Of a DNA stretch of 64,000 bases, positions 1 to 64,000 are shown one piece after another. Origin of the DNA: Ferruginibacter sp. (GTDB lineage Bacteria > Bacteroidota > Bacteroidia > Chitinophagales > Chitinophagaceae). The position numbers and the translations under genes are program-made. Location of the stretch: assembly GCA_019638525.1 (NCBI GenBank), contig JAHBTO010000002.1, positions 248,001-312,000 of the forward strand, in the 5' to 3' direction. The notes beneath the pieces were generated by a model. The model had not been told where the DNA came from, ran no database searches, and saw nothing but the letters and a program-made list of their open reading frames with translations. Numbering within the stretch: position 1 is the stretch's first letter; each line of letters starts with the position of its first letter.

Positions 1-1948
1 AGTATTTATTTACAGCAAATGTACCCCTAACGCCATCGGTTAAAGAATTAGGACCATCGGCTATATAATATTTACTAACCGGGTTTGTATAAATAACATC
101 TTTACCAATGGCCTTGTGCATTACAAAAGATTGTTCGGCTGGTTTTACACCCATTGGTTTTCCGTTTAAAACCGTTACTGCTTTTAAAGTTACTGATGAT
201 GTAATGTTTACCGGCCCTGTATATTTAGCGCTTTCTTTTGTAGGCAGCTTTCCATCGGTTGTAAAATAAATTTCGCCGTTGAGCGCTTCAGTATAAAGGG
301 CTACACTTAATTTACCATTTTGCGAAACAGGTTTTATGGCTACTGTAAAATTGCCGGCGCAATAATTAATACCTCTTTGTTCAAATGCTTTGAAATGTGT
401 TTGCAGGCGCTCATTAAAATTTTGCCAGTTTCTATTTTCTTTTGGGCTCCAATCTACTTCAGCAAGCGCAAGCATACGTGGCAGCAGCATATATTCGATA
501 TGTGATGGTTTGGTAATAAACTCTGCCCAAATATTTGCCTGTGCACCTAAAATATATTTTGCCTGTATGGCATCTAATTCTTTTGGCACGGGGTCGTAAT
601 CATATACTTTTTTCAAAGTGTTCATTCCGCCAATGGCAAGCGGTTCGCCTTCGGGGCCTGCCTGGTAATGGTCAAAATATAAAGGAGATCCGGGAGTCAT
701 TACTACATCATGTCCCATCTTTGCGGCTTGTATGCCGCCTGCTTCGCCACGCCAACTCATTACTGTAGCTTCAGGGGCAAGCCCTCCTTCCAGTATCTCA
801 TCCCAACCAATCATCTTCCTGCCCTTGCTTATAATAAATTTCTCTATTCGTTTTACAAAATAGCTTTGCAGTTCTTCTTCGTTTTTTAAACCCTGTGCCT
901 TTATCCTTGCCTGGCAGCGTGGGCATTTTTTCCAGGGCGCTTTATCAACTTCATCGCCGCCTATATGAATATATTTTGATGGAAATAAATTTATCACTTC
1001 GGTTAACACATCCTGCAAAAACATAAACACGCTATCGTTGCCTGCACAATAATTTGAAGCCATATTGCTATAATTACCTCCTGTTAAAGGTAATTGTGGT
1101 TGCTGTGTGCAGCATAATGCAGGATAAGCTGCAATGGCCGATGCAACATGCCCGGGCATTTCAATTTCGGGTACAATGGTTACATTTCTATCAGCAGCAT
1201 ATTTAATAATTTCTTTCACTTGTTCCTGCGTATAATAGCCACCGTAAGTGGCGGGTTGCCCTTGTTGTGCCTGTGGCCTATCGCCCCAAACCTTATCCGT
1301 TTCATCTACACGCCATGCGCCCACTTGTGTTAGCAAAGGGTATTTCTTAATTTCTAATCGCCAGCCCTGGTCATCAACCAAATGCCAGTGAAACGTATTC
1401 ATTTTATATGAAGCTAACAGGTTGATATACTCTTTAACGAATTCGGGGCCAAAAAAATGACGGCTTACATCCAAATGCATGCCCCGCCATTTAAACCGGG
1501 GATAATCTTTTATATCCATGCATGGAATACTCAATGCAGCATTTGTTCTGATGGCAGGCAAAGTTTGTAATAAAGACTGCATGCCATAAAAGATACCTGC
1601 TTTTTTATTGGCTGAAATTAGAATACCTGCAGGCGTTATGTGCAACATATATCCTTCATCGCCCAACGAAGTATCACTGATGAATTTTAGTTCGATGATT
1701 TTTTTTGTTCCTGCATGAAAAGGTAAATTGATACCGCTGATATCATAAATGGTTGTTCTGAAAAAAGAAGCTGCCTGTTGCAATGCTGCATCGGTTTTAC
1801 TGAAGTTAACTGACGTTTGCCCATCAATGATAAAATTACCGGCAGTAAACTGCAAACTTACCGGTTGCGGAATAATAGCAGGTTTTTGTGCACATAACAT
1901 CATCGGAACAGAAATAAGCAGAACCAAAATCCATTTTTTAAATTGCAT
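1..1948 (-). CDS. Beta-N-acetylhexosaminidase, GH20 (3' end outside window)
   Basis: Exo-acting hexosaminidase that removes terminal beta-GlcNAc or beta-GalNAc from glycans, probably in the periplasm or at the cell surface. The start at 1948 gives a signal peptide ending MMLCAQ. An N-terminal GH20b-like domain is followed by the catalytic barrel, with WRGMHLDVSRHFF and NTFHWHLVDDQGWRLE near residues 155-200 and the catalytic Asp-Glu pair in the motif IGGDEVDK near residue 330. A C-terminal beta-rich extension runs past base 1, so the stop codon is not seen. It starts 10 bases after the stop of the GH35 gene, so it is the last visible gene of the sialoglycan operon. Having it downstream of sialidase and beta-galactosidase suggests it removes the HexNAc exposed by them. 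Confidence 0.93.
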   Translation of the reverse strand, partial: MQFKKWILVLLISVPMMLCAQKPAIIPQPVSLQFTAGNFIIDGQTSVNFSKTDAALQQAASFFRTTIYDISGINLPFHAGTKKIIELKFISDTSLGDEGYMLHITPAGILISANKKAGIFYGMQSLLQTLPAIRTNAALSIPCMDIKDYPRFKWRGMHLDVSRHFFGPEFVKEYINLLASYKMNTFHWHLVDDQGWRLEIKKYPLLTQVGAWRVDETDKVWGDRPQAQQGQPATYGGYYTQEQVKEIIKYAADRNVTIVPEIEMPGHVASAIAAYPALCCTQQPQLPLTGGNYSNMASNYCAGNDSVFMFLQDVLTEVINLFPSKYIHIGGDEVDKAPWKKCPRCQARIKAQGLKNEEELQSYFVKRIEKFIISKGRKMIGWDEILEGGLAPEATVMSWRGEAGGIQAAKMGHDVVMTPGSPLYFDHYQAGPEGEPLAIGGMNTLKKVYDYDPVPKELDAIQAKYILGAQANIWAEFITKPSHIEYMLLPRMLALAEVDWSPKENRNWQNFNERLQTHFKAFEQRGINYCAGNFTVAIKPVSQNGKLSVALYTEALNGEIYFTTDGKLPTKESAKYTGPVNITSSVTLKAVTVLNGKPMGVKPAEQSFVMHKAIGKDVIYTNPVSKYYIADGPNSLTDGVRGTFAVNKY

Positions 1949-1958
1949 TACAAGCCAG

Positions 1959-3779
1959 TTAATTGGTTAAAAAGTATTTTGTTTTTACAGGCATGGCGGT
2001 TGTTTCCATCAGTTCAAAAATTACCAGTTTATTGGTTCCTTTTTTAAGCCATGATGCCGGGCAATACAGTCGTTTTTGCGGGCCTATGTTCCAGTAGCGG
2101 CCAAGATTGTGACCGTTTATATAAACGTATCCTTTATAATAACTGCTAAGGTCAAAATAAGTATCACCAATTTCTGATAACTCAAAACTACCTTCATAAA
2201 AAGTACAGGGTTTATTTTCGTTGCTTTGTTGCGGAACTGGTTTTTTGGCTGCCATAAATTTTTCATCCATTGGAAATAATGTTGTTTCCCAGTTCATGAG
2301 TGTCATTCCGTTTAGGGTAACCCTGTCAGTTATACCTTTTCGGTCAATTATAAATTGTCCAAAATTGATATGGCCCATACCTTCCACCAAAATTTCCAGT
2401 TCGGGATTTGGAACAATGGATTTAGGTAGGTCAACTTCCCAGTTTCCTCCATCCCGATAAACGGTATCAATGAATTTGCCATCCAGGAATACCAATGCAT
2501 AGTCATGTGGTTCCCAAATTTTTAATTTACCGCTTTTGTGTCCAATTAATTTTGTTCTGTACAATATCAATCCCTGGTTTTGGCCATACATCTCCATGGG
2601 TTTGGGTTGTGGCGAATAAATTGAAGGCAGGTTATAATCCCAAAGACTGTATGCTTTTTTCATTTCAATAGCGGGATACTGAAAAGATGTGATTGGTTCA
2701 GGCACATCGGGTATTTTATAATCTACATATTGCTGTATCAGGTTACGCAACATATAATATTTAGGAGTTGCACTACCCTGGTCGTTGATGGGCGCATCAT
2801 AATCGTAGCTTGTTATATCGGGCTGGTAACTGGTTGCAGAAGATGCGTTAGCCCCGGCAGTGAAACCAAAATTTGTTCCGCCATGTATTACATAAAAATT
2901 AAACGATTTTTTATTCTTTAATAAAAATTCAACCTCTTTTTTCAATGCATTGGTATCGAGCCGTTGCCATTTTTCGCCCCAATGTGTTAACCAACCGGGA
3001 TATGTTTCGCCACTGAAAGCAGGCACATTGGGATTGCGTTGTGCTGCCCTTGCAAAGTCTGCCGAATCGCTGCCACTATCTAAACCTATTGCTGCACCAT
3101 CAATATTACCTGCTTCAAGCATATAAGAAGTAGCGCCATCTGATGTGTAAAATGGAACAGTAATACCGTTTCTTATCCAGGCAGTTCTTATAGCTTCCAT
3201 ATAAGTTTTATCATTGCCATAGCTTCCATATTCATTTTCTACCTGTACCATTAAAATAGGGCCGCCATTTGTACATTGTAACGAAACAATTTCTTTTGCC
3301 AGCTTATTTATATACCTGTTTGCGGCTTCCATATATCTTGTATCCATACACCTAACTTTTATATCAGGTATCTTTAGCAGGTAAGATGGTAGTCCGCCAA
3401 AATCCCATTCGGCACATACATAAGGCCCGGGCCTAAATAAAACCCACATACCTTCTTCCTGGCATGTGCGGATAAATTTTGCCACATCCCTGTTGCCGGT
3501 TTTAAAATCAAAAACACCTTCGGATATTTCATGGTAGTTCCAGAAAATATATACTGCAATGGTATTGCAACCCATTGCTTTCGCCATTTTAATGCGATGC
3601 CGCCAGTATTCCTGCGGAATACGGGCAGGGTGCATTTCGCCGCTAATAATTTGAAATGGTTTCCCATCAAGCAAAAATTCAGTTTTACCAAGTGTAAACT
3701 TATGTTTACCGTTTTGCGCCAGCAAACTGTTGCTTAACAATAAAAACAGTACCGGTAAAAGAAATATTTTTTTCATCAT
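1959..3779 (-). CDS. Beta-galactosidase, GH35
   Basis: Retaining exo-beta-galactosidase, 606 residues, with a signal peptide (cleavage near LLAQ at 19-22). The GH35 barrel starts with HKFTLGKTEFLLDGKPF. The acid/base is Glu183 in QVENEYGSYG and the nucleophile Glu258 in FSGETYPGWLTHWGE, both in the expected contexts. The C-terminal part holds beta-sandwich domains (GHNLGRYWNIGPQ near 555-570) usual for the short bacterial and animal-type GH35 enzymes. Two adjacent Met codons (3779 and 3776) are possible starts. It lies 36 bases after the sialidase and 10 before the GH20 gene, which points to stepwise trimming of Neu5Ac-Gal-HexNAc ends. The exact linkage preference cannot be read from sequence. 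Confidence 0.93.
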   Translation of the reverse strand: MMKKIFLLPVLFLLLSNSLLAQNGKHKFTLGKTEFLLDGKPFQIISGEMHPARIPQEYWRHRIKMAKAMGCNTIAVYIFWNYHEISEGVFDFKTGNRDVAKFIRTCQEEGMWVLFRPGPYVCAEWDFGGLPSYLLKIPDIKVRCMDTRYMEAANRYINKLAKEIVSLQCTNGGPILMVQVENEYGSYGNDKTYMEAIRTAWIRNGITVPFYTSDGATSYMLEAGNIDGAAIGLDSGSDSADFARAAQRNPNVPAFSGETYPGWLTHWGEKWQRLDTNALKKEVEFLLKNKKSFNFYVIHGGTNFGFTAGANASSATSYQPDITSYDYDAPINDQGSATPKYYMLRNLIQQYVDYKIPDVPEPITSFQYPAIEMKKAYSLWDYNLPSIYSPQPKPMEMYGQNQGLILYRTKLIGHKSGKLKIWEPHDYALVFLDGKFIDTVYRDGGNWEVDLPKSIVPNPELEILVEGMGHINFGQFIIDRKGITDRVTLNGMTLMNWETTLFPMDEKFMAAKKPVPQQSNENKPCTFYEGSFELSEIGDTYFDLSSYYKGYVYINGHNLGRYWNIGPQKRLYCPASWLKKGTNKLVIFELMETTAMPVKTKYFLTN

Positions 3780-3815
3780 GCTTTTTTTAATTTTTGATTC
3801 TTAATATATGCTTTG

Positions 3816-4982
3816 TCATTTCCATTTTATTACACTAAATACAATTTGCGAATAACCATCCCTTTCGTACAATACCCCAATTTTATTTTTTGAAATTTTC
3901 ACTAAATCGGAATAAGCTGTAAAATCATTTTTTTTGTTATCACCGCTTTTATCAACAACTATATTTTTGTTCCAGGTTATTCCATCATCGTAACTGATAC
4001 GAAGCGTAAGGTTATCCCTTCGTTTTGTATCGGCGGCATTACAAAATGCAACAATTGCTTTGCCATTTTTTTTGCCAATGGTTAAAATACTTCCCTGGTT
4101 TACCGGGTCAATAAGTGTATTATCAAAATAAGTTGTATCCCATCTTTGGCCACCATTGCTGCTTATAGAAACTATCCTTGCTTTTATATCTCCTTTTTGA
4201 TTGCGACTGTTCATCATCAACCTGCCATTACTAATTTCAGTAGCCATCGATTCATTGCTACCAGGCAAGTTTACAGTTTCGGAAAGATGAAAAGTTTTTC
4301 CATGATCATCGGTATAAAAACCATGTGCTTTATAATCCATAAACCCTGGTTGCGGATTGCCAGCCGAATGATTGGCCGCAATAAAAATCCTTCCCTTGTA
4401 TTTTCCTGTTGTAAATTGCATAGCATGCCCCGGGGTGTTGGCATAACTGCGCCAGTCTTGGGTAAAATTATAAGCGGCATTTACCTGTGGTTGTTTTGGC
4501 CTGTGTGTTTGTGTGGTAATGTTTACAGGGTTGCTCCAACTAAGACCTCCATCTGTTGATGTTTTGTACCAAACTTCCCTGAGGCCTTTTCCTTTTCGTA
4601 CTTCGCCCTCGTGGTTATTGCCTGTATTATAAAATAAAAAAATGCGGCCTGCAGGATATGCAGGATCATACAAATCCACAACCGGCGCCGGGTTACCAGC
4701 CTGCAACGAATCTGTATCAACAATGGTTTGTAAAGAGCTCCAGGTTCTACCTTTGTCGTTACTACGTTTCATTACAATATTTATATCGCCAAAATCGCCT
4801 GCACCATGCACCCTTCCTTCGCAAAAAGCCAACAGGGTTCCATTGGGCAACGATACAATTGCAGGAATGCGGTAGCTCTTATGTCCTTCGGTACCCGAAA
4901 CAAATACAGGCACTCTTTGCTGTGCACTAACAAAACCTGCACAACAAACAAAAATCATCAGCGATAATAATTTTCTTTTCAT
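3816..4982 (-). CDS. Exo-alpha-sialidase, GH33
   Basis: Neuraminidase that releases terminal sialic acid, 388 residues with a signal peptide ending GFVSAQQ. The arginine-triad motif YRIP is at 37-40, a catalytic-type Asp is in GDFGDINIV near 65-70, and five Asp-box repeats are visible: SNDKGRTW (74-81), STDGGLSW, TDDHGKTF, SSNGGQRW and SYDDGITW. The length is that of a bare six-bladed sialidase without an extra carbohydrate-binding domain. It is the first gene after a 379-base gap inside an otherwise tight gene run, so it may have its own promoter. Its product would feed the transporter and lyase encoded upstream. Confidence 0.95.
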   Translation of the reverse strand: MKRKLLSLMIFVCCAGFVSAQQRVPVFVSGTEGHKSYRIPAIVSLPNGTLLAFCEGRVHGAGDFGDINIVMKRSNDKGRTWSSLQTIVDTDSLQAGNPAPVVDLYDPAYPAGRIFLFYNTGNNHEGEVRKGKGLREVWYKTSTDGGLSWSNPVNITTQTHRPKQPQVNAAYNFTQDWRSYANTPGHAMQFTTGKYKGRIFIAANHSAGNPQPGFMDYKAHGFYTDDHGKTFHLSETVNLPGSNESMATEISNGRLMMNSRNQKGDIKARIVSISSNGGQRWDTTYFDNTLIDPVNQGSILTIGKKNGKAIVAFCNAADTKRRDNLTLRISYDDGITWNKNIVVDKSGDNKKNDFTAYSDLVKISKNKIGVLYERDGYSQIVFSVIKWK

Positions 4983-5361
4983 TTCACTTTGGTTTTTAAA
5001 TGTTGAGGCCGTTATTTGTATTTAAATATGATTTGAACCTGTAAAAAAAATTTATATACGAAATAAACAATCCATTTTTTGCTGCATATTCTATCCTTAA
5101 TTTAGTATCATTAACTTCAATATGCAACAACAGCTAATTAACCCGAAGTTATCATATCTTTTTAATAAACATCATGCAAAGCTTTTACCTTTTAAAAGCA
5201 CAAATGATTAACAAATTTTACCAGGACTATTTTTATCCAAAAATGAAAAGGCCCTATATGCTGTAAATCCATATCAGCAGGTAAATTTTTACCTTTGTAA
5301 TTGAGCTATTACTTTAAAATTGTAAAATTGCCAGGGCCACAAGCACTTGTATCAACATTTA
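4983..5361. other. Non-coding gap with two inverted repeats
   Basis: This 379-base gap separates the epimerase from the sialidase gene and holds no credible reading frame. Two hairpins are visible: GCTTTTA (5181-5187) pairs with TAAAAGC (5193-5199), and AGGTAAA (5279-5285) pairs with TTTACCT (5288-5294). On the minus strand neither is followed by a good U-tract, so they could be weak terminators, processing sites or operators. I found no clear TAnnTTTG promoter element for the sialidase here. Confidence 0.4.
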
Positions 5362-6546
5362 TTATTGTTTAATATATTGGTTCAATACCTGCATACAATA
5401 CCACTCCTGTCTTGGTAAATGAAAGGGGCCTTTAAATAAATTCCCTTTTGCGGTTTGAGCCAGGCTTCCGTTACGATGCAGGTATCCAAACCATTCGCCA
5501 TTTTTTGTATCATGAAAATGTTTATAGGCATATTCATGCACTTGCTTATGCCAGGCTGCATATTTTTCATTGCCTGTTACCAGGTAAGACAGTAATGTGG
5601 CAATGATAGTTTCATTATGCGGCCACCAGAATTTCATATCCTGCCAGTATTCCTGTACGGGTTTACCATATACATCCCTGAAATATAAGATGCCGCCATG
5701 TTCCTTATCCCATCCATGTTCCCACATATAGTCAAGCATCCGGCAACCCAAATTAATTAAATGTTTATCGTTATTGCGGTGTTTTGCTTCGTGAAGGATA
5801 AACCATGCACCTTCAATGGCGTGGCCGGGGTTTAGCGTACGGCCATCAATATGGTTGATGATGCTGCCATCGGGCGCCACCTGTTCCATCACCGTCCTGA
5901 TATCGTCTTTTACAAAATCAGTTTCTATTTCATTTATCCATTTTTTAATCCATTCATCACAACGGCTATCACCAATTGTTTCTCTCAACTGCTGTGCAGT
6001 GTTAATCATTATCATAGGTACGCCAATACCTTTTGATGGTCTTACTGATGTGAATTTTGGTTGTAACAATCCGGGTGTAGTTGCATACCGGATACATTTA
6101 CCAAAAACAAGACGGGCTTTTTCTGCTGCCGTTTCGTCACCGCTTGCTTTAGCATAAGCCGCTGCAGCAATCACATAAAAAGTTTCAGAAAAAAAATACC
6201 TTCTTTTACGTAAGGGGCTTCCCTGCCTGGTTACATGAAAAAACATTTGTCCATCTTCATCAAAACAATGTTTGTTTAAAAAATCATATCCCAGTCTTGC
6301 ACCCTCAAGCCATTCCTGTTTTTTTTCAACAGTGTTATACAAAGTGGCGAGTAACCAGGTAGCCCTTCCCTGAATCCATACTGCTTTATCATCATCAATC
6401 AGGCTGCCATCAGCATCTCTCATCAATAAAAAACCTCCATGCTCATAATCGTACGAACGGGGAAACCAAAAAGGTACCGTATCTTTCAATAACTGGTTTG
6501 AATAAAAATCATGCAAAGCCTGTAAATCTGCAATACTGTAGTTCAT
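5362..6546 (-). CDS. N-acylglucosamine 2-epimerase family protein (NanE-type)
   Basis: Predicted to interconvert N-acetylmannosamine and N-acetylglucosamine, the step after the lyase in sialic acid breakdown. The 394 residues form the (alpha/alpha)6 barrel of the AGE/renin-binding-protein family: DYEHGGFLLMRDADGS near 33-48, the LNPGHAIEGAW motif near 235-245, WEHGWDKEHGGILYF and KFWWPHNETIIA near 275-320. It has no signal peptide, so it is cytoplasmic. It starts 11 bases after the transporter stop. Bacteroides and Tannerella use an epimerase of this family in their nan operons in place of the NanE found in enterobacteria. Cellobiose 2-epimerase activity is a family alternative, made unlikely by the neighbours. 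Confidence 0.9.
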   Translation of the reverse strand: MNYSIADLQALHDFYSNQLLKDTVPFWFPRSYDYEHGGFLLMRDADGSLIDDDKAVWIQGRATWLLATLYNTVEKKQEWLEGARLGYDFLNKHCFDEDGQMFFHVTRQGSPLRKRRYFFSETFYVIAAAAYAKASGDETAAEKARLVFGKCIRYATTPGLLQPKFTSVRPSKGIGVPMIMINTAQQLRETIGDSRCDEWIKKWINEIETDFVKDDIRTVMEQVAPDGSIINHIDGRTLNPGHAIEGAWFILHEAKHRNNDKHLINLGCRMLDYMWEHGWDKEHGGILYFRDVYGKPVQEYWQDMKFWWPHNETIIATLLSYLVTGNEKYAAWHKQVHEYAYKHFHDTKNGEWFGYLHRNGSLAQTAKGNLFKGPFHLPRQEWYCMQVLNQYIKQ

Positions 6547-6557
6547 TTTAAATTAAG

Positions 6558-7844
6558 TTATTTAATAGCGTCAAAATCGTTTGCCCTTGGGCGTAATACC
6601 GAAAGCTGGATGATTAAAGCAACTACAACAACTGCCCCCATCATGGCAAAACTTTTTCCAAGGTTTCCTTCATCGGTTGATTTACCAAGCAAATCGGTAA
6701 TAAAAGCACCGGCAAAAACACCTACCATATTCATAAGGCCATAAGCCGTTGCTCTGTATTTTGCAGAAACAAACTGGCAAAGTATAGGCATATTGTTTGC
6801 ATCAAACATACCATAACCAAAACCAAAACAGAAAGCTGCACCTACTACATGAAAAATAGAATGCCCGAAACCTATCAGCAATAAAGCCGGTATGGTTAAT
6901 GCTAACCCGATGGCGCTGGTAAAAATTCTTCCACGTAAATTTTTCTGTACCCACCTGTCGGATAATATTCCGCCGAAAATTACACCGAGGAAAGAAGATG
7001 CTGCAATAGTAATGGTTGACATAGGCCCGGCCTTAGACATATCAATATGCAAATTATCGGCAAACAAAGTAGGCAGCCAGTTTTTTACGCCCCATCCCGG
7101 CAAACTGGGAATTGCAAAATAAAATAGTATAACCCAAAACGAAACATTGGCAAATAAAACTGATAACCCTTTTAATAATGAAGGTTTATTATCCTGTATT
7201 AACTCTGCTTGTGACGATATTACATTTCTTTTTTCTTTTAAAAAGAAAATTAAAACAGCCGCATATACAATACCTATTATTCCAAAAGAATGAAATGTTT
7301 GTTGCCACGAAAAAGTTGCAGCAATGGTAGCGCCAAATCCGCCAATGGCCTGCCCCATGTATAAACCCGTCATGTGTATGCCAATAGCAAGCGACCTGGT
7401 TTTATCGGTATGGTAATCGGCAATTAATGCAAGCCCTGCGGGGATATACAATGCTTCGCTTACACCCATTACCGCCCTTAGCCAATACAACTGGTTAAAT
7501 GTAGTGGCATAGCCCATGGCAAAAGTAACCGCACTCCAAACAAACAAACTGCCAACAATAAGCCATTTCCTGTTAAGCCTGTCGGCAATAATTCCCGAAA
7601 CAGGACTCATAAAACCATATATCCATAAAAAGATAGCCATGAGGTAACCGAAATTGGTAGCCGATTGCAGTTCATGAATATCAATCTGCATGGTAGGCTT
7701 CATGGTAGAGAGCATTTGCCTGTCCATATAATTAAGTAAAGCCACCACCCACAATAAGGCTACTACCAGCCAGGGATAAACGCCTACAGATTTACCGGCA
7801 ACTGATGCTCCTGAAATGTCTTTTAATTTATTATCATTCGGCAT
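6558..7844 (-). CDS. MFS transporter, probable sialic acid permease (NanT-like)
   Basis: Twelve-helix major facilitator of about 428 residues. The first helix (VVALLWVVALLNYMDRQML) and the loop-2 motif GIIADRLNRK are typical of the anion:cation symporter branch, which takes up organic acids with protons. I prefer the ATG at 7844 over a TTG at 7853, as the TTG would abut the previous stop. It sits 9 bases after nanM and 11 before the epimerase, between the periplasmic mutarotase and the cytoplasmic enzymes. Inner-membrane uptake of free Neu5Ac, or of its anhydro form, is inferred from this context and not from specific residues. Confidence 0.85.
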   Translation of the reverse strand: MPNDNKLKDISGASVAGKSVGVYPWLVVALLWVVALLNYMDRQMLSTMKPTMQIDIHELQSATNFGYLMAIFLWIYGFMSPVSGIIADRLNRKWLIVGSLFVWSAVTFAMGYATTFNQLYWLRAVMGVSEALYIPAGLALIADYHTDKTRSLAIGIHMTGLYMGQAIGGFGATIAATFSWQQTFHSFGIIGIVYAAVLIFFLKEKRNVISSQAELIQDNKPSLLKGLSVLFANVSFWVILFYFAIPSLPGWGVKNWLPTLFADNLHIDMSKAGPMSTITIAASSFLGVIFGGILSDRWVQKNLRGRIFTSAIGLALTIPALLLIGFGHSIFHVVGAAFCFGFGYGMFDANNMPILCQFVSAKYRATAYGLMNMVGVFAGAFITDLLGKSTDEGNLGKSFAMMGAVVVVALIIQLSVLRPRANDFDAIK

Positions 7845-7853
7845 GGCATGCAA

Positions 7854-9014
7854 TCATTTTATGGTTCCTAATAAAATTTGAGGCGTTCTAACTCCCGCTT
7901 TTATTTCGCCGCTTGGTATAAAAATACATTTTCCCCAAAGCAAGGCAGTAGTAGTTGCAGCAGAAGGAAAAGGTATATTGGTTAATTTATTCCAATTGTT
8001 TGTAACCGTATTATACAACAACACTTCGGGTTTAAAACCCGGATGCGCCATTTGCAGTTTATTTTTTTGTTCAATCAATTCCTTTTTTTTCAGTTCGTCT
8101 TTTTCGTTGGCAATGGCCATTATCAAAGATTCTGTCTTATTGAATGTTTCACCTTCATCGCCACCAAATAATATGATATTATTTTTACCAAATGCAATAC
8201 CAGTGCCTGCAGCTTTTGGTGAAGGGATGGGTTTTTCTTCCTGCCATTTACCAGTTGAGAGATTAAATGAAAAAACCGAATTATAAAAATCGCTTACAGC
8301 ATTTGTGTTTTTTTTTCGGCCACCAAGCAGGTAAATGTTTTGTTGCTTTCCATTTGATTGAACTGCCAAAACAGCGTTTGATACTGCGTAAGGCAGGCTG
8401 GGGAGTTGTTTCCAACCATTTGCCGTATCATTTAGATTTAATGAAAAAAAATTATCCGATACAGCATTTATTGTTTCTCCTCCGGCAATGTAAATAACAT
8501 TTTCATAAACTGTGGCCGAAGCATTGGTTAACGGAATAGGTAAGTTGGGTAATTTATTTATTTCAATCTTTTGCTGTTGGTTATTCCATTGCAATAAAAA
8601 AGCCGAATTAGAAATACCCATTTCGTTTTCTCCACCCAGGTAAACTATACCATGTTTTGTACTTACATTGGCGCCGTAAGCTGTAGTAAACGGTAATTTT
8701 TGTGATGATGAATTAAGCCAATGAAATTTTCCATTTCTTTTAAGTTGCAATACAAAAATATCGTTATGGTATTTTTTCTTTCCGCCATTCCAAGGCAATC
8801 CATCGGGAAAGTTAGCCCCGCCGGCAACTATCAATACATCATTTGTAACACCGGTAAGGGGCCCGGCTAATCCAATTGAAACAGTTTCTCCATTTGTGGG
8901 AGGAAGTTGTGCAGCTATCTTCCATTTTACAGATGAAACAACAGGTTGCTGTGCTAAGGTTTCAGCGTGAACAGACATAAATAAAACAAGTAAGATAATC
9001 GTTAAACATTTCAT
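7854..9014 (-). CDS. Kelch-type N-acetylneuraminate mutarotase/epimerase (NanM-like)
   Basis: Secreted Kelch beta-propeller of the cyclically permuted mutarotase family, thought to speed conversion of alpha-Neu5Ac released by sialidase to the beta anomer in the periplasm. The start at 9014 gives MKCLTIILLVLFMSVHAETLAQ, a clear signal peptide, and lies 19 bases after the lyase stop; the in-frame ATG at 9029 is also possible, while longer starts would overlap the lyase gene. Kelch blades are seen as LIVAGGANFPDGLPW, VYLGGENE, IYIAGGETIN, IYLLGGRKK and IILFGGDEGE. A lysine/glutamate-rich insertion (near residues 285-310) interrupts the last blades. The gene lies between lyase and transporter, as expected for the role. 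Confidence 0.87.
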   Translation of the reverse strand: MKCLTIILLVLFMSVHAETLAQQPVVSSVKWKIAAQLPPTNGETVSIGLAGPLTGVTNDVLIVAGGANFPDGLPWNGGKKKYHNDIFVLQLKRNGKFHWLNSSSQKLPFTTAYGANVSTKHGIVYLGGENEMGISNSAFLLQWNNQQQKIEINKLPNLPIPLTNASATVYENVIYIAGGETINAVSDNFFSLNLNDTANGWKQLPSLPYAVSNAVLAVQSNGKQQNIYLLGGRKKNTNAVSDFYNSVFSFNLSTGKWQEEKPIPSPKAAGTGIAFGKNNIILFGGDEGETFNKTESLIMAIANEKDELKKKELIEQKNKLQMAHPGFKPEVLLYNTVTNNWNKLTNIPFPSAATTTALLWGKCIFIPSGEIKAGVRTPQILLGTIK

Positions 9015-9033
9015 TTGGTTATTTTGCATTAAG

Positions 9034-9966
9034 CTAAGTTGGCATAACAGATTTAAAGTTATTGAAGCCAATCTGCTCGGTATCTTTTTTAAATTCTACA
9101 AATTGTTCGGCGGTCATATTTTTTACCGGCAGGCGAAATTCGCCGCAATCAAGGCCAATTAATTTCATATAAGCTTTACCGGTAGCAATACCTCCGTATT
9201 TGCCAAGCAAACGAATCATATCAATTGATTGCTCCTGCAAAAGTTGGGCTTTATGTAACTGCCCTTTTTCAAAAGCATCCATCAAATCATGATACAGCGG
9301 GGCGGCATAATTGTAAGTGCTACCCACTGCGCCTTTAGAACCTATTGCCAATGCCGGCAGCATATTTTCATCCCTGCCCCAAAGCATATCGTATTTGCCG
9401 TTGGCGTACAAAGTACAGGAAAGAAAATCCATAAAATCTTCATGCGTATATTTTATGCCGGCAAAATTTTCAACCTTTCCATTCACGGCTTTCAGCAAGT
9501 CGATCATTGAAAAATTTACGCCGGTTAATACAGGAATATGGTAATAATAGAAAGGCATATCGGGTACAACTGATGCAATTTCGTAACAGGCTTGAGCAAG
9601 CATGTTAACATCGGCCGGTTTAAAATAAAAGGGCGCTGTAAATGAAATCGCATCCATGCCTGCTTCCTTTGCATATAGCGCCAGTTCTTTGCAATCATTA
9701 ATGCTTGTTCCGCCAAGCAAGGGCATTACAGTAAAAGCTTCATCATTTTTTGAACAGGCAGCCCATGCATCCATCATTTTCTTTTTTTCATCGGCTGTCA
9801 TAGAAACACCTTCGCCGGTAGAACCGCAAATGAAAGCGCCGTTAACCTTGTTAGCTTTAAGCATTTTATAATAAGCCGGAATAATGTTTACATTGAGCGA
9901 ACCATCGCTGTGCATGGGTGTAAAAGGAGCCGCTATCAGTCCTTGCAAATGTTTTTTACTCATCAT
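9034..9966 (-). CDS. nanA: N-acetylneuraminate lyase (DapA/NanA family)
   Basis: Class I aldolase that splits Neu5Ac into N-acetylmannosamine and pyruvate. The 310 residues form a TIM barrel with the carboxylate-binding motif GSTGEG (Ser49, Thr50), Tyr142 in YYYHIPVLTG and the Schiff-base Lys172 in FAGIKYTHEDF. The IKYT context and length are those of NanA-type enzymes rather than dihydrodipicolinate synthase. Two adjacent ATG codons (9966, 9963) are possible starts. It is the first enzyme gene after susCD and is separated from susD by a strong terminator, with a possible promoter element directly in front of it. Confidence 0.92.
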   Translation of the reverse strand: MMSKKHLQGLIAAPFTPMHSDGSLNVNIIPAYYKMLKANKVNGAFICGSTGEGVSMTADEKKKMMDAWAACSKNDEAFTVMPLLGGTSINDCKELALYAKEAGMDAISFTAPFYFKPADVNMLAQACYEIASVVPDMPFYYYHIPVLTGVNFSMIDLLKAVNGKVENFAGIKYTHEDFMDFLSCTLYANGKYDMLWGRDENMLPALAIGSKGAVGSTYNYAAPLYHDLMDAFEKGQLHKAQLLQEQSIDMIRLLGKYGGIATGKAYMKLIGLDCGEFRLPVKNMTAEQFVEFKKDTEQIGFNNFKSVMPT

Positions 9967-9984
9967 TTATAATTTGAATTTAAA

Positions 9985-9992
9985 CAAATTTA
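9985..9992 (-). promoter_or_regulatory. Possible -7 promoter element for nanA
   Basis: On the minus strand the bases read TAAATTTG, which fits the Bacteroidota -7 consensus TAnnTTTG. It lies 19 bases before the nanA start, so transcripts would have a short leader, and directly after the susD terminator. No well-spaced -33 TTTG was found, so this is a motif match only. Confidence 0.35.
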
Positions 9993-10022
9993 AAAAAAAA
10001 CCGGGGGCAAGACTCCCCCGGT
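9992..10022 (-). terminator. Intrinsic terminator after susD
   Basis: CCGGGGG (10001-10007) pairs with CCCCCGG (10015-10021) around a 7-base loop, and an extra A-T pair extends the stem. On the minus strand it is followed by nine U residues. It lies 52 bases after the susD stop and before nanA, so it should separate high susCD expression from the downstream enzymes or allow partial readthrough. Confidence 0.9.
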
Positions 10023-10073
10023 GTAAAACGACTGCTTGCTTATGAGAAAAACTGAGTTGAAATAGTTTTTTTA

Positions 10074-11621
10074 TTAGAAAGCTGCGTAACCAGGGTTTTG
10101 AACTAAAGCCCTGTTATTAGTCAATGAATTTCTGTCGATAGCCCATAATAATCTTCCGGTGGGGTCGGTATTTAAAAACTGTGATGCAGGAATTACAGCA
10201 TACACATAGCTATCCCCCATCCTTCTCAGATCGTACCAACGCTTCCCTTCAAATACAAACTCATATAACCTTTCCTGTAAAATTGCATTATTAGGGTTTA
10301 CATCAATAGGCTGGTTTGGAAAACCATGTACAGCAGCAACATAATTAGCGCCAAAAGCCCTTGCCCTTACCTGGTTTATTTCTGTTGCCGGGCTTTTTCC
10401 CAGCACCACTTTAGCTTCGGCAATCATAAGTAATAAATCTGCATATCGGTATATTGGAAAATCGTTTGTTATAACACGTGAGCCATTAATTTGTTCGCCC
10501 TGGTATTTATTAGTAAAGCATCCGGCAATAATATAATTGGCACCAACTTTATTGTAAGCCGGTTGTATAGAAGCCCATTTGCGGCTGTCTTTATCATCAA
10601 ATTTTCTGAAAGTTGCAATCTTAACCGGAGCTCTTAACAATCCACCCCAGTTATCAGTATTAACATCAAATTTTCGGTTACCTACTGAATCATAAAAATT
10701 AGCAATTAAGCCAGATTGAGGAAGAAAAAGTGTTTGTGCAAACCCCATGCTGCTTTCGCCGTTTAAATAACGAATAGATAATATGATTTCGTTATTGCCT
10801 TTGTTGGTAGCTGCAAATACAGATGCAAAATTTGGTAATAATGTTAGAGATGGAACGTTGGTTTGAATATCAGTTAATGCATTCAGTGCTATTGTAGCAT
10901 CGGCTGCGCCACCGGTTCTATGGCTTGTCCATAAATACACTTCAGCCTTCAGCATCAATGAAGCAGCTTTACTCCAATAAGATTTACTGTTCCTAAAAGT
11001 ATAATTTGAACCAAAACTTGTAACTGAATTATCTATATCAGATTTTACGAGGGCCATTACGTCCGCTTCGGGTGATGCTGCTTTGGCCAGGTTTGAGATA
11101 TCGAAAGAAGTAACAGGATCTGTTTGTATTACTGCATCGCCCCACGACCGAAGAATTTGGAAATAATAAAATGCACGCATTCCATATGCCATTCCCAGGT
11201 AATAATTTTTATTGGTTGCTGTAACTATGTTAGTAGTGTTTAATTTATTTATCAATAAATTTAATTGAACAATATTGCTGTAAAAACCACCAAAATTACT
11301 TACACCGGTATTGTCGAGATTAATTGTTTGCAACCACATGCGTTCCAAACCTTGTGTTGCTTCTCCAGTAAATGCACTTGCATTACCTGGTTCGGTACCA
11401 AAAATATCAGACCGTAATTCACCTAATGCCTGGAAAGCTGCGTTATGGCTCCTGAAGCGACTTTCGAGACCTGAAACAAATGCATCAAACTGATCAGGTG
11501 ATTGCCAGTAATTAGCATCGCTAATACTACTGATTGGAGCTAAGTCCAATTGCTTTTTGCAAGAGCTAATCAGCATTATTGCTACTATCGAAATAAATAT
11601 ATTTATTATTATCTTTTTCAT
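10074..11621 (-). CDS. SusD/RagB-family nutrient-binding outer membrane lipoprotein
   Basis: Surface-exposed glycan-binding lipoprotein that caps its SusC partner. The 515 residues start with a lipoprotein signal (MLISSCKKQ, acylated Cys21). The N-terminal TPR-like part contains SDANYWQSPDQFDAFVSGLE, and the C-terminal SusD domain has YADLLLMIAEAKVVLGKSP and the family hallmark LQERLYEFVFEGKRWYDLRR. It follows the SusC gene by 19 bases. Given the locus it is expected to bind sialylated glycans or free Neu5Ac, but specificity cannot be told from sequence. Confidence 0.95.
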   Translation of the reverse strand: MKKIIINIFISIVAIMLISSCKKQLDLAPISSISDANYWQSPDQFDAFVSGLESRFRSHNAAFQALGELRSDIFGTEPGNASAFTGEATQGLERMWLQTINLDNTGVSNFGGFYSNIVQLNLLINKLNTTNIVTATNKNYYLGMAYGMRAFYYFQILRSWGDAVIQTDPVTSFDISNLAKAASPEADVMALVKSDIDNSVTSFGSNYTFRNSKSYWSKAASLMLKAEVYLWTSHRTGGAADATIALNALTDIQTNVPSLTLLPNFASVFAATNKGNNEIILSIRYLNGESSMGFAQTLFLPQSGLIANFYDSVGNRKFDVNTDNWGGLLRAPVKIATFRKFDDKDSRKWASIQPAYNKVGANYIIAGCFTNKYQGEQINGSRVITNDFPIYRYADLLLMIAEAKVVLGKSPATEINQVRARAFGANYVAAVHGFPNQPIDVNPNNAILQERLYEFVFEGKRWYDLRRMGDSYVYAVIPASQFLNTDPTGRLLWAIDRNSLTNNRALVQNPGYAAF

Positions 11622-11640
11622 AATTTTTTATTTTATCAAT

Positions 11641-14600
11641 TTAAAAAGTAACCTGTACACCAAACACAAATGATTTAGGCGTAGGATATGTGCCACCATA
11701 TACACCAGATATTGTTGATGAACCAGGTGTAACAGGAGGTTCTGGAGAAGGGCCGCTGAACTTAGTTACATAAAACAGGTTATTGGCATTAATAAAAACT
11801 TTTGCTCCTGAAATAACTCTTGTTTTTGACAATATGGCTTTTGTAAAATCGTACGATAAAGTGATTTCACGACAAGCTAAATAATCGCCTTTTTCATAAA
11901 ATCTTGAATTGTTGCCGTTAAGTACCTGGCCTGCATTATTACCCCTTGTATAATTCTTTTTACCTGCAGGCGCCCCTACCTGGTCGGCATAATAAACTTT
12001 AGGTATATCGGTTTCAGTATTTGTTGGAGACCATGCATTCTTTTGCAGGTCGATATAATTGAATGTACCCTGGTAATTACCCAATGTTCTTGCTACAAGG
12101 TCATTATAAATGGTGTGTCCTAAAGCAAAATCAAATCTTGTATAAAAAGAGAAATTTTTATAACTAACAGTTGCAGAAAAACCACCTGTGTATTTTGGAT
12201 TAATATTACCCAGGTAAACCTGGTCTCTTGTGTCTATCGTATCATTATTATCTACATCAAGCCAGTTAACATCACCTGGAGTTATTTTATTTGTACCTGC
12301 ACGGTTTGGACCACCAATTTGTGCAATAACATCCCACCTGTTTGCAGCATTTGCAGCAATATCAGCAGCATCTTTAAAAATTGAAAGTTGCCTGTATCCA
12401 TAAATAGCTCCAAGGGGCTGACCTTCTTGTAACCCGCCTACCCAAACCACTTTGCCTTGTGCAGCATCATATATCTGGAATCCGCCCTGACGGTTATTTT
12501 CATTTCCATTATAAGGTAGTTTAAGAATTTTATTTTTAACAAAGGAAATGTTTGCACTTGCATCTACTGTTAATCCGCCTGGTGTTCTTAACACATTTGC
12601 ATTAACTGTAAATTCGTAACCTTTGTTTTGAAAAGTACCCAGGTTTGTTCTAACTGAAGAATATCCGAGGTAACTTGGTAAAGTAAGATTTGTTAACAGG
12701 TCGGTTGTTTTCCTATCGTAATAATCAAATATCAAAGTAATCCTGTTATTCAATAATCCAATGTCGATACCAACATCAGTGGTCTTACTTTTCTCCCATC
12801 TTAAACCACTGTTTACAGGATTTGTACTAAGGAACCCAAGGTTACCATTGTAATTACCCTGTGAACCATAAACACCCTGCACTTCGTAATTTCCAACACC
12901 TGCCACATTACCGTTTACACCATAACTAAATCTAGGTTTAAGTGTAGAAATGTAGTTGCTTACTTTACTGTTTTTAAAAAATGATTCATTATGCACATTC
13001 CATCCTGCCGACATACCTGGGAAAAAGCCCCACCTGTTTTTTTCAGATAAGCTCGAAATTCCATCCTGCCTGTAAACAAAAGTTAATAAATAGCGTTGGC
13101 CATAATTGTAATTAAGCCTTCCTAAATGAGAAATGATACGATATTCTGATTTTGTACTATAATTACTTCCAGCTGCAAAAATTGTGGATGCATTTACTGT
13201 CGTTATATCATCAGTTGGAGCCCCGGTACCATAAACCTGTGTGCTCAAAGATTTTTGTCCAAAAGATTCTGCACCCAACATAACATCTAGATTGTGTTTT
13301 CCAAAGAAAGTTTTTGAATAATTTACTATACCTGTAAATTGTTTTTGAACTGTTCTGTCAAAAGCTGAGAATGCAGGTCTAGTTGTATTAAAAGCTTGTG
13401 GTGTTGTGTATAACTGAGAATAAGTTTGAGTAGCTTTAGTAAACCCTTCATTTTTGTTTTCGAACAGGTAAATATTTCCGGATAGTTTTACATACAGCCC
13501 TTTGATGATATCATATTTAACTGCTGCATTACCGGTGATACGGTTTATTTCATTATTTCTAATATTCTTATCTAGCCAATATAAAGGGTTTCCATCAGTA
13601 ATGCCATTCCCGGGATTAGGCCTAGTTTTAGCTGAATCTAACCAAGGGTTCATAGTTGGCCAAATTGCCAGGTTACGGTAAAGCGTACTTACTTCACTTC
13701 CAATAGTACCATATTGCGATGATGTAGAGAAAGTGGCGCCAGTACTTACTTCCAGCTTTGGTTTTATCTTATAAGAGCCATTTAACGTACCTGAATATCG
13801 CTTATAATCTGAACCTACAATAACACCGTCTTCTTTATAATAATCAAAACTTGCAAAATATCTTCCCTTATCGTTACCACCATTTACATTTAAATAATGA
13901 TCCTGTGTATTAGTATTTCTGAAAAGAAGATTCTCTACTTCATTACCATGGTCTTTAAAGATGATTGTGCCACCATAAGGGTCGCTCAAAGTATCCCATC
14001 CTTTTGTCATTAAAGATTCATTACCTGTATAAGTCCTTATATCAAACAATGCAAGGTTTGCCGGATCGGTTAATAATCCGTAACCCCTACCGGAGTTAAC
14101 CTGAGCCAAAGTACGTTGAGAGTTTAAATTTCCAAGCCTGTTATAATAAATATAGTCTCGTGCATTCATATAATTATACCCTTGCCTGTTTTTATTATAT
14201 CCTTGCGTAAACTTATAAGTAATTTCCGATTTACCTGCTTTACCTTGTTTTGTTGTAATCAGGATAACACCATTGTTGGCCCTTGCACCATAAATTGCTG
14301 TTGAAGCAGCATCTTTTAAAAGTTCGATAGATGCAATGTCCTCAGGAGCAATATCATTAAACGATCTAACTACACCATCAACAACTACCAATGGAGACCC
14401 TGGGTTGTTTATAGATGCTCCTCCACGTAATAAAATAGAAGGTGCAGCACCCGGAGTACCCGAAGCATTGATAACCTGCAAGCCAGCTACTGCTCCTTGC
14501 ATTGATGCGCCAATGTTTGCTCGAGGCGTTGTTTCTAAAACTTTAGAGTCAACCTTACCTATGGAACTCGTTAAATTTCTACGGCTTTGTGTACCATATC

Positions 14601-14937
14601 CCACTACCACCACTTCATCCAGTTTACTGGCAACAGCTTTTAACACTACATCATAAGTGGATGCACTGCCAATTTTGATGGTTTGAGTACCATAACCTAC
14701 AAAAGAAAAAACAAGTGATTCACCTTGCGAAGCATCAATGCTGTAAGTTCCGTCTGCATCGGTTTGTGTGCCCACAGTTTTGCCTTTAATGGTGATGTTT
14801 ACACCCGATAATGGTTTATTGTCTTCATCAGAAGAAACCCTACCGGTAATTTTTTTTGATTGTGCTTGTGCTGTTGAAAAAAGAAAAAATGCAACAACAG
14901 TAAATAAGCTTTTTAGAAAGTTTAGTTTTGATAGCAT
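11641..14937 (-). CDS. SusC/RagA-family TonB-dependent outer membrane transporter
   Basis: TonB-driven outer membrane pore for glycans, about 1098 residues. The start at 14937 gives MLSKLNFLKSLFTVVAFFLF and a signal peptide ending STAQAQ; an upstream in-frame ATG (14964) lies inside an inverted repeat and would add nine residues ahead of the signal. A carboxypeptidase-regulatory-like domain (KKITGRVSSDEDNKPLSGVN) is followed by the TonB-box region VVVGYGTQ, the plug (LLRGGASINNPGSPLVVVDG, and AASTAIYGARANNGVILITT) and a long beta-barrel ending in VFGVQVTF. It forms the entry gate of the sialoglycan locus with the adjacent SusD. Confidence 0.95.
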   Translation of the reverse strand: MLSKLNFLKSLFTVVAFFLFSTAQAQSKKITGRVSSDEDNKPLSGVNITIKGKTVGTQTDADGTYSIDASQGESLVFSFVGYGTQTIKIGSASTYDVVLKAVASKLDEVVVVGYGTQSRRNLTSSIGKVDSKVLETTPRANIGASMQGAVAGLQVINASGTPGAAPSILLRGGASINNPGSPLVVVDGVVRSFNDIAPEDIASIELLKDAASTAIYGARANNGVILITTKQGKAGKSEITYKFTQGYNKNRQGYNYMNARDYIYYNRLGNLNSQRTLAQVNSGRGYGLLTDPANLALFDIRTYTGNESLMTKGWDTLSDPYGGTIIFKDHGNEVENLLFRNTNTQDHYLNVNGGNDKGRYFASFDYYKEDGVIVGSDYKRYSGTLNGSYKIKPKLEVSTGATFSTSSQYGTIGSEVSTLYRNLAIWPTMNPWLDSAKTRPNPGNGITDGNPLYWLDKNIRNNEINRITGNAAVKYDIIKGLYVKLSGNIYLFENKNEGFTKATQTYSQLYTTPQAFNTTRPAFSAFDRTVQKQFTGIVNYSKTFFGKHNLDVMLGAESFGQKSLSTQVYGTGAPTDDITTVNASTIFAAGSNYSTKSEYRIISHLGRLNYNYGQRYLLTFVYRQDGISSLSEKNRWGFFPGMSAGWNVHNESFFKNSKVSNYISTLKPRFSYGVNGNVAGVGNYEVQGVYGSQGNYNGNLGFLSTNPVNSGLRWEKSKTTDVGIDIGLLNNRITLIFDYYDRKTTDLLTNLTLPSYLGYSSVRTNLGTFQNKGYEFTVNANVLRTPGGLTVDASANISFVKNKILKLPYNGNENNRQGGFQIYDAAQGKVVWVGGLQEGQPLGAIYGYRQLSIFKDAADIAANAANRWDVIAQIGGPNRAGTNKITPGDVNWLDVDNNDTIDTRDQVYLGNINPKYTGGFSATVSYKNFSFYTRFDFALGHTIYNDLVARTLGNYQGTFNYIDLQKNAWSPTNTETDIPKVYYADQVGAPAGKKNYTRGNNAGQVLNGNNSRFYEKGDYLACREITLSYDFTKAILSKTRVISGAKVFINANNLFYVTKFSGPSPEPPVTPGSSTISGVYGGTYPTPKSFVFGVQVTF

Positions 14938-14947
14938 AGCATGTGTT

Positions 14948-14970
14948 TTTATTATGTATGACATAATAAA
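14948..14970. promoter_or_regulatory. Candidate GntR (NanR-like) operator
   Basis: Perfect inverted repeat: TTTATTATGT (14948-14957) pairs with ACATAATAAA (14961-14970) around the 3-base centre ATG. The core GT-N3-AC agrees with the FadR-subfamily operator pattern (t.GTa.tAC.a). It lies 10 bases upstream of the chosen susC start, in the transcribed leader if the -7 element at 15061-15068 is used, and near the divergent regulator gene. I saw no second copy in the other gaps of this locus. Operator function is inferred. Confidence 0.55.
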
Positions 14971-15060
14971 GGTAAAATTAATTATCTTTAAGTACCAAAT
15001 TTTTTTTCAGTTTTTTTTAACTCACTGATTTTTAATAAAAAAGCATGGGCATTGTAAAAT

Positions 15061-15068
15061 CAAATGTA
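15061..15068 (-). promoter_or_regulatory. Possible -7 element for susC
   Basis: The minus strand reads TACATTTG, a full match to TAnnTTTG. It would start a susC transcript near 15054 with a leader of roughly 115 bases that contains the inverted repeat at 14948-14970. The -33 element is not convincing. Confidence 0.4.
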
Positions 15069-15076
15069 TAATTTTG
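15069..15076 (+). promoter_or_regulatory. Possible -7 element for the GntR regulator
   Basis: The plus strand reads TAATTTTG, matching TAnnTTTG, directly back-to-back with the minus-strand element. Transcription would begin near 15083, just before the ATG at 15094, which supports that start over the upstream ATG at 15064. Confidence 0.4.
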
Positions 15077-15093
15077 AACAAGTACGATATAAT

Positions 15094-15807
15094 ATGACAA
15101 ACACAATTATCAATGAAAGCCTAAAATCAATCGACACCAGTTCATTAGTTGATAAAGTAGAAGACGGGTTGGTTAGGCTGTTACAAGAAAAGAAACTTAA
15201 AGTGGGCGATAGTATCCCTAAAGAAGTAGAATTGGCCGAAACACTTGGCGTAAGCCGTACCGTAATCAGGGAAGCTTTACTAAGGCTAAGGATGATGGGC
15301 CTTATTGAATCGAAGAAAAAGAAAGGCGCAGTAATTACAAGCCCCGATTTGTTTGGCATTTTGGGAAAAAGCATGAATCCACATATACTTAGCCAGGAAA
15401 CCCTGAAAGGGATTTTTGAGATAAGGCTTGTGTTGGAAATTGGGATGGCTGATTTTTTATTTCAACGTGTAACAAAAGCAGATATTGAAGAGCTGAAAGA
15501 GATTGTTAGCAATGAACCGCCTGTTGCACAATTTCATTTATTCAATATAGACCATGAAATTGCTTTTCATGGTAAACTGTATGAAATTACCGGTAATGAA
15601 ACACTTAAAAAATTTCAAAGCCTGCTGCTGCCTGTTTTTGATTATGTACACAACAGTGGTTTATTAAAACAGCAGTCAAAACTTAAAACCTTTGTATCGC
15701 ATGGCGGGCTTGTAGAAATACTTGAAAAAGGTACACCAGAAGAATTCAGGAATGGCATGCGTAGCCACCTGGAAAATCATTTTGTCAGGCTTTTTGAATC
15801 GGATTAA
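15094..15807 (+). CDS. GntR-family regulator, FadR subfamily (NanR-like)
   Basis: Ligand-controlled DNA-binding protein of 237 residues. A winged helix is seen at about 20-85 (VEDGLVRLLQEKKLKVGD, then the recognition part TLGVSRTVIREALLRLRMMG). An FCD effector domain follows (105-230) with likely metal or ligand residues Asp153, His159, His203 and His225. The ATG at 15094 is preferred because a promoter-like TAATTTTG lies between it and the in-frame ATG at 15064. It is divergent from susC and the sialate genes, so it probably controls them in response to a pathway intermediate such as Neu5Ac or ManNAc-6-phosphate. NanR proteins of enterobacteria belong to the same subfamily. Confidence 0.88.
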   Translation: MTNTIINESLKSIDTSSLVDKVEDGLVRLLQEKKLKVGDSIPKEVELAETLGVSRTVIREALLRLRMMGLIESKKKKGAVITSPDLFGILGKSMNPHILSQETLKGIFEIRLVLEIGMADFLFQRVTKADIEELKEIVSNEPPVAQFHLFNIDHEIAFHGKLYEITGNETLKKFQSLLLPVFDYVHNSGLLKQQSKLKTFVSHGGLVEILEKGTPEEFRNGMRSHLENHFVRLFESD

Positions 15808-15952
15808 ACTTTACTTTTTTAAAACTAAAGTTTAAAGAGTGCTCTTTAAAAAATTTGTTAGGTAATTTACAGTACCGGCTTTAAAACTTACCTTGTATAA
15901 AACAATAAAAAGCTATACACTTATATTTGCATTGGCGTAAACAAATAATGTT

Positions 15953-17761
15953 TTGCATGTAAAATCAATTCATAAATTTTTAACCAGGTGGCTTGTCATA
16001 ATTAATGACTGGCGTAAACGAAAAATTTCTAAAACTAATTTTCTCATCATAGCTGCTGCTGTAGTTGGGGTTTTGGGTGGTGTGGCTTCTTCTTTATTAA
16101 AAAAACTTACACATTATATTGCCAGTTTTCTTCAGAACGATTTTCATTGGCAATACAAATATTATCTCTATCTTTTTTTTCCGCTAATAGGTATATTTTT
16201 AACCATCCTCTATATACGTATTTTTATTCGCAGGCATAAATTTCAGCATGGTATTCCTGCTATACTCTACAACATATCCCGAAACTCAAGTAAACTTGAT
16301 TTTCATAACATATACAGCCAGGTAATAACCAGCGCATTTACTGTAGGGTTGGGTGGCTCTGCCGGCCTTGAAGCTCCGGCTGTTGCCAGTGGGTCTGCCA
16401 TTGGTTCTAATATAGGCAGGTTATTTGGGCTTAACTACCGTGAAACCACACTGCTTCTTGCATGTGGTGCAGCTGCCGGTATTGCCGGCGCTTTTAACAG
16501 TCCCATAGCAGGAATGATTTTTGCCATAGAAGTAATACTTCCCGAATTTTCTATACCGGCAGTTATCCCGTTGTTATTGGCTTCAGCCCTTGCTTCAGTG
16601 ATATCAAAACTCCTATATAGCGAACCATTGTTTGCATTGGTAACAAAAGACTGGATTGTAGAAGCATTTTGGTATTATATAGCGCTGGGGGTTTTAATTG
16701 GCTTGTATTCGGTTTTTTACAGTAAACTAAACAGCAAAATTTTTAAGTTATTTGATAAAATTAAAAACCGCTATAATAAAGCATGGATTGGAGGAATTAC
16801 TTTAGGTATATTAATCGCATTACTTCCGGCGCTGTATGGCGAAGGATATATTACTATTCAAAAACTTTTAAATGGAGATTATACATCTTTACTTGCCAAC
16901 AGCCTCTTTGGCCAATACCAAAATATAACCTGGGCGCTGGTTTTATTTGCTGCTCTGTCAATGGCAGGTAAAACATTTGCCAGTGTTATCACTATGGCAA
17001 GCGGTGGTAATGGAGGCATGTTTGGCCCCACAGTAGTTGTGGGTGGTTTATTTGGTTTTGTTTTTGCGTTTGGACTTAATCAAACCGGGATAATACATTT
17101 GAATATCACTAATTTCATCATTGCAGGTATGGCTGCATCGGTTAGTGGTGTAATGCATGCGCCATTAACTGGTGTTTTTCTTGCTGCAGAAATTACGGGT
17201 GGTTATGTATTGATGGTACCGCTTATGATTGTATCTGCACTCTCCTATTTTATCAACAAAGCCATTTTAAAATACTCCATCTATACCAGGGGACTTGCTG
17301 AACAAGGCCATTTATTATCGCATGAAAATAAAGACAACAGTGTTTTAAGAAGCATTAAGTTAAAATATCTTTTAGAAAAAGATTTTGTGATACTTAAGCC
17401 GGATGATACTCCTAAAGAGCGCAGCAATGATATCATTCATACCAAAAGAAATATTTTCCCGGTTGTAGATGATGAAGGTATATTAACCGGACTTATTTAT
17501 AGCGATATTTTACTTGAACTATTAGTAAGTAATAATGAAGAAGATGGTAAACGATTGATAAAAGACATTGCACAACCGGCACAAAAAGTTATCCATCTTA
17601 ATACCCCAATGACAGATGTTATGCAGATAATGGATAGCCAGGACCTGCGTATTTTACCCGTTGTAGATAATAATAACAAATACCTTGGCTTTGTAACTAA
17701 AAACAGCATTTTTATAAAGTACCGTACGATGCTTAAGCGCCAGGCCGATTATATGCAATAA
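15953..17761 (+). CDS. CLC-family chloride channel/transporter with CBS domains
   Basis: Integral membrane anion-transport protein of 602 residues. The CLC core contains GSAGLEAP (135-142, with the gating Glu140), AGAFNSPIAGMIFAIEV (near 179-194) and GGNGGMFGPTVVVGG (near 350-364), followed by a cytoplasmic pair of CBS domains (about 445-595, with NIFPVVDDEGILTGLIYSDI and LRILPVVDNNNKYLGFVTK). The position matching the internal proton glutamate (Glu203 of E. coli ClcA) is Val194, as in channel-type members. The start must be TTG at 15953: an in-frame stop lies just upstream and no ATG occurs for about 185 codons. It stands alone between the regulator and a convergent gene. Confidence 0.9.
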   Translation: MHVKSIHKFLTRWLVIINDWRKRKISKTNFLIIAAAVVGVLGGVASSLLKKLTHYIASFLQNDFHWQYKYYLYLFFPLIGIFLTILYIRIFIRRHKFQHGIPAILYNISRNSSKLDFHNIYSQVITSAFTVGLGGSAGLEAPAVASGSAIGSNIGRLFGLNYRETTLLLACGAAAGIAGAFNSPIAGMIFAIEVILPEFSIPAVIPLLLASALASVISKLLYSEPLFALVTKDWIVEAFWYYIALGVLIGLYSVFYSKLNSKIFKLFDKIKNRYNKAWIGGITLGILIALLPALYGEGYITIQKLLNGDYTSLLANSLFGQYQNITWALVLFAALSMAGKTFASVITMASGGNGGMFGPTVVVGGLFGFVFAFGLNQTGIIHLNITNFIIAGMAASVSGVMHAPLTGVFLAAEITGGYVLMVPLMIVSALSYFINKAILKYSIYTRGLAEQGHLLSHENKDNSVLRSIKLKYLLEKDFVILKPDDTPKERSNDIIHTKRNIFPVVDDEGILTGLIYSDILLELLVSNNEEDGKRLIKDIAQPAQKVIHLNTPMTDVMQIMDSQDLRILPVVDNNNKYLGFVTKNSIFIKYRTMLKRQADYMQ

Positions 17762-17823
17762 TTTCTATTGAACTAACTGCAACTTAAAAACAAAAGACTA
17801 TCTCTTTTTTAGTATAACAATAT

Positions 17824-18186
17824 CTAATAAGGTAACACAATAAAATTCTGTATATCGCTAATAACTATTTGTGATGTGTTTTTATATTTGGAAACAGTAC
17901 CTTTTACTATTACTTTTTTCCCATCAAGCAAATACTGTGGATTTAGTGCCGTATAGGCTTTATTATAAAACACAACCGTTAATGGAGTTTTTGGATAAGG
18001 TTTATCTAAACTAAGTATCAAAATGCTTTTCCCGTCTTTTTCAATTAACCTGGAACCTGCAACAATTGCTTTTACTATAACTTCCCTGTTTACCATTGAT
18101 TTTGCTTTCCTGGCTTTTAATGTATCCCCCTGAGCAAACGAACCAATAGCAGTTATTAAAATTAAAAATGTGAAAATACTTTTCAT
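17824..18186 (-). CDS. Small secreted protein, OB-fold-like, function unknown
   Basis: About 120 residues from the ATG at 18186, which begins a clean signal peptide (MKSIFTFLILITAIGSFAQ). The mature part has the alternating beta pattern of a small OB-fold: NREVIVKAIVAGSRLIEKDG, ILILSLDKPYPKTPLTVVFY, KKVIVKGTVSKYKNTSQIVI and a final strand DIQNFIVLPY. This resembles the nucleic-acid-binding-type OB domains found in periplasmic proteins, but no catalytic residues are evident and I cannot name a family with certainty. It is convergent with the CLC gene and separate from the two-component genes. Confidence 0.7.
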   Translation of the reverse strand: MKSIFTFLILITAIGSFAQGDTLKARKAKSMVNREVIVKAIVAGSRLIEKDGKSILILSLDKPYPKTPLTVVFYNKAYTALNPQYLLDGKKVIVKGTVSKYKNTSQIVISDIQNFIVLPY

Positions 18187-18487
18187 TATAGCTGTAGCAG
18201 GTGATAAACTTTTGTACAATGGTAATAAAAAACTGCAAAAAATGCAGGTATATTATATTGTTGGAGATAGTATTTTATTATATAATAAAACCTTTATCAC
18301 AATAAATTTTAAATACAATATATACTACTACCTAAACTAAATCGCAGCATTGTAAAAAAAGCATTTTTATAACTACACAATTCAATGGTTCATATTTTGA
18401 ATTTCCAATTTAAAATATTGGTTGATTTTTTTAAATCAAGTTAAAACATCTATTAAATTTATATTGGTTAATAAGAACAGGGCGTAT
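18187..18487. other. AT-rich non-coding gap with an 18-bp palindrome
   Basis: No reading frame of note. TTTTATTATATAATAAAA at 18273-18290 is a perfect palindrome, and CTGCA (18233-18237) pairs with TGCAG (18243-18247). No U-tract terminator for the response regulator was recognised. Confidence 0.35.
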
Positions 18488-19255
18488 TTAATACTTATAA
18501 AAATCTTTCATCCTATTGATAAAGTATTCTTTTTTTCGCCGGCTTACTTCCACTTCATGTCCATTGGTTAAAAGTACCGAACCACCTTCGCCTCTGAGGT
18601 ATTCTTTAACATGCTCCAGGTTTATCACAAAAGATTTGTGTATCCGCACAAAGCCGGCATCTTCCAGCAGGGTTTCAAATTCATGAATGGGTTTGCTGGC
18701 GCAAATGATGGGGCGGTCGGTAAAATGAAAATTAGTATAGTTGCTGCTGGCTTCGCAATAAATAATATCCGACAACTTTACTACCTGAAACCCTTTGAGC
18801 GAAGGAATACAAATTTTTAATTTTTGCCCGTTTTCCCTGCTTTGCAAATTATGCAACAGGGTTTCTATGCTATTGCCCGATGTTTTATCGGCAATCCTTT
18901 GCGTTGCCCGCATTACGGCTTCCACCAGTAGCGAATCATCAACCGGTTTCAACAAATAATCTACGGCACTAAATCGAAATGCCTGCAGCATAAAATCGTT
19001 GTGTGCCGTTACAAAAATTACTTCAAAACCCCGATTGCCCATTTCGCTGAGCAAATCAAAACCACTTTTTTGCGGCATGGATATATCCAGAAAAAGCAAT
19101 TGCGGCTTATGCAGGTTAATTTGAATAATAGCGTCGGCAGCACTTTCGCAGGTAGCAACAATTTGCACCTGCGGACAATTGTACTCCAGCAGTTTTTTTA
19201 AAGACGATAAACCCCTGGGCTCATCATCTACCAATATGGTTATTATTTTTTCCAT
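18488..19255 (-). CDS. LytTR-family response regulator
   Basis: Transcription regulator of 255 residues. The receiver domain (1-120) has the acidic pocket Asp10/Asp11, the phosphoacceptor Asp57 in LLFLDISMPQKSG, Thr in FVTAHND and the conserved Lys in DYLLKPVDDSLL. The LytTR DNA-binding domain fills the C-terminal part (about 150-255: SDIIYCEASSNYTNFHF, FVRIHKSFVINLEHVKEY, EVEVSRRKKEYF). The ATG at 19255 is one base after the kinase stop, so the two are co-translated partners. A pair of perfect LytTR-type repeats lies in front of the kinase gene and the divergent S74 operon. Confidence 0.94.
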   Translation of the reverse strand: MEKIITILVDDEPRGLSSLKKLLEYNCPQVQIVATCESAADAIIQINLHKPQLLFLDISMPQKSGFDLLSEMGNRGFEVIFVTAHNDFMLQAFRFSAVDYLLKPVDDSLLVEAVMRATQRIADKTSGNSIETLLHNLQSRENGQKLKICIPSLKGFQVVKLSDIIYCEASSNYTNFHFTDRPIICASKPIHEFETLLEDAGFVRIHKSFVINLEHVKEYLRGEGGSVLLTNGHEVEVSRRKKEYFINRMKDFYKY

Positions 19256-19256
19256 G

Positions 19257-22200
19257 CTAATTGATATCAATAGGTAATTGAATGCGTACTAATGTGCCTT
19301 GTTGGTTGCCACCCGCCAGGGTGCCTTTGTCCAAAATATCCACTATACAATTGAGTTTGTGTTTTTCATTGAGCAGGTGAATGCGGTTTTTTATATTACT
19401 GATGCCATGCGAACGGTGTAACTTATCGCTTATGCTACGGTTGTTTTGCGAAGCGGCTAACCCAATACCATTATCATCTACCGTGCAAATAAGGTAGGCG
19501 CCATCCCGGGCAAAGCGAATGTTGATATGAATTTTTTTATTAGCTGCGGTAATGCCATGCCACAAACCGTTTTCAATAAAGGGTTGCAGCAGCATAGGTG
19601 GTATCAATGTATCATCCACATCCAACTGATCATCCATGCTGATGGAAAAACTGAACTGGCTGTTTCGTATTTGCTCCATTTCCATATAGCGCTGCAGGTA
19701 GTCGATGGTATTGCGCAGCGAAACAAAGGATTGGGTAGATTGATCGAGTGTGATGCGAATTAAATGCGCAAACTTACTGAGGTAGTGTGATGCATCTTTG
19801 TTTTCATTGTTCAAAATCATTTCCCGGATGCTGTTGAGACTGTTGAAAATAAAATGCGGATTCATTTGCGCCTGCAAGGCTTTAAGCTCCGTTTGCGAAA
19901 GCTGACGATCTAATTCGGCTTTTTGCGTAATGGCATTTTCACGCCGCTTGTAAAAATAATGCACTGCAAAGGCAATCAACAAAACGGATATCGTAATAAA
20001 CCATCCTGTATTCCAAAAGGGCGGATTGATGATAAAGGAAATCCGTTTTATTTTTTCCCTGCCCGAACTGCCGGAAGCCCTTATTTCCAGATGATAGGTA
20101 CCAGGCATCAGGTTATTAAAGCTAAGGCTGCGCTGGTTACCCAGTGGCGACCATGTTACGGCATCATTGAGCCGATAGGTAAATTGATAATTGCTGTTTT
20201 CAAAATCAACCACCGCATAGCGGAAGGTCAGGTTTTTTTCGTTGTGCTTTAGCCGGATGACCGTATCGGGATTGTACCAAATTTTATTTTCACCGGCACT
20301 TACTTCTTCAATTTTTAAATCACTGCCATATAAAGTACTCTTTTCCGGGATAAAAGGAAAACGGATTAACTGTTCATTATAACCCAGAAACAAATAACCG
20401 GAAACACTGTCGAAATAAATTTTTCGGGATGATGGCTTGTGTACGGGTAAGCCATCCCTGTAGTCGAAAAGTGTTACCTGCTTGCTGATGATATCAAATA
20501 AATACAGGCTGTTGTTGGTAGCGGCCCATAATTTATTGTACATAATTGGGCTCATGGCATTGATTAAATCGGAAGGCAAACCATTTTTAATAGAATAACT
20601 CACAAACTGCTTTTGTTTTATTTTGTACTCCAACAATCCATTAAAAGCATTATGAAACCATAGGGAGCCCTTATTATCGGCTCGTATAACCAGGATATCG
20701 TCATTAAATTTTCCTTCACCAGCATAAGTGGTAATAAGGGTATCAAAGCGCTGCAATTGATTATTGAATCGGGCAAGCCAATGGCCGGCCACCCACACAT
20801 CGCCATAAGCATCGTAAACAATATGCTTTACTTTATCAAAGGGCAGTGCAGGCCGGGTTTGGGATGTAAACAGTGTAAACGATCGGGTGGGTATATGATA
20901 GCGTAATACTTTGCCCCCCAATACCGAGCACATCCATGCATATCCATCCTTGCGTGCCGGGGCAAGTGAAGCTGCAAAATCATAAGCCCATGGATATTTT
21001 TTTTCATCGAGCACTTTACCGTAATGCTGTGTTTTTGTATCTAACCACAATATGCCTTTGCTGGTACCAATCCACAATGTATCGGGATGATACATTTCAA
21101 TACTGCGCACTTCATTCCACCCCGACTTTGTAGAAAAAAAATCAATCTCCTGCTCCAGCTTCATGGTTTTGGGGTTAATGATGGATAGCCCCTTGCTTTG
21201 TGAAAAGCGGCCTGCATACAATTTATCCCTGTAGCGATACATGGCGCTAAAACCGCCACCATGCTTTACAGCATTGGAAGGGGTATAATGCCAGGACTGA
21301 ATAAAGGCTTTTTGCAGTTCCTGTTTCAGCAAGCCTTCGGTAGTGCCAAGCCATAGCCTTTTTTCTTTATCTAAAAATAGGCAGCGGATTTTATACTTCG
21401 GTAAAAACCTTTGCGTTAGGACTTCAATCTTTCCGGTACCCCTATTAATTTTCAATTTAAAAAAACCATGCGTACTGCCACTCAGTAATAAGGTAGAATC
21501 ATTTATCAATAATAATTTGCTCTCCCAGTTTATAGAGTCTGAAACAGAAATTGGGATTTTTGAAATAGTTGCTTTATTTAGTGCAGTATTATAATGAATA
21601 ATTTGTCCTTCGGAAGTTCTTATAAAAATAATTTCATGATTACTTATCTGTTGCTTCACAGCCCAGTAATTTGCGGGTGCAATAGGCCATTTGTATTTGG
21701 AAAAAATCAACGAGTCTTTAATAGTAAGTTCCTTATATTGTTTACTTTCAGTATCATAAGTAGCTAAACCGTCTTCATTAATATACACGGCATATTGGGA
21801 TGCTGATAGTTTTATTATATCTCTCCCATACAGGATGCGTTTTTTTCCAACATCATCAACATGAAAAGCATCATGCCTAAAGCGCAGATGAGCATCCTTA
21901 TCAAAAAGATAAAAACCGGCAGCGCTGGTAATGGCAAAAGATTTATCCGGCATTTCTATGGCATCCCATGTGGCATTATAATGTATGCTCATGGCGGAGT
22001 TATCTTTAATAGCATACAACTTTGCATTATAATTATTGGTATTAAGTACAAGCAACCCTGCCCTGCTGAGTATCCCAAGCCTGCCCGAATCAAATTGCTT
22101 TAGCCGCCCAATGCTCATGGTGGGCAAATAAAGTGGAGCCGTGCCTCTGAAATAATTTTTAAAGCTATTGCCATCAAACCGGCTAAGGCCGGCATCGGTG

Positions 22201-22379
22201 CCTATCCATAAATCCCCCTGCGCATCCTGAATAATACAGTTAATATCATTATCGCACAGGCCGCTTTGCGAAGTATAACGCACAAATTCATTATCGGCAT
22301 ATTGTGCCTTTACATACTCCCGCTGCATACAAGCCACGATAAGCAGTATTACTATTTTATGTATTCCATGCATCCGCAT
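19257..22379 (-). CDS. Propeller-containing sensor histidine kinase (LytS/His_kinase type)
   Basis: Membrane sensor of 1040 residues. It has a signal peptide (to about residue 25), then a periplasmic beta-propeller of regulator-propeller repeats (CIIQDAQGDLWIGTDAGLSRFDG, CLFLDKEKRLWLGTTEGLL, ADNKGSLWFHNAFNGLLEYK), a Y_Y_Y domain (about 690-780), one membrane helix (GWFITISVLLIAFAVHYFY), a His_kinase domain with His842 in QMNPHFIFNSLNS, and an ATPase domain (VDDNGIGLAASQ, then HRSHGISNIKNRI). Such kinases signal to LytTR regulators, here the next gene. It lacks a fused receiver or AraC domain, so it is not a hybrid HTCS. The stimulus is unknown; the divergent surface-protein operon is the likely target. 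Confidence 0.94.
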   Translation of the reverse strand: MRMHGIHKIVILLIVACMQREYVKAQYADNEFVRYTSQSGLCDNDINCIIQDAQGDLWIGTDAGLSRFDGNSFKNYFRGTAPLYLPTMSIGRLKQFDSGRLGILSRAGLLVLNTNNYNAKLYAIKDNSAMSIHYNATWDAIEMPDKSFAITSAAGFYLFDKDAHLRFRHDAFHVDDVGKKRILYGRDIIKLSASQYAVYINEDGLATYDTESKQYKELTIKDSLIFSKYKWPIAPANYWAVKQQISNHEIIFIRTSEGQIIHYNTALNKATISKIPISVSDSINWESKLLLINDSTLLLSGSTHGFFKLKINRGTGKIEVLTQRFLPKYKIRCLFLDKEKRLWLGTTEGLLKQELQKAFIQSWHYTPSNAVKHGGGFSAMYRYRDKLYAGRFSQSKGLSIINPKTMKLEQEIDFFSTKSGWNEVRSIEMYHPDTLWIGTSKGILWLDTKTQHYGKVLDEKKYPWAYDFAASLAPARKDGYAWMCSVLGGKVLRYHIPTRSFTLFTSQTRPALPFDKVKHIVYDAYGDVWVAGHWLARFNNQLQRFDTLITTYAGEGKFNDDILVIRADNKGSLWFHNAFNGLLEYKIKQKQFVSYSIKNGLPSDLINAMSPIMYNKLWAATNNSLYLFDIISKQVTLFDYRDGLPVHKPSSRKIYFDSVSGYLFLGYNEQLIRFPFIPEKSTLYGSDLKIEEVSAGENKIWYNPDTVIRLKHNEKNLTFRYAVVDFENSNYQFTYRLNDAVTWSPLGNQRSLSFNNLMPGTYHLEIRASGSSGREKIKRISFIINPPFWNTGWFITISVLLIAFAVHYFYKRRENAITQKAELDRQLSQTELKALQAQMNPHFIFNSLNSIREMILNNENKDASHYLSKFAHLIRITLDQSTQSFVSLRNTIDYLQRYMEMEQIRNSQFSFSISMDDQLDVDDTLIPPMLLQPFIENGLWHGITAANKKIHINIRFARDGAYLICTVDDNGIGLAASQNNRSISDKLHRSHGISNIKNRIHLLNEKHKLNCIVDILDKGTLAGGNQQGTLVRIQLPIDIN

Positions 22380-22481
22380 TTGCCGGTTAAATTGTTTGAA
22401 TAAAATTAGAATATATACGGCTCAAAAAATACAGGTAAAAAAAGAGCCATCGCTGCTTCCGTATTTCATCATCCAAAAGCC

Positions 22482-22511
22482 ACCGTTTGTTGGGGCCCCA
22501 ATACCGTTTAG
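22482..22511 (+). promoter_or_regulatory. LytTR-type direct-repeat binding site
   Basis: ACCGTTTGT (22482-22490) and ACCGTTTAG (22503-22511) each fit the published LytTR repeat consensus [TA][AC][CA]GTTN[AG][TG] at all nine positions. The 12-base spacer puts them 21 bp apart, two helical turns, which is the reported geometry. The spacer region also contains the palindrome TTGGGGCCCCAA (22490-22501). A promoter-like AT run (near 22524-22540) follows, so the site would sit just upstream of a promoter for the S74 operon. It could also serve the kinase gene on the other side. No experiment supports this; the match is by eye. Confidence 0.72.
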
Positions 22512-22641
22512 GAATTGCTGCCCTACATATATTTTTTTTATGCATTTCCGAATACATAAACAAAGCCGCCGTTGGCAAATAGCCGCTACCCCAACCTATT
22601 GGCGCATACTAATTTTACATCGAAATAATTAAAGTATAGCC

Positions 22642-23772
22642 ATGAAAAAATATTTTTTAATACTTACAGCTGCAGTAGCCTGTAGCCGGTTTGCTGCCGC
22701 ACAAAATGTAGGCATAGGAACCAATAATCCGTTCCGTGCAAAACTGGAAGTACACGGAGCCGTTGGAGCCACATCTGCCATCTTTGGAGGCGAAGGACAA
22801 GGTATTTCTTTGCAAAGAAATTTTCCATCAATCGGCTTTAACCAATTCTATGGCGACATGAGCCGTCATATGGCAACAGGATACTCAGCCGTTCAATACC
22901 TGGATCCGTGGCTTGGGTATATGGCCATTGATATGCTGGGTACAGGTGATGCTTATAATTATGCAGGTCCTAATATCAGGGCCATTACCATCAATAAAAA
23001 TGGAAATGTTGGTTTCCGGAGCAACGGTGCTGCCAATACCAGCCTGGTAGTAGAGCGGGCAGAAAATACAGAAGGCACGGCGGCATTTTGGGGTTCAAGG
23101 CACATCAGTTGGTTCAATTACGGTGCCCAGGAGAATACTTATATAAGAGCAGGTAAAGACAACGGCAAGGTTTATATTAATGATATCCCGGGTTCCAAAA
23201 TAGCCATGTACGGCTTTGTGGGTGTAAACACCGATAACCCTACATTCCCGCTGGAAGTTCGTCAGCCTGCAGGTACCGGCGATAAAGGACTGGGGCTCTT
23301 TAATCCGAATATCAACCAGAGCTGGGAGTTACGTGTAACCCAGGCTCAGGGTGTGTTGAATATGTATCATACCGGTTCTTATGTGTCTTCTTTTAATCAG
23401 TGGGGCGTATACTCTTATGTATCGGATAAGCGACTCAAAAAAAATATTACAGCACTACCGACCATACTTTCCAAAGTACTACAGCTGCAACCGGTAGCAT
23501 ACAATATGATTGATGAACAAAATGCAGAAAATAAAAACCTGGGCTTTATTGCGCAGGATGTACAGCAGCTTTTCCCTCAACTGGTTTCAACACTTTCCGA
23601 TTCGGCAAGTGGGCACAAGGGAATGAACGATGTGCTTACCGTTAACTACGATGGCTTTGGCATACTTGCCATAAAAGCCATACAGGAGCAACAACAAATG
23701 ATTGTATCGCTAACACAAAAAATGGAAAGCCTGCAACAAGAAATCAAAGCTCTAAAAGCTGGTAAAAAATAA
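22642..23772 (+). CDS. Secreted fibre-like protein with S74 endosialidase chaperone domain
   Basis: 376 residues with a signal peptide (ends SRFAAAQ). The body (22-255) has repeated VGIGTNNPFRAKLEVHG-type segments (also NVGFRSNGAANTSLVVERA and FVGVNTDNPTFPLEVRQ), typical of Bacteroidota cell-surface tail-fibre-like proteins. The C-terminal intramolecular chaperone begins at SDKRLKKNI, with Ser261 and Lys266 at the spacing of the autocleavage dyad of phage endosialidases. It continues through GFIAQDVQQLFPQLV and ends in a trimerising coiled coil (QMIVSLTQKMESLQQEIKAL). It is expected to fold as a trimer and release its last 115 or so residues. First gene of the operon after the LytTR site; the function is unknown, possibly adhesion. 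Confidence 0.85.
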   Translation: MKKYFLILTAAVACSRFAAAQNVGIGTNNPFRAKLEVHGAVGATSAIFGGEGQGISLQRNFPSIGFNQFYGDMSRHMATGYSAVQYLDPWLGYMAIDMLGTGDAYNYAGPNIRAITINKNGNVGFRSNGAANTSLVVERAENTEGTAAFWGSRHISWFNYGAQENTYIRAGKDNGKVYINDIPGSKIAMYGFVGVNTDNPTFPLEVRQPAGTGDKGLGLFNPNINQSWELRVTQAQGVLNMYHTGSYVSSFNQWGVYSYVSDKRLKKNITALPTILSKVLQLQPVAYNMIDEQNAENKNLGFIAQDVQQLFPQLVSTLSDSASGHKGMNDVLTVNYDGFGILAIKAIQEQQQMIVSLTQKMESLQQEIKALKAGKK

Positions 23773-23804
23773 ACCTGTGTAAGGTTTCCAAATTTTATTA
23801 AACA

Positions 23805-24143
23805 ATGAAACGCATAACCATAATATTAATGGCAGCATGTACCGCCCTGTTGATGGTTTATTGCAAACAGCAGGGGCGAAACCCACAACCATTGCCGCAG
23901 GAAGAAATGGTGCAAACCGGCTTCATTGCACAGGAAGTAGAGCAGGCAGCCCAACAGACAGGTTACCATTTCAGCGGAATAGACAAACCAAAAAATGAAA
24001 ATGATTTATATGGTTTGCGGTATGCAGAATTTGTAGTACCACTGGTAAAAGCCGTACAGGAACAGCAAGCACTGATTGAGAAACTCTCTAAAAAAGTTGA
24101 AACGCTGGAGGGATTAACCCATTTATTGAAATCAAAAAAATAA
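23805..24143 (+). CDS. Lipoprotein with only the C-terminal half of an S74 domain
   Basis: 112 residues. The signal peptide MAACTALLMVYCKQQG carries a lipobox-like cysteine. The mature protein starts almost at once with GFIAQEVEQAAQQTGYHF, then LRYAEFVVPLVKAVQEQQ and a coiled coil (ALIEKLSKKVETLEGLTHLL). This matches the second half of the S74 chaperone in the preceding protein, including the polar segment absent there, but the Ser-Lys cleavage motif and the fibre part are missing. It is 32 bases after the S74 gene. It may be a membrane-anchored partner for the chaperone trimer or a decayed duplicate; the intact lipoprotein signal argues for use. Confidence 0.75.
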   Translation: MKRITIILMAACTALLMVYCKQQGRNPQPLPQEEMVQTGFIAQEVEQAAQQTGYHFSGIDKPKNENDLYGLRYAEFVVPLVKAVQEQQALIEKLSKKVETLEGLTHLLKSKK

Positions 24144-24164
24144 CAACAATAACTAAACATTTTT

Positions 24165-24563
24165 ATGAAAAAGCACCACTCAAAAATGACCATATGGATG
24201 GCTACAATCATTTTGTTGTTGGCATCCTGCAAAAAAGAAAATGATACTCCAAAATTTTCCGCCACCGGTTATTGGACAGGCAAGGTTTACCTGTACAATG
24301 CGGTATTAGTAAACAGTAGTAATGGCGAATCAAAATTTTATGCGGGCATTACAAATAATGATACTGCTACTGCACTACTAAAACTGGCTGGACAATTTCA
24401 GAGTAATGAAAACCATTTTGAAGCGAAATACTATGTAGGGAATGATGACACGGCCTATCTGAAGACTGAAATGGTACAGTACGAGTGGATGAAGGGCCAG
24501 TACAGAACTAAAAACACACCCGGCGTTAGTTTTCCCTTTGACTTTAAAAAGGATGATAAATAG
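24165..24563 (+). CDS. Small lipoprotein, function unknown
   Basis: 132 residues with a lipoprotein signal ending LLLASCKKE. The mature part is beta-rich: TGYWTGKVYLYNAVLVN, FYAGITNNDTATALLKLAG, ENHFEAKYYVGNDDTAYL, EWMKGQYRTKN. The pattern resembles other short Bacteroidota lipoproteins that begin with a TGxWxGxY motif and may form a small barrel, but I do not recognise a named family. It lies 21 bases after the half-S74 gene and 36 before the DUF3455 gene, in the same operon. Confidence 0.7.
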   Translation: MKKHHSKMTIWMATIILLLASCKKENDTPKFSATGYWTGKVYLYNAVLVNSSNGESKFYAGITNNDTATALLKLAGQFQSNENHFEAKYYVGNDDTAYLKTEMVQYEWMKGQYRTKNTPGVSFPFDFKKDDK

Positions 24564-24599
24564 CGAACTGTTTTTTTCGAATAAAAAATTAAATAAAAG

Positions 24600-25217
24600 A
24601 TGTACAAACAATTATTAAGAAACCAACCATTTTATTTTCTCCGTTTCCTCCTGAGTCTTGCATTGATTACAGCCTTAATAGCTTCATGCAAAAAAGATGA
24701 TGCAGATGACAAGGATTTGCCCGCTTACCATATTTCAAAGAGTGAAACACTAACCATCCCTGTTGAAGTGGAATTGCCGGACAATCCTCCTTCCGGCAAT
24801 GCAAGGGTGGCCACTTATTATGCCAAAGGCGTGCAGAAGTACAAAGCACAATTAAAGGCAGGCGGTGGTTATGAGTGGGTATTGGTAGCCCCCCATGCAG
24901 ACCTATTTAATAGCAATAATCAAAAAGTGGGCTTTCATGGTGCCGGCCCGGTATGGACCATTACCAGTGCCGATTCCATTTTTGCACAGCATTTTGCCCC
25001 GGCCCGCACGGCCACTCCCGATGCCAACAGTATTCCCTGGTTGTTGCTAATGCCCAAGACAGGAAAAACGCCAACCGGAATTTTTGCCGACGTGGATTAT
25101 ATACAGCGCATAGCTACCACAGGCGGCAAAGCTCCGGTAACCCCTCCACAAACTGCTACCGACACAAAGGATGTTTTTTATACCGCCATTTATCGGTTCA
25201 GTAAAAGAATTATATAA
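24600..25217 (+). CDS. DUF3455 domain lipoprotein
   Basis: 205 residues, lipoprotein signal ending LIASCKKDD. The mature region fits DUF3455: GVQKYKAQLKAGGGYEWVLVAPHADL, then KVGFHGAGPVWTITSADSIF, the run IPWLLLMPKTGKTPTGIF and DYIQRIATTGGKAP. The final strand FYTAIYRFSKR is also typical. The biochemical role of DUF3455 proteins is not established. Here it is the fourth gene of an operon made mainly of exported proteins. Confidence 0.8.
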   Translation: MYKQLLRNQPFYFLRFLLSLALITALIASCKKDDADDKDLPAYHISKSETLTIPVEVELPDNPPSGNARVATYYAKGVQKYKAQLKAGGGYEWVLVAPHADLFNSNNQKVGFHGAGPVWTITSADSIFAQHFAPARTATPDANSIPWLLLMPKTGKTPTGIFADVDYIQRIATTGGKAPVTPPQTATDTKDVFYTAIYRFSKRII

Positions 25218-25233
25218 CCAATTCTATTAAAAC

Positions 25234-26553
25234 ATGAAAAATTTATTTTCTAAAACAATGAAGCAATATGTAGCCCTCTTGTATGCTGCTTTAGTTATTT
25301 CGGTTTTGTTTGCTTCCTGCAAAAAAGATAATAATAGAGGAACAATACCCGACCTGCCCCAAAAAATAACCTACACAGGCAGCACCGATCCATTAAGCGA
25401 AGGCAGGTCGGACATGCAGGTTTATCAAACAGGCAATTATACCTGTTTTACCAGAGGTAGCATCTATTCACTTTCCAATAATACATCATGGAGCAGTAAT
25501 ACAGATGTATATAATAAACAAACGGGAAACTGGAGCCGGTTTGGGCTAAGCGTAAAAAGAGATAAATATGCCGCAGCGGCGTTTAACAATAAACTGCTTA
25601 TTGCTGGCGGCGTAAACACAAACAATACCTATTCTGCTGTAACAGATATTTTTGATTTGGCAACCGGCCAGGCAACCACCACACAGCTATCGCAACCCCG
25701 TGGATTTTTAGCAGCAGCAGGTGCAGGCAATAAAATTTTGTTTGCCGGTGGACACCTTGCTAATAATAAAGTATCTGCAAGAGTTGACATTTACAATACC
25801 CAAACCGGGCAATGGACCATTGACAGCCTGAGCCTGGCAAGGAGCCAACTTGTTGCCGGTGTAGTAGGCAATAAACTTGTATTTGCAGGTGGCGTAGCGC
25901 AAAACAGTAATGGCGAAGGCTACTACAGCAACCGTGTGGATATATACGATGTGCAAACCGGGCAATGGACTCAGGCCACGCTTAGTCAGCCAAGAATAAC
26001 TTATTATCCGACGAAAGTAGTAACTGCGGGTAATAAACTCCTGTTTATAGGCGGTGCCACTACTCTTAATTACGAAACAGTTGATGTATTTGATGCACAA
26101 ACCAACCAATGGACATCCATCAACTTAACCGGCAACACAATCTTTTATTCTATAGCTTGTACAAATGGCTCTCATGTTTTTATAACGTCCGGTTCCGGCA
26201 TCACTTTCTATTTCACAAGGCTGCATATTTATAATGCACAAACCGGCCAGGTGAATTCGGTTCCATTACCGGAACCCATAAGAGGCTTGAACATGGCAGC
26301 CATAGAAAATAAAGTAGTAATAGCAGCCGGCTTTATAAATAATCAAATTACCGACAAAGTATTTGTTTATGATATACAAACCGGCCTGTTTGATACCACC
26401 GGCTTTAAACTTCCCCAAAGGAAAATAGATGTAACTGCTGCCAGCGCCGGCAATAAGTTCCTTTTTGCAGGTGGGCTTATAGATGAGCAGCCTGCGGGAC
26501 AGCCAAGACGGGTAGAAAACTTTAAAACCGTTTCTGTATTTGAACTAAAGTAG
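25234..26553 (+). CDS. Kelch-repeat lipoprotein
   Basis: 439 residues with a lipoprotein signal (LFASCKKDN). The rest is about seven Kelch-type blades of 45-50 residues with the repeated core FAGG/VDIYNxQTGQW: NKLLIAGGVNTNNTYSAV, NKILFAGGHLANNKVSA, NKLVFAGGVAQN, NKLLFIGGATTLN and NKFLFAGGLID. This would be a beta-propeller on the outer side of a membrane, probably for binding. Unlike the NanM-like protein in the sialate locus it lacks the permuted mutarotase layout. It lies 16 bases after the DUF3455 gene. Confidence 0.82.
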   Translation: MKNLFSKTMKQYVALLYAALVISVLFASCKKDNNRGTIPDLPQKITYTGSTDPLSEGRSDMQVYQTGNYTCFTRGSIYSLSNNTSWSSNTDVYNKQTGNWSRFGLSVKRDKYAAAAFNNKLLIAGGVNTNNTYSAVTDIFDLATGQATTTQLSQPRGFLAAAGAGNKILFAGGHLANNKVSARVDIYNTQTGQWTIDSLSLARSQLVAGVVGNKLVFAGGVAQNSNGEGYYSNRVDIYDVQTGQWTQATLSQPRITYYPTKVVTAGNKLLFIGGATTLNYETVDVFDAQTNQWTSINLTGNTIFYSIACTNGSHVFITSGSGITFYFTRLHIYNAQTGQVNSVPLPEPIRGLNMAAIENKVVIAAGFINNQITDKVFVYDIQTGLFDTTGFKLPQRKIDVTAASAGNKFLFAGGLIDEQPAGQPRRVENFKTVSVFELK

Positions 26554-26572
26554 GCCATTAAAAAGTACTGAA

Positions 26573-27403
26573 ATGAAAAAGCTGTTATTGAATATAGCCC
26601 TCACCTGCCTGGCGCTTTGCAGCTATGCACAACAGCAGGCGTTGATAAACTATGGTAACAATAAAGAAGCCGGAGGCTATAAAACAATAAACGGCATAAG
26701 GATGTACTATGAAATTTATGGAAGTGGCAAGCCATTGGTATTACTACATGGCAGCGGCGGCTCCATCAAAAATGGCAGGCCAAAGATTGATTATTTTAAG
26801 CAGTACTATAAAGTGATAGCCATAGACAGCAGGGCGCATGGAAAATCGGTTGACTCCACTACAGAAAACCTGACTTACGAACAAATGGCAAGCGATATTA
26901 AAGTGCTGCTGGATTCGCTGCACATTGATAGCGCCTATGTATTGGGGCAAAGTGATGGTGGCATACTGGGCTTATTGCTGGCCATTCATTATCCCGGTAA
27001 GCTGGCAAGGCTGGCATGCTATGGCGCCAATATATTTCCCGGCAGGGAAGCCATATTTGATGAAATTGATCAGTTAATAACCGACTCATTAAAGGTAACG
27101 CAGCAGTTAAATACCAAAAGGCTATATTCCTTATTGGCATATCAGCCCCATATCAGCGAAGCGGATTTAAACAAAATAAAATGTCCGGTTCTCCTTATGT
27201 CGGGCGACCGGGATATTATTCGGCTTGAGCATACGCTTAAAATTTTTTATGCCATTCCCAATTCCAATCTTTTTATCATGCCGGGAGCCACTCACTATGG
27301 CTCGGTTGAAAAACGGGAATTGTTCAACCAGGTAGTATCCGATTTTTTAAATCGTCCTTTTTCAAAACGCTCAACGGTAGAGCTGCTTACACAAAAGCAT
27401 TAA
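26573..27403 (+). CDS. Secreted alpha/beta hydrolase
   Basis: 276 residues with a signal peptide ending LCSYAQ. The fold markers are LVLLHGSGGS (oxyanion loop, near 56-64), IAIDSRAHGKS, the nucleophile Ser127 in GQSDGG, an acid Asp near 212-214 (LLMSGDRDII) and His241 in PGATHYGS. These give a complete triad of an esterase or lipase-like enzyme of the general family; the substrate is unknown. It lies 19 bases after the Kelch lipoprotein gene and shares the operon and the export route of its neighbours. Confidence 0.85.
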   Translation: MKKLLLNIALTCLALCSYAQQQALINYGNNKEAGGYKTINGIRMYYEIYGSGKPLVLLHGSGGSIKNGRPKIDYFKQYYKVIAIDSRAHGKSVDSTTENLTYEQMASDIKVLLDSLHIDSAYVLGQSDGGILGLLLAIHYPGKLARLACYGANIFPGREAIFDEIDQLITDSLKVTQQLNTKRLYSLLAYQPHISEADLNKIKCPVLLMSGDRDIIRLEHTLKIFYAIPNSNLFIMPGATHYGSVEKRELFNQVVSDFLNRPFSKRSTVELLTQKH

Positions 27404-27500
27404 GTACAAAAAAAACATCGGCATAACATTCAAAACCGCTAACCCGGCATTAAAAATTTATCAAACAACAAAAAACATAAACAATTAAAATTTAAAAAAA

Positions 27501-28283
27501 ATGAGCACAAAACAAGTTCAGGGTACCCTGTGGAGTACCGCCCCCAATCATTGGTCCACATTTTTTGAACCCTTTTTTCTACCGTTGTACAAAAAAACAT
27601 TAGCAGCGTTTGCTTTGCAGGAAGAACATTCTTTATTGGATGCAGGTTGCGGCGCCGGTATGTTTAGCCACATGGCCATCAGCACCGGTGCACAGGTAAT
27701 AGGTATTGACGCTGCACCCGGCTTATTGAAACTGGCAAGAGAAAGAAACCCCGGGCATAATTTTTTGGAAGAAGACCTGGAAGCCCTGCCCTTTAAAGAT
27801 GAAACCTTTGACTTTGTAACCGGATTTAACTCCTTTCAATATGCAGGCAGTTTTTCCAATGCCCTTGCCGAAGCAAAAAGGGTATTAAAAACAAATGGTA
27901 AGATGGTGATATGCATTTGGGACAAGGCCGAAGCAAGTGAAGCTACCACGGTGTTAAAAGCCATTGGCTCATTACTGCCACCACCACCACCCGGCACACC
28001 CGGCCCCTTTGCGCTATCCGAAGATGGAAAAGTAGAGCAGGTGTTGCAATCGCTGAACCTTAAACTCATCAGTAAAGAAAGAGTGAGTTGCCCCTTCTTA
28101 TACTATTCACACGGCGATGGCATCAAAAGCTTTATGAGTACAGGGCCGGCTGCATCTGCATTAAACTTTGCTTCCAAAAAACTGGTGGAGCAATCCATTG
28201 CCGAAGCATTAAAGCCTTACCACCTTACAGAAGATTTATATTATTTGCAAAACAGCTTTTTGCTTTTTCTTGTAGAGAAATAA
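27501..28283 (+). CDS. SAM-dependent methyltransferase (class I)
   Basis: 260 residues, no signal peptide, so cytoplasmic. The SAM-binding motif I is LLDAGCGAGMFSHMA (about 45-59), followed by the acidic loop VIGIDAAPG, motif LEALPFKDETFDFVTGFNSFQYAG and the post-motif AKRVLKTNGKMVICIWDK. A proline-rich loop (LLPPPPPGTPGPF) lies before the C-terminal cap, which probably selects the substrate. The gap of 97 bases before it is the largest in this operon, so it may have extra control. It is the last gene before two hairpins. The methyl acceptor is unknown. Confidence 0.85.
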   Translation: MSTKQVQGTLWSTAPNHWSTFFEPFFLPLYKKTLAAFALQEEHSLLDAGCGAGMFSHMAISTGAQVIGIDAAPGLLKLARERNPGHNFLEEDLEALPFKDETFDFVTGFNSFQYAGSFSNALAEAKRVLKTNGKMVICIWDKAEASEATTVLKAIGSLLPPPPPGTPGPFALSEDGKVEQVLQSLNLKLISKERVSCPFLYYSHGDGIKSFMSTGPAASALNFASKKLVEQSIAEALKPYHLTEDLYYLQNSFLLFLVEK

Positions 28284-28351
28284 ACAATCACGTGTTTGTG
28301 TAAATAAATTGATTCATAAAAAAGCAAAACTTATGATTTGAAAACCACCAA

Positions 28352-28477
28352 AAAAGGATTGGAATATCCTTTTCTCCTTTAAAGTATAATAGCCTTCAAA
28401 TTAATATTTAAATCGCAAATACATTAAAGGTTTTTAAAAAAATGCCGCTTCATCTGTTTTGTAGCGGCATTTTTTTT
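28352..28477 (+). terminator. Tandem terminators ending the S74 operon
   Basis: The main terminator pairs AATGCCGCT (28441-28449) with AGCGGCATT (28463-28471), followed by T8. A-rich bases on the other side would let it work in both directions. A weaker hairpin lies ahead: AAAAGGAT (28352-28359) with ATCCTTTT (28366-28373). Together they close the rightward gene run that starts at 22642. Confidence 0.85.
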
Positions 28478-28478
28478 C

Positions 28479-29425
28479 ATTCTAAATCCGGACTCCATAA
28501 AGCAATTTAAATAAAATGATACCGGGTGTATTAAAAAAATAATTTACAACTAATATGAAAAGTTTAATTTTCTCATCCTGCTTAATACACTTACATATTG
28601 TAACCTAAGGATTCTGGTTTGGTTACAGCCATCATACAGCAAAAAAAATATAAACTCATTAAATCAAAATCCTATATCAAATATTTTCAGAAGATGGGAC
28701 AGATAGGATAGCTATATTGTATTATGTTTTTTGCAATAAAATAGAACTTTAGAAATATGGCTTAATAGATCTTATAAAATCGTAATTGTATTCAATTACA
28801 ATTATAATGTCAATTTGTTTAGCAATAAAGTTGTTTTAAAAACATCTAATATTCACTACAATAATTTTGAATAATTGGTTTTACCAGTAATAGTTTTCAT
28901 TGAAAGCCCACACAAATCAATAAATTCAATTTCTGATTACTTTCTTTACAGATGTTCCAGTTTAATATTTTTCATGGTTTAGTTTACAGATAACCCAATA
29001 TTGCTGCGTCTCTGATGTATTTCATCTTGCAAACCTAAATATTGAATATCTATACCCTGGACTATTTTTTATGTAATAACAAACGGTTAATATTTGTTGA
29101 ATAATAATAGTTTTTCAGTTATTTTTTTAAAGCCTGTTTTTTTAAATTGAGTTTTAACTCATTATACAATTTTATATCAAAGCTGATTATTTATCAACCA
29201 GGTACCATTATCAAAAGGCCCGTCTTCAAATACCCATAAACTGCTTAATGTACCTTTCGTAGTAATGTAATTTAAAATGGAATACTAACAACTAATTACG
29301 TTATACATATTCCTTAGAAAATTGTTTCCTAATTATTGAATAAGATATTTCCAAGGTTGCATGTATCAAGAATATCATACCTGCAGTTTTACGATGAAGT
29401 TTAATTACTGTAGAAATCATTTAGT
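28479..29425. other. AT-rich gene-poor region with a short open frame
   Basis: No gene of normal size is found on either strand. A 35-codon open frame without ATG lies on the minus strand at 29177-29284. It has protein-like composition (LSSLWVFEDGPFDNGTW) and could be the tail of a lost gene. The strand at 29079-29087 carries a single LytTR-like half site (ACCGTTTGT on the minus strand) without a partner. Otherwise I see nothing. Confidence 0.35.
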
Positions 29426-30121
29426 TTATTTAATTCCAATAATAAACAACATATTCCCTTTCTTATAATATTCTATTATATACGATTTGTCATTAAATAG
29501 ATTTAAAAGTTTTTGTGAACTTAAAGGTTCTCCAATTTTTTTTTGTTTCCTAAGCCTGTTCATATAAAATCTACTAAATAACCTGTCTGATGTTATTGTT
29601 GTGAAATAAAAAACTCCATTTGGTTTTAATACTCTTAATGCTTCATTTATAAATTCAGTTTTATTTTCAAAGCAATGTATCATTCCAAAACTTACTATTT
29701 TTTCAAAAGTTTCGTTTTCAAATGGTAATTTAAAAGCGTCTGCTTGTAATAATTTTATGTTATCAGGAATTTTTCCGTTATGATTGGCTAACCTTTTTTT
29801 TGCAATACGAAGCATTTCAACAGACTGATCAAGCAGAATATGGTTTTGTTTTGAATTTGCATATAAAGCAGCAGTTTGAACGAGGCTGCCACATCCAATA
29901 TCAAGGCTTGTTCCTTTTGCATTTAGGATGGCTTTTTTTGCAAATTCTGTATAATCTTTTGGCAAAGTGCCCCAAAATATTTTGTTGTAAAGTTTTGAGT
30001 TTACTATATCCTCATATTGCCTTGTTTTATTATCATTTACAGAGCTTTTAACATTTACTAAAGATGAAAAAAAATTACTTTCAATTTCCTTTACTTTATT
30101 ATTGTTGTTAATTAATTCCAT
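29426..30121 (-). CDS. SAM-dependent methyltransferase, orphan
   Basis: 231 residues, cytoplasmic, with the class I motifs SLDIGCGSLVQTAALYA (near 93-109), ILLDQSVEMLRIAKKRL, LQADAFKLPFENETFEKIV and EALRVLKPNGVFYFTTI. A polar Asn/Lys-rich N-terminus precedes the domain. Codon use is clearly more AT-rich than in the genes on either side, and it stands alone in a gene-poor stretch next to a tRNA gene, which may mean horizontal acquisition. The substrate is unknown. Confidence 0.82.
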   Translation of the reverse strand: MELINNNNKVKEIESNFFSSLVNVKSSVNDNKTRQYEDIVNSKLYNKIFWGTLPKDYTEFAKKAILNAKGTSLDIGCGSLVQTAALYANSKQNHILLDQSVEMLRIAKKRLANHNGKIPDNIKLLQADAFKLPFENETFEKIVSFGMIHCFENKTEFINEALRVLKPNGVFYFTTITSDRLFSRFYMNRLRKQKKIGEPLSSQKLLNLFNDKSYIIEYYKKGNMLFIIGIK

Positions 30122-30508
30122 TTTTAAAAAATTAATTTATTCCTGTTTGATCATGATTCTAAAAAAAACAACATAAAAATATAATCGTTCAAATGCTTTC
30201 AGATACACAAATGAGCAAATGGACTGTAGGAATGTGAGAATGGTAAAAATTTTTGTGTGAATGGATTACTTTTATTATAAATTTCTTTCAAATTGTTGAG
30301 CCTGTTAACTTAATTATTAATAGGCATATCTTAAAACAGTTAAGGCATATTAATAAATAGATACGTTTCGGTTGGCAATAGGTATAATTTCATTTACATA
30401 AAAAATAAACCTACAGGTTTGTAATATTGAAAAATTATATATCTCACCTATATCTTCCCCTCCTACACCATACGATTTAATGAATAAAAGAGTATGTAGA
30501 AATACAAA
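30122..30508. other. Non-coding gap upstream of the orphan methyltransferase
   Basis: AT-rich sequence with no supported gene. It should carry the promoter of the leftward methyltransferase, but I could not choose a convincing element. A small inverted repeat, AAACCT/AGGTTT, lies near 30408-30421. Confidence 0.3.
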
Positions 30509-30542
30509 AAAAGCCTGAAATAACTACAATTTTCAGGCTTTT
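30509..30542. terminator. Bidirectional intrinsic terminator beside tRNA-Ser
   Basis: AAAAGCCTGAAA (30509-30520) pairs with TTTCAGGCTTTT (30531-30542) around a 10-base loop. It lies 16 bases beyond the 3' end of the tRNA gene and gives a U-tract in either direction, so it most likely ends the tRNA transcript. Confidence 0.8.
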
Positions 30543-30558
30543 ATAATTCATTGACCAG

Positions 30559-30643
30559 CGGAGAGAGAGGGATTCGAACCCCCGGACCTGTGACAGTCAA
30601 CGGTTTTCAAGACCGCCGCATTCGACCGCTCTGCCATCTCTCC
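30559..30643 (-). tRNA. tRNA-Ser (anticodon UGA)
   Basis: 85 bases fold as a class II tRNA: the acceptor stem GGAGAGA (5' end at 30643) pairs with TCTCTCC (30560-30566), the discriminator base is G, and the D-loop has AGCGGTCGAATGCGG. The anticodon loop CTTGAAA holds TGA at 30609-30607, a long serine-type variable arm (TGACTGTCACAGGTC) follows, and the T-arm is GGGGGTTCGAATCCC. The CCA end is not encoded. It reads UCN serine codons. Confidence 0.97.
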
Positions 30644-30848
30644 GGCGCAAAAGTACGGTTTGAAATATTTCAACCCAAAAAAACATGTAACTAATTGAAT
30701 TTATTTTTGTGAAGCCTATTTATTACTGTAATTGTGCTTAAATAAAATGTTCTATTTATAATGCGCCGGCTTTGTTTTTAAAGGCTAAAAATTATGTGGG
30801 TATTAGCAAACAGTTAGTTTTTTTTTACAACAAAAAAAGTATAGCTGG

Positions 30849-32969
30849 CTATTGTTCTAATTTGTCTTTTACCAATACTAAATCGCTTAATGCAACTGTG
30901 ATGGGCATTACACCTACCTGTAACACGGCTTTTTTCCCTTTTATTTCTTTTATAATACCTACCTGCCGGTTTTGTTTCATCTTTGCTTTCAGTCCTATTT
31001 TAAATTCGCCGGTAACCTCTTCAAATTTTTCATGTAGTTTTTTCTGTTGCTTTTCATTTTTAAATGATTCTTTTTGCTTAAATAGCAAGGCATGTATCAA
31101 TTTAATAACTTTATCTTTATCATCGGTTTTTCGCCATTCAATCACCATGGCCTTTAACCTGCGTTCCATATCCTTCAGGTAAGTAAACTTTTCTGCAGCA
31201 ATACTGTTTTGTAGTTTTAGCCTTTCCATTTCCTGCTTATGTTTCTCCTTATTCAAAACATCCTGCATCTCTTTTTTAAGTCGTTCATTTTCTTTAATAA
31301 GGATATTTAATTGCAATTTTTCCTTATTAATATCCTGCAGGTCCTGCTCGGTGCGGTTAAGCAGTTTATCTAAAGTAAAATGATCATCATCTACAAGTTT
31401 CCTTGCCTTATCAATCAGCCTTTTTTCTAATCCAATTCTTTCGGCGATAGAAAACGTATAAGAACTGCCCGGCTTACCCGTTACAAGTTTATACATCGGC
31501 AACAGTTTTTTTTCATCAAACTGCATGGCGCCATTAATAATACCAGGCACTTTATTGGCCATTACTTTTAAATTAAGGTAATGTGTAGTAACAATACCAA
31601 TACTATGCTTAAGGGCAAGTTCTTCCATAATCACTTCGGCAAAAGCGCCGCCCAGGTTGGGGTCGCTGCCACTGCCCAGCTCATCTATAAAAAATAAGGT
31701 TTTACCATTGGCATTTTCCATAAAATGCTTCATATTTTTTAAATGCGATGAGTAAGTGCTTAATTCAAATTCCAGGCTTTGTGTATCGCCAATATGTATC
31801 ATCAGTTGTTTAAAAATCCCCATCTCGCTGTCAGCATGCACAGGCACCAACAAACCGCTCTGCATCATCAACTGTAATAAACCAACGGTTTTAAGGGTAA
31901 CAGTTTTACCGCCGGCATTAGGCCCGCTGATAACAAGTATCCGCTGTTTATCATGTAAAGAAATATCAACAGGAATGGTTGGTTTAACTTGCCCGTCTTT
32001 TGATGGATTGTTTTTATTATACAGGTATAACAAAGGATGGTAAGCCTGTTTCAAATGCACCAATGCTTTATCGGTTATCTTTGGATGATTGCCATTATAT
32101 TCCATGGCAAACTTTGCCTTTGCCTTAATGAAATCATATTCGCCGGCAATGTGCAAATAACTTTTCAGCAACGATGAATACATACTCAACTGCTGTGTTA
32201 AATTCCGCAATATGCGGTACACTTCTTTTCGTTCATCGTTCTCTAACGAAAAAACAGCATTGTTCAGTTCAGTAGTTTCTTCGGGCTCAATAAAACTTGT
32301 TTTACGGCTATCACTTTCGCCATGCAGTATCCCTTTTATCATTCGTTTTTGTTCGGCAAAAACAGCCAGCACCCTCCTGCCGTTCAAAAAACTTTCTTCA
32401 ATATCTGCCAGGTAACCTTGCTTATTCAACTTACTCACAATACGGTCAAACACACGTCTAAGTTCGTTTCGCTTACGGTATAAACTTATCCTTATGTTTG
32501 CGAGTGCTTCGCTTGCGCTGTCTTTCACCTGCCCGTTTTCGTCAAGTGTTTCATCAATCAGTTGTACAATTGTTTTTTCATAGTACGCATCCTGTATCAC
32601 AAAGGCAAGGGCCGGATATGCCATGCGACGTTCATTATCAAACCATCGAAAAATATTACCGGTATTTTCTGCAAGCTTGCGAATGAGCAGGAACTGGTCG
32701 CCATTTAAAACAGCGCCGGGTATGCCAACAAGTTTTATTTCTTTATTTAAATTTTGCACAAACTCATTAGGAAAATGCTGCCCACTTTGCAGCAGCAATT
32801 TAAATTCATTGGCTTGTTGCAATTCAGTTTCAATAAATTCCTTTTTTGTATGAAGCCGCAGGTTTTCGGCTTTTGATTTTGCATATTCGGTACGGCAATA
32901 TTGGGCAAGCAGTGTTTTTACCTTTTCATATTCTAACTGAACAAGCGCCGATCCGGGAAAAAATTTCAT
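30849..32969 (-). CDS. MutS2-family DNA-binding ATPase without Smr domain
   Basis: MutS-family ATPase of 706 residues. The N-terminal core and lever regions are followed by the ATPase, with Walker A ISGPNAGGKTVTLK (about 345-358) and Walker B TLFFIDELGSGSDPN (about 424-438). A long coiled coil comes next (about 520-640, LNILIKENERLKKEMQDVL), and the protein ends in a KOW/SH3-like segment (VGIIKEIKGKKAVLQVG). The mismatch-recognition domain of MutS1 is absent, and so is the C-terminal Smr nuclease of classical MutS2. Roles in recombination control or ribosome-collision rescue are known for relatives; nuclease action would need another protein. Its 5' region has been duplicated upstream. Confidence 0.88.
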   Translation of the reverse strand: MKFFPGSALVQLEYEKVKTLLAQYCRTEYAKSKAENLRLHTKKEFIETELQQANEFKLLLQSGQHFPNEFVQNLNKEIKLVGIPGAVLNGDQFLLIRKLAENTGNIFRWFDNERRMAYPALAFVIQDAYYEKTIVQLIDETLDENGQVKDSASEALANIRISLYRKRNELRRVFDRIVSKLNKQGYLADIEESFLNGRRVLAVFAEQKRMIKGILHGESDSRKTSFIEPEETTELNNAVFSLENDERKEVYRILRNLTQQLSMYSSLLKSYLHIAGEYDFIKAKAKFAMEYNGNHPKITDKALVHLKQAYHPLLYLYNKNNPSKDGQVKPTIPVDISLHDKQRILVISGPNAGGKTVTLKTVGLLQLMMQSGLLVPVHADSEMGIFKQLMIHIGDTQSLEFELSTYSSHLKNMKHFMENANGKTLFFIDELGSGSDPNLGGAFAEVIMEELALKHSIGIVTTHYLNLKVMANKVPGIINGAMQFDEKKLLPMYKLVTGKPGSSYTFSIAERIGLEKRLIDKARKLVDDDHFTLDKLLNRTEQDLQDINKEKLQLNILIKENERLKKEMQDVLNKEKHKQEMERLKLQNSIAAEKFTYLKDMERRLKAMVIEWRKTDDKDKVIKLIHALLFKQKESFKNEKQQKKLHEKFEEVTGEFKIGLKAKMKQNRQVGIIKEIKGKKAVLQVGVMPITVALSDLVLVKDKLEQ

Positions 32970-33304
32970 CGCTGTTATACTTTTTTGTAACGGGCAAATG
33001 TACGTTGATTGAGCCGATGTGGCGACGCTCCGTTCAACTGCATATCTTCATTCATCTTTTTTTAAAGCGTAGGAAGATGGTTTACTTTATGTTGTTGGCC
33101 AGGCAACCAACAACTGCCAAAATTGAACAAGCGCCGAATTAGGAAAAAATTTCATCGCTGTTATACTTTTTTTGTAACGGGCAAATGTACGTTGATTGAG
33201 CCGATGTGGCGACGCTCCGTTCAACTGCATATCTTCATTCATCTTTTATTAAAGCGTTGGAAGATGGTTTACTTTATGTTGTTGGCCAGGCAACCAACAA
33301 CGGC
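32941..33304. repeat. 186-bp-period tandem duplication of the mutS2 5' region
   Basis: Copy 1 (about 32941-33118) and copy 2 (about 33127-33304) are nearly identical, with a few substitutions and one T-run length change. The unit contains the first ten codons of mutS2, its ATG and the promoter-like TACATTTG (minus strand, 32995-33002 in copy 1). Copy 2 therefore has its own ATG at 33155, opening a 22-codon frame that ends at 33087. Confidence 0.9.
32995..33002 (-). promoter_or_regulatory. Possible -7 element for mutS2
   Basis: The minus strand reads TACATTTG, an exact TAnnTTTG match, 26 bases before the mutS2 ATG. The same element recurs 186 bases upstream in the second copy of the repeat. 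No clear -33 box. Confidence 0.4.
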
Positions 33305-33400
33305 CGACCATCAACGGCCAACCAACAATCAACAATCAACAAGCAACCAACAACAATTAACGAGCAACAATCAACGGCTAACCATCAACCACCCTTGTTA
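33290..33400. repeat. Low-complexity CAACNA-type repeat tract
   Basis: About 110 bases built from variants of CAACAA, CAACCA and CAATCA with interspersed CGGC, almost free of T on runs of the plus strand. It follows directly on copy 2 of the tandem duplication and ends before msrA. It is not organised as equal repeats and spacers. Frames read through it only yield Asn/Gln/Thr-rich nonsense. Confidence 0.7.
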
Positions 33401-33453
33401 AACTTTTGTTGCAAAAAAATGTTATTCAATCTGTAGCAATTAACTTTACGTAA

Positions 33454-34128
33454 ATGATGGAAAAGAACAGCAACATGTTAAAAGCATTATTCATTTCAAT
33501 TGTAAGTTTTGCAGGATTAAACTCCTGTGCACAAAAAGACAACTCATCAAAAATTAAAAAAGAACCTACAGCTATGACAACAACCGCAGCTAAATTAGAC
33601 ACAGCCACCTTTGGTACCGGTTGCTTCTGGTGTACCGAAGCTATCTTCCAGGAATTGAAAGGTGTGGAAAAAGTTACCAGCGGCTATAGCGGCGGCACTG
33701 TGCCCAACCCCACTTACGAACAGGTTTGCAGTAAAACTACAGGCCATGCAGAGTGCCTGAATATTTTGTATGATCCTACAATTATAAGTTTTGATGAACT
33801 GCTGGAAGTTTTCTGGCAGGTACACGACCCCACCACTTTAAACAGGCAGGGAGCCGATGTGGGTACACAATACCGCAGTGTGATATTTTATCATAACCAG
33901 CAACAAAAAGAAAAGGCCCAAAAATATAAAGCTGCATTAGATAAAAGCGGCGCCTGGAGCAATCCTATTGTAACTTCGCTTGAAGAATTTAAAATATTTT
34001 ACCCCGCCGAAGACTATCACCAAAATTATTACCGCAATAATACCGGACAGGGATATTGCCAGTTTGTAATAAGGCCCAAACTGGAAAAATTTGAAAAAGT
34101 TTTTAAAGACAAGCTAAAAAAACAATAA
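33454..34128 (+). CDS. msrA: Peptide-methionine (S)-S-oxide reductase, exported
   Basis: Repairs methionine S-sulfoxide in proteins. 224 residues: the first 25 form a lipoprotein-like signal (SFAGLNSCAQKDN), then a short linker, then the MsrA domain with GCFWC at 56-60 (catalytic Cys57), VTSGYSGG, GHAECLNILYDP and DYHQNYY. The lipobox implies a periplasmic, membrane-anchored enzyme that repairs envelope proteins. Start choices at 33454, 33457 and 33475 all keep a signal. It is convergent with the cytochrome gene. Confidence 0.93.
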   Translation: MMEKNSNMLKALFISIVSFAGLNSCAQKDNSSKIKKEPTAMTTTAAKLDTATFGTGCFWCTEAIFQELKGVEKVTSGYSGGTVPNPTYEQVCSKTTGHAECLNILYDPTIISFDELLEVFWQVHDPTTLNRQGADVGTQYRSVIFYHNQQQKEKAQKYKAALDKSGAWSNPIVTSLEEFKIFYPAEDYHQNYYRNNTGQGYCQFVIRPKLEKFEKVFKDKLKKQ

Positions 34129-34152
34129 GGCAAACTTCCTTCATTATTCACA

Positions 34153-34569
34153 CTAATGCTTTACCGGATCCGGCAATTTTGCCGGCATAGGTTCGGCACG
34201 GTGGCAGGTAAAACAGGTTACGGCCTGCACCTGGTCGGCAGTTACATTTTCGTTAAACTGGAAATAGTTTTTATTGATATCAGTTGTCATCCTCATCATT
34301 CTTCGGGTAATTTCTTTTTCGGGTTTATCATCTTTATCAAACATCAGTGTATCGGCTTTTTTATCACGGAGATGGCAATACTTACAATCTACGCCAAGCA
34401 TGGTGGTAAAGCCATCCATTATTTTATCTAATGAGTCTGCTGATATATTCTTTGGCAGTACCTGTAAATTTTTAAACTCTTCGTTTACCGGTTGTTTAAC
34501 GGCTGCAATACCAATAAAAACCATTACAACCAACACTGCCATTACTTTTATTTTTTTAAATGTTTTCAT
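34153..34569 (-). CDS. Small c-type cytochrome (reaction-centre cytochrome-like fold)
   Basis: 138 residues with an N-terminal signal or anchor (VMAVLVVMVFIGIAAV). Two CXXCH haem-binding motifs are present, CKYCH (near 62-66) and CFTCH (near 118-122). The layout, with DKIMDGFTTMLGVDCKYCH, a middle segment EITRRMMRMTTDINKNYF and the second motif before a short tail, is that of the CytoC_RC-like proteins of Bacteroidota. It is a periplasmic electron carrier of unknown partner. Two bases separate it from the upstream binding-protein gene, so they are probably co-transcribed. Confidence 0.85.
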   Translation of the reverse strand: MKTFKKIKVMAVLVVMVFIGIAAVKQPVNEEFKNLQVLPKNISADSLDKIMDGFTTMLGVDCKYCHLRDKKADTLMFDKDDKPEKEITRRMMRMTTDINKNYFQFNENVTADQVQAVTCFTCHRAEPMPAKLPDPVKH

Positions 34570-34570
34570 A

Positions 34571-36232
34571 CTATAATTTTTTAACTTTTCTAAGTTCCAG
34601 TAAATTTAAACTGTTTGGATAAAAGTTGGTAATATTTAAATGTACTAAATGAATGGCCATATCGTACCAAAGCGGAACAACCGGCGCATCTTCCATTACC
34701 ATCCTGTCCATTTGCCGGTATAGTTCATACCTTATTGAATCATTTTTTTCAGATAATGCGCTTTCGTATAACCTATCGTAGGCCGGGTTTTTATAACGGG
34801 TATAGTTTGGTGGCGCCGGGTTTTTGCCATAAAAAACACTCAGGTAATTCTCAGCATCGGGATAATCGGCTATCCAGCTTCCCCTAAAAAATAATGCCTG
34901 CGATTTTGATGTTTGCTCCATCAATAAACTTTTCTGAATCACTTCTACCTGCACTTTAATACCTATTTGCAATAATTCATTGGCAATAAAACTACCCAAA
35001 TCGCCATAAACAGGAATGGTAAGTAGTTTTATAGTTGGCAAATTTTTTCCTCCAGGAAAACCGGCATCTATAAGTAACTGTTTTGCTTTTACTACATCAT
35101 AATGATATCCTTTTACAGTAACAGAATCAAATGACGGTAAGCCCGCCGGTACAAAACCACTTTCGGCAGCAATGCCAATGCTATTACGCAGGTAAAGCAT
35201 CATTTTGCGCCTGTTAAAACCATAATTAATGGCCTGTCGTAATTTTTTAATTCGTAATGGAGAATTTTTTACCAGTTCATTCTGTTCATCCACCAAAATA
35301 CCCAGGTATTCTATATTAAGGTATGGATGTTTTTGAAGAACAATTTTTCCCTGCCAATCTTTTTTAAGGTTGCCGGTTTTGGTAAGCACTTCATCTTTAA
35401 AAGAAGGATCAATATCATCTATAAAATCGAGCCGGTTTTGTTGAAATTCTAAAAACTCAGTTGCCTTGCTATCATAAAAAGATACTTTAACGCCATCTAA
35501 GTAAGGCAACCTGTTGCCTGCAGCATCTTGTTCAAAATAATTTTCATTTTTTTTCAGGATTAGAGCTTGCCCCTCTTCCCAGGCCACAAACTGAAAAGGC
35601 CCTGTGCCAACAGGATGGCGGCGAAAATCGGTTGTATATTTTTCAACAGCCTCTTTTGGTATTATAGAACAGTATTGCATGCTTAAAATACCCAGTATAG
35701 ATTGAAAAGGCCTTAAAAGTTTTAATTGAAAAGTTGTATCATCAATTGCTTTAAAGCCGTTTACCGAATCAACACGGTTATTAAAAATCCAGGCGCCGGG
35801 GCTTGCGGTGTTTTTATCTATAATCCTGTTAAAACTGTATTCAACATCATGTGCAGTTAATTTTCTTCCCTTACCATTTATAAAACATGCATCATCGGTA
35901 AAGAAAACATCGTTGCGTAAAAAAAAAGTAAACGTAAGGTTATCGTTCGATATGCTCCAATGCGTAGCAAGCGATGGCTGCATCTGCATATTACTGTCAA
36001 TTTCAATAAGCGTATTGTAAAGTTGGTGGCAGGCCCACATTACCTGTTTGTTTTTAGCAAAGGCAGGATCTAAAGTTGCAAGGCCACTACTCTCATTATA
36101 ACGGAATATTTTTTTACCGGGATGAGAATGACTTTTACAAGAAAGAAAAATCAGCATGTATAAAAACACTATAGCTATACATGTTAAATTTATGCTACTG
36201 TTAAAGCTGCATTTTTTTGATGAAAGGTGCAT
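34571..36232 (-). CDS. Peptide/nickel-type ABC substrate-binding lipoprotein (SBP family 5)
   Basis: 553 residues with a long lipoprotein signal (LIFLSCKSHSHPG). SBP_bac_5 features are NESSGLATLDPAFAKNKQVMWA, LATHWSISNDNLTFTFFLR, HDVEYSFNRIID, RRHPVGTGPFQFVAWEEG and IKKLRQAINYGFNRRKMM. It would bind oligopeptides or a similar solute in the periplasm. No permease or ATPase genes lie nearby, so it is an orphan binding protein or pairs with a transporter encoded elsewhere. The next gene is a divergent M1 peptidase, which suggests a link to peptide use. Confidence 0.87.
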   Translation of the reverse strand: MHLSSKKCSFNSSINLTCIAIVFLYMLIFLSCKSHSHPGKKIFRYNESSGLATLDPAFAKNKQVMWACHQLYNTLIEIDSNMQMQPSLATHWSISNDNLTFTFFLRNDVFFTDDACFINGKGRKLTAHDVEYSFNRIIDKNTASPGAWIFNNRVDSVNGFKAIDDTTFQLKLLRPFQSILGILSMQYCSIIPKEAVEKYTTDFRRHPVGTGPFQFVAWEEGQALILKKNENYFEQDAAGNRLPYLDGVKVSFYDSKATEFLEFQQNRLDFIDDIDPSFKDEVLTKTGNLKKDWQGKIVLQKHPYLNIEYLGILVDEQNELVKNSPLRIKKLRQAINYGFNRRKMMLYLRNSIGIAAESGFVPAGLPSFDSVTVKGYHYDVVKAKQLLIDAGFPGGKNLPTIKLLTIPVYGDLGSFIANELLQIGIKVQVEVIQKSLLMEQTSKSQALFFRGSWIADYPDAENYLSVFYGKNPAPPNYTRYKNPAYDRLYESALSEKNDSIRYELYRQMDRMVMEDAPVVPLWYDMAIHLVHLNITNFYPNSLNLLELRKVKKL

Positions 36233-36278
36233 ATATCAACTTAAAGAAAACTAAATTAGCACTTATATACAAATACAG

Positions 36279-37967
36279 ATGAAACAACTTATTAAAGCCT
36301 GCAGCCTTTTTACTTTTTATTTTTTACTTTTTAGTTCTGCCTTTGCTCAACCACTAAAACAATCCAACGGATTTACACATGCCGATACCCTGCGTGGCAC
36401 TTACGGCACAAGCAGAGATTGGTGGGATGTTTTAAAATACAACCTGCATGTAAAATTCAATATTGGCGATAGCAGCATTAGCGGCTACAATGCCATGCAG
36501 GTAAAAGTTTTAAAAAAAGCATCAACCATGCAGGTTGATTTGCAGGAGCCGTTGATGATAGACAGTATTCTTTATTCAATACAACCCGGTACAAGAGGTA
36601 AGATAAGTGAACAGGATATTCGTAAAGATGGTAATGCTTATTTTTTTCCTGCCAGTTATTTTTCAGTTCCGCATACAAATTTTCCTGTAGTTGAAATTTT
36701 TGTTTATTACCATGGCAAGCCACGTATTGCTCATAGGCCACCATGGGATGGCGGCGTAATTTGGAAAAAAGATAAACTAAAAAGGCCATGGGTAAGTATT
36801 GCCTGCCAGGGCCTGGGCGCCAGCGTATGGTATCCATGTAAAGATCACCAGGCCGATGAACCCGACAGCGCCGAAATGCATATCACAGTACCCGATACAT
36901 TGATGTGTGTGGGCAATGGCCGCTATCGTGGCAGGATTGAAAACGGAGATGGTACGGCAACATACGATTGGGCTGTTGTAAATCCTATCAACAATTACAA
37001 CATCATACCTTACATTGGCAAGTATGTACATTTTAGCGATGTATATGATGGGGAGAAAGGAAAGTTAACAATGGATTACTGGGTGCTTGATTATAATCTT
37101 GAAAAGGCAAAAGAACAATTTAAAGATGCACCACGTATGATGAAAGCATTTGAATATTGGTTTGGCCCCTATCCTTTTTATGAAGATGGTTATAAACTGG
37201 TAGACGCTCCTCATCTGGGTATGGAACACCAAAGCGCAGTAGCATACGGTAATGGTTATCAAAATGGCTATATGGGTAGAGATTTAAGCCATAGCGGCTG
37301 GGGGCTTAAATGGGATTTTATTATTGTACACGAAAGCGGCCACGAATGGTTTGCAAACAATATTACCAGTAAAGATATTGCCGATATGTGGATTCATGAA
37401 AGTTTTACCAACTACAGCGAAACCTTATTTACCGATTACTGGTTTGGTAAAGAAGCCGGCAATGCGTATGTACAAGGAACCCGAAAAAATATAGCCAACG
37501 ATATACCAATTATTGGACATTACAATGTAAACCAGGAAGGCAGTGGCGATATGTATTACAAAGGCGGCAACATGATACACATGATACGGCAGGTAATAAA
37601 CGATGATGAAAAATTCAGGCAGATTTTACGAGGGTTAAACAAAACCTTTTACCACCAAACCGTTACCACAAAACAAATTGAAAATTATATCAGCAAACAA
37701 AGTGGCATCAACTTTAATAAACTTTTTGACCAGTATTTACGTACAACTCAAATACCCGTGCTTGAATATAAAATAAATGGTCATAAACTATATTATCGTT
37801 ACAGCAATTGCGTAAAAGGTTTCAACCTACCTTTAAAAATTATTTTTAAAACAGAACAATGGATTCATCCAACTGAAAAATGGAAGTCGTTGAATTTATA
37901 TCCCGAAGGTGATAACAATTTTACTATAGATCCAAATTTCTACATTAATACAAAAAAGACAGAGTAA
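36279..37967 (+). CDS. M1-family metallopeptidase (secreted)
   Basis: Zinc aminopeptidase-like enzyme of 562 residues with a signal peptide ending SSAFAQ. The zinc site is H351-E-S-G-H355 in VHESGHEWFANN, with Glu374 in WIHESFTNY 19 residues later, as the family demands. The exopeptidase motif is present as LGMEHQSA in place of GAMEN. The N-terminal domain (30-220) is the beta-saddle seen in M1 enzymes; the C-terminal helical domain is short. It probably trims peptides in the periplasm. It is divergent from the peptide-binding lipoprotein. Confidence 0.92.
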   Translation: MKQLIKACSLFTFYFLLFSSAFAQPLKQSNGFTHADTLRGTYGTSRDWWDVLKYNLHVKFNIGDSSISGYNAMQVKVLKKASTMQVDLQEPLMIDSILYSIQPGTRGKISEQDIRKDGNAYFFPASYFSVPHTNFPVVEIFVYYHGKPRIAHRPPWDGGVIWKKDKLKRPWVSIACQGLGASVWYPCKDHQADEPDSAEMHITVPDTLMCVGNGRYRGRIENGDGTATYDWAVVNPINNYNIIPYIGKYVHFSDVYDGEKGKLTMDYWVLDYNLEKAKEQFKDAPRMMKAFEYWFGPYPFYEDGYKLVDAPHLGMEHQSAVAYGNGYQNGYMGRDLSHSGWGLKWDFIIVHESGHEWFANNITSKDIADMWIHESFTNYSETLFTDYWFGKEAGNAYVQGTRKNIANDIPIIGHYNVNQEGSGDMYYKGGNMIHMIRQVINDDEKFRQILRGLNKTFYHQTVTTKQIENYISKQSGINFNKLFDQYLRTTQIPVLEYKINGHKLYYRYSNCVKGFNLPLKIIFKTEQWIHPTEKWKSLNLYPEGDNNFTIDPNFYINTKKTE

Positions 37968-37986
37968 TTTAGCAGCAAACTAATCT

Positions 37987-39501
37987 ATGTCGCAAATTCG
38001 AAAGCAAAGTATCATTTCATCATTGGTAGTGTATATAGGATTTGCTATCGGTTTTTTCAATACCTATCTGTTCACCCGTGAAGGTGGATTTACCAAAGCC
38101 GAATACGGGCTTACCGGTATTTTTATGGCAGTTGCCAATATCATGTATTCATTTGCCAACCTTGGTATGGGGGCATACATTTATAAATTTTATCCTTATT
38201 ACGATGATAACCTGCCTAAAAAGAAAAACGACATGCTTACCTGGGCATTGCTTTTTTCGCTTATTGGTTTTTGCCTTGTTATAATTGCAGGCGTGGCTTT
38301 TAAAGACCTCGTAGTTCGTAAATATGGAACCAACTCACCAGATTTTGTAAAATATTACTATTATATTTTTCCTTTTGGATTAGGGCTCACATTATTTTCA
38401 ATTTTAGAAGTGTACACCTGGCAATTAAAAAAAGCCGTACTCACAAATTTTTTAAGGGAGATATTGTTTAGGGTATTTACAAGCATACTTATTTTACTAA
38501 GTTTTGCAGGCATTATCGCTTCGTTCGATCTATTTATAAAACTGTATTCATTTACTTTTTTAGCCACGGCACTGGTGTTAATCGGCTATCTTATCTACAG
38601 CAAGCAATTCAGTTTTACATTTAAGGTAAGCAGGGTAAGTAAAAAATTTTTTAAAAAAATACTCACACTTATATCGTTTGTATATGGCGGCAACCTGGTA
38701 TTCACCATCTCTACCGTAATAGATACAGTTATAATAGCCGCCGTATTGCCCAATGGGCTTGCATTAGCCGGCATATATACTTTAGCACAAAATATTGCCA
38801 GTTTAATACAGGCACCACAGCGGGGCATCATTTCTTCATCTATTGCAGCATTATCAAAAGCATGGAAAGATAAAGACATGCAAAAGATTAACCGTATTTA
38901 TCACAGTTCATCTATCAACCAATTGCTTTTTTCGGTAGGCATGTTTGCACTTATATGGTTAAATTTTTCTGATGCCGTTTACAGTTTTAAATTACAAAGC
39001 GGGTATATTGATGCAAAATGGGTTTTCTTTTATATTGGCCTCATGCGTATTGTAGATATGGGTACCGGCGTTAACAGCCAAATCATCAACACATCTACTC
39101 GTTGGCGGTTTGATTTTTTTACAGGCATTGTATTGTTATTACTTACACTGCCACTAAATTATATACTTACCAAATATTATTTTGGAGTTATGGGGCCGGC
39201 TATAGCAAACCTCATAGCTTTTACCATTTATAACACAATCAGGTATTTGTTTTTAATTAAAAAGTTTAACCTGCAGCCTTTTACTATAAAAACATTTTAC
39301 AGTTTGGTATTAGGTGTTTTTAGCTTTTATATTTGTTATTACACATTTATGAACCTGCATGGTTTTACAGGTATGATTTGCAGGAGCAGCCTGTTTCTGT
39401 TGCTTTTTATAAGTGGTTCATTTTTGCTGAAGCTTTCGCCTGATATTGTTCCGGTTTGGCAGGTAATTCAAAAAAGGCTGGGCATAAAAAAAGGAGATTA
39501 A
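37987..39501 (+). CDS. Wzx-type polysaccharide flippase
   Basis: Polytopic membrane protein of 504 residues with about 14 helices, of the MOP/MATE-like oligosaccharide flippase superfamily. The N-terminal half shows IISSLVVYIGFAIGFFNTYLF and GLTGIFMAVANIMYSFANLGMG; the second half has GLALAGIYTLAQNIASLI and the polysaccharide-synthesis C-terminal domain. It would move lipid-linked sugar units across the inner membrane, but no glycosyltransferase cluster is near. It is 19 bases after the M1 peptidase gene. Its stop codon lies within a hairpin that ends the convergent gene. Confidence 0.86.
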   Translation: MSQIRKQSIISSLVVYIGFAIGFFNTYLFTREGGFTKAEYGLTGIFMAVANIMYSFANLGMGAYIYKFYPYYDDNLPKKKNDMLTWALLFSLIGFCLVIIAGVAFKDLVVRKYGTNSPDFVKYYYYIFPFGLGLTLFSILEVYTWQLKKAVLTNFLREILFRVFTSILILLSFAGIIASFDLFIKLYSFTFLATALVLIGYLIYSKQFSFTFKVSRVSKKFFKKILTLISFVYGGNLVFTISTVIDTVIIAAVLPNGLALAGIYTLAQNIASLIQAPQRGIISSSIAALSKAWKDKDMQKINRIYHSSSINQLLFSVGMFALIWLNFSDAVYSFKLQSGYIDAKWVFFYIGLMRIVDMGTGVNSQIINTSTRWRFDFFTGIVLLLLTLPLNYILTKYYFGVMGPAIANLIAFTIYNTIRYLFLIKKFNLQPFTIKTFYSLVLGVFSFYICYYTFMNLHGFTGMICRSSLFLLLFISGSFLLKLSPDIVPVWQVIQKRLGIKKGD

Positions 39502-39510
39502 ATAATCTCC
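39486..39510 (-). terminator. Terminator of the NlpC/P60 gene inside the flippase 3' end
   Basis: GGAGATTA (39493-39500) pairs with TAATCTCC (39503-39510). On the minus strand it is followed by T7 (39492-39486). It lies 23 bases after the NlpC/P60 stop and overlaps the last codons and stop of the rightward flippase gene. Confidence 0.75.
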
Positions 39511-39533
39511 CTGTATTTTACAATTCTAAAAAT

Positions 39534-40205
39534 TTATTCTGTAGTTGTTTCTGTAATAATTCTACCACCACTAATAAATCTCTTGCTCCAATAAACTTCA
39601 TCCAGGTTACTGATGGTAACGCCTGTGCTTGAGCCTGCGTGTGTAAAATAACCATTGCCCAAATACAAACCTACATGGCTTACACCTCTTTTAGTATGAA
39701 AAAAAACAAGGTCGCCTTGTTTTAAATCGGCTTTATCAACCCTTTCAGATTCGGCATATTGTGCACGTGCAGTACGTGCCATTGTAATGCCATACACATC
39801 GTTCATTAATACACCGGTGTATGCACTGCAATCAATACCTTTTTGGGTTGATCCTCCATACCTGTAATTAGTAGCCCACCATTTTTCAATCTCTTCAAAC
39901 AATAAATTATTGGTGAGTGATTCCACATCCATATTTAGCAACTGTGCATATTTAAACTGTAAGGATGTGCAATTTTCAATAGCCGAAGTATTTGAGGGTT
40001 CTGTATTTGCTGTACCCTGTGTATTTACATTTTTCTCATGTACCTGAGTACCGGCATTAATTTCAATTCCTTTAATGAATATTTGTGATTTTTGTTTTGC
40101 GCCTGCATTCAACTGCTCGATATTAACCGAAGGTTGCGCTTTTGCTGTTAAAGATGTTGCTGATAAAATTCCTGCTGCAACGGTAACAAAAAATAAGTTT
40201 TGCAT
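39534..40205 (-). CDS. NlpC/P60 (C40) cell-wall peptidase
   Basis: Murein DL-endopeptidase-like protein of 223 residues from the ATG at 40205, which starts a signal peptide ending LTAKAQ; the longer frame adds eleven residues ahead of it. A linker of 75 residues rich in Asn and Thr precedes the C40 domain: Cys126 in YGGSTQKGIDCSAY, His177 in RGVSHVGLYLGNG and the polar residue His189 in YFTHAGSS. Enzymes of this kind split the peptide stem of peptidoglycan during growth. It has its own terminator and stands alone. Confidence 0.9.
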   Translation of the reverse strand: MQNLFFVTVAAGILSATSLTAKAQPSVNIEQLNAGAKQKSQIFIKGIEINAGTQVHEKNVNTQGTANTEPSNTSAIENCTSLQFKYAQLLNMDVESLTNNLLFEEIEKWWATNYRYGGSTQKGIDCSAYTGVLMNDVYGITMARTARAQYAESERVDKADLKQGDLVFFHTKRGVSHVGLYLGNGYFTHAGSSTGVTISNLDEVYWSKRFISGGRIITETTTE

Positions 40206-40547
40206 ACGTAAACTTTGGGGTTTAAAACGTAAGTACAACTTAACCTTGTGTTATTCATTCGCCTGCTTGTTCATTAATTGTGCTGATGATCTGTTCTTGC
40301 CTGTTATTCCTGTCCTACAAACTGATTAAAAAAAATATTACTAAAATGAGTTGCAAAGATAGCTTTGAAAGGCCATAAATGCAAGCTATTAACATTCTAT
40401 TAAAATGTAAAAAAAACAATATTTATACCTGTGGAAAAACGAATTAGTAAGGCAGTTTATTGTTTACGATATTTGTAAACACCTCCCATAAATTACAATT
40501 TGGTATTGGCAGTTTTTAAATCATAAAATAATTCAGGTAAACAGCCT
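40206..40547. other. Gap before dnaE with an inverted repeat
   Basis: 342 bases without a gene. TGTTTAC (40461-40467) pairs with GTAAACA (40475-40481) around GATATTT, 67 bases before the dnaE start. It could be an operator. The promoters of both divergent genes should lie here, but no exact TAnnTTTG element was seen. Confidence 0.4.
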
Positions 40548-43500
40548 ATGAAATTTTCGCATTTACATGTACACACGCAATATTCACTATTAGATGGCGC
40601 AGCCTCTATAAAAGGTTTATATGATAAAGCCCTTAAAGATAGTATGCCTGCGCTTGCCATTAGCGACCATGGAAACATGTTTGGCGTTTTTGAATTTGTA
40701 AAAGAAGCATATAATTACAAAAATGACGATGGTACTTTACGAGTTAAACCAATTGTAGGTTGCGAATTTTATATTACCACCGACCGGCACCGAAAAACTT
40801 TCAGTAAAGAAGAAAAAGACCCACGGCACCACCAGATACTGCTTGCAAAAAATGCACAAGGCTATAAAAACCTGGTAAAGCTTACATCGCTTGGTTATAT
40901 CGAGGGCATGTACTCGAAATACCCACGCATTGATAAAGAACTCATACATAAATACCACGAAGGATTGATTGCCACCACCTGTTGCCTGGGTGCATTGGTA
41001 CCACAAACTATCTTAAAACATGGTGAAGAGGAAGGTGAAAATGAATTTAAATGGTGGTTAAATATTTTCCAGGAAGATTATTATGTGGAACTGCAGCGCC
41101 ACGGCATTCCCGACCAGGAAAAAGTAAATGAAGTGCTGTTAAAGTTTGCAAAAAAATATAAGGTGAAAGTAATTGCAAGCAATGATAGCCATTATGTAGA
41201 TCAAAAAGATTTTAATGCACACGATATATTGCTTTGCATTAATACCGGCGAAAAACAAAGCACTCCGGCACTGCGAGAGTTTACAGATGATGATGTGAAT
41301 GCAAAAGGCAAAAGATTTGCTTTTGTAAACGACCAGTTTTTTTTAAAAACCACATCCGAAATGAGTGATGTGTTTAAAGACCTGCCACAAGCCATTGATA
41401 ATACAAACGAAATTGTTGATAAGGTTGAGTTGCTAAATTTAAAAAGGGATATCCTTCTCCCCCATTTTAATGTGCCTGCCAATTTTAAATCGCAGGATGA
41501 ATACCTGGCACATTTAACATGGTCGGGCGCAAAAGAACGATATAAAATATTAACACCCGAAATTGAAGAACGCCTGAGTTTTGAACTGGGTATTATTGAA
41601 AAAATGGGTTTTGCCGGTTACTTTTTAATTGTAAGCGATTTCATCAAAGCAGGCAGAGACCTCGGTGTATTTATAGGCCCCGGCCGTGGTTCTGCAGCAG
41701 GCAGTGCGGTGGCTTATTGCATTGGCATCACCAATATAGATCCTATAAAATACAACCTGCTATTTGAGCGCTTTCTTAACCCCGAACGTAAATCGATGCC
41801 GGATATAGATACAGATTTTGATGATGAAGGAAGGCAAAAGGTATTGGATTACGTGGTGCAGAAATATGGGAAAAACCAAGTGGCGCAAATCATCACTTAT
41901 GGTACAATGGCTGCCAAATCGAGCATTGCAGATGTGGCAAGGGTGATGGATTTGCCCATTGCAGAAAGCAGGGCCATATCAAAATTAGTTCCCGAAAAGC
42001 CCGGTATAAACCTTAAACGATTATTGCATGCACCTTTTACAAATAAGGAAGCTAACGAAGGCGAAAAATCGCTGGAAGAAAAAGAACAATTACAACCTGA
42101 TGATATAGAAAATACAAAAAAACTTAGGGAACTATATTTTAAAGCAGGACTGGAAAGTAAAATATTGCACGAAGCAGAAGTACTGGAAGGCTCGGTGCGT
42201 AACACTGGTATCCATGCTTCGGCCATCATCATTGCTCCCAAAGACCTTACAGAGTTGATACCGGTTGCCACTTCAAAAGATTCGGAATTATGGTTAACAC
42301 AAATTGAAGGCGGCTCCATTGAAGAAGCTGGTGTAATTAAAATGGATTTCCTGGGTTTACGTACACTCAGTATTTTAAAAACTGCCTTACAACTCATCAA
42401 ACTAAATCATGATATTGATATTGCAATTGATGATATACCATTAGATGATGAAAAAACTTACCAACTTTACCAGCAAGGCGATACTAACGGCACCTTTCAG
42501 TTTGAAAGCCCAGGCATGCAAAAATATTTACGGGAACTTAAACCCGATAAGTTTGACGACTTGATTGCCATGAATGCTCTATTTCGCCCCGGCCCTATGG
42601 CTTATATACCTGATTTTATTGACCGCAAACATGGTAAAAAACAAGTTGAGTACGACCTGCCCGATATGGAAGATTACCTGAAAGAAACTTATGGCATTAC
42701 AGTTTACCAGGAACAAGTGATGTTGCTTTCGCAAAAGCTTGGCGGTTTTAGTAAAGGCGATGCTGATATTTTACGTAAAGCCATGGGTAAAAAACAAAAA
42801 GCCGTATTGGATAAAATGAAAGTGCAGTTCATAGAAGGCGCTACGGCCAAAGGCCATGATGCAACGATACTTGAAAAAATTTGGACTGACTGGGAAAAGT
42901 TTGCACAATATGCATTCAATAAATCTCACTCTACCTGTTATGCTTTTGTGGCTTATCAAACTGCTTATTTAAAAGCACATTATCCAAGTGAATACATGGC
43001 TGCTGTATTAAATCATGCAGGCAGCAGCGAAAAAATCACTTTTTTCATGGAGGAATGTAAACGCATGGGTATAAAAGTGCTTGGTATAGATATCAACGAA
43101 TCACAAAAAGGTTTTGCCGTAAATAAAAAAGGCGAAATAAGGTTTGGTTTCAGCGGGTTAAAAGGCTTTGGCGATAATGCTATCACCAATATCATTGATG
43201 AAAGAAAAAAACATGGCACTTACAGTTCCATTTTCGATTTTGCAAAACGCATAAATCATCGTGCAGTTAATAAAAAAGCAGTAGAAGCATTGGTTTATGC
43301 CGGTGGTTTTGATTGTTTTGAAGACATTACAAGGGCACAATATTTTTACCAGGCACCCGGCGATGTGCAGGCACTTGAAAAAATTTTAAAATTCGGAAGC
43401 ATTGTTCAAACGCAAAATGCCAGTTCAACCAACACTTTGTTTGGCGAATTAGAAATGCCCGAAATTATACCCCCTACTATTGCCACATGTAACCCCTGGC

Positions 43501-44168
43501 CCCTAAATGAAAAGTTAGAATATGAAAAAGAAGTTACCGGCATGTATATGAGTGGGCATCCTTTGGATAATTACAAATTTGAAATGAAGCATTACAATAT
43601 AAAACCACTGGCCGATTTTATTGAGTTTAAAAAAAATATTGACGAAAACCCTAACCCACAAAGAAATTTCCGCCTGGCTGGTTTAGTAGTAGAAGCCCAA
43701 CACAGGTTTACTAAACAGGGAAAAGATTATGCTGTACTTACTATTGAAGATTATAGTGGCAAAAGTGAATTTATGCTTTGGAGCGAAGATTATGTGAAGT
43801 ATAATAATTACCTGGAAAAGGGATTAATAATTATGATAGAAGGCGGATTTAAGCAGCGGTACAAAGGCCAAACTTACAATTTTAACATTCAAAAACTTCA
43901 CCTGTTAGATACGGTAAAATCTACCTTAACCAAGCAGGTAAATATAGATATTGCACCTCAATTTATCAATAAAGAAATGATTGAGTTTATTGATGCCAAT
44001 GTTAAAGCAAACCCCGGCAATACTACTTTAAAATTCAACATTATTGATAACAGGCATAATTATAAAATTGGTTTGTACAGCCTCGATAAAAGTGTAACAA
44101 TGAATGATGAACTAACTTTTTACTTAAACGAGAATAAAGATATAGAATTAAGTGTTGTTACCTTTTAA
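40548..44168 (+). CDS. dnaE: DNA polymerase III alpha subunit
   Basis: Replicative polymerase of 1206 residues. The N-terminal PHP domain shows HLHVHTQYSLLDGAAS and AISDHGNMFG. The polymerase core includes GPGRGSAAGSAVAYC (near 383-397), the catalytic Asp pair in PDIDTDFDDEGR (near 418-429), and EAGVIKMDFLGLRTL, with RPGPMAYIPDFI further on. A helix-hairpin-helix region and an OB domain (FRLAGLVVEAQHRFTKQGKDYAVL, near 1040-1065) follow. Length and order are those of DnaE1 rather than PolC or DnaE2. It stands alone upstream of thioredoxin with 175 bases between them. Confidence 0.97.
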   Translation: MKFSHLHVHTQYSLLDGAASIKGLYDKALKDSMPALAISDHGNMFGVFEFVKEAYNYKNDDGTLRVKPIVGCEFYITTDRHRKTFSKEEKDPRHHQILLAKNAQGYKNLVKLTSLGYIEGMYSKYPRIDKELIHKYHEGLIATTCCLGALVPQTILKHGEEEGENEFKWWLNIFQEDYYVELQRHGIPDQEKVNEVLLKFAKKYKVKVIASNDSHYVDQKDFNAHDILLCINTGEKQSTPALREFTDDDVNAKGKRFAFVNDQFFLKTTSEMSDVFKDLPQAIDNTNEIVDKVELLNLKRDILLPHFNVPANFKSQDEYLAHLTWSGAKERYKILTPEIEERLSFELGIIEKMGFAGYFLIVSDFIKAGRDLGVFIGPGRGSAAGSAVAYCIGITNIDPIKYNLLFERFLNPERKSMPDIDTDFDDEGRQKVLDYVVQKYGKNQVAQIITYGTMAAKSSIADVARVMDLPIAESRAISKLVPEKPGINLKRLLHAPFTNKEANEGEKSLEEKEQLQPDDIENTKKLRELYFKAGLESKILHEAEVLEGSVRNTGIHASAIIIAPKDLTELIPVATSKDSELWLTQIEGGSIEEAGVIKMDFLGLRTLSILKTALQLIKLNHDIDIAIDDIPLDDEKTYQLYQQGDTNGTFQFESPGMQKYLRELKPDKFDDLIAMNALFRPGPMAYIPDFIDRKHGKKQVEYDLPDMEDYLKETYGITVYQEQVMLLSQKLGGFSKGDADILRKAMGKKQKAVLDKMKVQFIEGATAKGHDATILEKIWTDWEKFAQYAFNKSHSTCYAFVAYQTAYLKAHYPSEYMAAVLNHAGSSEKITFFMEECKRMGIKVLGIDINESQKGFAVNKKGEIRFGFSGLKGFGDNAITNIIDERKKHGTYSSIFDFAKRINHRAVNKKAVEALVYAGGFDCFEDITRAQYFYQAPGDVQALEKILKFGSIVQTQNASSTNTLFGELEMPEIIPPTIATCNPWPLNEKLEYEKEVTGMYMSGHPLDNYKFEMKHYNIKPLADFIEFKKNIDENPNPQRNFRLAGLVVEAQHRFTKQGKDYAVLTIEDYSGKSEFMLWSEDYVKYNNYLEKGLIIMIEGGFKQRYKGQTYNFNIQKLHLLDTVKSTLTKQVNIDIAPQFINKEMIEFIDANVKANPGNTTLKFNIIDNRHNYKIGLYSLDKSVTMNDELTFYLNENKDIELSVVTF

Positions 44169-44295
44169 ACGATTTTAAACCTGATTTTTTAAAACCAATA
44201 ACCCCGTTTTCAGCCACTATGGCTACTTTAACTGTCAATACTTTTTCATCACATATTGTGGATATGTCATTACTGCATATTAAGGGTTTTGGAAC

Positions 44296-44303
44296 TAACT
44301 TTG
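44296..44303 (+). promoter_or_regulatory. Possible -7 element for trxA
   Basis: TAACTTTG is an exact match to TAnnTTTG, 40 bases before the thioredoxin ATG. It implies a leader of about 34 bases. The -33 element is not clear. Confidence 0.45.
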
Positions 44304-44343
44304 CTCCCTTGCATTATCTATATAACAATTTAAAATAATTATT

Positions 44344-44661
44344 ATGGCATTAGAATTTACAGACGCAAACTTTAAAACAGAAGTTTTAGACTCAGATAAA
44401 TTATCGGTAATAGATTTTTGGGCAGAATGGTGTGGCCCCTGCCGTGCAATTGGCCCCGTAATTGAAGAACTGGCAAAAGACTATGATGGCAAGGTAAATA
44501 TTGGTAAAGTGAATGTTGATAACAATCCTCAAATATCAATGAATTACGGTATCACCAGTATCCCAGCCATTTTATTTGTAAAAGGCGGGCAGGTAGTTGA
44601 TAAATTAGTAGGTGCCCAGCCAAAAGCTAATTTTGTAAAAAAGATTGAGCTTCACAAGTAA
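44344..44661 (+). CDS. trxA: Thioredoxin
   Basis: Cytoplasmic disulfide reductase of 105 residues. The active site is W29-C-G-P-C33 in [14 protein letters not shown], Asp26-type acid and cis-proline ([12 protein letters not shown], near 73-84) are in place, and the GAQPKANF end is typical. No signal peptide, so it is the general cytosolic thioredoxin, expected to reduce ribonucleotide reductase and MsrA-type enzymes. It is followed by a strong terminator. Confidence 0.96.
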
Positions 44662-44690
44662 TTTCATAAATTGATTACATCAATAAAAAA

Positions 44691-44722
44691 AAAGATCCCC
44701 TGTTTTTGAGCAGGGGATTTTT
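44691..44722 (+). terminator. Intrinsic terminator after trxA
   Basis: ATCCCCTG (44695-44702) pairs with CAGGGGAT (44711-44718) around an 8-base loop, followed by T residues. A preceding A-tract may let it also act on the convergent transporter transcript. Confidence 0.88.
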
Positions 44723-44778
44723 AATACAACAATAGTTGAGTTGAAGTTGATTGTTGTAATTTTTAATTTTATTAATCC

Positions 44779-46032
44779 TTAATGGCTTGTGTAAGTTCCG
44801 GAAAAAGATTCGGGGTTATGCTTGTATTTAAAGATAATGGCAAACAAAATACCAATAACCAGTGCATACACAGCAAAAATATACCAGATGGTTGACCAGT
44901 CGGTTGCCCCGTTTTGAGTATATGTCTGAACCAGCCATCCGCTGCCATAACTTCCAATCATGGCACCAATACCATTGGTGAGCATCATAAATAATCCCTG
45001 TGCACTACCTCTTATAGGATGTGGCGCTTCTTTTTCAATAAACAATGAGCCGGAGATATTAAAAAAGTCGAACGCCATTCCATAAACTATCATCGACAGT
45101 ACTAAAAATATTAATCCCGATCCCGGGTTACCTATACCAAAAAGCCCAAACCTGAAAAACCATGCAAACATACTAAGCAGCATCACTTTTTTAATGCCAT
45201 ATCGCCGCAGGAAAAATGGAATGGTGATGATGAACAATGTTTCAGAAACCTGCGATATGGATACAAGTATGTTGGGGTATTTTACACCAAAACTGTCGGC
45301 ATATTGGGGAGTATTTTTAAAATGATCTAAAAAAGTTACACCCCATTGATTTGTTATTTGCAAGGCTGCACCAAGAAAAATAGAAAAAAGAAGAAACACT
45401 GCCATTTTTGAATCTTTAAATAATACAAATGCATCTAACCCAAAAGCAGATGCCAAAGATTTTTTTTCGTTGCTTTTTGAAGGCTTGCATGCCGGCAGGC
45501 TAAAACAATACAACCCGGTAACTAATGCATTAACAGAAGCAAAAACCAGTTGTGATGAACTAAGTGTCCAGTGCATCAGGTCGGTAATCCACATGGCACA
45601 AATAAAACCAATAGTACCCCATACCCTGATGGGTGGAAAATATTTTTGTGGGTTTAATCCATTGCCCTGCAGTATATGATATGAAACTGTATTATCAAGA
45701 GATATAGTTGGCATATATGCCATACAAACACCTAACATAGCCCAAAACATATTGGCGGGATCGGTAACGGTGGAGGTATAATATAAAAGGCCGGCGCCAA
45801 CGATATGGCAGGCCCCAAGCAACCTTTCAGAATTAATCCATTTATCGGCCACAACACCTAATATTGCCGGCATAAATATAGATGCAATACCCAGTGTTAA
45901 AAATACTTTTCCTATTTGTTCACCTTCAAAATGAAGGGTAACAAACATATACCCTCCCAGCGAAGTAAGGTATGAGCCCCAAATAAAAAATTGAAGAAAG
46001 TTTAAAATTGTAAGACGAAACTTTATGCCCAT
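44779..46032 (-). CDS. MFS nucleoside:H+ symporter (NupG/XapB-like)
   Basis: Twelve-helix permease of about 417 residues from the ATG at 46032; the longer open frame adds 19 polar residues that do not look like a membrane segment. Features of the nucleoside H+ symporter family are RLTILNFLQFFIWGSYLTSLG at the start (shown in part), GVVADKWINSERLL in loop 2 and SYHILQ with PPIRVWGTIGFICAMW in the middle. It would import nucleosides or related sugars. It is convergent with thioredoxin and divergent from mqnE. Confidence 0.85.
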   Translation of the reverse strand: MGIKFRLTILNFLQFFIWGSYLTSLGGYMFVTLHFEGEQIGKVFLTLGIASIFMPAILGVVADKWINSERLLGACHIVGAGLLYYTSTVTDPANMFWAMLGVCMAYMPTISLDNTVSYHILQGNGLNPQKYFPPIRVWGTIGFICAMWITDLMHWTLSSSQLVFASVNALVTGLYCFSLPACKPSKSNEKKSLASAFGLDAFVLFKDSKMAVFLLFSIFLGAALQITNQWGVTFLDHFKNTPQYADSFGVKYPNILVSISQVSETLFIITIPFFLRRYGIKKVMLLSMFAWFFRFGLFGIGNPGSGLIFLVLSMIVYGMAFDFFNISGSLFIEKEAPHPIRGSAQGLFMMLTNGIGAMIGSYGSGWLVQTYTQNGATDWSTIWYIFAVYALVIGILFAIIFKYKHNPESFSGTYTSH

Positions 46033-46153
46033 ATAGCTTGTTTTAGTTTTAGACTTGGAAGATATACATTTATTGAACACATAAAACAAACTAATATTGT
46101 TTTTTTAATGATGTAATTGAAAAATACAGGCTCTTAATCAGCCATTATCATTG

Positions 46154-46161
46154 TAAATTTG
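46154..46161 (+). promoter_or_regulatory. Possible -7 element for mqnE
   Basis: TAAATTTG matches TAnnTTTG and lies 14 bases before the mqnE ATG, giving a very short leader. No -33 box at the right distance was found. Confidence 0.4.
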
Positions 46162-46174
46162 CAAAAAACAAAAG

Positions 46175-47335
46175 ATGACTGGCAATATAGACATGTTAAT
46201 TGAAACAGCAGGTGATGGCTTAAAAAATATAGCACAAAAAGTAAAGAACAACCAAAGAATTACCGATGATGAATGCCTCTTACTTTTTGAAAAAGGAAGT
46301 TTGCCATTTGTAGGAGCTTTAGCAAATTTTATAAGAGAAAAATTGCATGGCGATAACACTTATTTTAATCGCAATTTTCATATTGAACCCACCAATGTTT
46401 GTGTATTCAGTTGCCATTTTTGTTCATACTCCCGTTTATATGCCCATAAAGAAGATGGCTGGGAACTTAGCATTGACCAAATGCTTGATATTGTAAAATC
46501 TTACGATGGTAAACCCATTACCGAAGTGCATATTGTTGGCGGGGTTCATCCAAAAATGAATATGGCTTATTTTATTGAACTGATGCAAAAGATAAAAGCG
46601 CACAGGCCCGGCCTGCATGTTAAAGCCTTTACTGCAGTGGAACTCGATTATATGTTTCGCAAAGCAAAACTTACAGTGGCCGAAGGTATGAAACAACTGC
46701 ACCAAGCCGGTTTAGACAGCCTGCCCGGTGGTGGCGCCGAAATTTTTCACCCCGATATCAGGAAACAAATTTGTGCAGATAAAGTTGATGCAGATGGTTG
46801 GCTTGCCATTCATGAAGCAGCGCATAATTTGGGATTACATACCAACGCCACCATGCTTTATGGCCATATCGAAAAATATGAACACCGTATTGATCACATG
46901 CGTCGGTTAAGAGAGCTGCAGGATAAAACCGGTGGCTTCAATACATTCATCCCATTAAAATTCCGTAATGCTAACAACGATATGAGCCATATTCCCGAAT
47001 CTTCTATCACAGAGGATATGAGGTTATATGCAATTGCCAGGATTTACCTTGATAATTTTGCACACCTGAAAGCTTATTGGCCCATGCTTGGCCGCCAAAA
47101 TGCACAACTGAGTTTGTCGTTTGGTGTAAATGATATTGATGGCACTATCGATGACTCCACAAAAATTTACAGCATGGCCGGCAGCGAAGAACAAACACCT
47201 GCCATGAGTACAGCAGAACTTGTTACCTTAATAAAACAGGTGAACCGCAAACCTGTTGAAAGAGACACTTTATATAATGTGGTAAAAGATTACAGTAATG
47301 TTGATTTTAAAACAATTGAAACTGCGCTGAATTAA
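46175..47335 (+). CDS. mqnE: Aminofutalosine synthase (radical SAM)
   Basis: Radical SAM enzyme of 386 residues that joins the enolpyruvyl benzoate from MqnA with SAM-derived adenosyl radical to give aminofutalosine in the futalosine route to menaquinone. The cluster cysteines are C76, C80 and C83 in NVCVFSCHFCSYS. HIVGGVHPKM, VKAFTAVELDYM, GLDSLPGGGAEIF and LHTNATMLYGH are typical of MqnE; the KAFTAVE motif favours MqnE over the related MqnC. No other mqn gene lies in the window. Confidence 0.93.
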   Translation: MTGNIDMLIETAGDGLKNIAQKVKNNQRITDDECLLLFEKGSLPFVGALANFIREKLHGDNTYFNRNFHIEPTNVCVFSCHFCSYSRLYAHKEDGWELSIDQMLDIVKSYDGKPITEVHIVGGVHPKMNMAYFIELMQKIKAHRPGLHVKAFTAVELDYMFRKAKLTVAEGMKQLHQAGLDSLPGGGAEIFHPDIRKQICADKVDADGWLAIHEAAHNLGLHTNATMLYGHIEKYEHRIDHMRRLRELQDKTGGFNTFIPLKFRNANNDMSHIPESSITEDMRLYAIARIYLDNFAHLKAYWPMLGRQNAQLSLSFGVNDIDGTIDDSTKIYSMAGSEEQTPAMSTAELVTLIKQVNRKPVERDTLYNVVKDYSNVDFKTIETALN

Positions 47336-47390
47336 TTCAATTATCTAAATTTCAAAAAAAACTTTTTCCGAAGTAATTATTAATTTTAAA

Positions 47391-47422
47391 AAAAAGATTG
47401 GTTTTAACTGGCCAATCTTTTT
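47391..47422. terminator. Bidirectional terminator between mqnE and a lipoprotein gene
   Basis: AAAAAGATTGG (47391-47401) pairs with CCAATCTTTTT (47412-47422) around a 10-base loop. It lies between convergent genes and offers a U-tract in both directions. Confidence 0.82.
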
Positions 47423-47446
47423 TTCTTTTTAATTATGATGCTTTGA

Positions 47447-48061
47447 TTAGTTTTTAGAAAGCAATTCTCCATTATTATAAATTTCAACAGCTGTTAATAT
47501 TTTTTTAGAAACGGGCGATACTTTAGCATTGCTGTTGAAATACTCAAGCGCTTTTGCATTGTCTTTTAAAATACCTTTCATTACTTCGGTTGAATATGCT
47601 ACTATTGGGCTATTGCTGCCGATTTGTAAAAAATACTCTTCTACCGAATTATTGCCATTATAAAATTTACGACTGTACACATTTAGTTTTCCGGTGGCAA
47701 TACGCCTTGCAAAACCGGGCAGGGCATCCACTGCCACATAACTTGTTTTTGAAGTGGTAAGCGCTTTATCAGATACGGCAAAATATTGGCCATCGTAATA
47801 GCTTTTTATTTCTTTTGAATTTAACACCTGTTTATTATCGGCCAGCAAATGGGGCGTTTTAAAAATACCGGTAATAAGTTTAAGGCTGGCAAATTGTTTT
47901 GTGCTTCCATCTGTAAATTCAACATAACAGGTACCGTTTGTTACTTTGTTATTAACAATCTCGGTACTTTTATCAGATAAGGAATTTTTACTGCCTGCAC
48001 AGGCTTGTAATAAGATTGCTGCACAGCATATTGCTGAAATGAAGGGTATAGTTCTTTTCAT
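47447..48061 (-). CDS. Lipoprotein, function unknown
   Basis: About 204 residues from the ATG at 48061, with a lipoprotein signal ending LLQACAGSKN. The mature part has NGTCYVEFTDGSTKQFASLKLITGIFKTP (shown only to indicate its beta-rich start), then KSYYDGQYFAVSDKALTT, FARRIATGKLNVYSRKFY and VEEYFLQIGSNSPIVAYS. It looks like a periplasmic surface-facing protein of the Chitinophagaceae; I do not recognise a named domain. Alone, with a terminator on its 3' side. Confidence 0.75.
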   Translation of the reverse strand: MKRTIPFISAICCAAILLQACAGSKNSLSDKSTEIVNNKVTNGTCYVEFTDGSTKQFASLKLITGIFKTPHLLADNKQVLNSKEIKSYYDGQYFAVSDKALTTSKTSYVAVDALPGFARRIATGKLNVYSRKFYNGNNSVEEYFLQIGSNSPIVAYSTEVMKGILKDNAKALEYFNSNAKVSPVSKKILTAVEIYNNGELLSKN

Positions 48062-48174
48062 TGGGTATAGGGTTTTGTACATAAACGTGTATGCTACAAC
48101 ATTAGTATATTAAAATAAGTTTATTTTTAATGTTGCAGTTTTTAAAGAAGAACCATACTAAAACCTTGCTGGCT

Positions 48175-48264
48175 TTATTGTTGTACAAAAAGTACAATCA
48201 CTAAAACTAATGCAACAAATAAAAGGGTAAGGCAACTCACTGCCAGGTAAGCAATAGATTTCAT
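48175..48264 (-). CDS. Candidate 29-residue single-span membrane peptide
   Basis: The frame reads MKSIAYLAVSC, then TLLFVALVLVIVLFVQQ and a stop. It has one Lys near the start and then about 24 hydrophobic residues, as in small bacterial membrane peptides. It is in the 416-base gap between two lipoprotein genes. There is no overlap with another gene. Chance cannot be ruled out for so short a frame, but start, stop, charge placement and composition are all plausible. Confidence 0.4.
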   Translation of the reverse strand: MKSIAYLAVSCLTLLFVALVLVIVLFVQQ

Positions 48265-48477
48265 AAGAGGATTTTTAAGGTTTAAGATTCACAAAAAACA
48301 TACCATCATTGCATTTTGTTAGTAATTTATTGTAACATCGTTTATATACTAAGTAAAATTACAACTGGTGTTTTTTCATACCTGTATTATACAAACAAAT
48401 TAATTGTAAAAAAATTGTATGAAGTATAAAATCAATTCTATCAGATAAATTATTACATTGTAGAAAAATTAAATTTT

Positions 48478-48762
48478 ATGACAAAACTTAAAATTGTATT
48501 TCTGGCATTGTCTGTAACATTAATAGCCGTTGTTTCTTGTAAAACAGTAGGTCGTATTGCCGCCAAATACTGGCTCAACAGGGAGATAAAAGAATTTGTA
48601 TCTAACTGTGAAGATAAAACATCGTTTATTGTAGGTAAGGAAAATGCACATAAGTATTGCGATTGCGCTGTTGATATAGTAGCAGAGCAATATCATAATT
48701 ACCAGGATGCAAAAAAATTATCAGTTTCGGCAATTGTAGATTTTATAAACAAATGTAAATAA
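48478..48762 (+). CDS. Small lipoprotein with conserved-looking cysteines, unknown
   Basis: 94 residues with a lipoprotein signal ending VVSCKTVG. The mature part is helical (AAKYWLNREIKEFVSNCEDK) with cysteines at CED, KYCDCAVD and the final NKCK, which may form disulfides in the periplasm. No family is recognised. It is 67 bases upstream of dodecin on the same strand. Confidence 0.68.
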   Translation: MTKLKIVFLALSVTLIAVVSCKTVGRIAAKYWLNREIKEFVSNCEDKTSFIVGKENAHKYCDCAVDIVAEQYHNYQDAKKLSVSAIVDFINKCK

Positions 48763-48829
48763 CATGTTCCTTTTTTGCCGTGCGTACATTTTTTTGTAAC
48801 TTATACTTTTAATCATTAAATCAAAAAAC

Positions 48830-49033
48830 ATGGCAATTGTAAAAGTAATTGAAGTAATAGCTTCATCCACAAAAAGTATTGACGATGCAGTGCAAAATGC
48901 TGTAACCGAATGTTCAAAAACAGTACGAAATATCGATTCGGTATATGTAAAAGATATTAAAGCGCATGTAAAAGACGGCAAAATCAGTTCTTACGGAGTA
49001 ATATGTAAAGTTTCGTTTAGGGTTGATGAATAA
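48830..49033 (+). CDS. Dodecin (flavin-storage protein)
   Basis: 67 residues that match the whole dodecin fold: strand VKVIEVIASSTKSIDDAVQ, helix NAVTECSKTVRNIDSVYV and strands KDIKAHVKDGKISSYGVI and CKVSFRVDE. Dodecins form twelve-subunit shells that bind and protect riboflavin or FMN in the cytoplasm. The residue stacking on flavin in archaeal dodecin (Trp) is here not Trp, as is common in bacteria. A long-stem terminator follows. Confidence 0.93.
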   Translation: MAIVKVIEVIASSTKSIDDAVQNAVTECSKTVRNIDSVYVKDIKAHVKDGKISSYGVICKVSFRVDE

Positions 49034-49049
49034 TTTTAAAGTAAACAAC

Positions 49050-49082
49050 AAAAGAGCCTTTTACATTGTAAAAGGCTCTTTT
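49050..49082. terminator. Bidirectional terminator after dodecin
   Basis: A 15-bp perfect stem: AAAAGAGCCTTTTAC (49050-49064) pairs with GTAAAAGGCTCTTTT (49068-49082) around ATT. It separates dodecin from the convergent gene. Confidence 0.88.
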
Positions 49083-49105
49083 GAATTAATAAACATTTTG
49101 CAGGT

Positions 49106-50026
49106 TTAAATATTTTTTACCACCACATCAATTACTTGTTTTTTATCAGGGCTTTCCCACCTGAACCTTACGGTATATATCCTGGTATTAACGGTTTTTA
49201 ATCTGTAAGGAATTTTAAGCATGTAGTCCACATCATTATTTTCCATTGCCCCTTTCACTTGTTTTAAAAGCATATCAGTTATTTTTATCTCATTTAGATT
49301 ATTATCATAAACCCAAAAGATTTCTTTCCCACTAAAGATACCCGAAATACTTGTGCCTTTAATATTCGATATATCTACACTGGTATAAGCCATTTTAGGA
49401 GCAACCTGAATGGATGTATCCACTGTTATTTTCATGCTCCTGGCCTGTAAACCACAAATGGTTGCTTTAGCCGCATCGGTTGACTTTATATTTTTAACCA
49501 TTTTAGAAACTTGCAATTGTTCGCCCTGCCTGGCAAATGTTACAGGCATTTCCATCCTTAACTGGCTTTTAGCTTTCAAATCGTACAGGCGGATTTGAAC
49601 AAGGCCATTATTATAATTTTTAGTGGCTGCAGCAGGTAGCGTAAATTTAATGCTGAATTTGGTTAAATCTTTTGGCGTAAATCCTGTTGTAATTTTATTT
49701 GCAAGGTTATTGGGTTCAATATACAACAACTCGCCTTTAGGCGATAAAAAGCTAACCTCTGCACCTGCAAAAATAGTTTTTTTACTGTCGGTTGTAAAGC
49801 CCATTGGTTGATGCAATATCAAAACCATCTCCTTGTTTAATGGTATGCGGTTACTAAGTAAATGTGCACCGTCTATCATCACATCAATATCATCTTTTAT
49901 TGAAATGCCTTCGCTAAAATATCTGAGTCCGGTTAAGGGAACTATACCTTTATTTTGAGCAGTAGCAATAGAAGTTATAAATAAACATGTAATAAAAAAG
50001 AATATTTTTTTAAGAAAGGTATTCAT
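49106..50026 (-). CDS. Secreted protein, function unknown
   Basis: About 306 residues from the ATG at 50026, giving MNTFLKKIFFFITCLF and a signal peptide ending SIATAQ; the longer frame adds 18 residues that spoil the signal. The mature protein seems made of beta-sandwich repeats: GLRYFSEGISIKDDIDVMID, VLILHQPMGFTTDSKK, FSIKFTLPAAATKNYNNG and the last segment KTVNTRIYTVRFRWESPDKK. No enzyme motif is seen. It probably lies in the periplasm or outer surface. No obvious operon partner. Confidence 0.72.
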   Translation of the reverse strand: MNTFLKKIFFFITCLFITSIATAQNKGIVPLTGLRYFSEGISIKDDIDVMIDGAHLLSNRIPLNKEMVLILHQPMGFTTDSKKTIFAGAEVSFLSPKGELLYIEPNNLANKITTGFTPKDLTKFSIKFTLPAAATKNYNNGLVQIRLYDLKAKSQLRMEMPVTFARQGEQLQVSKMVKNIKSTDAAKATICGLQARSMKITVDTSIQVAPKMAYTSVDISNIKGTSISGIFSGKEIFWVYDNNLNEIKITDMLLKQVKGAMENNDVDYMLKIPYRLKTVNTRIYTVRFRWESPDKKQVIDVVVKNI

Positions 50027-50179
50027 AACGTTCCTAGATATATTTGTTGAAATAAGGGTACCCTGCATTTTAATTTCCATGCTTAAGTGAACGTTTCTTA
50101 TTTTAATTTATTATAGCAGGAAGTGCTTATTTGTATAAAAAAATTTAAAATTAATTTATGCCACCACGATGAAAAATTA

Positions 50180-51085
50180 TTAATCAAAAACTACCTGGTT
50201 TTTTCGGGCATTAATTTTTGATAATAGTAAACCCGTAATAACCAACAGCACCCCTATCACAGTAAAGATATCAATATTATCCCCCATCCACCATGCTGCA
50301 ATTATAAATCCAAATAAAGGGCAAAGAAATAACCAAAGCCCTGCCCTAACAGGATTAATACTCAATAACCACATCCACAATTGCACTGCAATAATTGAAA
50401 CCGGGATAGCAAGCCATGATGCCGATAGCCAGAATTTAATTGTAAAGTGATTTTGATTGCTTTTATAAAATAATATCATTACAGGCAATAAGAATATACC
50501 GCCTAACAATGTTTGCCATCCATTTATTGTAAGCAACGAAAGGCCATTCCACGATTTGGATGAAAAATATATTGCACCTGCAGAATATGATAGCATACTG
50601 AAAAGTAGTATCAATAGCCCGCTAACCGTTACTGTTGCAGAACCAAATAAAGGCCAGGATGCACAAACAACTCCAATTGTACATATTGATAATGCAATTA
50701 TGATTGGTATTGTTAATTTTTCTTTTAAAAAGAAAACAGATAAAAAGCTAATAAAAACTGGGTTTATAGCAACAGCCAGGGCCCCAATACCAGCAGTTAT
50801 ATTTTGCATGGCAATTACATAACAACCCAGGTATACAGTAATGTTTAAAAAACCATAAAGGGCAATCTGTTTCCATTCGTCTTTTTTGGGCAGCCGTTGT
50901 TTTTTAATACCATGCGCAATAAATAACATGATTGAAGAGGCCAAAGCAAACCTTACTAAAGCAATTACCAACGGCTGAGCTGCAGTAAGGCCTACCTTTG
51001 TAGCTGTTGAAGCAGATGGCCATAATATTGCAAATAATATTCCTGCAAGTAACCACTGCCAATATTTGTTGCCGGTTTTAGCCAT
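50180..51085 (-). CDS. EamA/DMT-family transporter
   Basis: 301 residues with ten predicted membrane helices in two EamA repeats: repeat 1 begins WLLAGILFAILWPSAST and includes LARFALASSIMLFIAH-like helices and FLSVFFLKEKLT, and repeat 2 includes AVQLWMWLLSINPVRAGLW and GDNIDIFTVIGVLLVITGL. Members export amino acids or other metabolites; the substrate here cannot be told. It is 76 bases from the YgjV-like gene on the same strand. Confidence 0.87.
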   Translation of the reverse strand: MAKTGNKYWQWLLAGILFAILWPSASTATKVGLTAAQPLVIALVRFALASSIMLFIAHGIKKQRLPKKDEWKQIALYGFLNITVYLGCYVIAMQNITAGIGALAVAINPVFISFLSVFFLKEKLTIPIIIALSICTIGVVCASWPLFGSATVTVSGLLILLFSMLSYSAGAIYFSSKSWNGLSLLTINGWQTLLGGIFLLPVMILFYKSNQNHFTIKFWLSASWLAIPVSIIAVQLWMWLLSINPVRAGLWLFLCPLFGFIIAAWWMGDNIDIFTVIGVLLVITGLLLSKINARKNQVVFD

Positions 51086-51161
51086 AATAGGTTTACCCTT
51101 TAATAAAATTCTTAATTATAATTCTCAATTTATAGCTAATGATGATTAAATAAAACAGAGT

Positions 51162-51794
51162 TTACAAATATTTTATATAGCAACTGCTGTTATCAAATTC
51201 CTCTTTTTTAAATCCCATCACTTTAATAAATTTTTCATGCTGCGGATTATATACACTTTTGTAAATAATCTTTTTAATACCTCTGGCTTTTAAAAAATCT
51301 TTTCCTTCATCAAATAAAAACCGCCCTACTTTAAAATCCCTGTATTTGGGAATGGTATAATTTATTTGTACAATAGCATTGCCATCAGTATCCACATCAG
51401 CTACAAAAATATTTGCTACCACTATATCCCTTAGTACAACAAATTTTATGCTGTCAGCTTTGTCCGTCATTGTAAAACCCGGGAAATAGGCATTTATATC
51501 AGTAGCATAAAAACTAAGGAACTTTGGTATTAATGCTGCATCTTTTTTAAACTCCACCAGGTCAAACTTCTCTTTTCGGTTATAAATCTTAAAAAGGAAA
51601 TAAATATTAATTGCCAGCAACACACTATTGGTTAATACAATGGGATACGCATTGATGATTACACCATACAAAACAAAGCACAGGCAGCCAAAACTGTTAA
51701 TCCATCTAAACTTTATATCGGTAGTAACCCAAAGTGATACGGCAAGAAAAATAAAAGCCAGGTAACCCGGCAGTTGTATCAGGAATTGCTGCAT
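51162..51794 (-). CDS. YgjV-family inner membrane protein with C-terminal soluble domain
   Basis: 210 residues. The N-terminal half has three helices (LPGYLAFIFLAVSLWV, INSFGCLCFVLYGVIINAYPIV, NSVLLAINIYFLFKIY) as in the YgjV family. A cytoplasmic part of about 130 residues follows (VVLRDIVVANIFVADVDTDG, QINYTIPKYRDFKVGRFLF) with the look of a GNAT-like acetyltransferase fold (GRFLFDEGKDFLKARGIKKI, HEKFIKVMGFKKEE). The fusion is seen in many Bacteroidota; its function is unknown. Confidence 0.78.
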   Translation of the reverse strand: MQQFLIQLPGYLAFIFLAVSLWVTTDIKFRWINSFGCLCFVLYGVIINAYPIVLTNSVLLAINIYFLFKIYNRKEKFDLVEFKKDAALIPKFLSFYATDINAYFPGFTMTDKADSIKFVVLRDIVVANIFVADVDTDGNAIVQINYTIPKYRDFKVGRFLFDEGKDFLKARGIKKIIYKSVYNPQHEKFIKVMGFKKEEFDNSSCYIKYL

Positions 51795-51864
51795 AGAAAT
51801 AATTAATGCTGCAATATAACTCTTTACAAAAAGAATTACCGATACCCTGTTATAGATAAAAAAA

Positions 51865-51884
51865 TACCCGGAAATTTCCGGGTA
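51865..51884 (-). terminator. Terminator after the SnoaL-like gene
   Basis: A perfect 20-base palindrome: TACCCGGAAA joins TTTCCGGGTA, followed on the minus strand by a run of T residues (51864-51858). An A-run on the other side could also make it work on the plus strand. Confidence 0.8.
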
Positions 51885-51905
51885 AAAAAAAGCATGAAAG
51901 CCTGT

Positions 51906-52373
51906 TTAGTTTTTCGAATAATTTTTTGGCAAAAGATTCAACTCATTAAGTAAGCCAGATATAACGCCTTTGCCTTCTTTTACATTCCTAATCTTCATTA
52001 TCTGCTGGCCACGAAGTACTATTTCTACAGTTGAAACGCAGGTATTAAGTTTTCTCCGGGTAGGTTTCATCGGTTTCCAGCCCTTACGCAGCGAAGGTAT
52101 TGTTTTGGAATGTGTGCCGGATATTTTTACATCTGCTTTAAACGATTCACCATCAGTAGTCAGGTTCTCAATTTTAAATTTTACATCGGGCAAGCCTTCT
52201 TTTATACGGCTATAAACATCTAAAAATTCTTTGCCCGATACTGTTCTTTTCAAAATCATTGTTGAAAAATTTCCTGCCAGGCACTCCTCCGCCTGTTTCA
52301 GGTTTTCATTTTCAATGGCATTAAAAAGGTTTTGAATAACATCGTACTCCTGGTAATTCATTACATTCATCAT
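51906..52373 (-). CDS. SnoaL-like / ester cyclase family protein
   Basis: 155 residues with the NTF2-like cone fold: an N-terminal helix pair (YDVIQNLFNAIENENLKQAE), the strand region SGKEFLDVYSRIKEGLPDVK, then FKIENLTTDGESFKADVKIS and a final strand VEIVLRGQQIMKIRNV. The SnoaL-like polyketide-cyclase family matches best, but most bacterial members have unknown substrates. No signal peptide. Flanked by its own terminator. Confidence 0.78.
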   Translation of the reverse strand: MMNVMNYQEYDVIQNLFNAIENENLKQAEECLAGNFSTMILKRTVSGKEFLDVYSRIKEGLPDVKFKIENLTTDGESFKADVKISGTHSKTIPSLRKGWKPMKPTRRKLNTCVSTVEIVLRGQQIMKIRNVKEGKGVISGLLNELNLLPKNYSKN

Positions 52374-52483
52374 ATCTCTTGTATTTAATTAAAGAAATGG
52401 GACAACAACCCCGGTATCCTTAATAATACAAAAAAATTACCGGTTTTCCAAAAAGCAGTACAGCATTGTCTTTAACTTAAATA

Positions 52484-53467
52484 TTATTTTGAATGTTTTT
52501 TTGAAATTATAAAAACAGCCGGCACAGGACGCTCGCCGCTTTTACCACTTGGTGTAATGGTTTCTTTACCGTTAACCAGCATACAACTGCTTCCTCCACC
52601 ATCTAAATTCATTGCTTCTACGCAACCAATATCAATTAACATTTTTGCCTGCTGCTCTAATGTAGCGCCCTCTGCAACTCCCGGAAACCTACCCTGTATG
52701 GCTAAAATAATAAGATAGCCATCGGCAGTATACCCCATACAGGTACGTGGATGCTTATCATGTATTGCTTTGCCGGTGAACTTCAATTCTTCTTCATTGG
52801 TTATTTTTATTTTTCCATCCTGTACCAACACAGGGCCACCGCCAATTGCTGTTTGCTTTTTCCAAAATAAAGCATGGTTGCTTAATGATTGCAACGAAAA
52901 TATTTTTGATGAATCTTTTTTTGCTGCCAGCGGCTGTTGCAAAGCATAAGGATAACGGGCTGTTGAATCGGCATACACCCAGGCTACATCTGCTTTTCTT
53001 TTCTTATCAATACCCAATACACTGCCTAATGGATGTTTGTACAGTAAAGTGTCTTTTCCTTTTAAGGCAATAGTATGCACATTATACGAAACTATTTTAC
53101 CCTCTTTTATCACCATATTCAAATTCTGGTTCTTATCAAAATTGAAAAAAGTACAATTAACTACAACTAATGGCTTTTCATTTTTTTCGTAAAACTGTAA
53201 AGGCGTCATTCTTCTGCCAAGCGTGGTATCGGCTGTAAAATCAAGCTTTTTATCTTTTAGTTTAGCTTTTACATAAAAAGCAATAAATGGTTTTCCATCT
53301 AACGAATCGGTGGTTTTAAAAACCTGAACCGATGCTGGTAATGGTGCATAATCTTTACTTACGTTCATCCATCTTAACTGGGCAACAGCATGCAGGGGAA
53401 TAAAAAAACAAACAGCCGGTAATATGCCGGCTGCTAAAAGTATCCTGTTTAATTTATTACAGTACAT
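52484..53467 (-). CDS. Phosphodiester glycosidase family protein (NAGPA/DUF2233)
   Basis: 327 residues with a signal peptide (ends FIPLHAVAQ). The phosphodiester glycosidase domain is shown by VVVNCTFFNFDKNQNLNMV, AIGGGPVLVQDGKIK, HPRTCMGYTADGYLIILA and the family signature EAMNLDGGGSSCMLVNG near 290-306. The family includes the human uncovering enzyme that removes GlcNAc from mannose-6-phosphate diesters and phage or bacterial proteins that act on cell-wall diesters. The natural substrate here is unknown. It is 33 bases after lipA. Confidence 0.88.
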   Translation of the reverse strand: MYCNKLNRILLAAGILPAVCFFIPLHAVAQLRWMNVSKDYAPLPASVQVFKTTDSLDGKPFIAFYVKAKLKDKKLDFTADTTLGRRMTPLQFYEKNEKPLVVVNCTFFNFDKNQNLNMVIKEGKIVSYNVHTIALKGKDTLLYKHPLGSVLGIDKKRKADVAWVYADSTARYPYALQQPLAAKKDSSKIFSLQSLSNHALFWKKQTAIGGGPVLVQDGKIKITNEEELKFTGKAIHDKHPRTCMGYTADGYLIILAIQGRFPGVAEGATLEQQAKMLIDIGCVEAMNLDGGGSSCMLVNGKETITPSGKSGERPVPAVFIISKKHSK

Positions 53468-53500
53468 TAATGCAATTTTATGCTGGATGAAAGTATTGAT

Positions 53501-54421
53501 TTATTTATTTTTTTCTGCCAGCCATTTCGCTCTGCCATAACCAGGTATTACATGTTTTTCGCTATGGTACGATGAACGGACCAAGGGGCCGCTTTCAACA
53601 TAATCCAAACCTAGTTCATAACCAATTTCTTTAAACTCGGCAAATTCATCAGGATGCACAAAACGGGCAACGGGTAAGTGTTTTTTTGTAGGCTGCAGGT
53701 ATTGGCCAATGGTTACCACATCCACATCATTTGCCTTCAGGTCTTTCAGTGTTTGTATTACTTCTTCTTTTTTCTCGCCCAGGCCCAGCATAATACCACT
53801 TTTTGTACGCATGCCACCTTCTTTAAGTATGCGTAATGTTTGCATGCTTTGCCAATATTTTGCCTGTATGCGTACCTGTCGTGTAAGGCGCTCAGTTGTT
53901 TCAATATTATGGCTCACTACTTCGGGTGCTGCATCAATAATCCTTTGTATATTTTCACGGTTGGCTTTAAAATCGGGTATCAGGGTTTCTAAAGTTGTTG
54001 TAGGATTTAATGCTTTAACAGCTTTTATTGTATTATGCCATATAATACTACCACCGTCTTTAAGTTCATCCCTGTCAACCGATGTAATTACTGCATGTTT
54101 AACCCTCATCAGGTTAATGGCTTCGGCCACACGCTGCGGTTCATCCCAATCTACAGGTAAAGGCCTGCCGGTGGCCACATTACAAAAGCCACAACTTCTT
54201 GTACATATATTGCCAAGAATCATAAAAGTAGCTGTGCCTTCGCCCCAGCATTCGCCCATATTAGGACAATTACCGCTTTCACAAATGGTATGCAGTTTAT
54301 GTGTATCTACCAGGCTGCGTACATGCCGGTATTCTTCTCCTATAGGTAACTTAACTCTTAACCAATTAGGTTTTTTTGGTTTTTGTTCAATTATACCGTC
54401 TATAACGGGTAATTCTGTCAT
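53501..54421 (-). CDS. lipA: Lipoyl synthase
   Basis: Radical SAM enzyme of 306 residues that inserts two sulfurs into octanoyl groups on lipoyl domains. The auxiliary cluster cysteines are C47, C52 and C58 ([13 protein letters not shown]); the radical SAM cysteines are C73, C77 and C80 (CTRSCGFC); a conserved C-terminal RSSYHSE provides the serine ligand. No lipB or H-protein gene lies beside it. The order with the glycosidase gene downstream is probably chance. Confidence 0.97.
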
Positions 54422-54453
54422 GCTTACTATTATATCTGCTTTTAAATAAAATC

Positions 54454-55251
54454 TTATTTTCTTTTGCCAAACAAAATGGAGAAATATGCGCCAAAGAAAA
54501 ACTGGTTTTCTTTGTTACCAATCATTTGGGGAATTTTTTTTGAATAAAACTCTGCAAAGGTACCCACTTCTATTGCACTTACCAATTCATTAAACCTTCC
54601 ATAATCGAAACGTACTGCAGGCTTTACATACAGGCCCGGAGTCATTTTTAGATGATTCCATCCTTTACCAAGGCCGGGCCCCGATGGATTTCGACCAATG
54701 GGATTGGCAAAAATTGCACTATCGGGCGAATCGTAACGGATAAACCTGCGTCCGTTGTTATCATCAATTTCAAATTCATAAGCACGCAATACACCGAGTG
54801 TAATACCGCCACCAAAATTGGCCGTTACGCTTACTCCATTCTTATTGCTTTTATTACCCAGCAGGAATTGTTTTTGTACACCCAATTTTACAGGGTAAAA
54901 GAAATTTATTTTACCCAGTATAAATGGCGCCGAGGCCACATAGGGGCTGTTTTGCTTTTCTTCTTTATGGTGCTTGCGTTCGGAAATTTCTATTTGAAAA
55001 AGCGTGCTGCTTTTTACCGATTTTGAATATCCTTTTTCAAACGTAATACCATATCCATCTGTAATCAATTTTACGCCAAATGCAAAATGTTTACGATAAG
55101 CTATTACACCCTCTTCCTCGGCTTTTATTAATGCATTTATCTTTGCACGCTTTTCTTCTTTACGTAATTGCTTTTTTGATTTACCTGTTTGCTGGGCATA
55201 TCCAAAAACTGAAAAGGCTATAGCCGCCACAAAAAATAATATTCTTTTCAT
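54454..55251 (-). CDS. Secreted outer-membrane-like protein, function unknown
   Basis: 265 residues with a signal peptide (ends FGYAQQ) and a charged Lys/Glu helix ([20 protein letters not shown]). The rest alternates in a beta-barrel manner: [73 protein letters not shown] and the C-terminal strand [16 protein letters not shown] small outer membrane barrel is likely. It precedes lipA by 32 bases on the same strand. Confidence 0.75.
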
Positions 55252-55364
55252 GAAAGTTTTTTACTGAAGTAAATTTAAGGCAAAAATACCATCTGCTGTT
55301 TAAAGATGATACATTTGTAACCCGAACTGCTGCATTATTTATTGATAACAAAAAAAATTAACAA

Positions 55365-55769
55365 ATGACTGCATCTATTATTTATACAGGTAACCTGCGA
55401 TGCCAATGCACACATAACCAAAGTGGCACAGTGATTGAAACCGATGCCCCTACAGATAACAGGGGTAAGGGAGAAAAGTTTAGCCCAACCGATACACTTT
55501 GTGTGGCTTTAGCAACATGCATCATCACCACTATGGGCATTAAGGCAACCGATATGGGTATTGAACTGGCAGGCACTTCTATTGCTGTAACCAAACACAT
55601 GCTGAGCGATCCAAGGCGAGTGGGAAAAGTTGATGTTATCCTTACTTTCCCCGCTACCTTACAATTAGAAGATAAAGACCGCATGATTTTACAAAGAACC
55701 GGTGATAATTGCCCGGTAGCAAAAAGCCTGCATCCCGATATGCAATTGAACATTGTTTATAACTGGTAA
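55365..55769 (+). CDS. OsmC/Ohr-family protein
   Basis: 134 residues, cytoplasmic, of the OsmC peroxidase family. The two redox cysteines are in place: one in LCVALATCIITTMG (near 45-58) and one in GDNCPVAKSL (near 118-127). PTDTLCVALATC replaces the classical GPTPxELLLAALGSC. Members reduce organic hydroperoxides through lipoyl or thiol partners, although OsmC rather than Ohr type cannot be settled by eye. It is divergent from the barrel-like gene. Confidence 0.9.
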   Translation: MTASIIYTGNLRCQCTHNQSGTVIETDAPTDNRGKGEKFSPTDTLCVALATCIITTMGIKATDMGIELAGTSIAVTKHMLSDPRRVGKVDVILTFPATLQLEDKDRMILQRTGDNCPVAKSLHPDMQLNIVYNW

Positions 55770-55817
55770 TGCCCTCGTGGTTCTTTCATATAATCATTAC
55801 ATCATTTAAAGTGTGGG

Positions 55818-57077
55818 CTATACACTATTGATGAGTTTGTTACCTATACTGCAATCGAGACAACGTTTATTATTACAGTATTCGTTTTTTAATTGAATTA
55901 ATGCCTGCGAATCAAAAGCGTTATTAACCGCAACCTGTAAAGTTGAAAACCCTTTGCTGATATTGTTTTGTTCGGCTTTCAGTTGCATCAGCCATTGCAA
56001 TGCTTTTTCTTTAAGCAGTTCATCATTATGAAAATGGCCAAAGGCAAATAATACAGGCACCACCGTATTGATGAAAATATAATCCATCATTTGCCGCCCC
56101 AGTTTTTTCTTTTTAAAGGCCGATGGTTCATCAAACATATAATGATAATGCCAGTAATCGTTTGCAGTTACATCAAGCAATGCTTTTATTTCACTTAGCT
56201 TATTACTTTCTTTTATTTTTGAAAACAGGTGCAGGCTTTGATGCACCAGCATGGCTAATTGCGCAAGCCTTACAGTAGGAAAATTAGATGGTCTCATCCT
56301 CAAAAAAACAAGCGAAGCTTCTATCTTTTTCAGTTGATATTTTTTTTGTAAAAAACGATATTCCCTTTGTAACAGCTTTGGGTAATCTTCTTTAAAATCA
56401 GCTTCCAGTAAGCCTGCCTGTCCAAATAACAACGATTCCAGTTGGTGAATTTGCCCTTTATGTTTTGCCAAAATGTTTACAGGTATTGATTGTGCTATTT
56501 TTTCAAAAACAACACTATTTAATTTGATACCGAAGTTTTTAGCCAGTAGCCACCAAAATGATTCTTCCCAATGATTGTTGTTTTTTTGCTGGTATTCAAA
56601 AATGATGGCAGCTTTTGCCTGCATACGCTCGGCCAGTAGCCGGTCTTTCCATCCCTGCCAGGTAAGTGAGTTTATTTGATGAATACTTTTTTCGCAGGGA
56701 ATAAAACTTTCGGTACTCATCAGTTCATCATATCTCTTTAATAAAATTTTAGATACTCTATCCTGCAGCACAAGGGTAGGAAACGAAAGGTTTAAGGTTG
56801 CGTCATTTTTCCAAACCACATGCAGAATCACATTTTTATATTTTTTATCAGCGCTGTGTTTATGGTTTCGCCAGTCAGAAGCATTGATATGTAATTCAAT
56901 AGAACCAGCCCAAACGGTGCCGCCTATATTTACTTTTGCATTGGTAAAATCGGGGCCCTGGTTGGTATTGAGCATACCGGGTTTTATCACTTGCAGTTCT
57001 TCACCTTCTTCTGTACATAAACCGCCAGCGTTAAAGTATTGAAATTGCCATATATATTGCAGCAGGCGCTCGGTCAT
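55818..57077 (-). CDS. DUF2851 family protein
   Basis: About 419 residues from the ATG at 57077. The start MTERLLQYIWQFQYFN, then the motif GMLNTNQGPDFTNAKVNIGG and AGSIELHINASDWRNHKH are diagnostic for DUF2851 proteins of Bacteroidota. The middle is helical, and the C-terminus has a cysteine group (YCNNKRCLDCSIGNKLI) that could hold a metal. The function is unknown. It starts 71 bases after maf on the same strand. Confidence 0.88.
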   Translation of the reverse strand: MTERLLQYIWQFQYFNAGGLCTEEGEELQVIKPGMLNTNQGPDFTNAKVNIGGTVWAGSIELHINASDWRNHKHSADKKYKNVILHVVWKNDATLNLSFPTLVLQDRVSKILLKRYDELMSTESFIPCEKSIHQINSLTWQGWKDRLLAERMQAKAAIIFEYQQKNNNHWEESFWWLLAKNFGIKLNSVVFEKIAQSIPVNILAKHKGQIHQLESLLFGQAGLLEADFKEDYPKLLQREYRFLQKKYQLKKIEASLVFLRMRPSNFPTVRLAQLAMLVHQSLHLFSKIKESNKLSEIKALLDVTANDYWHYHYMFDEPSAFKKKKLGRQMMDYIFINTVVPVLFAFGHFHNDELLKEKALQWLMQLKAEQNNISKGFSTLQVAVNNAFDSQALIQLKNEYCNNKRCLDCSIGNKLINSV

Positions 57078-57148
57078 AAAAAAAAAATTACAGTGATGCC
57101 GATGCACAAATATGCAAATTATAATTCATACTGTGTAATTAACCTTTA

Positions 57149-57715
57149 TTACACTGCCAGCCCGTTAAGCGCCTGTACTACCCTGCTAACCGGTAATCCC
57201 ATCACATTATAAAAATCGCCTTCTATTGATTTGATACCCACTACACCTATCCATTCCTGTATGGCATAAGCGCCTGCTTTATCGTAAGGCTTATAATTAT
57301 CTACATAAAATTCAATTTGTTGCTGTGTAAGCTGATGAAATTGCACTTTAGTAGTTTCGGCAAAGGCAATTTCTTTATCGCCTGCTATGATTACTACACC
57401 CGTAGTTACATGATGAATTGTTCCGGATAAAGAAGACAGTATCCTAACAGCATCTTCCCTGCTGGTTGGTTTGCCAATGATGGTATTGTTTAAAACAACA
57501 ATGGTATCTGCTGCAAGAATGGGTGCATCAATATTTTTATTTTGCTTTACAGCAAATGCTTTGTTACGTGCAATATGAATGGCAATTTCTTCACCCGTCA
57601 ATTTTTCGGGATAAGATTCATCAGTTTGTTGTATGATAATATCAAAAGGTACTTCGGCCCACTCAAGCAACTGTTTGCGGCGTGGTGATTGCGATGCCAG
57701 GATAATTTTCTGCAT
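57149..57715 (-). CDS. maf: Maf-family nucleotide pyrophosphatase
   Basis: 188 residues. The family markers are ILASQSPRRKQLLEWA (5-20), PILAADTIVVLNNTIIGKP (near 65-83) with the catalytic Asp, the helix-strand RILSSLSGTIHHVTTGVV and the end KSIEGDFYNVMGLPVS. Maf proteins hydrolyse dTTP, UTP or modified nucleotides to keep pools clean and may act in septum control. It follows the UbiA gene by 8 bases in a run of four leftward genes. Confidence 0.93.
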   Translation of the reverse strand: MQKIILASQSPRRKQLLEWAEVPFDIIIQQTDESYPEKLTGEEIAIHIARNKAFAVKQNKNIDAPILAADTIVVLNNTIIGKPTSREDAVRILSSLSGTIHHVTTGVVIIAGDKEIAFAETTKVQFHQLTQQQIEFYVDNYKPYDKAGAYAIQEWIGVVGIKSIEGDFYNVMGLPVSRVVQALNGLAV

Positions 57716-57723
57716 ACAAATTT

Positions 57724-58677
57724 TCAGGAATAGAGTTTAAAAAACAACATAGATAACAAACCGGTTAACATCACCAGTTTAATAACACTGCTTAACAGGT
57801 GGTAATCGTTTGGCGTTTGTGCCTTAAATAATTTTTGTAACAGCCAAATTAATGGCAGGATGATGAATACCAGGCAATACAGCATGCTCCATAACCATCC
57901 CAGCTGCAATACATAAAACTGAACAATGCATATAATGCCTATTAAAACTGCCAGCCATACCGCCACAAACATTTTACTTGCCGGTACGCCCCAGGCAAGT
58001 GGTATGGTACGGCATCCATAGCGGGCATCGCCTTCCATATCTTCCATATCTTTTACCACTTCTCTTATAAGCGATATGATGAAAGCAAAACCGGCGTATA
58101 AAAAACTTATTCGCAAAAAACGGTGCTTTTGTGATATCCATTCAGCCGGGTTGCAGCCGCTGCAACTTAAACTGCTGAAATAACAAAAAAAACATACCAG
58201 TATTACCCATGCAGTAAGCAATGATATAAGAACATTACCCACCAATACTTTCTTTTTTAAACTGATGCTGTATGCAAATAAAAGTAAAGCACATACCATG
58301 TTTGAAAGCCCCATCCAAAAAACAGAAGTTTTATAATCAATATAAAAACCTATAGCAATACCCATAACCGATAAGCATATATGAAATACAATAGCCCATC
58401 GTCTTTTTATATGTTTATCAATAATTTTTTTTTGAGGCTTGTTCACTTCATCAATATTCAGGTCGAAATAATCATTGATGATATTGCCGGCGGCTGCAAT
58501 CATTAATGATGAAATAACAAGTAGTATAAAATAAGTTCCGGTAAAGGGGTCGTACACGCTTTGATGAAAGTTATGAATGGGGTGGATAAGGGCATAATAA
58601 TACAAAACCTGTGTTATAGCAATAATAACCAGGTTTTGCCATCGAATTAACTTAAAAAAAGCGATAATCAGTTTCAT
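57724..58677 (-). CDS. UbiA prenyltransferase, geranylgeranylglyceryl-phosphate synthase-like
   Basis: 317 residues with about eight helices from the ATG at 58677; an in-frame TTG at 58722 abuts the previous stop and adds no membrane segment. The first Asp-rich motif is NIINDYFDLNID (65-76), and the second is KDMEDMEGDARYG. In Bacteroidota this member, next to a KdsC-like phosphatase and Maf, is commonly annotated as digeranylgeranylglyceryl-phosphate synthase-like. Another quinone or lipid product is possible, so I leave the gene unnamed. Confidence 0.85.
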   Translation of the reverse strand: MKLIIAFFKLIRWQNLVIIAITQVLYYYALIHPIHNFHQSVYDPFTGTYFILLVISSLMIAAAGNIINDYFDLNIDEVNKPQKKIIDKHIKRRWAIVFHICLSVMGIAIGFYIDYKTSVFWMGLSNMVCALLLFAYSISLKKKVLVGNVLISLLTAWVILVCFFCYFSSLSCSGCNPAEWISQKHRFLRISFLYAGFAFIISLIREVVKDMEDMEGDARYGCRTIPLAWGVPASKMFVAVWLAVLIGIICIVQFYVLQLGWLWSMLYCLVFIILPLIWLLQKLFKAQTPNDYHLLSSVIKLVMLTGLLSMLFFKLYS

Positions 58678-58722
58678 TAAATTATTAAACGAAAATACAC
58701 TTTGAAAACGTATTTGAGCCAA

Positions 58723-59244
58723 TTACCTGGCAGCAATGCCGGTTTCTGTATCCCAATGGCCATTAAGTTTTAGCACTTTTTCAATAACATCCCTGGCACA
58801 ACCGCTACCGCCATTTAAAGGAGATACATAAAGGGATATCTGTTTTATTTCTGTAGCTGCATCTGCCGGGCAGCAGGGCAACCCTGTTAATTGCATGGGA
58901 AAATAATCGGGCATATCATCGCCCATAAAAAGTATCTCGTTCAAAAGCAAATTATGCTGGTTAACATATTCTATAAGCTTTGCTTTCTTATCATCAATTT
59001 TTACAAAACAATCTTTAACCCCAAGCCTGGCAAGCCTTTCTTTAACTGCTTCGGATGTGCCGCCTGAGATGATAACTACCCTGTACCCTTTTTTAACGGC
59101 CAGTTGAATGGCATATCCGTCTTTAATATTCATCCTTCTTGCCATCTGCCCGTCTTCTAAAATTAATAAACTGCCATCGGTGAGTACACCGTCAACATCA
59201 AATACAAATGTTTTTATGGATGTAAATTTTTCCAGTGTATTCAT
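58723..59244 (-). CDS. HAD phosphatase, KDO-8-phosphate phosphatase type (KdsC-like)
   Basis: 173 residues without a cap domain. The HAD motifs are Asp16-x-Asp18 in VFDVDGVLTDGS, Ser-Gly in VVIISGGTSEAVKERL (near 56-71), Lys in KIDDKKAKL and the acidic GDDMPDYFPM (108-117). Such enzymes remove phosphate from 3-deoxy-manno-octulosonate 8-phosphate in lipopolysaccharide synthesis and work as tetramers. The neighbouring gene is UbiA; kdsA and kdsB are not in the window. Confidence 0.9.
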   Translation of the reverse strand: MNTLEKFTSIKTFVFDVDGVLTDGSLLILEDGQMARRMNIKDGYAIQLAVKKGYRVVIISGGTSEAVKERLARLGVKDCFVKIDDKKAKLIEYVNQHNLLLNEILFMGDDMPDYFPMQLTGLPCCPADAATEIKQISLYVSPLNGGSGCARDVIEKVLKLNGHWDTETGIAAR

Positions 59245-59362
59245 ACCCGTTTTTATATAGATGAAATGCCATGTTTTATTACTTCAATACTAAAAGGCAA
59301 TAATTCATCACATCATTGCAAATATATAAAATGCAAATGCGCTAAATAAAAAGATAGAGATT

Positions 59363-59599
59363 TTATTTTTGGTTATCCCTCCACTCGTACACCCAGCTAC
59401 TCTGTATCATTTCAAGATGCCCTTCGTTACTTTCTTCGGGCTTGCCGGCAAACTTTGGTATTTCTAATACCCATTTGTGCAGGTCGGTAAATCGTATGCG
59501 GTATATTTTGCCTTCATTGAAATCATCGCCAAAACGTTCGTATAATTTCATAGCAATATCTTCGTAATCGCTCCAGTAAATAGGGGGTTCAAAAGTCAT
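59363..59599 (-). CDS. iscX: IscX/YfhJ-like Fe-S assembly protein
   Basis: 78 residues. The signature YWSDYEDIAMKLYERFGDDF, then IRFTDLHKWVLEIPKF, NEGHLEMIQ and SSWVYEW fits the small acidic IscX family throughout. IscX binds the cysteine desulfurase IscS and iron and may act as a regulator or iron donor. It is 44 bases downstream of the ferredoxin gene; the two are neighbours in isc operons of proteobacteria too, although the other isc genes are not here. Confidence 0.87.
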   Translation of the reverse strand: MTFEPPIYWSDYEDIAMKLYERFGDDFNEGKIYRIRFTDLHKWVLEIPKFAGKPEESNEGHLEMIQSSWVYEWRDNQK

Positions 59600-59643
59600 A
59601 AGTTGCTAATTTTAATAAAGTGCCAAAGTACAAAATAGCTTTT

Positions 59644-59979
59644 TTATTCTCCTAAAAACTGGGTCTGGTCGGGTAAGGTTACAGTAATATCTCCACTGCC
59701 TTCCAGTAAAACGCATTGGCAACCCAGCCGTGAATTTAAACGTGGATTAACAGCCCTGTCGATAAAATCCTCTTCCCTGTCCGACAATTCTTCAATAAAA
59801 TCTTCACCCTGCTCTACATAAACATGACAGGTACTGCATGCACAAACACCGCCGCAGTTATGGTGAAGCTCTATATCGTTTTTTAAAGCTGTTTCTAAAA
59901 TTGAATCTCCTGCAGCAATATCTTTTAGCGTAATGGGTTCAAGGCCTTTCTGTTCAAACTTAAATGTTACATTATACAT
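59644..59979 (-). CDS. fdx: 2Fe-2S ferredoxin (Isc-type)
   Basis: 111 residues. The cluster ligands are C42, C48 and C51 in NCGGVCACSTC and C87 in RLGCQCV, the CX5CX2C...C spacing of adrenodoxin and Isc ferredoxins. The helical segment EDFIEELSDREEDFIDRAV lies between them. It passes electrons in Fe-S cluster assembly or to a P450-like partner. It is next to iscX on the same strand. Confidence 0.92.
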   Translation of the reverse strand: MYNVTFKFEQKGLEPITLKDIAAGDSILETALKNDIELHHNCGGVCACSTCHVYVEQGEDFIEELSDREEDFIDRAVNPRLNSRLGCQCVLLEGSGDITVTLPDQTQFLGE

Positions 59980-60121
59980 AATTACTGCAAATTTCGGATT
60001 GCAAACCTACTTTAAATTACTAATTAAGGAAAATATAAGTTGGCAGGTGTGTTTTTTAAGTTTGGAATATTGAAATCATTTATTATTTTTCGTTTTTAAT
60101 TGTAACCCCACAAAAGCTTTT

Positions 60122-60775
60122 ATGTTATTAAGATCAATACCTGTTTACTGTGCTTTTGTAACTATCATCATTTTAATGAATGCCTGCAATGGCAACAGCA
60201 CAAAAAAAGATGACAACCCTGTTGCCGACAGTAGCAAAAAGGCTATAAAAAAAGAAGAGATAAAAAAAGAGCCGGAAAAAAAATTTGAACGGCCTCCTAT
60301 TGTAAACATTATTGATACGCTTGCCATAAAAAAAACGGTTATTTATTGTGCTGATAGTGCAGCAACCTTTGAACGTATTACTACCAAGCTTTCTAAAATT
60401 TATACAGGCAAACTTGCTGAATATGCAAAGAAGAATAATGTAAAAATAATTGGCAAACCAATGGCCTGGTTTAAAAAACAAAAAGCGCCCTATTTTTTTG
60501 AAGCTGCATTACCTGTAAATAAAAAAGGCGCTAAAGCTGTTGCTGGTGTGCAGGTACGTGAACTTGCTGCCGGGAAAGTAGTGGTAGCCCACTTTTACGG
60601 CCCTTATGAATTATTACCTGTAGGTTACGATGCAATTAAGGAATATATAAAAGATAATAAGAAAATTACTGCCGGCAGCCCATACGAAATTTATGTAACC
60701 GACCCAATAGATAAAGACGGAAAACCTGTGGACCCATACAAAATACAAACAGATATTGTTTTTCCTATAAAATAA
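60122..60775 (+). CDS. Lipoprotein with GyrI-like effector-binding domain
   Basis: 217 residues. A signal with lipobox (IILMNACNGNS) is followed by a linker of charged Lys/Glu repeats (KKAIKKEEIKKEPEKKFERP, residues 39-58). The domain (near 65-215) has the GyrI/AraC-effector fold: KKTVIYCADSAATFERITTK, FFEAALPVNKKGAKAVAGVQ, AGKVVVAHFYGPYELLPVGY and SPYEIYVTDP. Such domains bind small molecules inside the cell, so export of one is unusual. It ends 6 bases from a convergent gene. Confidence 0.8.
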   Translation: MLLRSIPVYCAFVTIIILMNACNGNSTKKDDNPVADSSKKAIKKEEIKKEPEKKFERPPIVNIIDTLAIKKTVIYCADSAATFERITTKLSKIYTGKLAEYAKKNNVKIIGKPMAWFKKQKAPYFFEAALPVNKKGAKAVAGVQVRELAAGKVVVAHFYGPYELLPVGYDAIKEYIKDNKKITAGSPYEIYVTDPIDKDGKPVDPYKIQTDIVFPIK

Positions 60776-60781
60776 TACGGG

Positions 60782-61540
60782 TTAATTTTCTCTTAATATA
60801 CTATCTGTAAGTTTTAAATATATATACCTAAGTTTTTGATGATTTGTTAATAGGCGCAGGTGTTTATCTAATGTAAACACATCGTTACGCATTGCCGGCC
60901 CGGTTTGCATATTAGCAGGCGAATGTGTGGCCGTACGTTGGGCTGTTTCTAATATTAACGGAGTAAGAAGTTTAAAATTAACATGTTCTTTTTGGCAAAA
61001 TTCTTCGGCAAGGGCAAACAGGTGATTACTGAAATTACTAACCACCACGGCTGCCACATGCAACTTCAATCGCTCTTCATCAGTAGCTTTTACTACCATT
61101 GATGAGATAGATTTGGCAAAATCCTGAACCAAAGTAAATGTTTCAACGGTATTACCATCAATTAAAAAAGGTATTTCTTTTATGTCGTTTAATTCGCCGC
61201 GAAGGCTTTGCAATGGATACAACACCCCATAATTTTCAGATACATCCTTAAGCACCTCAAGCGGTACAGAACCGGCTGTATGCACAATCAATTTTTTACC
61301 AAGTTTTAACTTAGTGTGCATTCCATACAAAGCACCGTCGCTGATAGCTACTATATAAATGTCGGCACCGGTATTAATGCTGCCATCCATATCGCAATAA
61401 GTACAGCCAAGTTCATCTGCTAAAGTTTTTGCATGTTCAGGATGCCGGCTTACTACTTGTAAAACTTTATGATTGTTTTTAACAAGAACCCTTCCTAAAA
61501 CAGTAGCCACATTACCCGAACCGATGATTACAACCTGCAT
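60782..61540 (-). CDS. Rossmann-like / DUF2520 oxidoreductase-like protein
   Basis: 252 residues. The N-terminal Rossmann motif VVIIGSGNVATVLGRVL (3-19) is followed by the DUF2520 domain: VLYPLQSLRGELNDIKEIPF, KLHVAAVVVSNFSNHLFALAEE and TATHSPANMQTGPAMRNDV. The fold resembles F420- or NADP-dependent ketopantoate-reductase-like enzymes, with the TGPAxRxD motif typical of this group. The reaction is unknown. In Bacteroidota it is often found with KdsC, UbiA and Maf genes, which follow a few genes on here. Confidence 0.88.
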   Translation of the reverse strand: MQVVIIGSGNVATVLGRVLVKNNHKVLQVVSRHPEHAKTLADELGCTYCDMDGSINTGADIYIVAISDGALYGMHTKLKLGKKLIVHTAGSVPLEVLKDVSENYGVLYPLQSLRGELNDIKEIPFLIDGNTVETFTLVQDFAKSISSMVVKATDEERLKLHVAAVVVSNFSNHLFALAEEFCQKEHVNFKLLTPLILETAQRTATHSPANMQTGPAMRNDVFTLDKHLRLLTNHQKLRYIYLKLTDSILREN

Positions 61541-61560
61541 AGCCTTAATTTTGTATTATT

Positions 61561-62400
61561 ATGAAACTTTCACAAAGATTAGGAATAACATACATTCAAA
61601 CAAAAATTAAATTACTCTCATTAATATCTGAAAAAAAAGCTGCACAAAAAGCTTTTGAAGTTTTTGGAACTCCATATAAAAAATCGGTTCCCAAAAACCC
61701 ATTAAAAAACTCCCAAGAAATTGAACTTGTATTAAACAACAAAAAAATTGCCGGATACCGCTGGAACCACCCTCAACAAAAAAAAGCTTTAATACTGCAT
61801 GGTTTTGGTTCGGCTGCATATAAGTTTGAAGAATATGCCAGCTTACTAACAGTAAAAGGATATGAAATACTTGCTTTTGATGCGCCGGCTCATGGAGATA
61901 GTGAGGGTAATACTACCAACGCAATTGAATATTGCGAAATGATTGAAGAAGTAATGAAAGTTTATGGCCCTATTGATGGCTTTATAGCCCATTCGTTTGG
62001 AGGTATAGCACTTAGCCTTGCATTGGAAAAAATTCCTGATAACAAAAAAGTAAAAGTGGTTTTTATTGCACCTGCAACAGAAACAACATCGGCAGTAAAT
62101 GATGCTTTTAACATGTTGAAGATTAAAAATAAAAAAGTAAGAACAGCGTTTGAGAATTTAATACTGGAAGTTAGCGGTAAAAACACTGCATGGTTTTCAA
62201 TGCGCAGGGCTATGAATAATATTAATGCATCGGTATTATGGATACATGATGAAGAAGATACTATCACTCCCTGGGCCGATGCAGAAAAAGTGAAGACGGA
62301 CAATCATCCAAATATTAAATTCCTTGTTACAAAAGGGCTGGGCCACAGTAAAATATATCACGATAAAACAGTGAAAGAACAGGTAATAAAGTTTCTATAA
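61561..62400 (+). CDS. Alpha/beta hydrolase, cytoplasmic
   Basis: 279 residues without signal peptide. The oxyanion loop is ALILHGFGSAAYKFEEY (76-92), then AFDAPAHGDSEG, the nucleophile Ser145 in FIAHSFGGIAL, an acid in ILWIHDEEDTITPW (shown from SVLWIHDE) and His in KGLGHSKIYH. The complete triad suggests an esterase or related hydrolase; the substrate is unknown. It is 20 bases from the divergent DUF2520 gene, so the two share a promoter region. Confidence 0.86.
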   Translation: MKLSQRLGITYIQTKIKLLSLISEKKAAQKAFEVFGTPYKKSVPKNPLKNSQEIELVLNNKKIAGYRWNHPQQKKALILHGFGSAAYKFEEYASLLTVKGYEILAFDAPAHGDSEGNTTNAIEYCEMIEEVMKVYGPIDGFIAHSFGGIALSLALEKIPDNKKVKVVFIAPATETTSAVNDAFNMLKIKNKKVRTAFENLILEVSGKNTAWFSMRRAMNNINASVLWIHDEEDTITPWADAEKVKTDNHPNIKFLVTKGLGHSKIYHDKTVKEQVIKFL

Positions 62401-62588
62401 ACTGATTGTGATACTAGGAAGAATTTTAAAAATTATTTGGAATTTTCAATTTTAAACTAATATTGCATTGCAGGTAATGATATAAAATTTAAACAAAACT
62501 GCACGTTGTGATGCCGTACAAGTGAGTAACACAACAGTGCTAAAACCATTTACTGCAGCTGGTTACAAAAGAATTTTGAAAGATATTT

Positions 62589-64000
62589 ATGGCAAAAAAT
62601 TTATTAATAGTTGAGTCTCCGGCAAAGGCAAAAACCATTGAAGCAATTCTTGGTAAAGACTTTGAAGTAAAAAGTTGCTTTGGGCATATACGAGACCTGG
62701 AGAAGAACGATATGGGTATAGATATTGCCAATGATTTTAAACCCACTTATATCATTTCGCCGGATAAAACTAAAGTGGTAAGCGAATTAAAAAGTCTTGC
62801 AAAAAAAGCAGATGCTGTTTGGTTGGCATCGGATGAAGACCGTGAAGGAGAAAGCATAAGTTGGCATTTAGCCGAAGTGCTGGGACTTGATCCTAAAACA
62901 ACTAAACGTATTGTTTTTCATGAAATAACCAAACCTGCCATATTAAAAGCGGTGGAAAACCCTCGTACAATTGATATGCATTTGGTAGATGCACAACAGG
63001 CCCGCCGTGTGGTTGACCGACTTGTAGGTTTTGAATTAAGCCCGGTATTGTGGCGCAAGATAGGCATGAGTGGAGGCTTAAGCGCCGGCAGGGTGCAAAG
63101 TGTAGCGGTAAAATTAATTGTTGAAAAAGAAAGAGAGATAAATGCATTTGTACCGGTAAGCAGTTTTAAACTGGAAGCCACATTAGCAGCAACCGACCTT
63201 AATAATAAAACCGTATCATTTAAAGCCGAAGGCGTCAAACAAAACAGCGAAGCCGATGCCGAAAAGTTTTTACAAAGCTGCATTGGCGCCAGCTATACTG
63301 TAAAAGATATACAGGTGAGGCCCGGCAAACGTACGCCGGCAGCGCCTTTTACTACATCTACCTTACAGCAGGAAGCAAGCCGTAAACTGGGTTATGGTGT
63401 TAGTAAAACCATGTTGCTAGCACAAAAATTATACGAAAGTGGTAAAATAACATACATGCGTACCGACAGTGTGAACCTGAGCGATACAGCCATGGAAAGC
63501 ATCAAGGCCGAAATAGGAAAAAATTTTGGCGATAAATATTTACAGATACGGAAGTACAAAAATAAAAGTGAATCTGCACAGGAAGCACACGAAGCCATTC
63601 GCCCAACCTATATGGAAGTAAAGCATGTTGGCGATGCCGATTTACAGCGTTTGTACGACCTGATTTGGAAACGTACCATTGCATCGCAAATGGCTGATGC
63701 CGAGTTGGAGAACACAACTGCAAAAATAGACATCAGCACCAACGAGCAACAACTTACTGCAAGTGGGCAGGTAATTACATTCGACGGTTTCTTAAAAGTA
63801 TATTTTGAGAGTACCGATGAAGAAGATACCGATGACAATGATGAAAGCCGGCTGCCAAATTTAACCGTTGGGCAACAGCTTAGTTTTGAGCGGATGACTG
63901 CCACTGAAAAATTCACTAAACACAGTGCCCGTTATACCGAAGCATCGCTGGTTAAAAAATTAGAAGAACTTGGCATTGGCCGCCCAAGTACCTACGCTCC
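62589..64000 (+). CDS. topA: DNA topoisomerase I (3' end outside window)
   Basis: Type IA topoisomerase that relaxes negative supercoils. The visible 470 residues include the Toprim motifs (LLIVESPAKAKTIEA at 5-19 and SDEDREGESISWHL near 80-93), QQARRVVDRLVGFELSP, SAGRVQSVAVKLI and the active Tyr289 in YMRTDSVNLSD, followed by EAHEAIRPT. The ATG at 62589 begins MAKNLLIVES as usual. An acidic insertion (ESTDEEDTDDNDESRL, near 405-420) lies in the core. The Zn or basic C-terminal domains are past the window end. Confidence 0.97.
   Translation, partial: MAKNLLIVESPAKAKTIEAILGKDFEVKSCFGHIRDLEKNDMGIDIANDFKPTYIISPDKTKVVSELKSLAKKADAVWLASDEDREGESISWHLAEVLGLDPKTTKRIVFHEITKPAILKAVENPRTIDMHLVDAQQARRVVDRLVGFELSPVLWRKIGMSGGLSAGRVQSVAVKLIVEKEREINAFVPVSSFKLEATLAATDLNNKTVSFKAEGVKQNSEADAEKFLQSCIGASYTVKDIQVRPGKRTPAAPFTTSTLQQEASRKLGYGVSKTMLLAQKLYESGKITYMRTDSVNLSDTAMESIKAEIGKNFGDKYLQIRKYKNKSESAQEAHEAIRPTYMEVKHVGDADLQRLYDLIWKRTIASQMADAELENTTAKIDISTNEQQLTASGQVITFDGFLKVYFESTDEEDTDDNDESRLPNLTVGQQLSFERMTATEKFTKHSARYTEASLVKKLEELGIGRPSTYA

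Follow-up and report, generated by a model that had tools for sequence, protein, structure and literature searches.

A putative LytTR operator of two tandem box pairs between a propeller kinase/regulator gene pair and a divergent operon of exported proteins in Ferruginibacter

Results

We analyzed a 64-kb stretch of a Ferruginibacter sp. contig (64,000 nucleotides, hereafter the window) in which a gap of 262 bp separates the gene of a propeller histidine kinase from a divergently transcribed operon. Judging from sequence comparisons, this gap is very probably the operator-promoter of the divergent operon, bound by the neighboring LytTR regulator with activation as the net effect. Four boxes in two pairs, their spacing, their orientation, and their links to one clade of regulators and to a promoter-like element can be read directly from the aligned gaps. 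An earlier note on this DNA had placed a LytTR site between the propeller kinase/LytTR pair and an operon of exported proteins and had proposed that it links a sensor to a concrete target; the gene layout proved to be as described, and the comparative data support a LytTR operator acting on the divergent operon.

The regulatory genes are as follows.

18488-19270, minus strand: response regulator with receiver and LytTR domains, 260 aa when counted from a TTG (an ATG five codons in is the likely start)
19257-22379, minus strand: histidine kinase with signal peptide, Reg_prop propeller, Y_Y_Y and His_kinase regions, 1040 aa

Both regulator domains scored above the Pfam cut-offs (Response_reg 72.3 bits, LytTR 64.3 bits). 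The kinase has the features of a LytS-type propeller kinase, with Reg_prop (64 bits) and His_kinase (PF06580, 79 bits) above cut-off, while its Y_Y_Y and HATPase_c matches were weak and below it. Since its partner is a histidine kinase, the regulator does not belong to a LytTR Regulatory System, which has a membrane inhibitor and no kinase.

LytTR proteins are known to read 9-bp direct repeats that are separated by a 12-bp spacer and lie immediately ahead of the -35 element (PMC6193735). The repeats ACCGTTTGT (22482-22490) and ACCGTTTAG (22503-22511) have this 12-bp spacer, lie exactly where the earlier note had put them, and both match the LytTR consensus [TA][AC][CA]GTTN[AG][TG] in full. The pair WMMGTTNRK-N12-WMMGTTNRK is unique in the window (both strands; dinucleotide shuffles expect 0.02), and a version with a 13-bp spacer does not occur there. 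In the 3.4-Mb genome, the consensus pair matched 5 times and its reversed control 10 times, so there is no genome-wide enrichment; only the pair at 22482-22511 is intergenic, with the remaining four of the five matches within open reading frames. Because the reversed control outnumbers the motif, a full consensus match is by itself weak evidence. The interest of the pair comes from its position beside a LytTR gene, and it is the comparative evidence that carries the case.

The earlier note had suggested aligning the same gap in related genomes. Two loci, L036 (kinase 61% and regulator 75% identical to those of the window) and L040 (58% and 76%), keep both the divergent gene order and boxes with a 21-bp period. 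The outcome that the note had named as refuting, loss of the repeats from relatives with this gene order, was checked in this way and did not occur. The three-gap alignment contained three conserved boxes, at window positions 22479, 22500 and 22565, a pair 21 bp apart and, 65-66 bp beyond it, one more box. Neither relative matches the strict 9-mer in both repeats, with a deviation in at least one repeat in each, but the geometry is kept; relatives retain the GTT core and often depart from the published consensus. The spacer of the distal repeats also holds TTGGGGCCCCAA, a perfect 12-bp palindrome at 22490-22501 that had been singled out as a feature and could in principle be a second operator or a part of the site. 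We give that reading almost no probability, since the palindrome is missing from L036, L040 and the other gaps, and perfect palindromes of 12 bp occur 27 times in the window; TTGGGGCCCCAA carries no weight and was rejected as a functional element.

We also performed an unsupervised motif search (12-bp expectation-maximization with no prior, both strands) on 22 gaps upstream of orthologous kinase/LytTR pairs in Chitinophagaceae. The search returned a single 12-bp box, RCCGCCGTTNRT, which reached a log-likelihood of 109.7, whereas 20 sets of shuffled gaps averaged 48.9 (sd 3.3, maximum 57.1). Leave-one-out scans at a threshold of at least 8 bits gave 42 plus-strand sites and 1 minus-strand site, and 21 bp was the commonest distance between sites. 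The top site in the window was 22565-22576, which is also present in L036, L040, L039, L126, L127 and others. When 13 loci were aligned on this main box, the best secondary offsets in the position weight matrix (PWM) were -66, -21 and -87, pointing to two pairs with a 21-bp period, which in the window are the boxes at 22479/22500 and 22544/22565. The period equals a 9-bp core plus a 12-bp spacer, and the pairs are 66 bp apart. Scores below are from a PWM trained without the window.

22479-22490, plus strand: distal box 1, GCCACCGTTTGT, which contains the repeat ACCGTTTGT; 15.5 bits; aligned copies with equal spacing in L036 and L040
22500-22511, plus strand: distal box 2, AATACCGTTTAG, which contains ACCGTTTAG and starts exactly 21 bp after distal box 1
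22525-22543, no strand: AT-rich tract between the box pairs; AAAATTTT-like tracts are aligned in many of the 13 loci
22544-22555, plus strand: proximal box 1, ATTTCCGAATAC, degenerate, 21 bp before the proximal main box
22565-22576, plus strand: proximal main box, GCCGCCGTTGGC, the best-conserved box; 16.7 bits
22610-22617, plus strand: -7-like element, TAATTTTA, 45 bp after the start of the proximal main box

Distal box 2 is weaker than the box at 22479 and deviates from the 12-bp motif in its 5' part; in the 13 loci, the offset of its counterpart relative to the proximal box is -66/-65. Proximal box 1 keeps a CCGnAAA core at offset -21 across the same loci. Since the conserved box is 12 bp long, the distal site is better given as 22479-22511. 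The repeat pair first noticed at 22482-22511 is real, yet it covers just the distal half of the predicted operator, and the best-conserved box, at 22565-22576, had been missed. Several loci (L133, L135, L139 and L140) have a different layout, a 26/21/21 array.

The AT-rich run had been taken for a promoter, a reading we rejected: the run sits between the two pairs, and a conserved -7-like element is found instead at 22610-22617. The element TAATTTTA is an imperfect match to the Bacteroidota consensus TAnnTTTG, while its counterpart in L036, TACTTTTG, matches in full. TAnnTTT occurs at +44/+45 from the start of the main box in the window, L036, L039, L040, L126 and L127, and TAATTTCA-type elements occupy the -7-like position in other loci. 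The Flavobacterium -7 box, TAnnTTTG, extends from -12 to -5 (PMC9723704), and on that basis transcription is predicted to start near 22622. Relative to this predicted start, the proximal pair is centered at about -62 and the distal pair at about -127, which places the operator just upstream of the target promoter. The proximal pair ends 33 bp before the -7-like element, a distance that is fixed across loci. Inspection of the window showed no -33 TTG at the spacing expected for one, as would suit a promoter that depends on an activator.

We then scored loci that had been chosen by regulator similarity and kept out of training, with the PWM trained without the window; 27 gaps were usable. The best site was on the plus strand in 26 of the 27 (p 4e-7, an optimistic value because the loci are related), and 23 exceeded their own shuffles at 0.05, leaving 4 without a significant box. 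The summed best score was 348, compared with 133 for the control (sd 15, maximum 174), and plus-strand sites outnumbered minus-strand sites 42 to 4. The 21-bp distance was found 20 times and the 65/66-bp distance 11 times, whereas 2000 random placements never gave more than 5 and 7, respectively. Regulator clade and neighborhood descend together, so the loci are not fully independent, but the effect goes far beyond what relatedness-inflated p values cover. Together, the aligned boxes, the 21-bp and 65-66-bp spacing in orthologous gaps and the success of the held-out prediction refute a chance match to the consensus, which the lack of genome-wide enrichment had favored and which is now vanishingly improbable.

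The gap is common to two divergent promoters, a minus-strand -7-like TAATTTTA occurs near 22408, and LytTR operons are often autoregulated (PMC6193735). The boxes might therefore be LytTR operators that mainly repress, or that mainly autoregulate the kinase/regulator operon. We consider this unlikely. The best site faces the divergent gene in all 22 training gaps, where both strands were searched, as in 26 of the 27 held-out loci; the link of 44-45 bp is to a -7 element facing that gene, and no fixed link of the boxes to the kinase promoter was seen. Moreover, the proximal boxes lie upstream of the divergent promoter and not over it. These data favor activation of the divergent operon.

Because the boxes are tied to the regulator by neighborhood, they could also be the sites of some other DNA-binding protein, one with S74-type operons as its targets, and adjoin the LytTR gene by chance. 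This is very unlikely in our view, as the CCGTT core, 9-bp boxes and 12-bp spacer are a LytTR signature, and the LytTR protein AlgR binds CCGTTCGTC (PMC4064291). The boxes also follow the regulator where the divergent genes differ (as in the L133 group, where they encode Tim44-like and HYR-type proteins). Finally, the three other S74 genes of the genome have no comparable box pair upstream, and just one of them has a single site, of 12.1 bits; a general S74-gene motif was rejected on this ground.

Within the 64 kb, the only intergenic sites of at least 9 bits were those at 22479 and 22565. The genome has 8 other LytTR loci, with regulators 25-44% identical, and no intergenic site of at least 12 bits was present at any of them. 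The lack of such sites at these loci and of a comparable box pair at the three other S74 genes indicates that the boxes track this regulator clade. No second target was found in the genome by two-box scans allowing at most 2 mismatches, in which the control equaled the real count and almost all matches were in open reading frames; a candidate at G000:C23:434818 was rejected because it lies within coding sequence. Separately, we observed that, of the genome's four S74 domains, three have a LytTR gene no more than 7 kb away (G000: C12:271422, C1:645786, C12:487552), which suggests a wider LytTR-S74 association that uses other motifs.

The divergent genes are listed below.

22642-23772, plus strand: exported protein with Peptidase_S74 (endosialidase chaperone; PF13884, 58 bits), first gene of the predicted operon
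23805-24143, plus strand: small lipoprotein-like protein, 112 aa, with only the end of an S74-type C-terminus (S74 sub-threshold in Pfam)
24165-24563, plus strand: exported lipoprotein-like 132-aa protein of the target operon; its orthologue (71% identity) is encoded first in the divergent operon of L036
24600-25217, plus strand: DUF3455 protein (Pfam) of the target operon
25234-26553, plus strand: Kelch-repeat exported protein (Pfam) of the target operon; 83% identity in L036, 60% in L184
26573-27403, plus strand: exported alpha/beta hydrolase (Pfam), probably in the same operon
27501-28283, plus strand: methyltransferase (Pfam), probably in the same operon; 92% identity in L036, 75% in L040

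In many genomes, S74 genes lie divergently beside kinase/LytTR pairs of this clade. The product of 23805-24143, which directly follows the complete S74 gene, is 70% identical to the C-terminus of S74 proteins in relatives and 64-71% identical to full S74 proteins elsewhere, and looks like a detached or duplicated S74 tail. L036 and L040 share divergent DUF3455 and methyltransferase genes, and L036 additionally has the 132-aa and kelch genes; the alpha/beta hydrolase gene was not found in either. S74 itself is missing from L036 (9557-9915) and reduced to a short remnant in L040 (1868-1969), while the operator and the remaining operon persist. S74 is therefore not a constant part of the target, and the first gene of the operon turns over. 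Further relatives were found for the 132-aa protein (L184) and the methyltransferase (near L180, L182, L186, L194 and L196), and the DUF3455 gene is conserved in L036, L040, L180, L183, L186, L192 and L195; relatives of the S74, DUF3455, kelch and methyltransferase genes are divergent to the same regulator clade in other genera.

Three side observations concern the same neighborhoods. At the first divergent position, L128, L132, L133, L135, L137, L139 and L140 have a recurring protein of 150-172 aa (MKxSWxxLKISIAGAxLSHLVQKxxIWDHG) with a weak Tim44-like match; several of these loci have the 26/21/21 box spacing. Beyond the divergent targets, L127 (4394-7302) and L133 (2517-5427), from two different genera, carry a two-component pair of the NarL type and a small thiol-disulphide-like gene that are perhaps part of the same island. 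Within the window, the final part of the DUF3455 gene contains a strong box, ACCGCCATTTAT (25182-25193, 15.8 bits), roughly 50 bp ahead of the kelch gene, which may be a chance occurrence or an internal site.

Discussion

We propose that the periplasmic propeller kinase would sense a signal and phosphorylate the regulator, which in its phosphorylated form would bind the box pairs as dimers. The proximal pair (22544/22565, near -62) would recruit RNA polymerase to a promoter that has no recognizable -33 box, and the distal pair (22479/22500, near -127) would raise occupancy, perhaps by way of the AT-rich tract between the pairs. The outcome would be activation of secreted and surface proteins. 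We infer binding, its dependence on phosphorylation, activation and the roles of the distal pair and the AT-rich tract from the arrangement of the DNA.

A LytTR operator is a known kind of element. In open-access text, we found no report of a Bacteroidota LytTR motif, of this clade's box, of the double-pair layout or of the target module, nor a paper naming both LytTR and two-component regulator propeller. On balance, it seems probable that a Chitinophagaceae clade of propeller-kinase/LytTR systems controls a recurring secreted module (S74 adhesin-like, DUF3455, kelch, methyltransferase) through a private operator in which two tandem 21-bp pairs, 66 bp from each other, flank an AT tract, with regulator and DNA code fixed while the sensor diversifies. 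Across loci the regulator is 50-76% identical, whereas identity of the kinase falls to 28-61%, so a reporter built on one operator could be used for many sensors. Bacteroidota contain many pairings of a Reg_prop kinase with a LytTR regulator; the present analysis supplies one clade of them with a specific DNA code, a promoter layout and a recurring set of targets, so that gel shifts can test the regulator and a reporter can be used to search for the stimulus.

Several known systems share parts of this arrangement. BtsS/BtsR and YpdA/YpdB of E. coli likewise combine a LytS-type kinase with a LytTR regulator, and their narrow target motif is conserved and has been followed across species (PMC5552118), but they are membrane-embedded pyruvate sensors with transporter targets and no propeller. 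Systems of the HdrRM/BrsRM type have the same 9-bp direct repeats, 12-bp spacer and fixed short distance to the promoter (PMC6193735); they consist of a LytTR regulator and a membrane inhibitor and are autoregulatory, in contrast to the propeller kinase, receiver-LytTR protein and divergent operon described here. The core bound by AlgR of Pseudomonas aeruginosa, CCGTTCGTC, nearly equals the CCGTTNRT of this clade (PMC4064291), yet AlgR sites are often single and lack 12-bp-spaced direct repeats, whereas here the 21-bp period dominates. In the agr P2/P3 region of S. aureus, the LytTR regulator AgrA also reads direct repeats, in two pairs within a divergent intergenic region, and its promoter-proximal repeats center near -60 (PMC4227749), compared with about -62 predicted here. 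At agr, the two divergent promoters have one pair each, while in Ferruginibacter both pairs face the same gene, are 66 bp apart, consist of a 12-bp GC-rich box and precede a Bacteroidota-type promoter.
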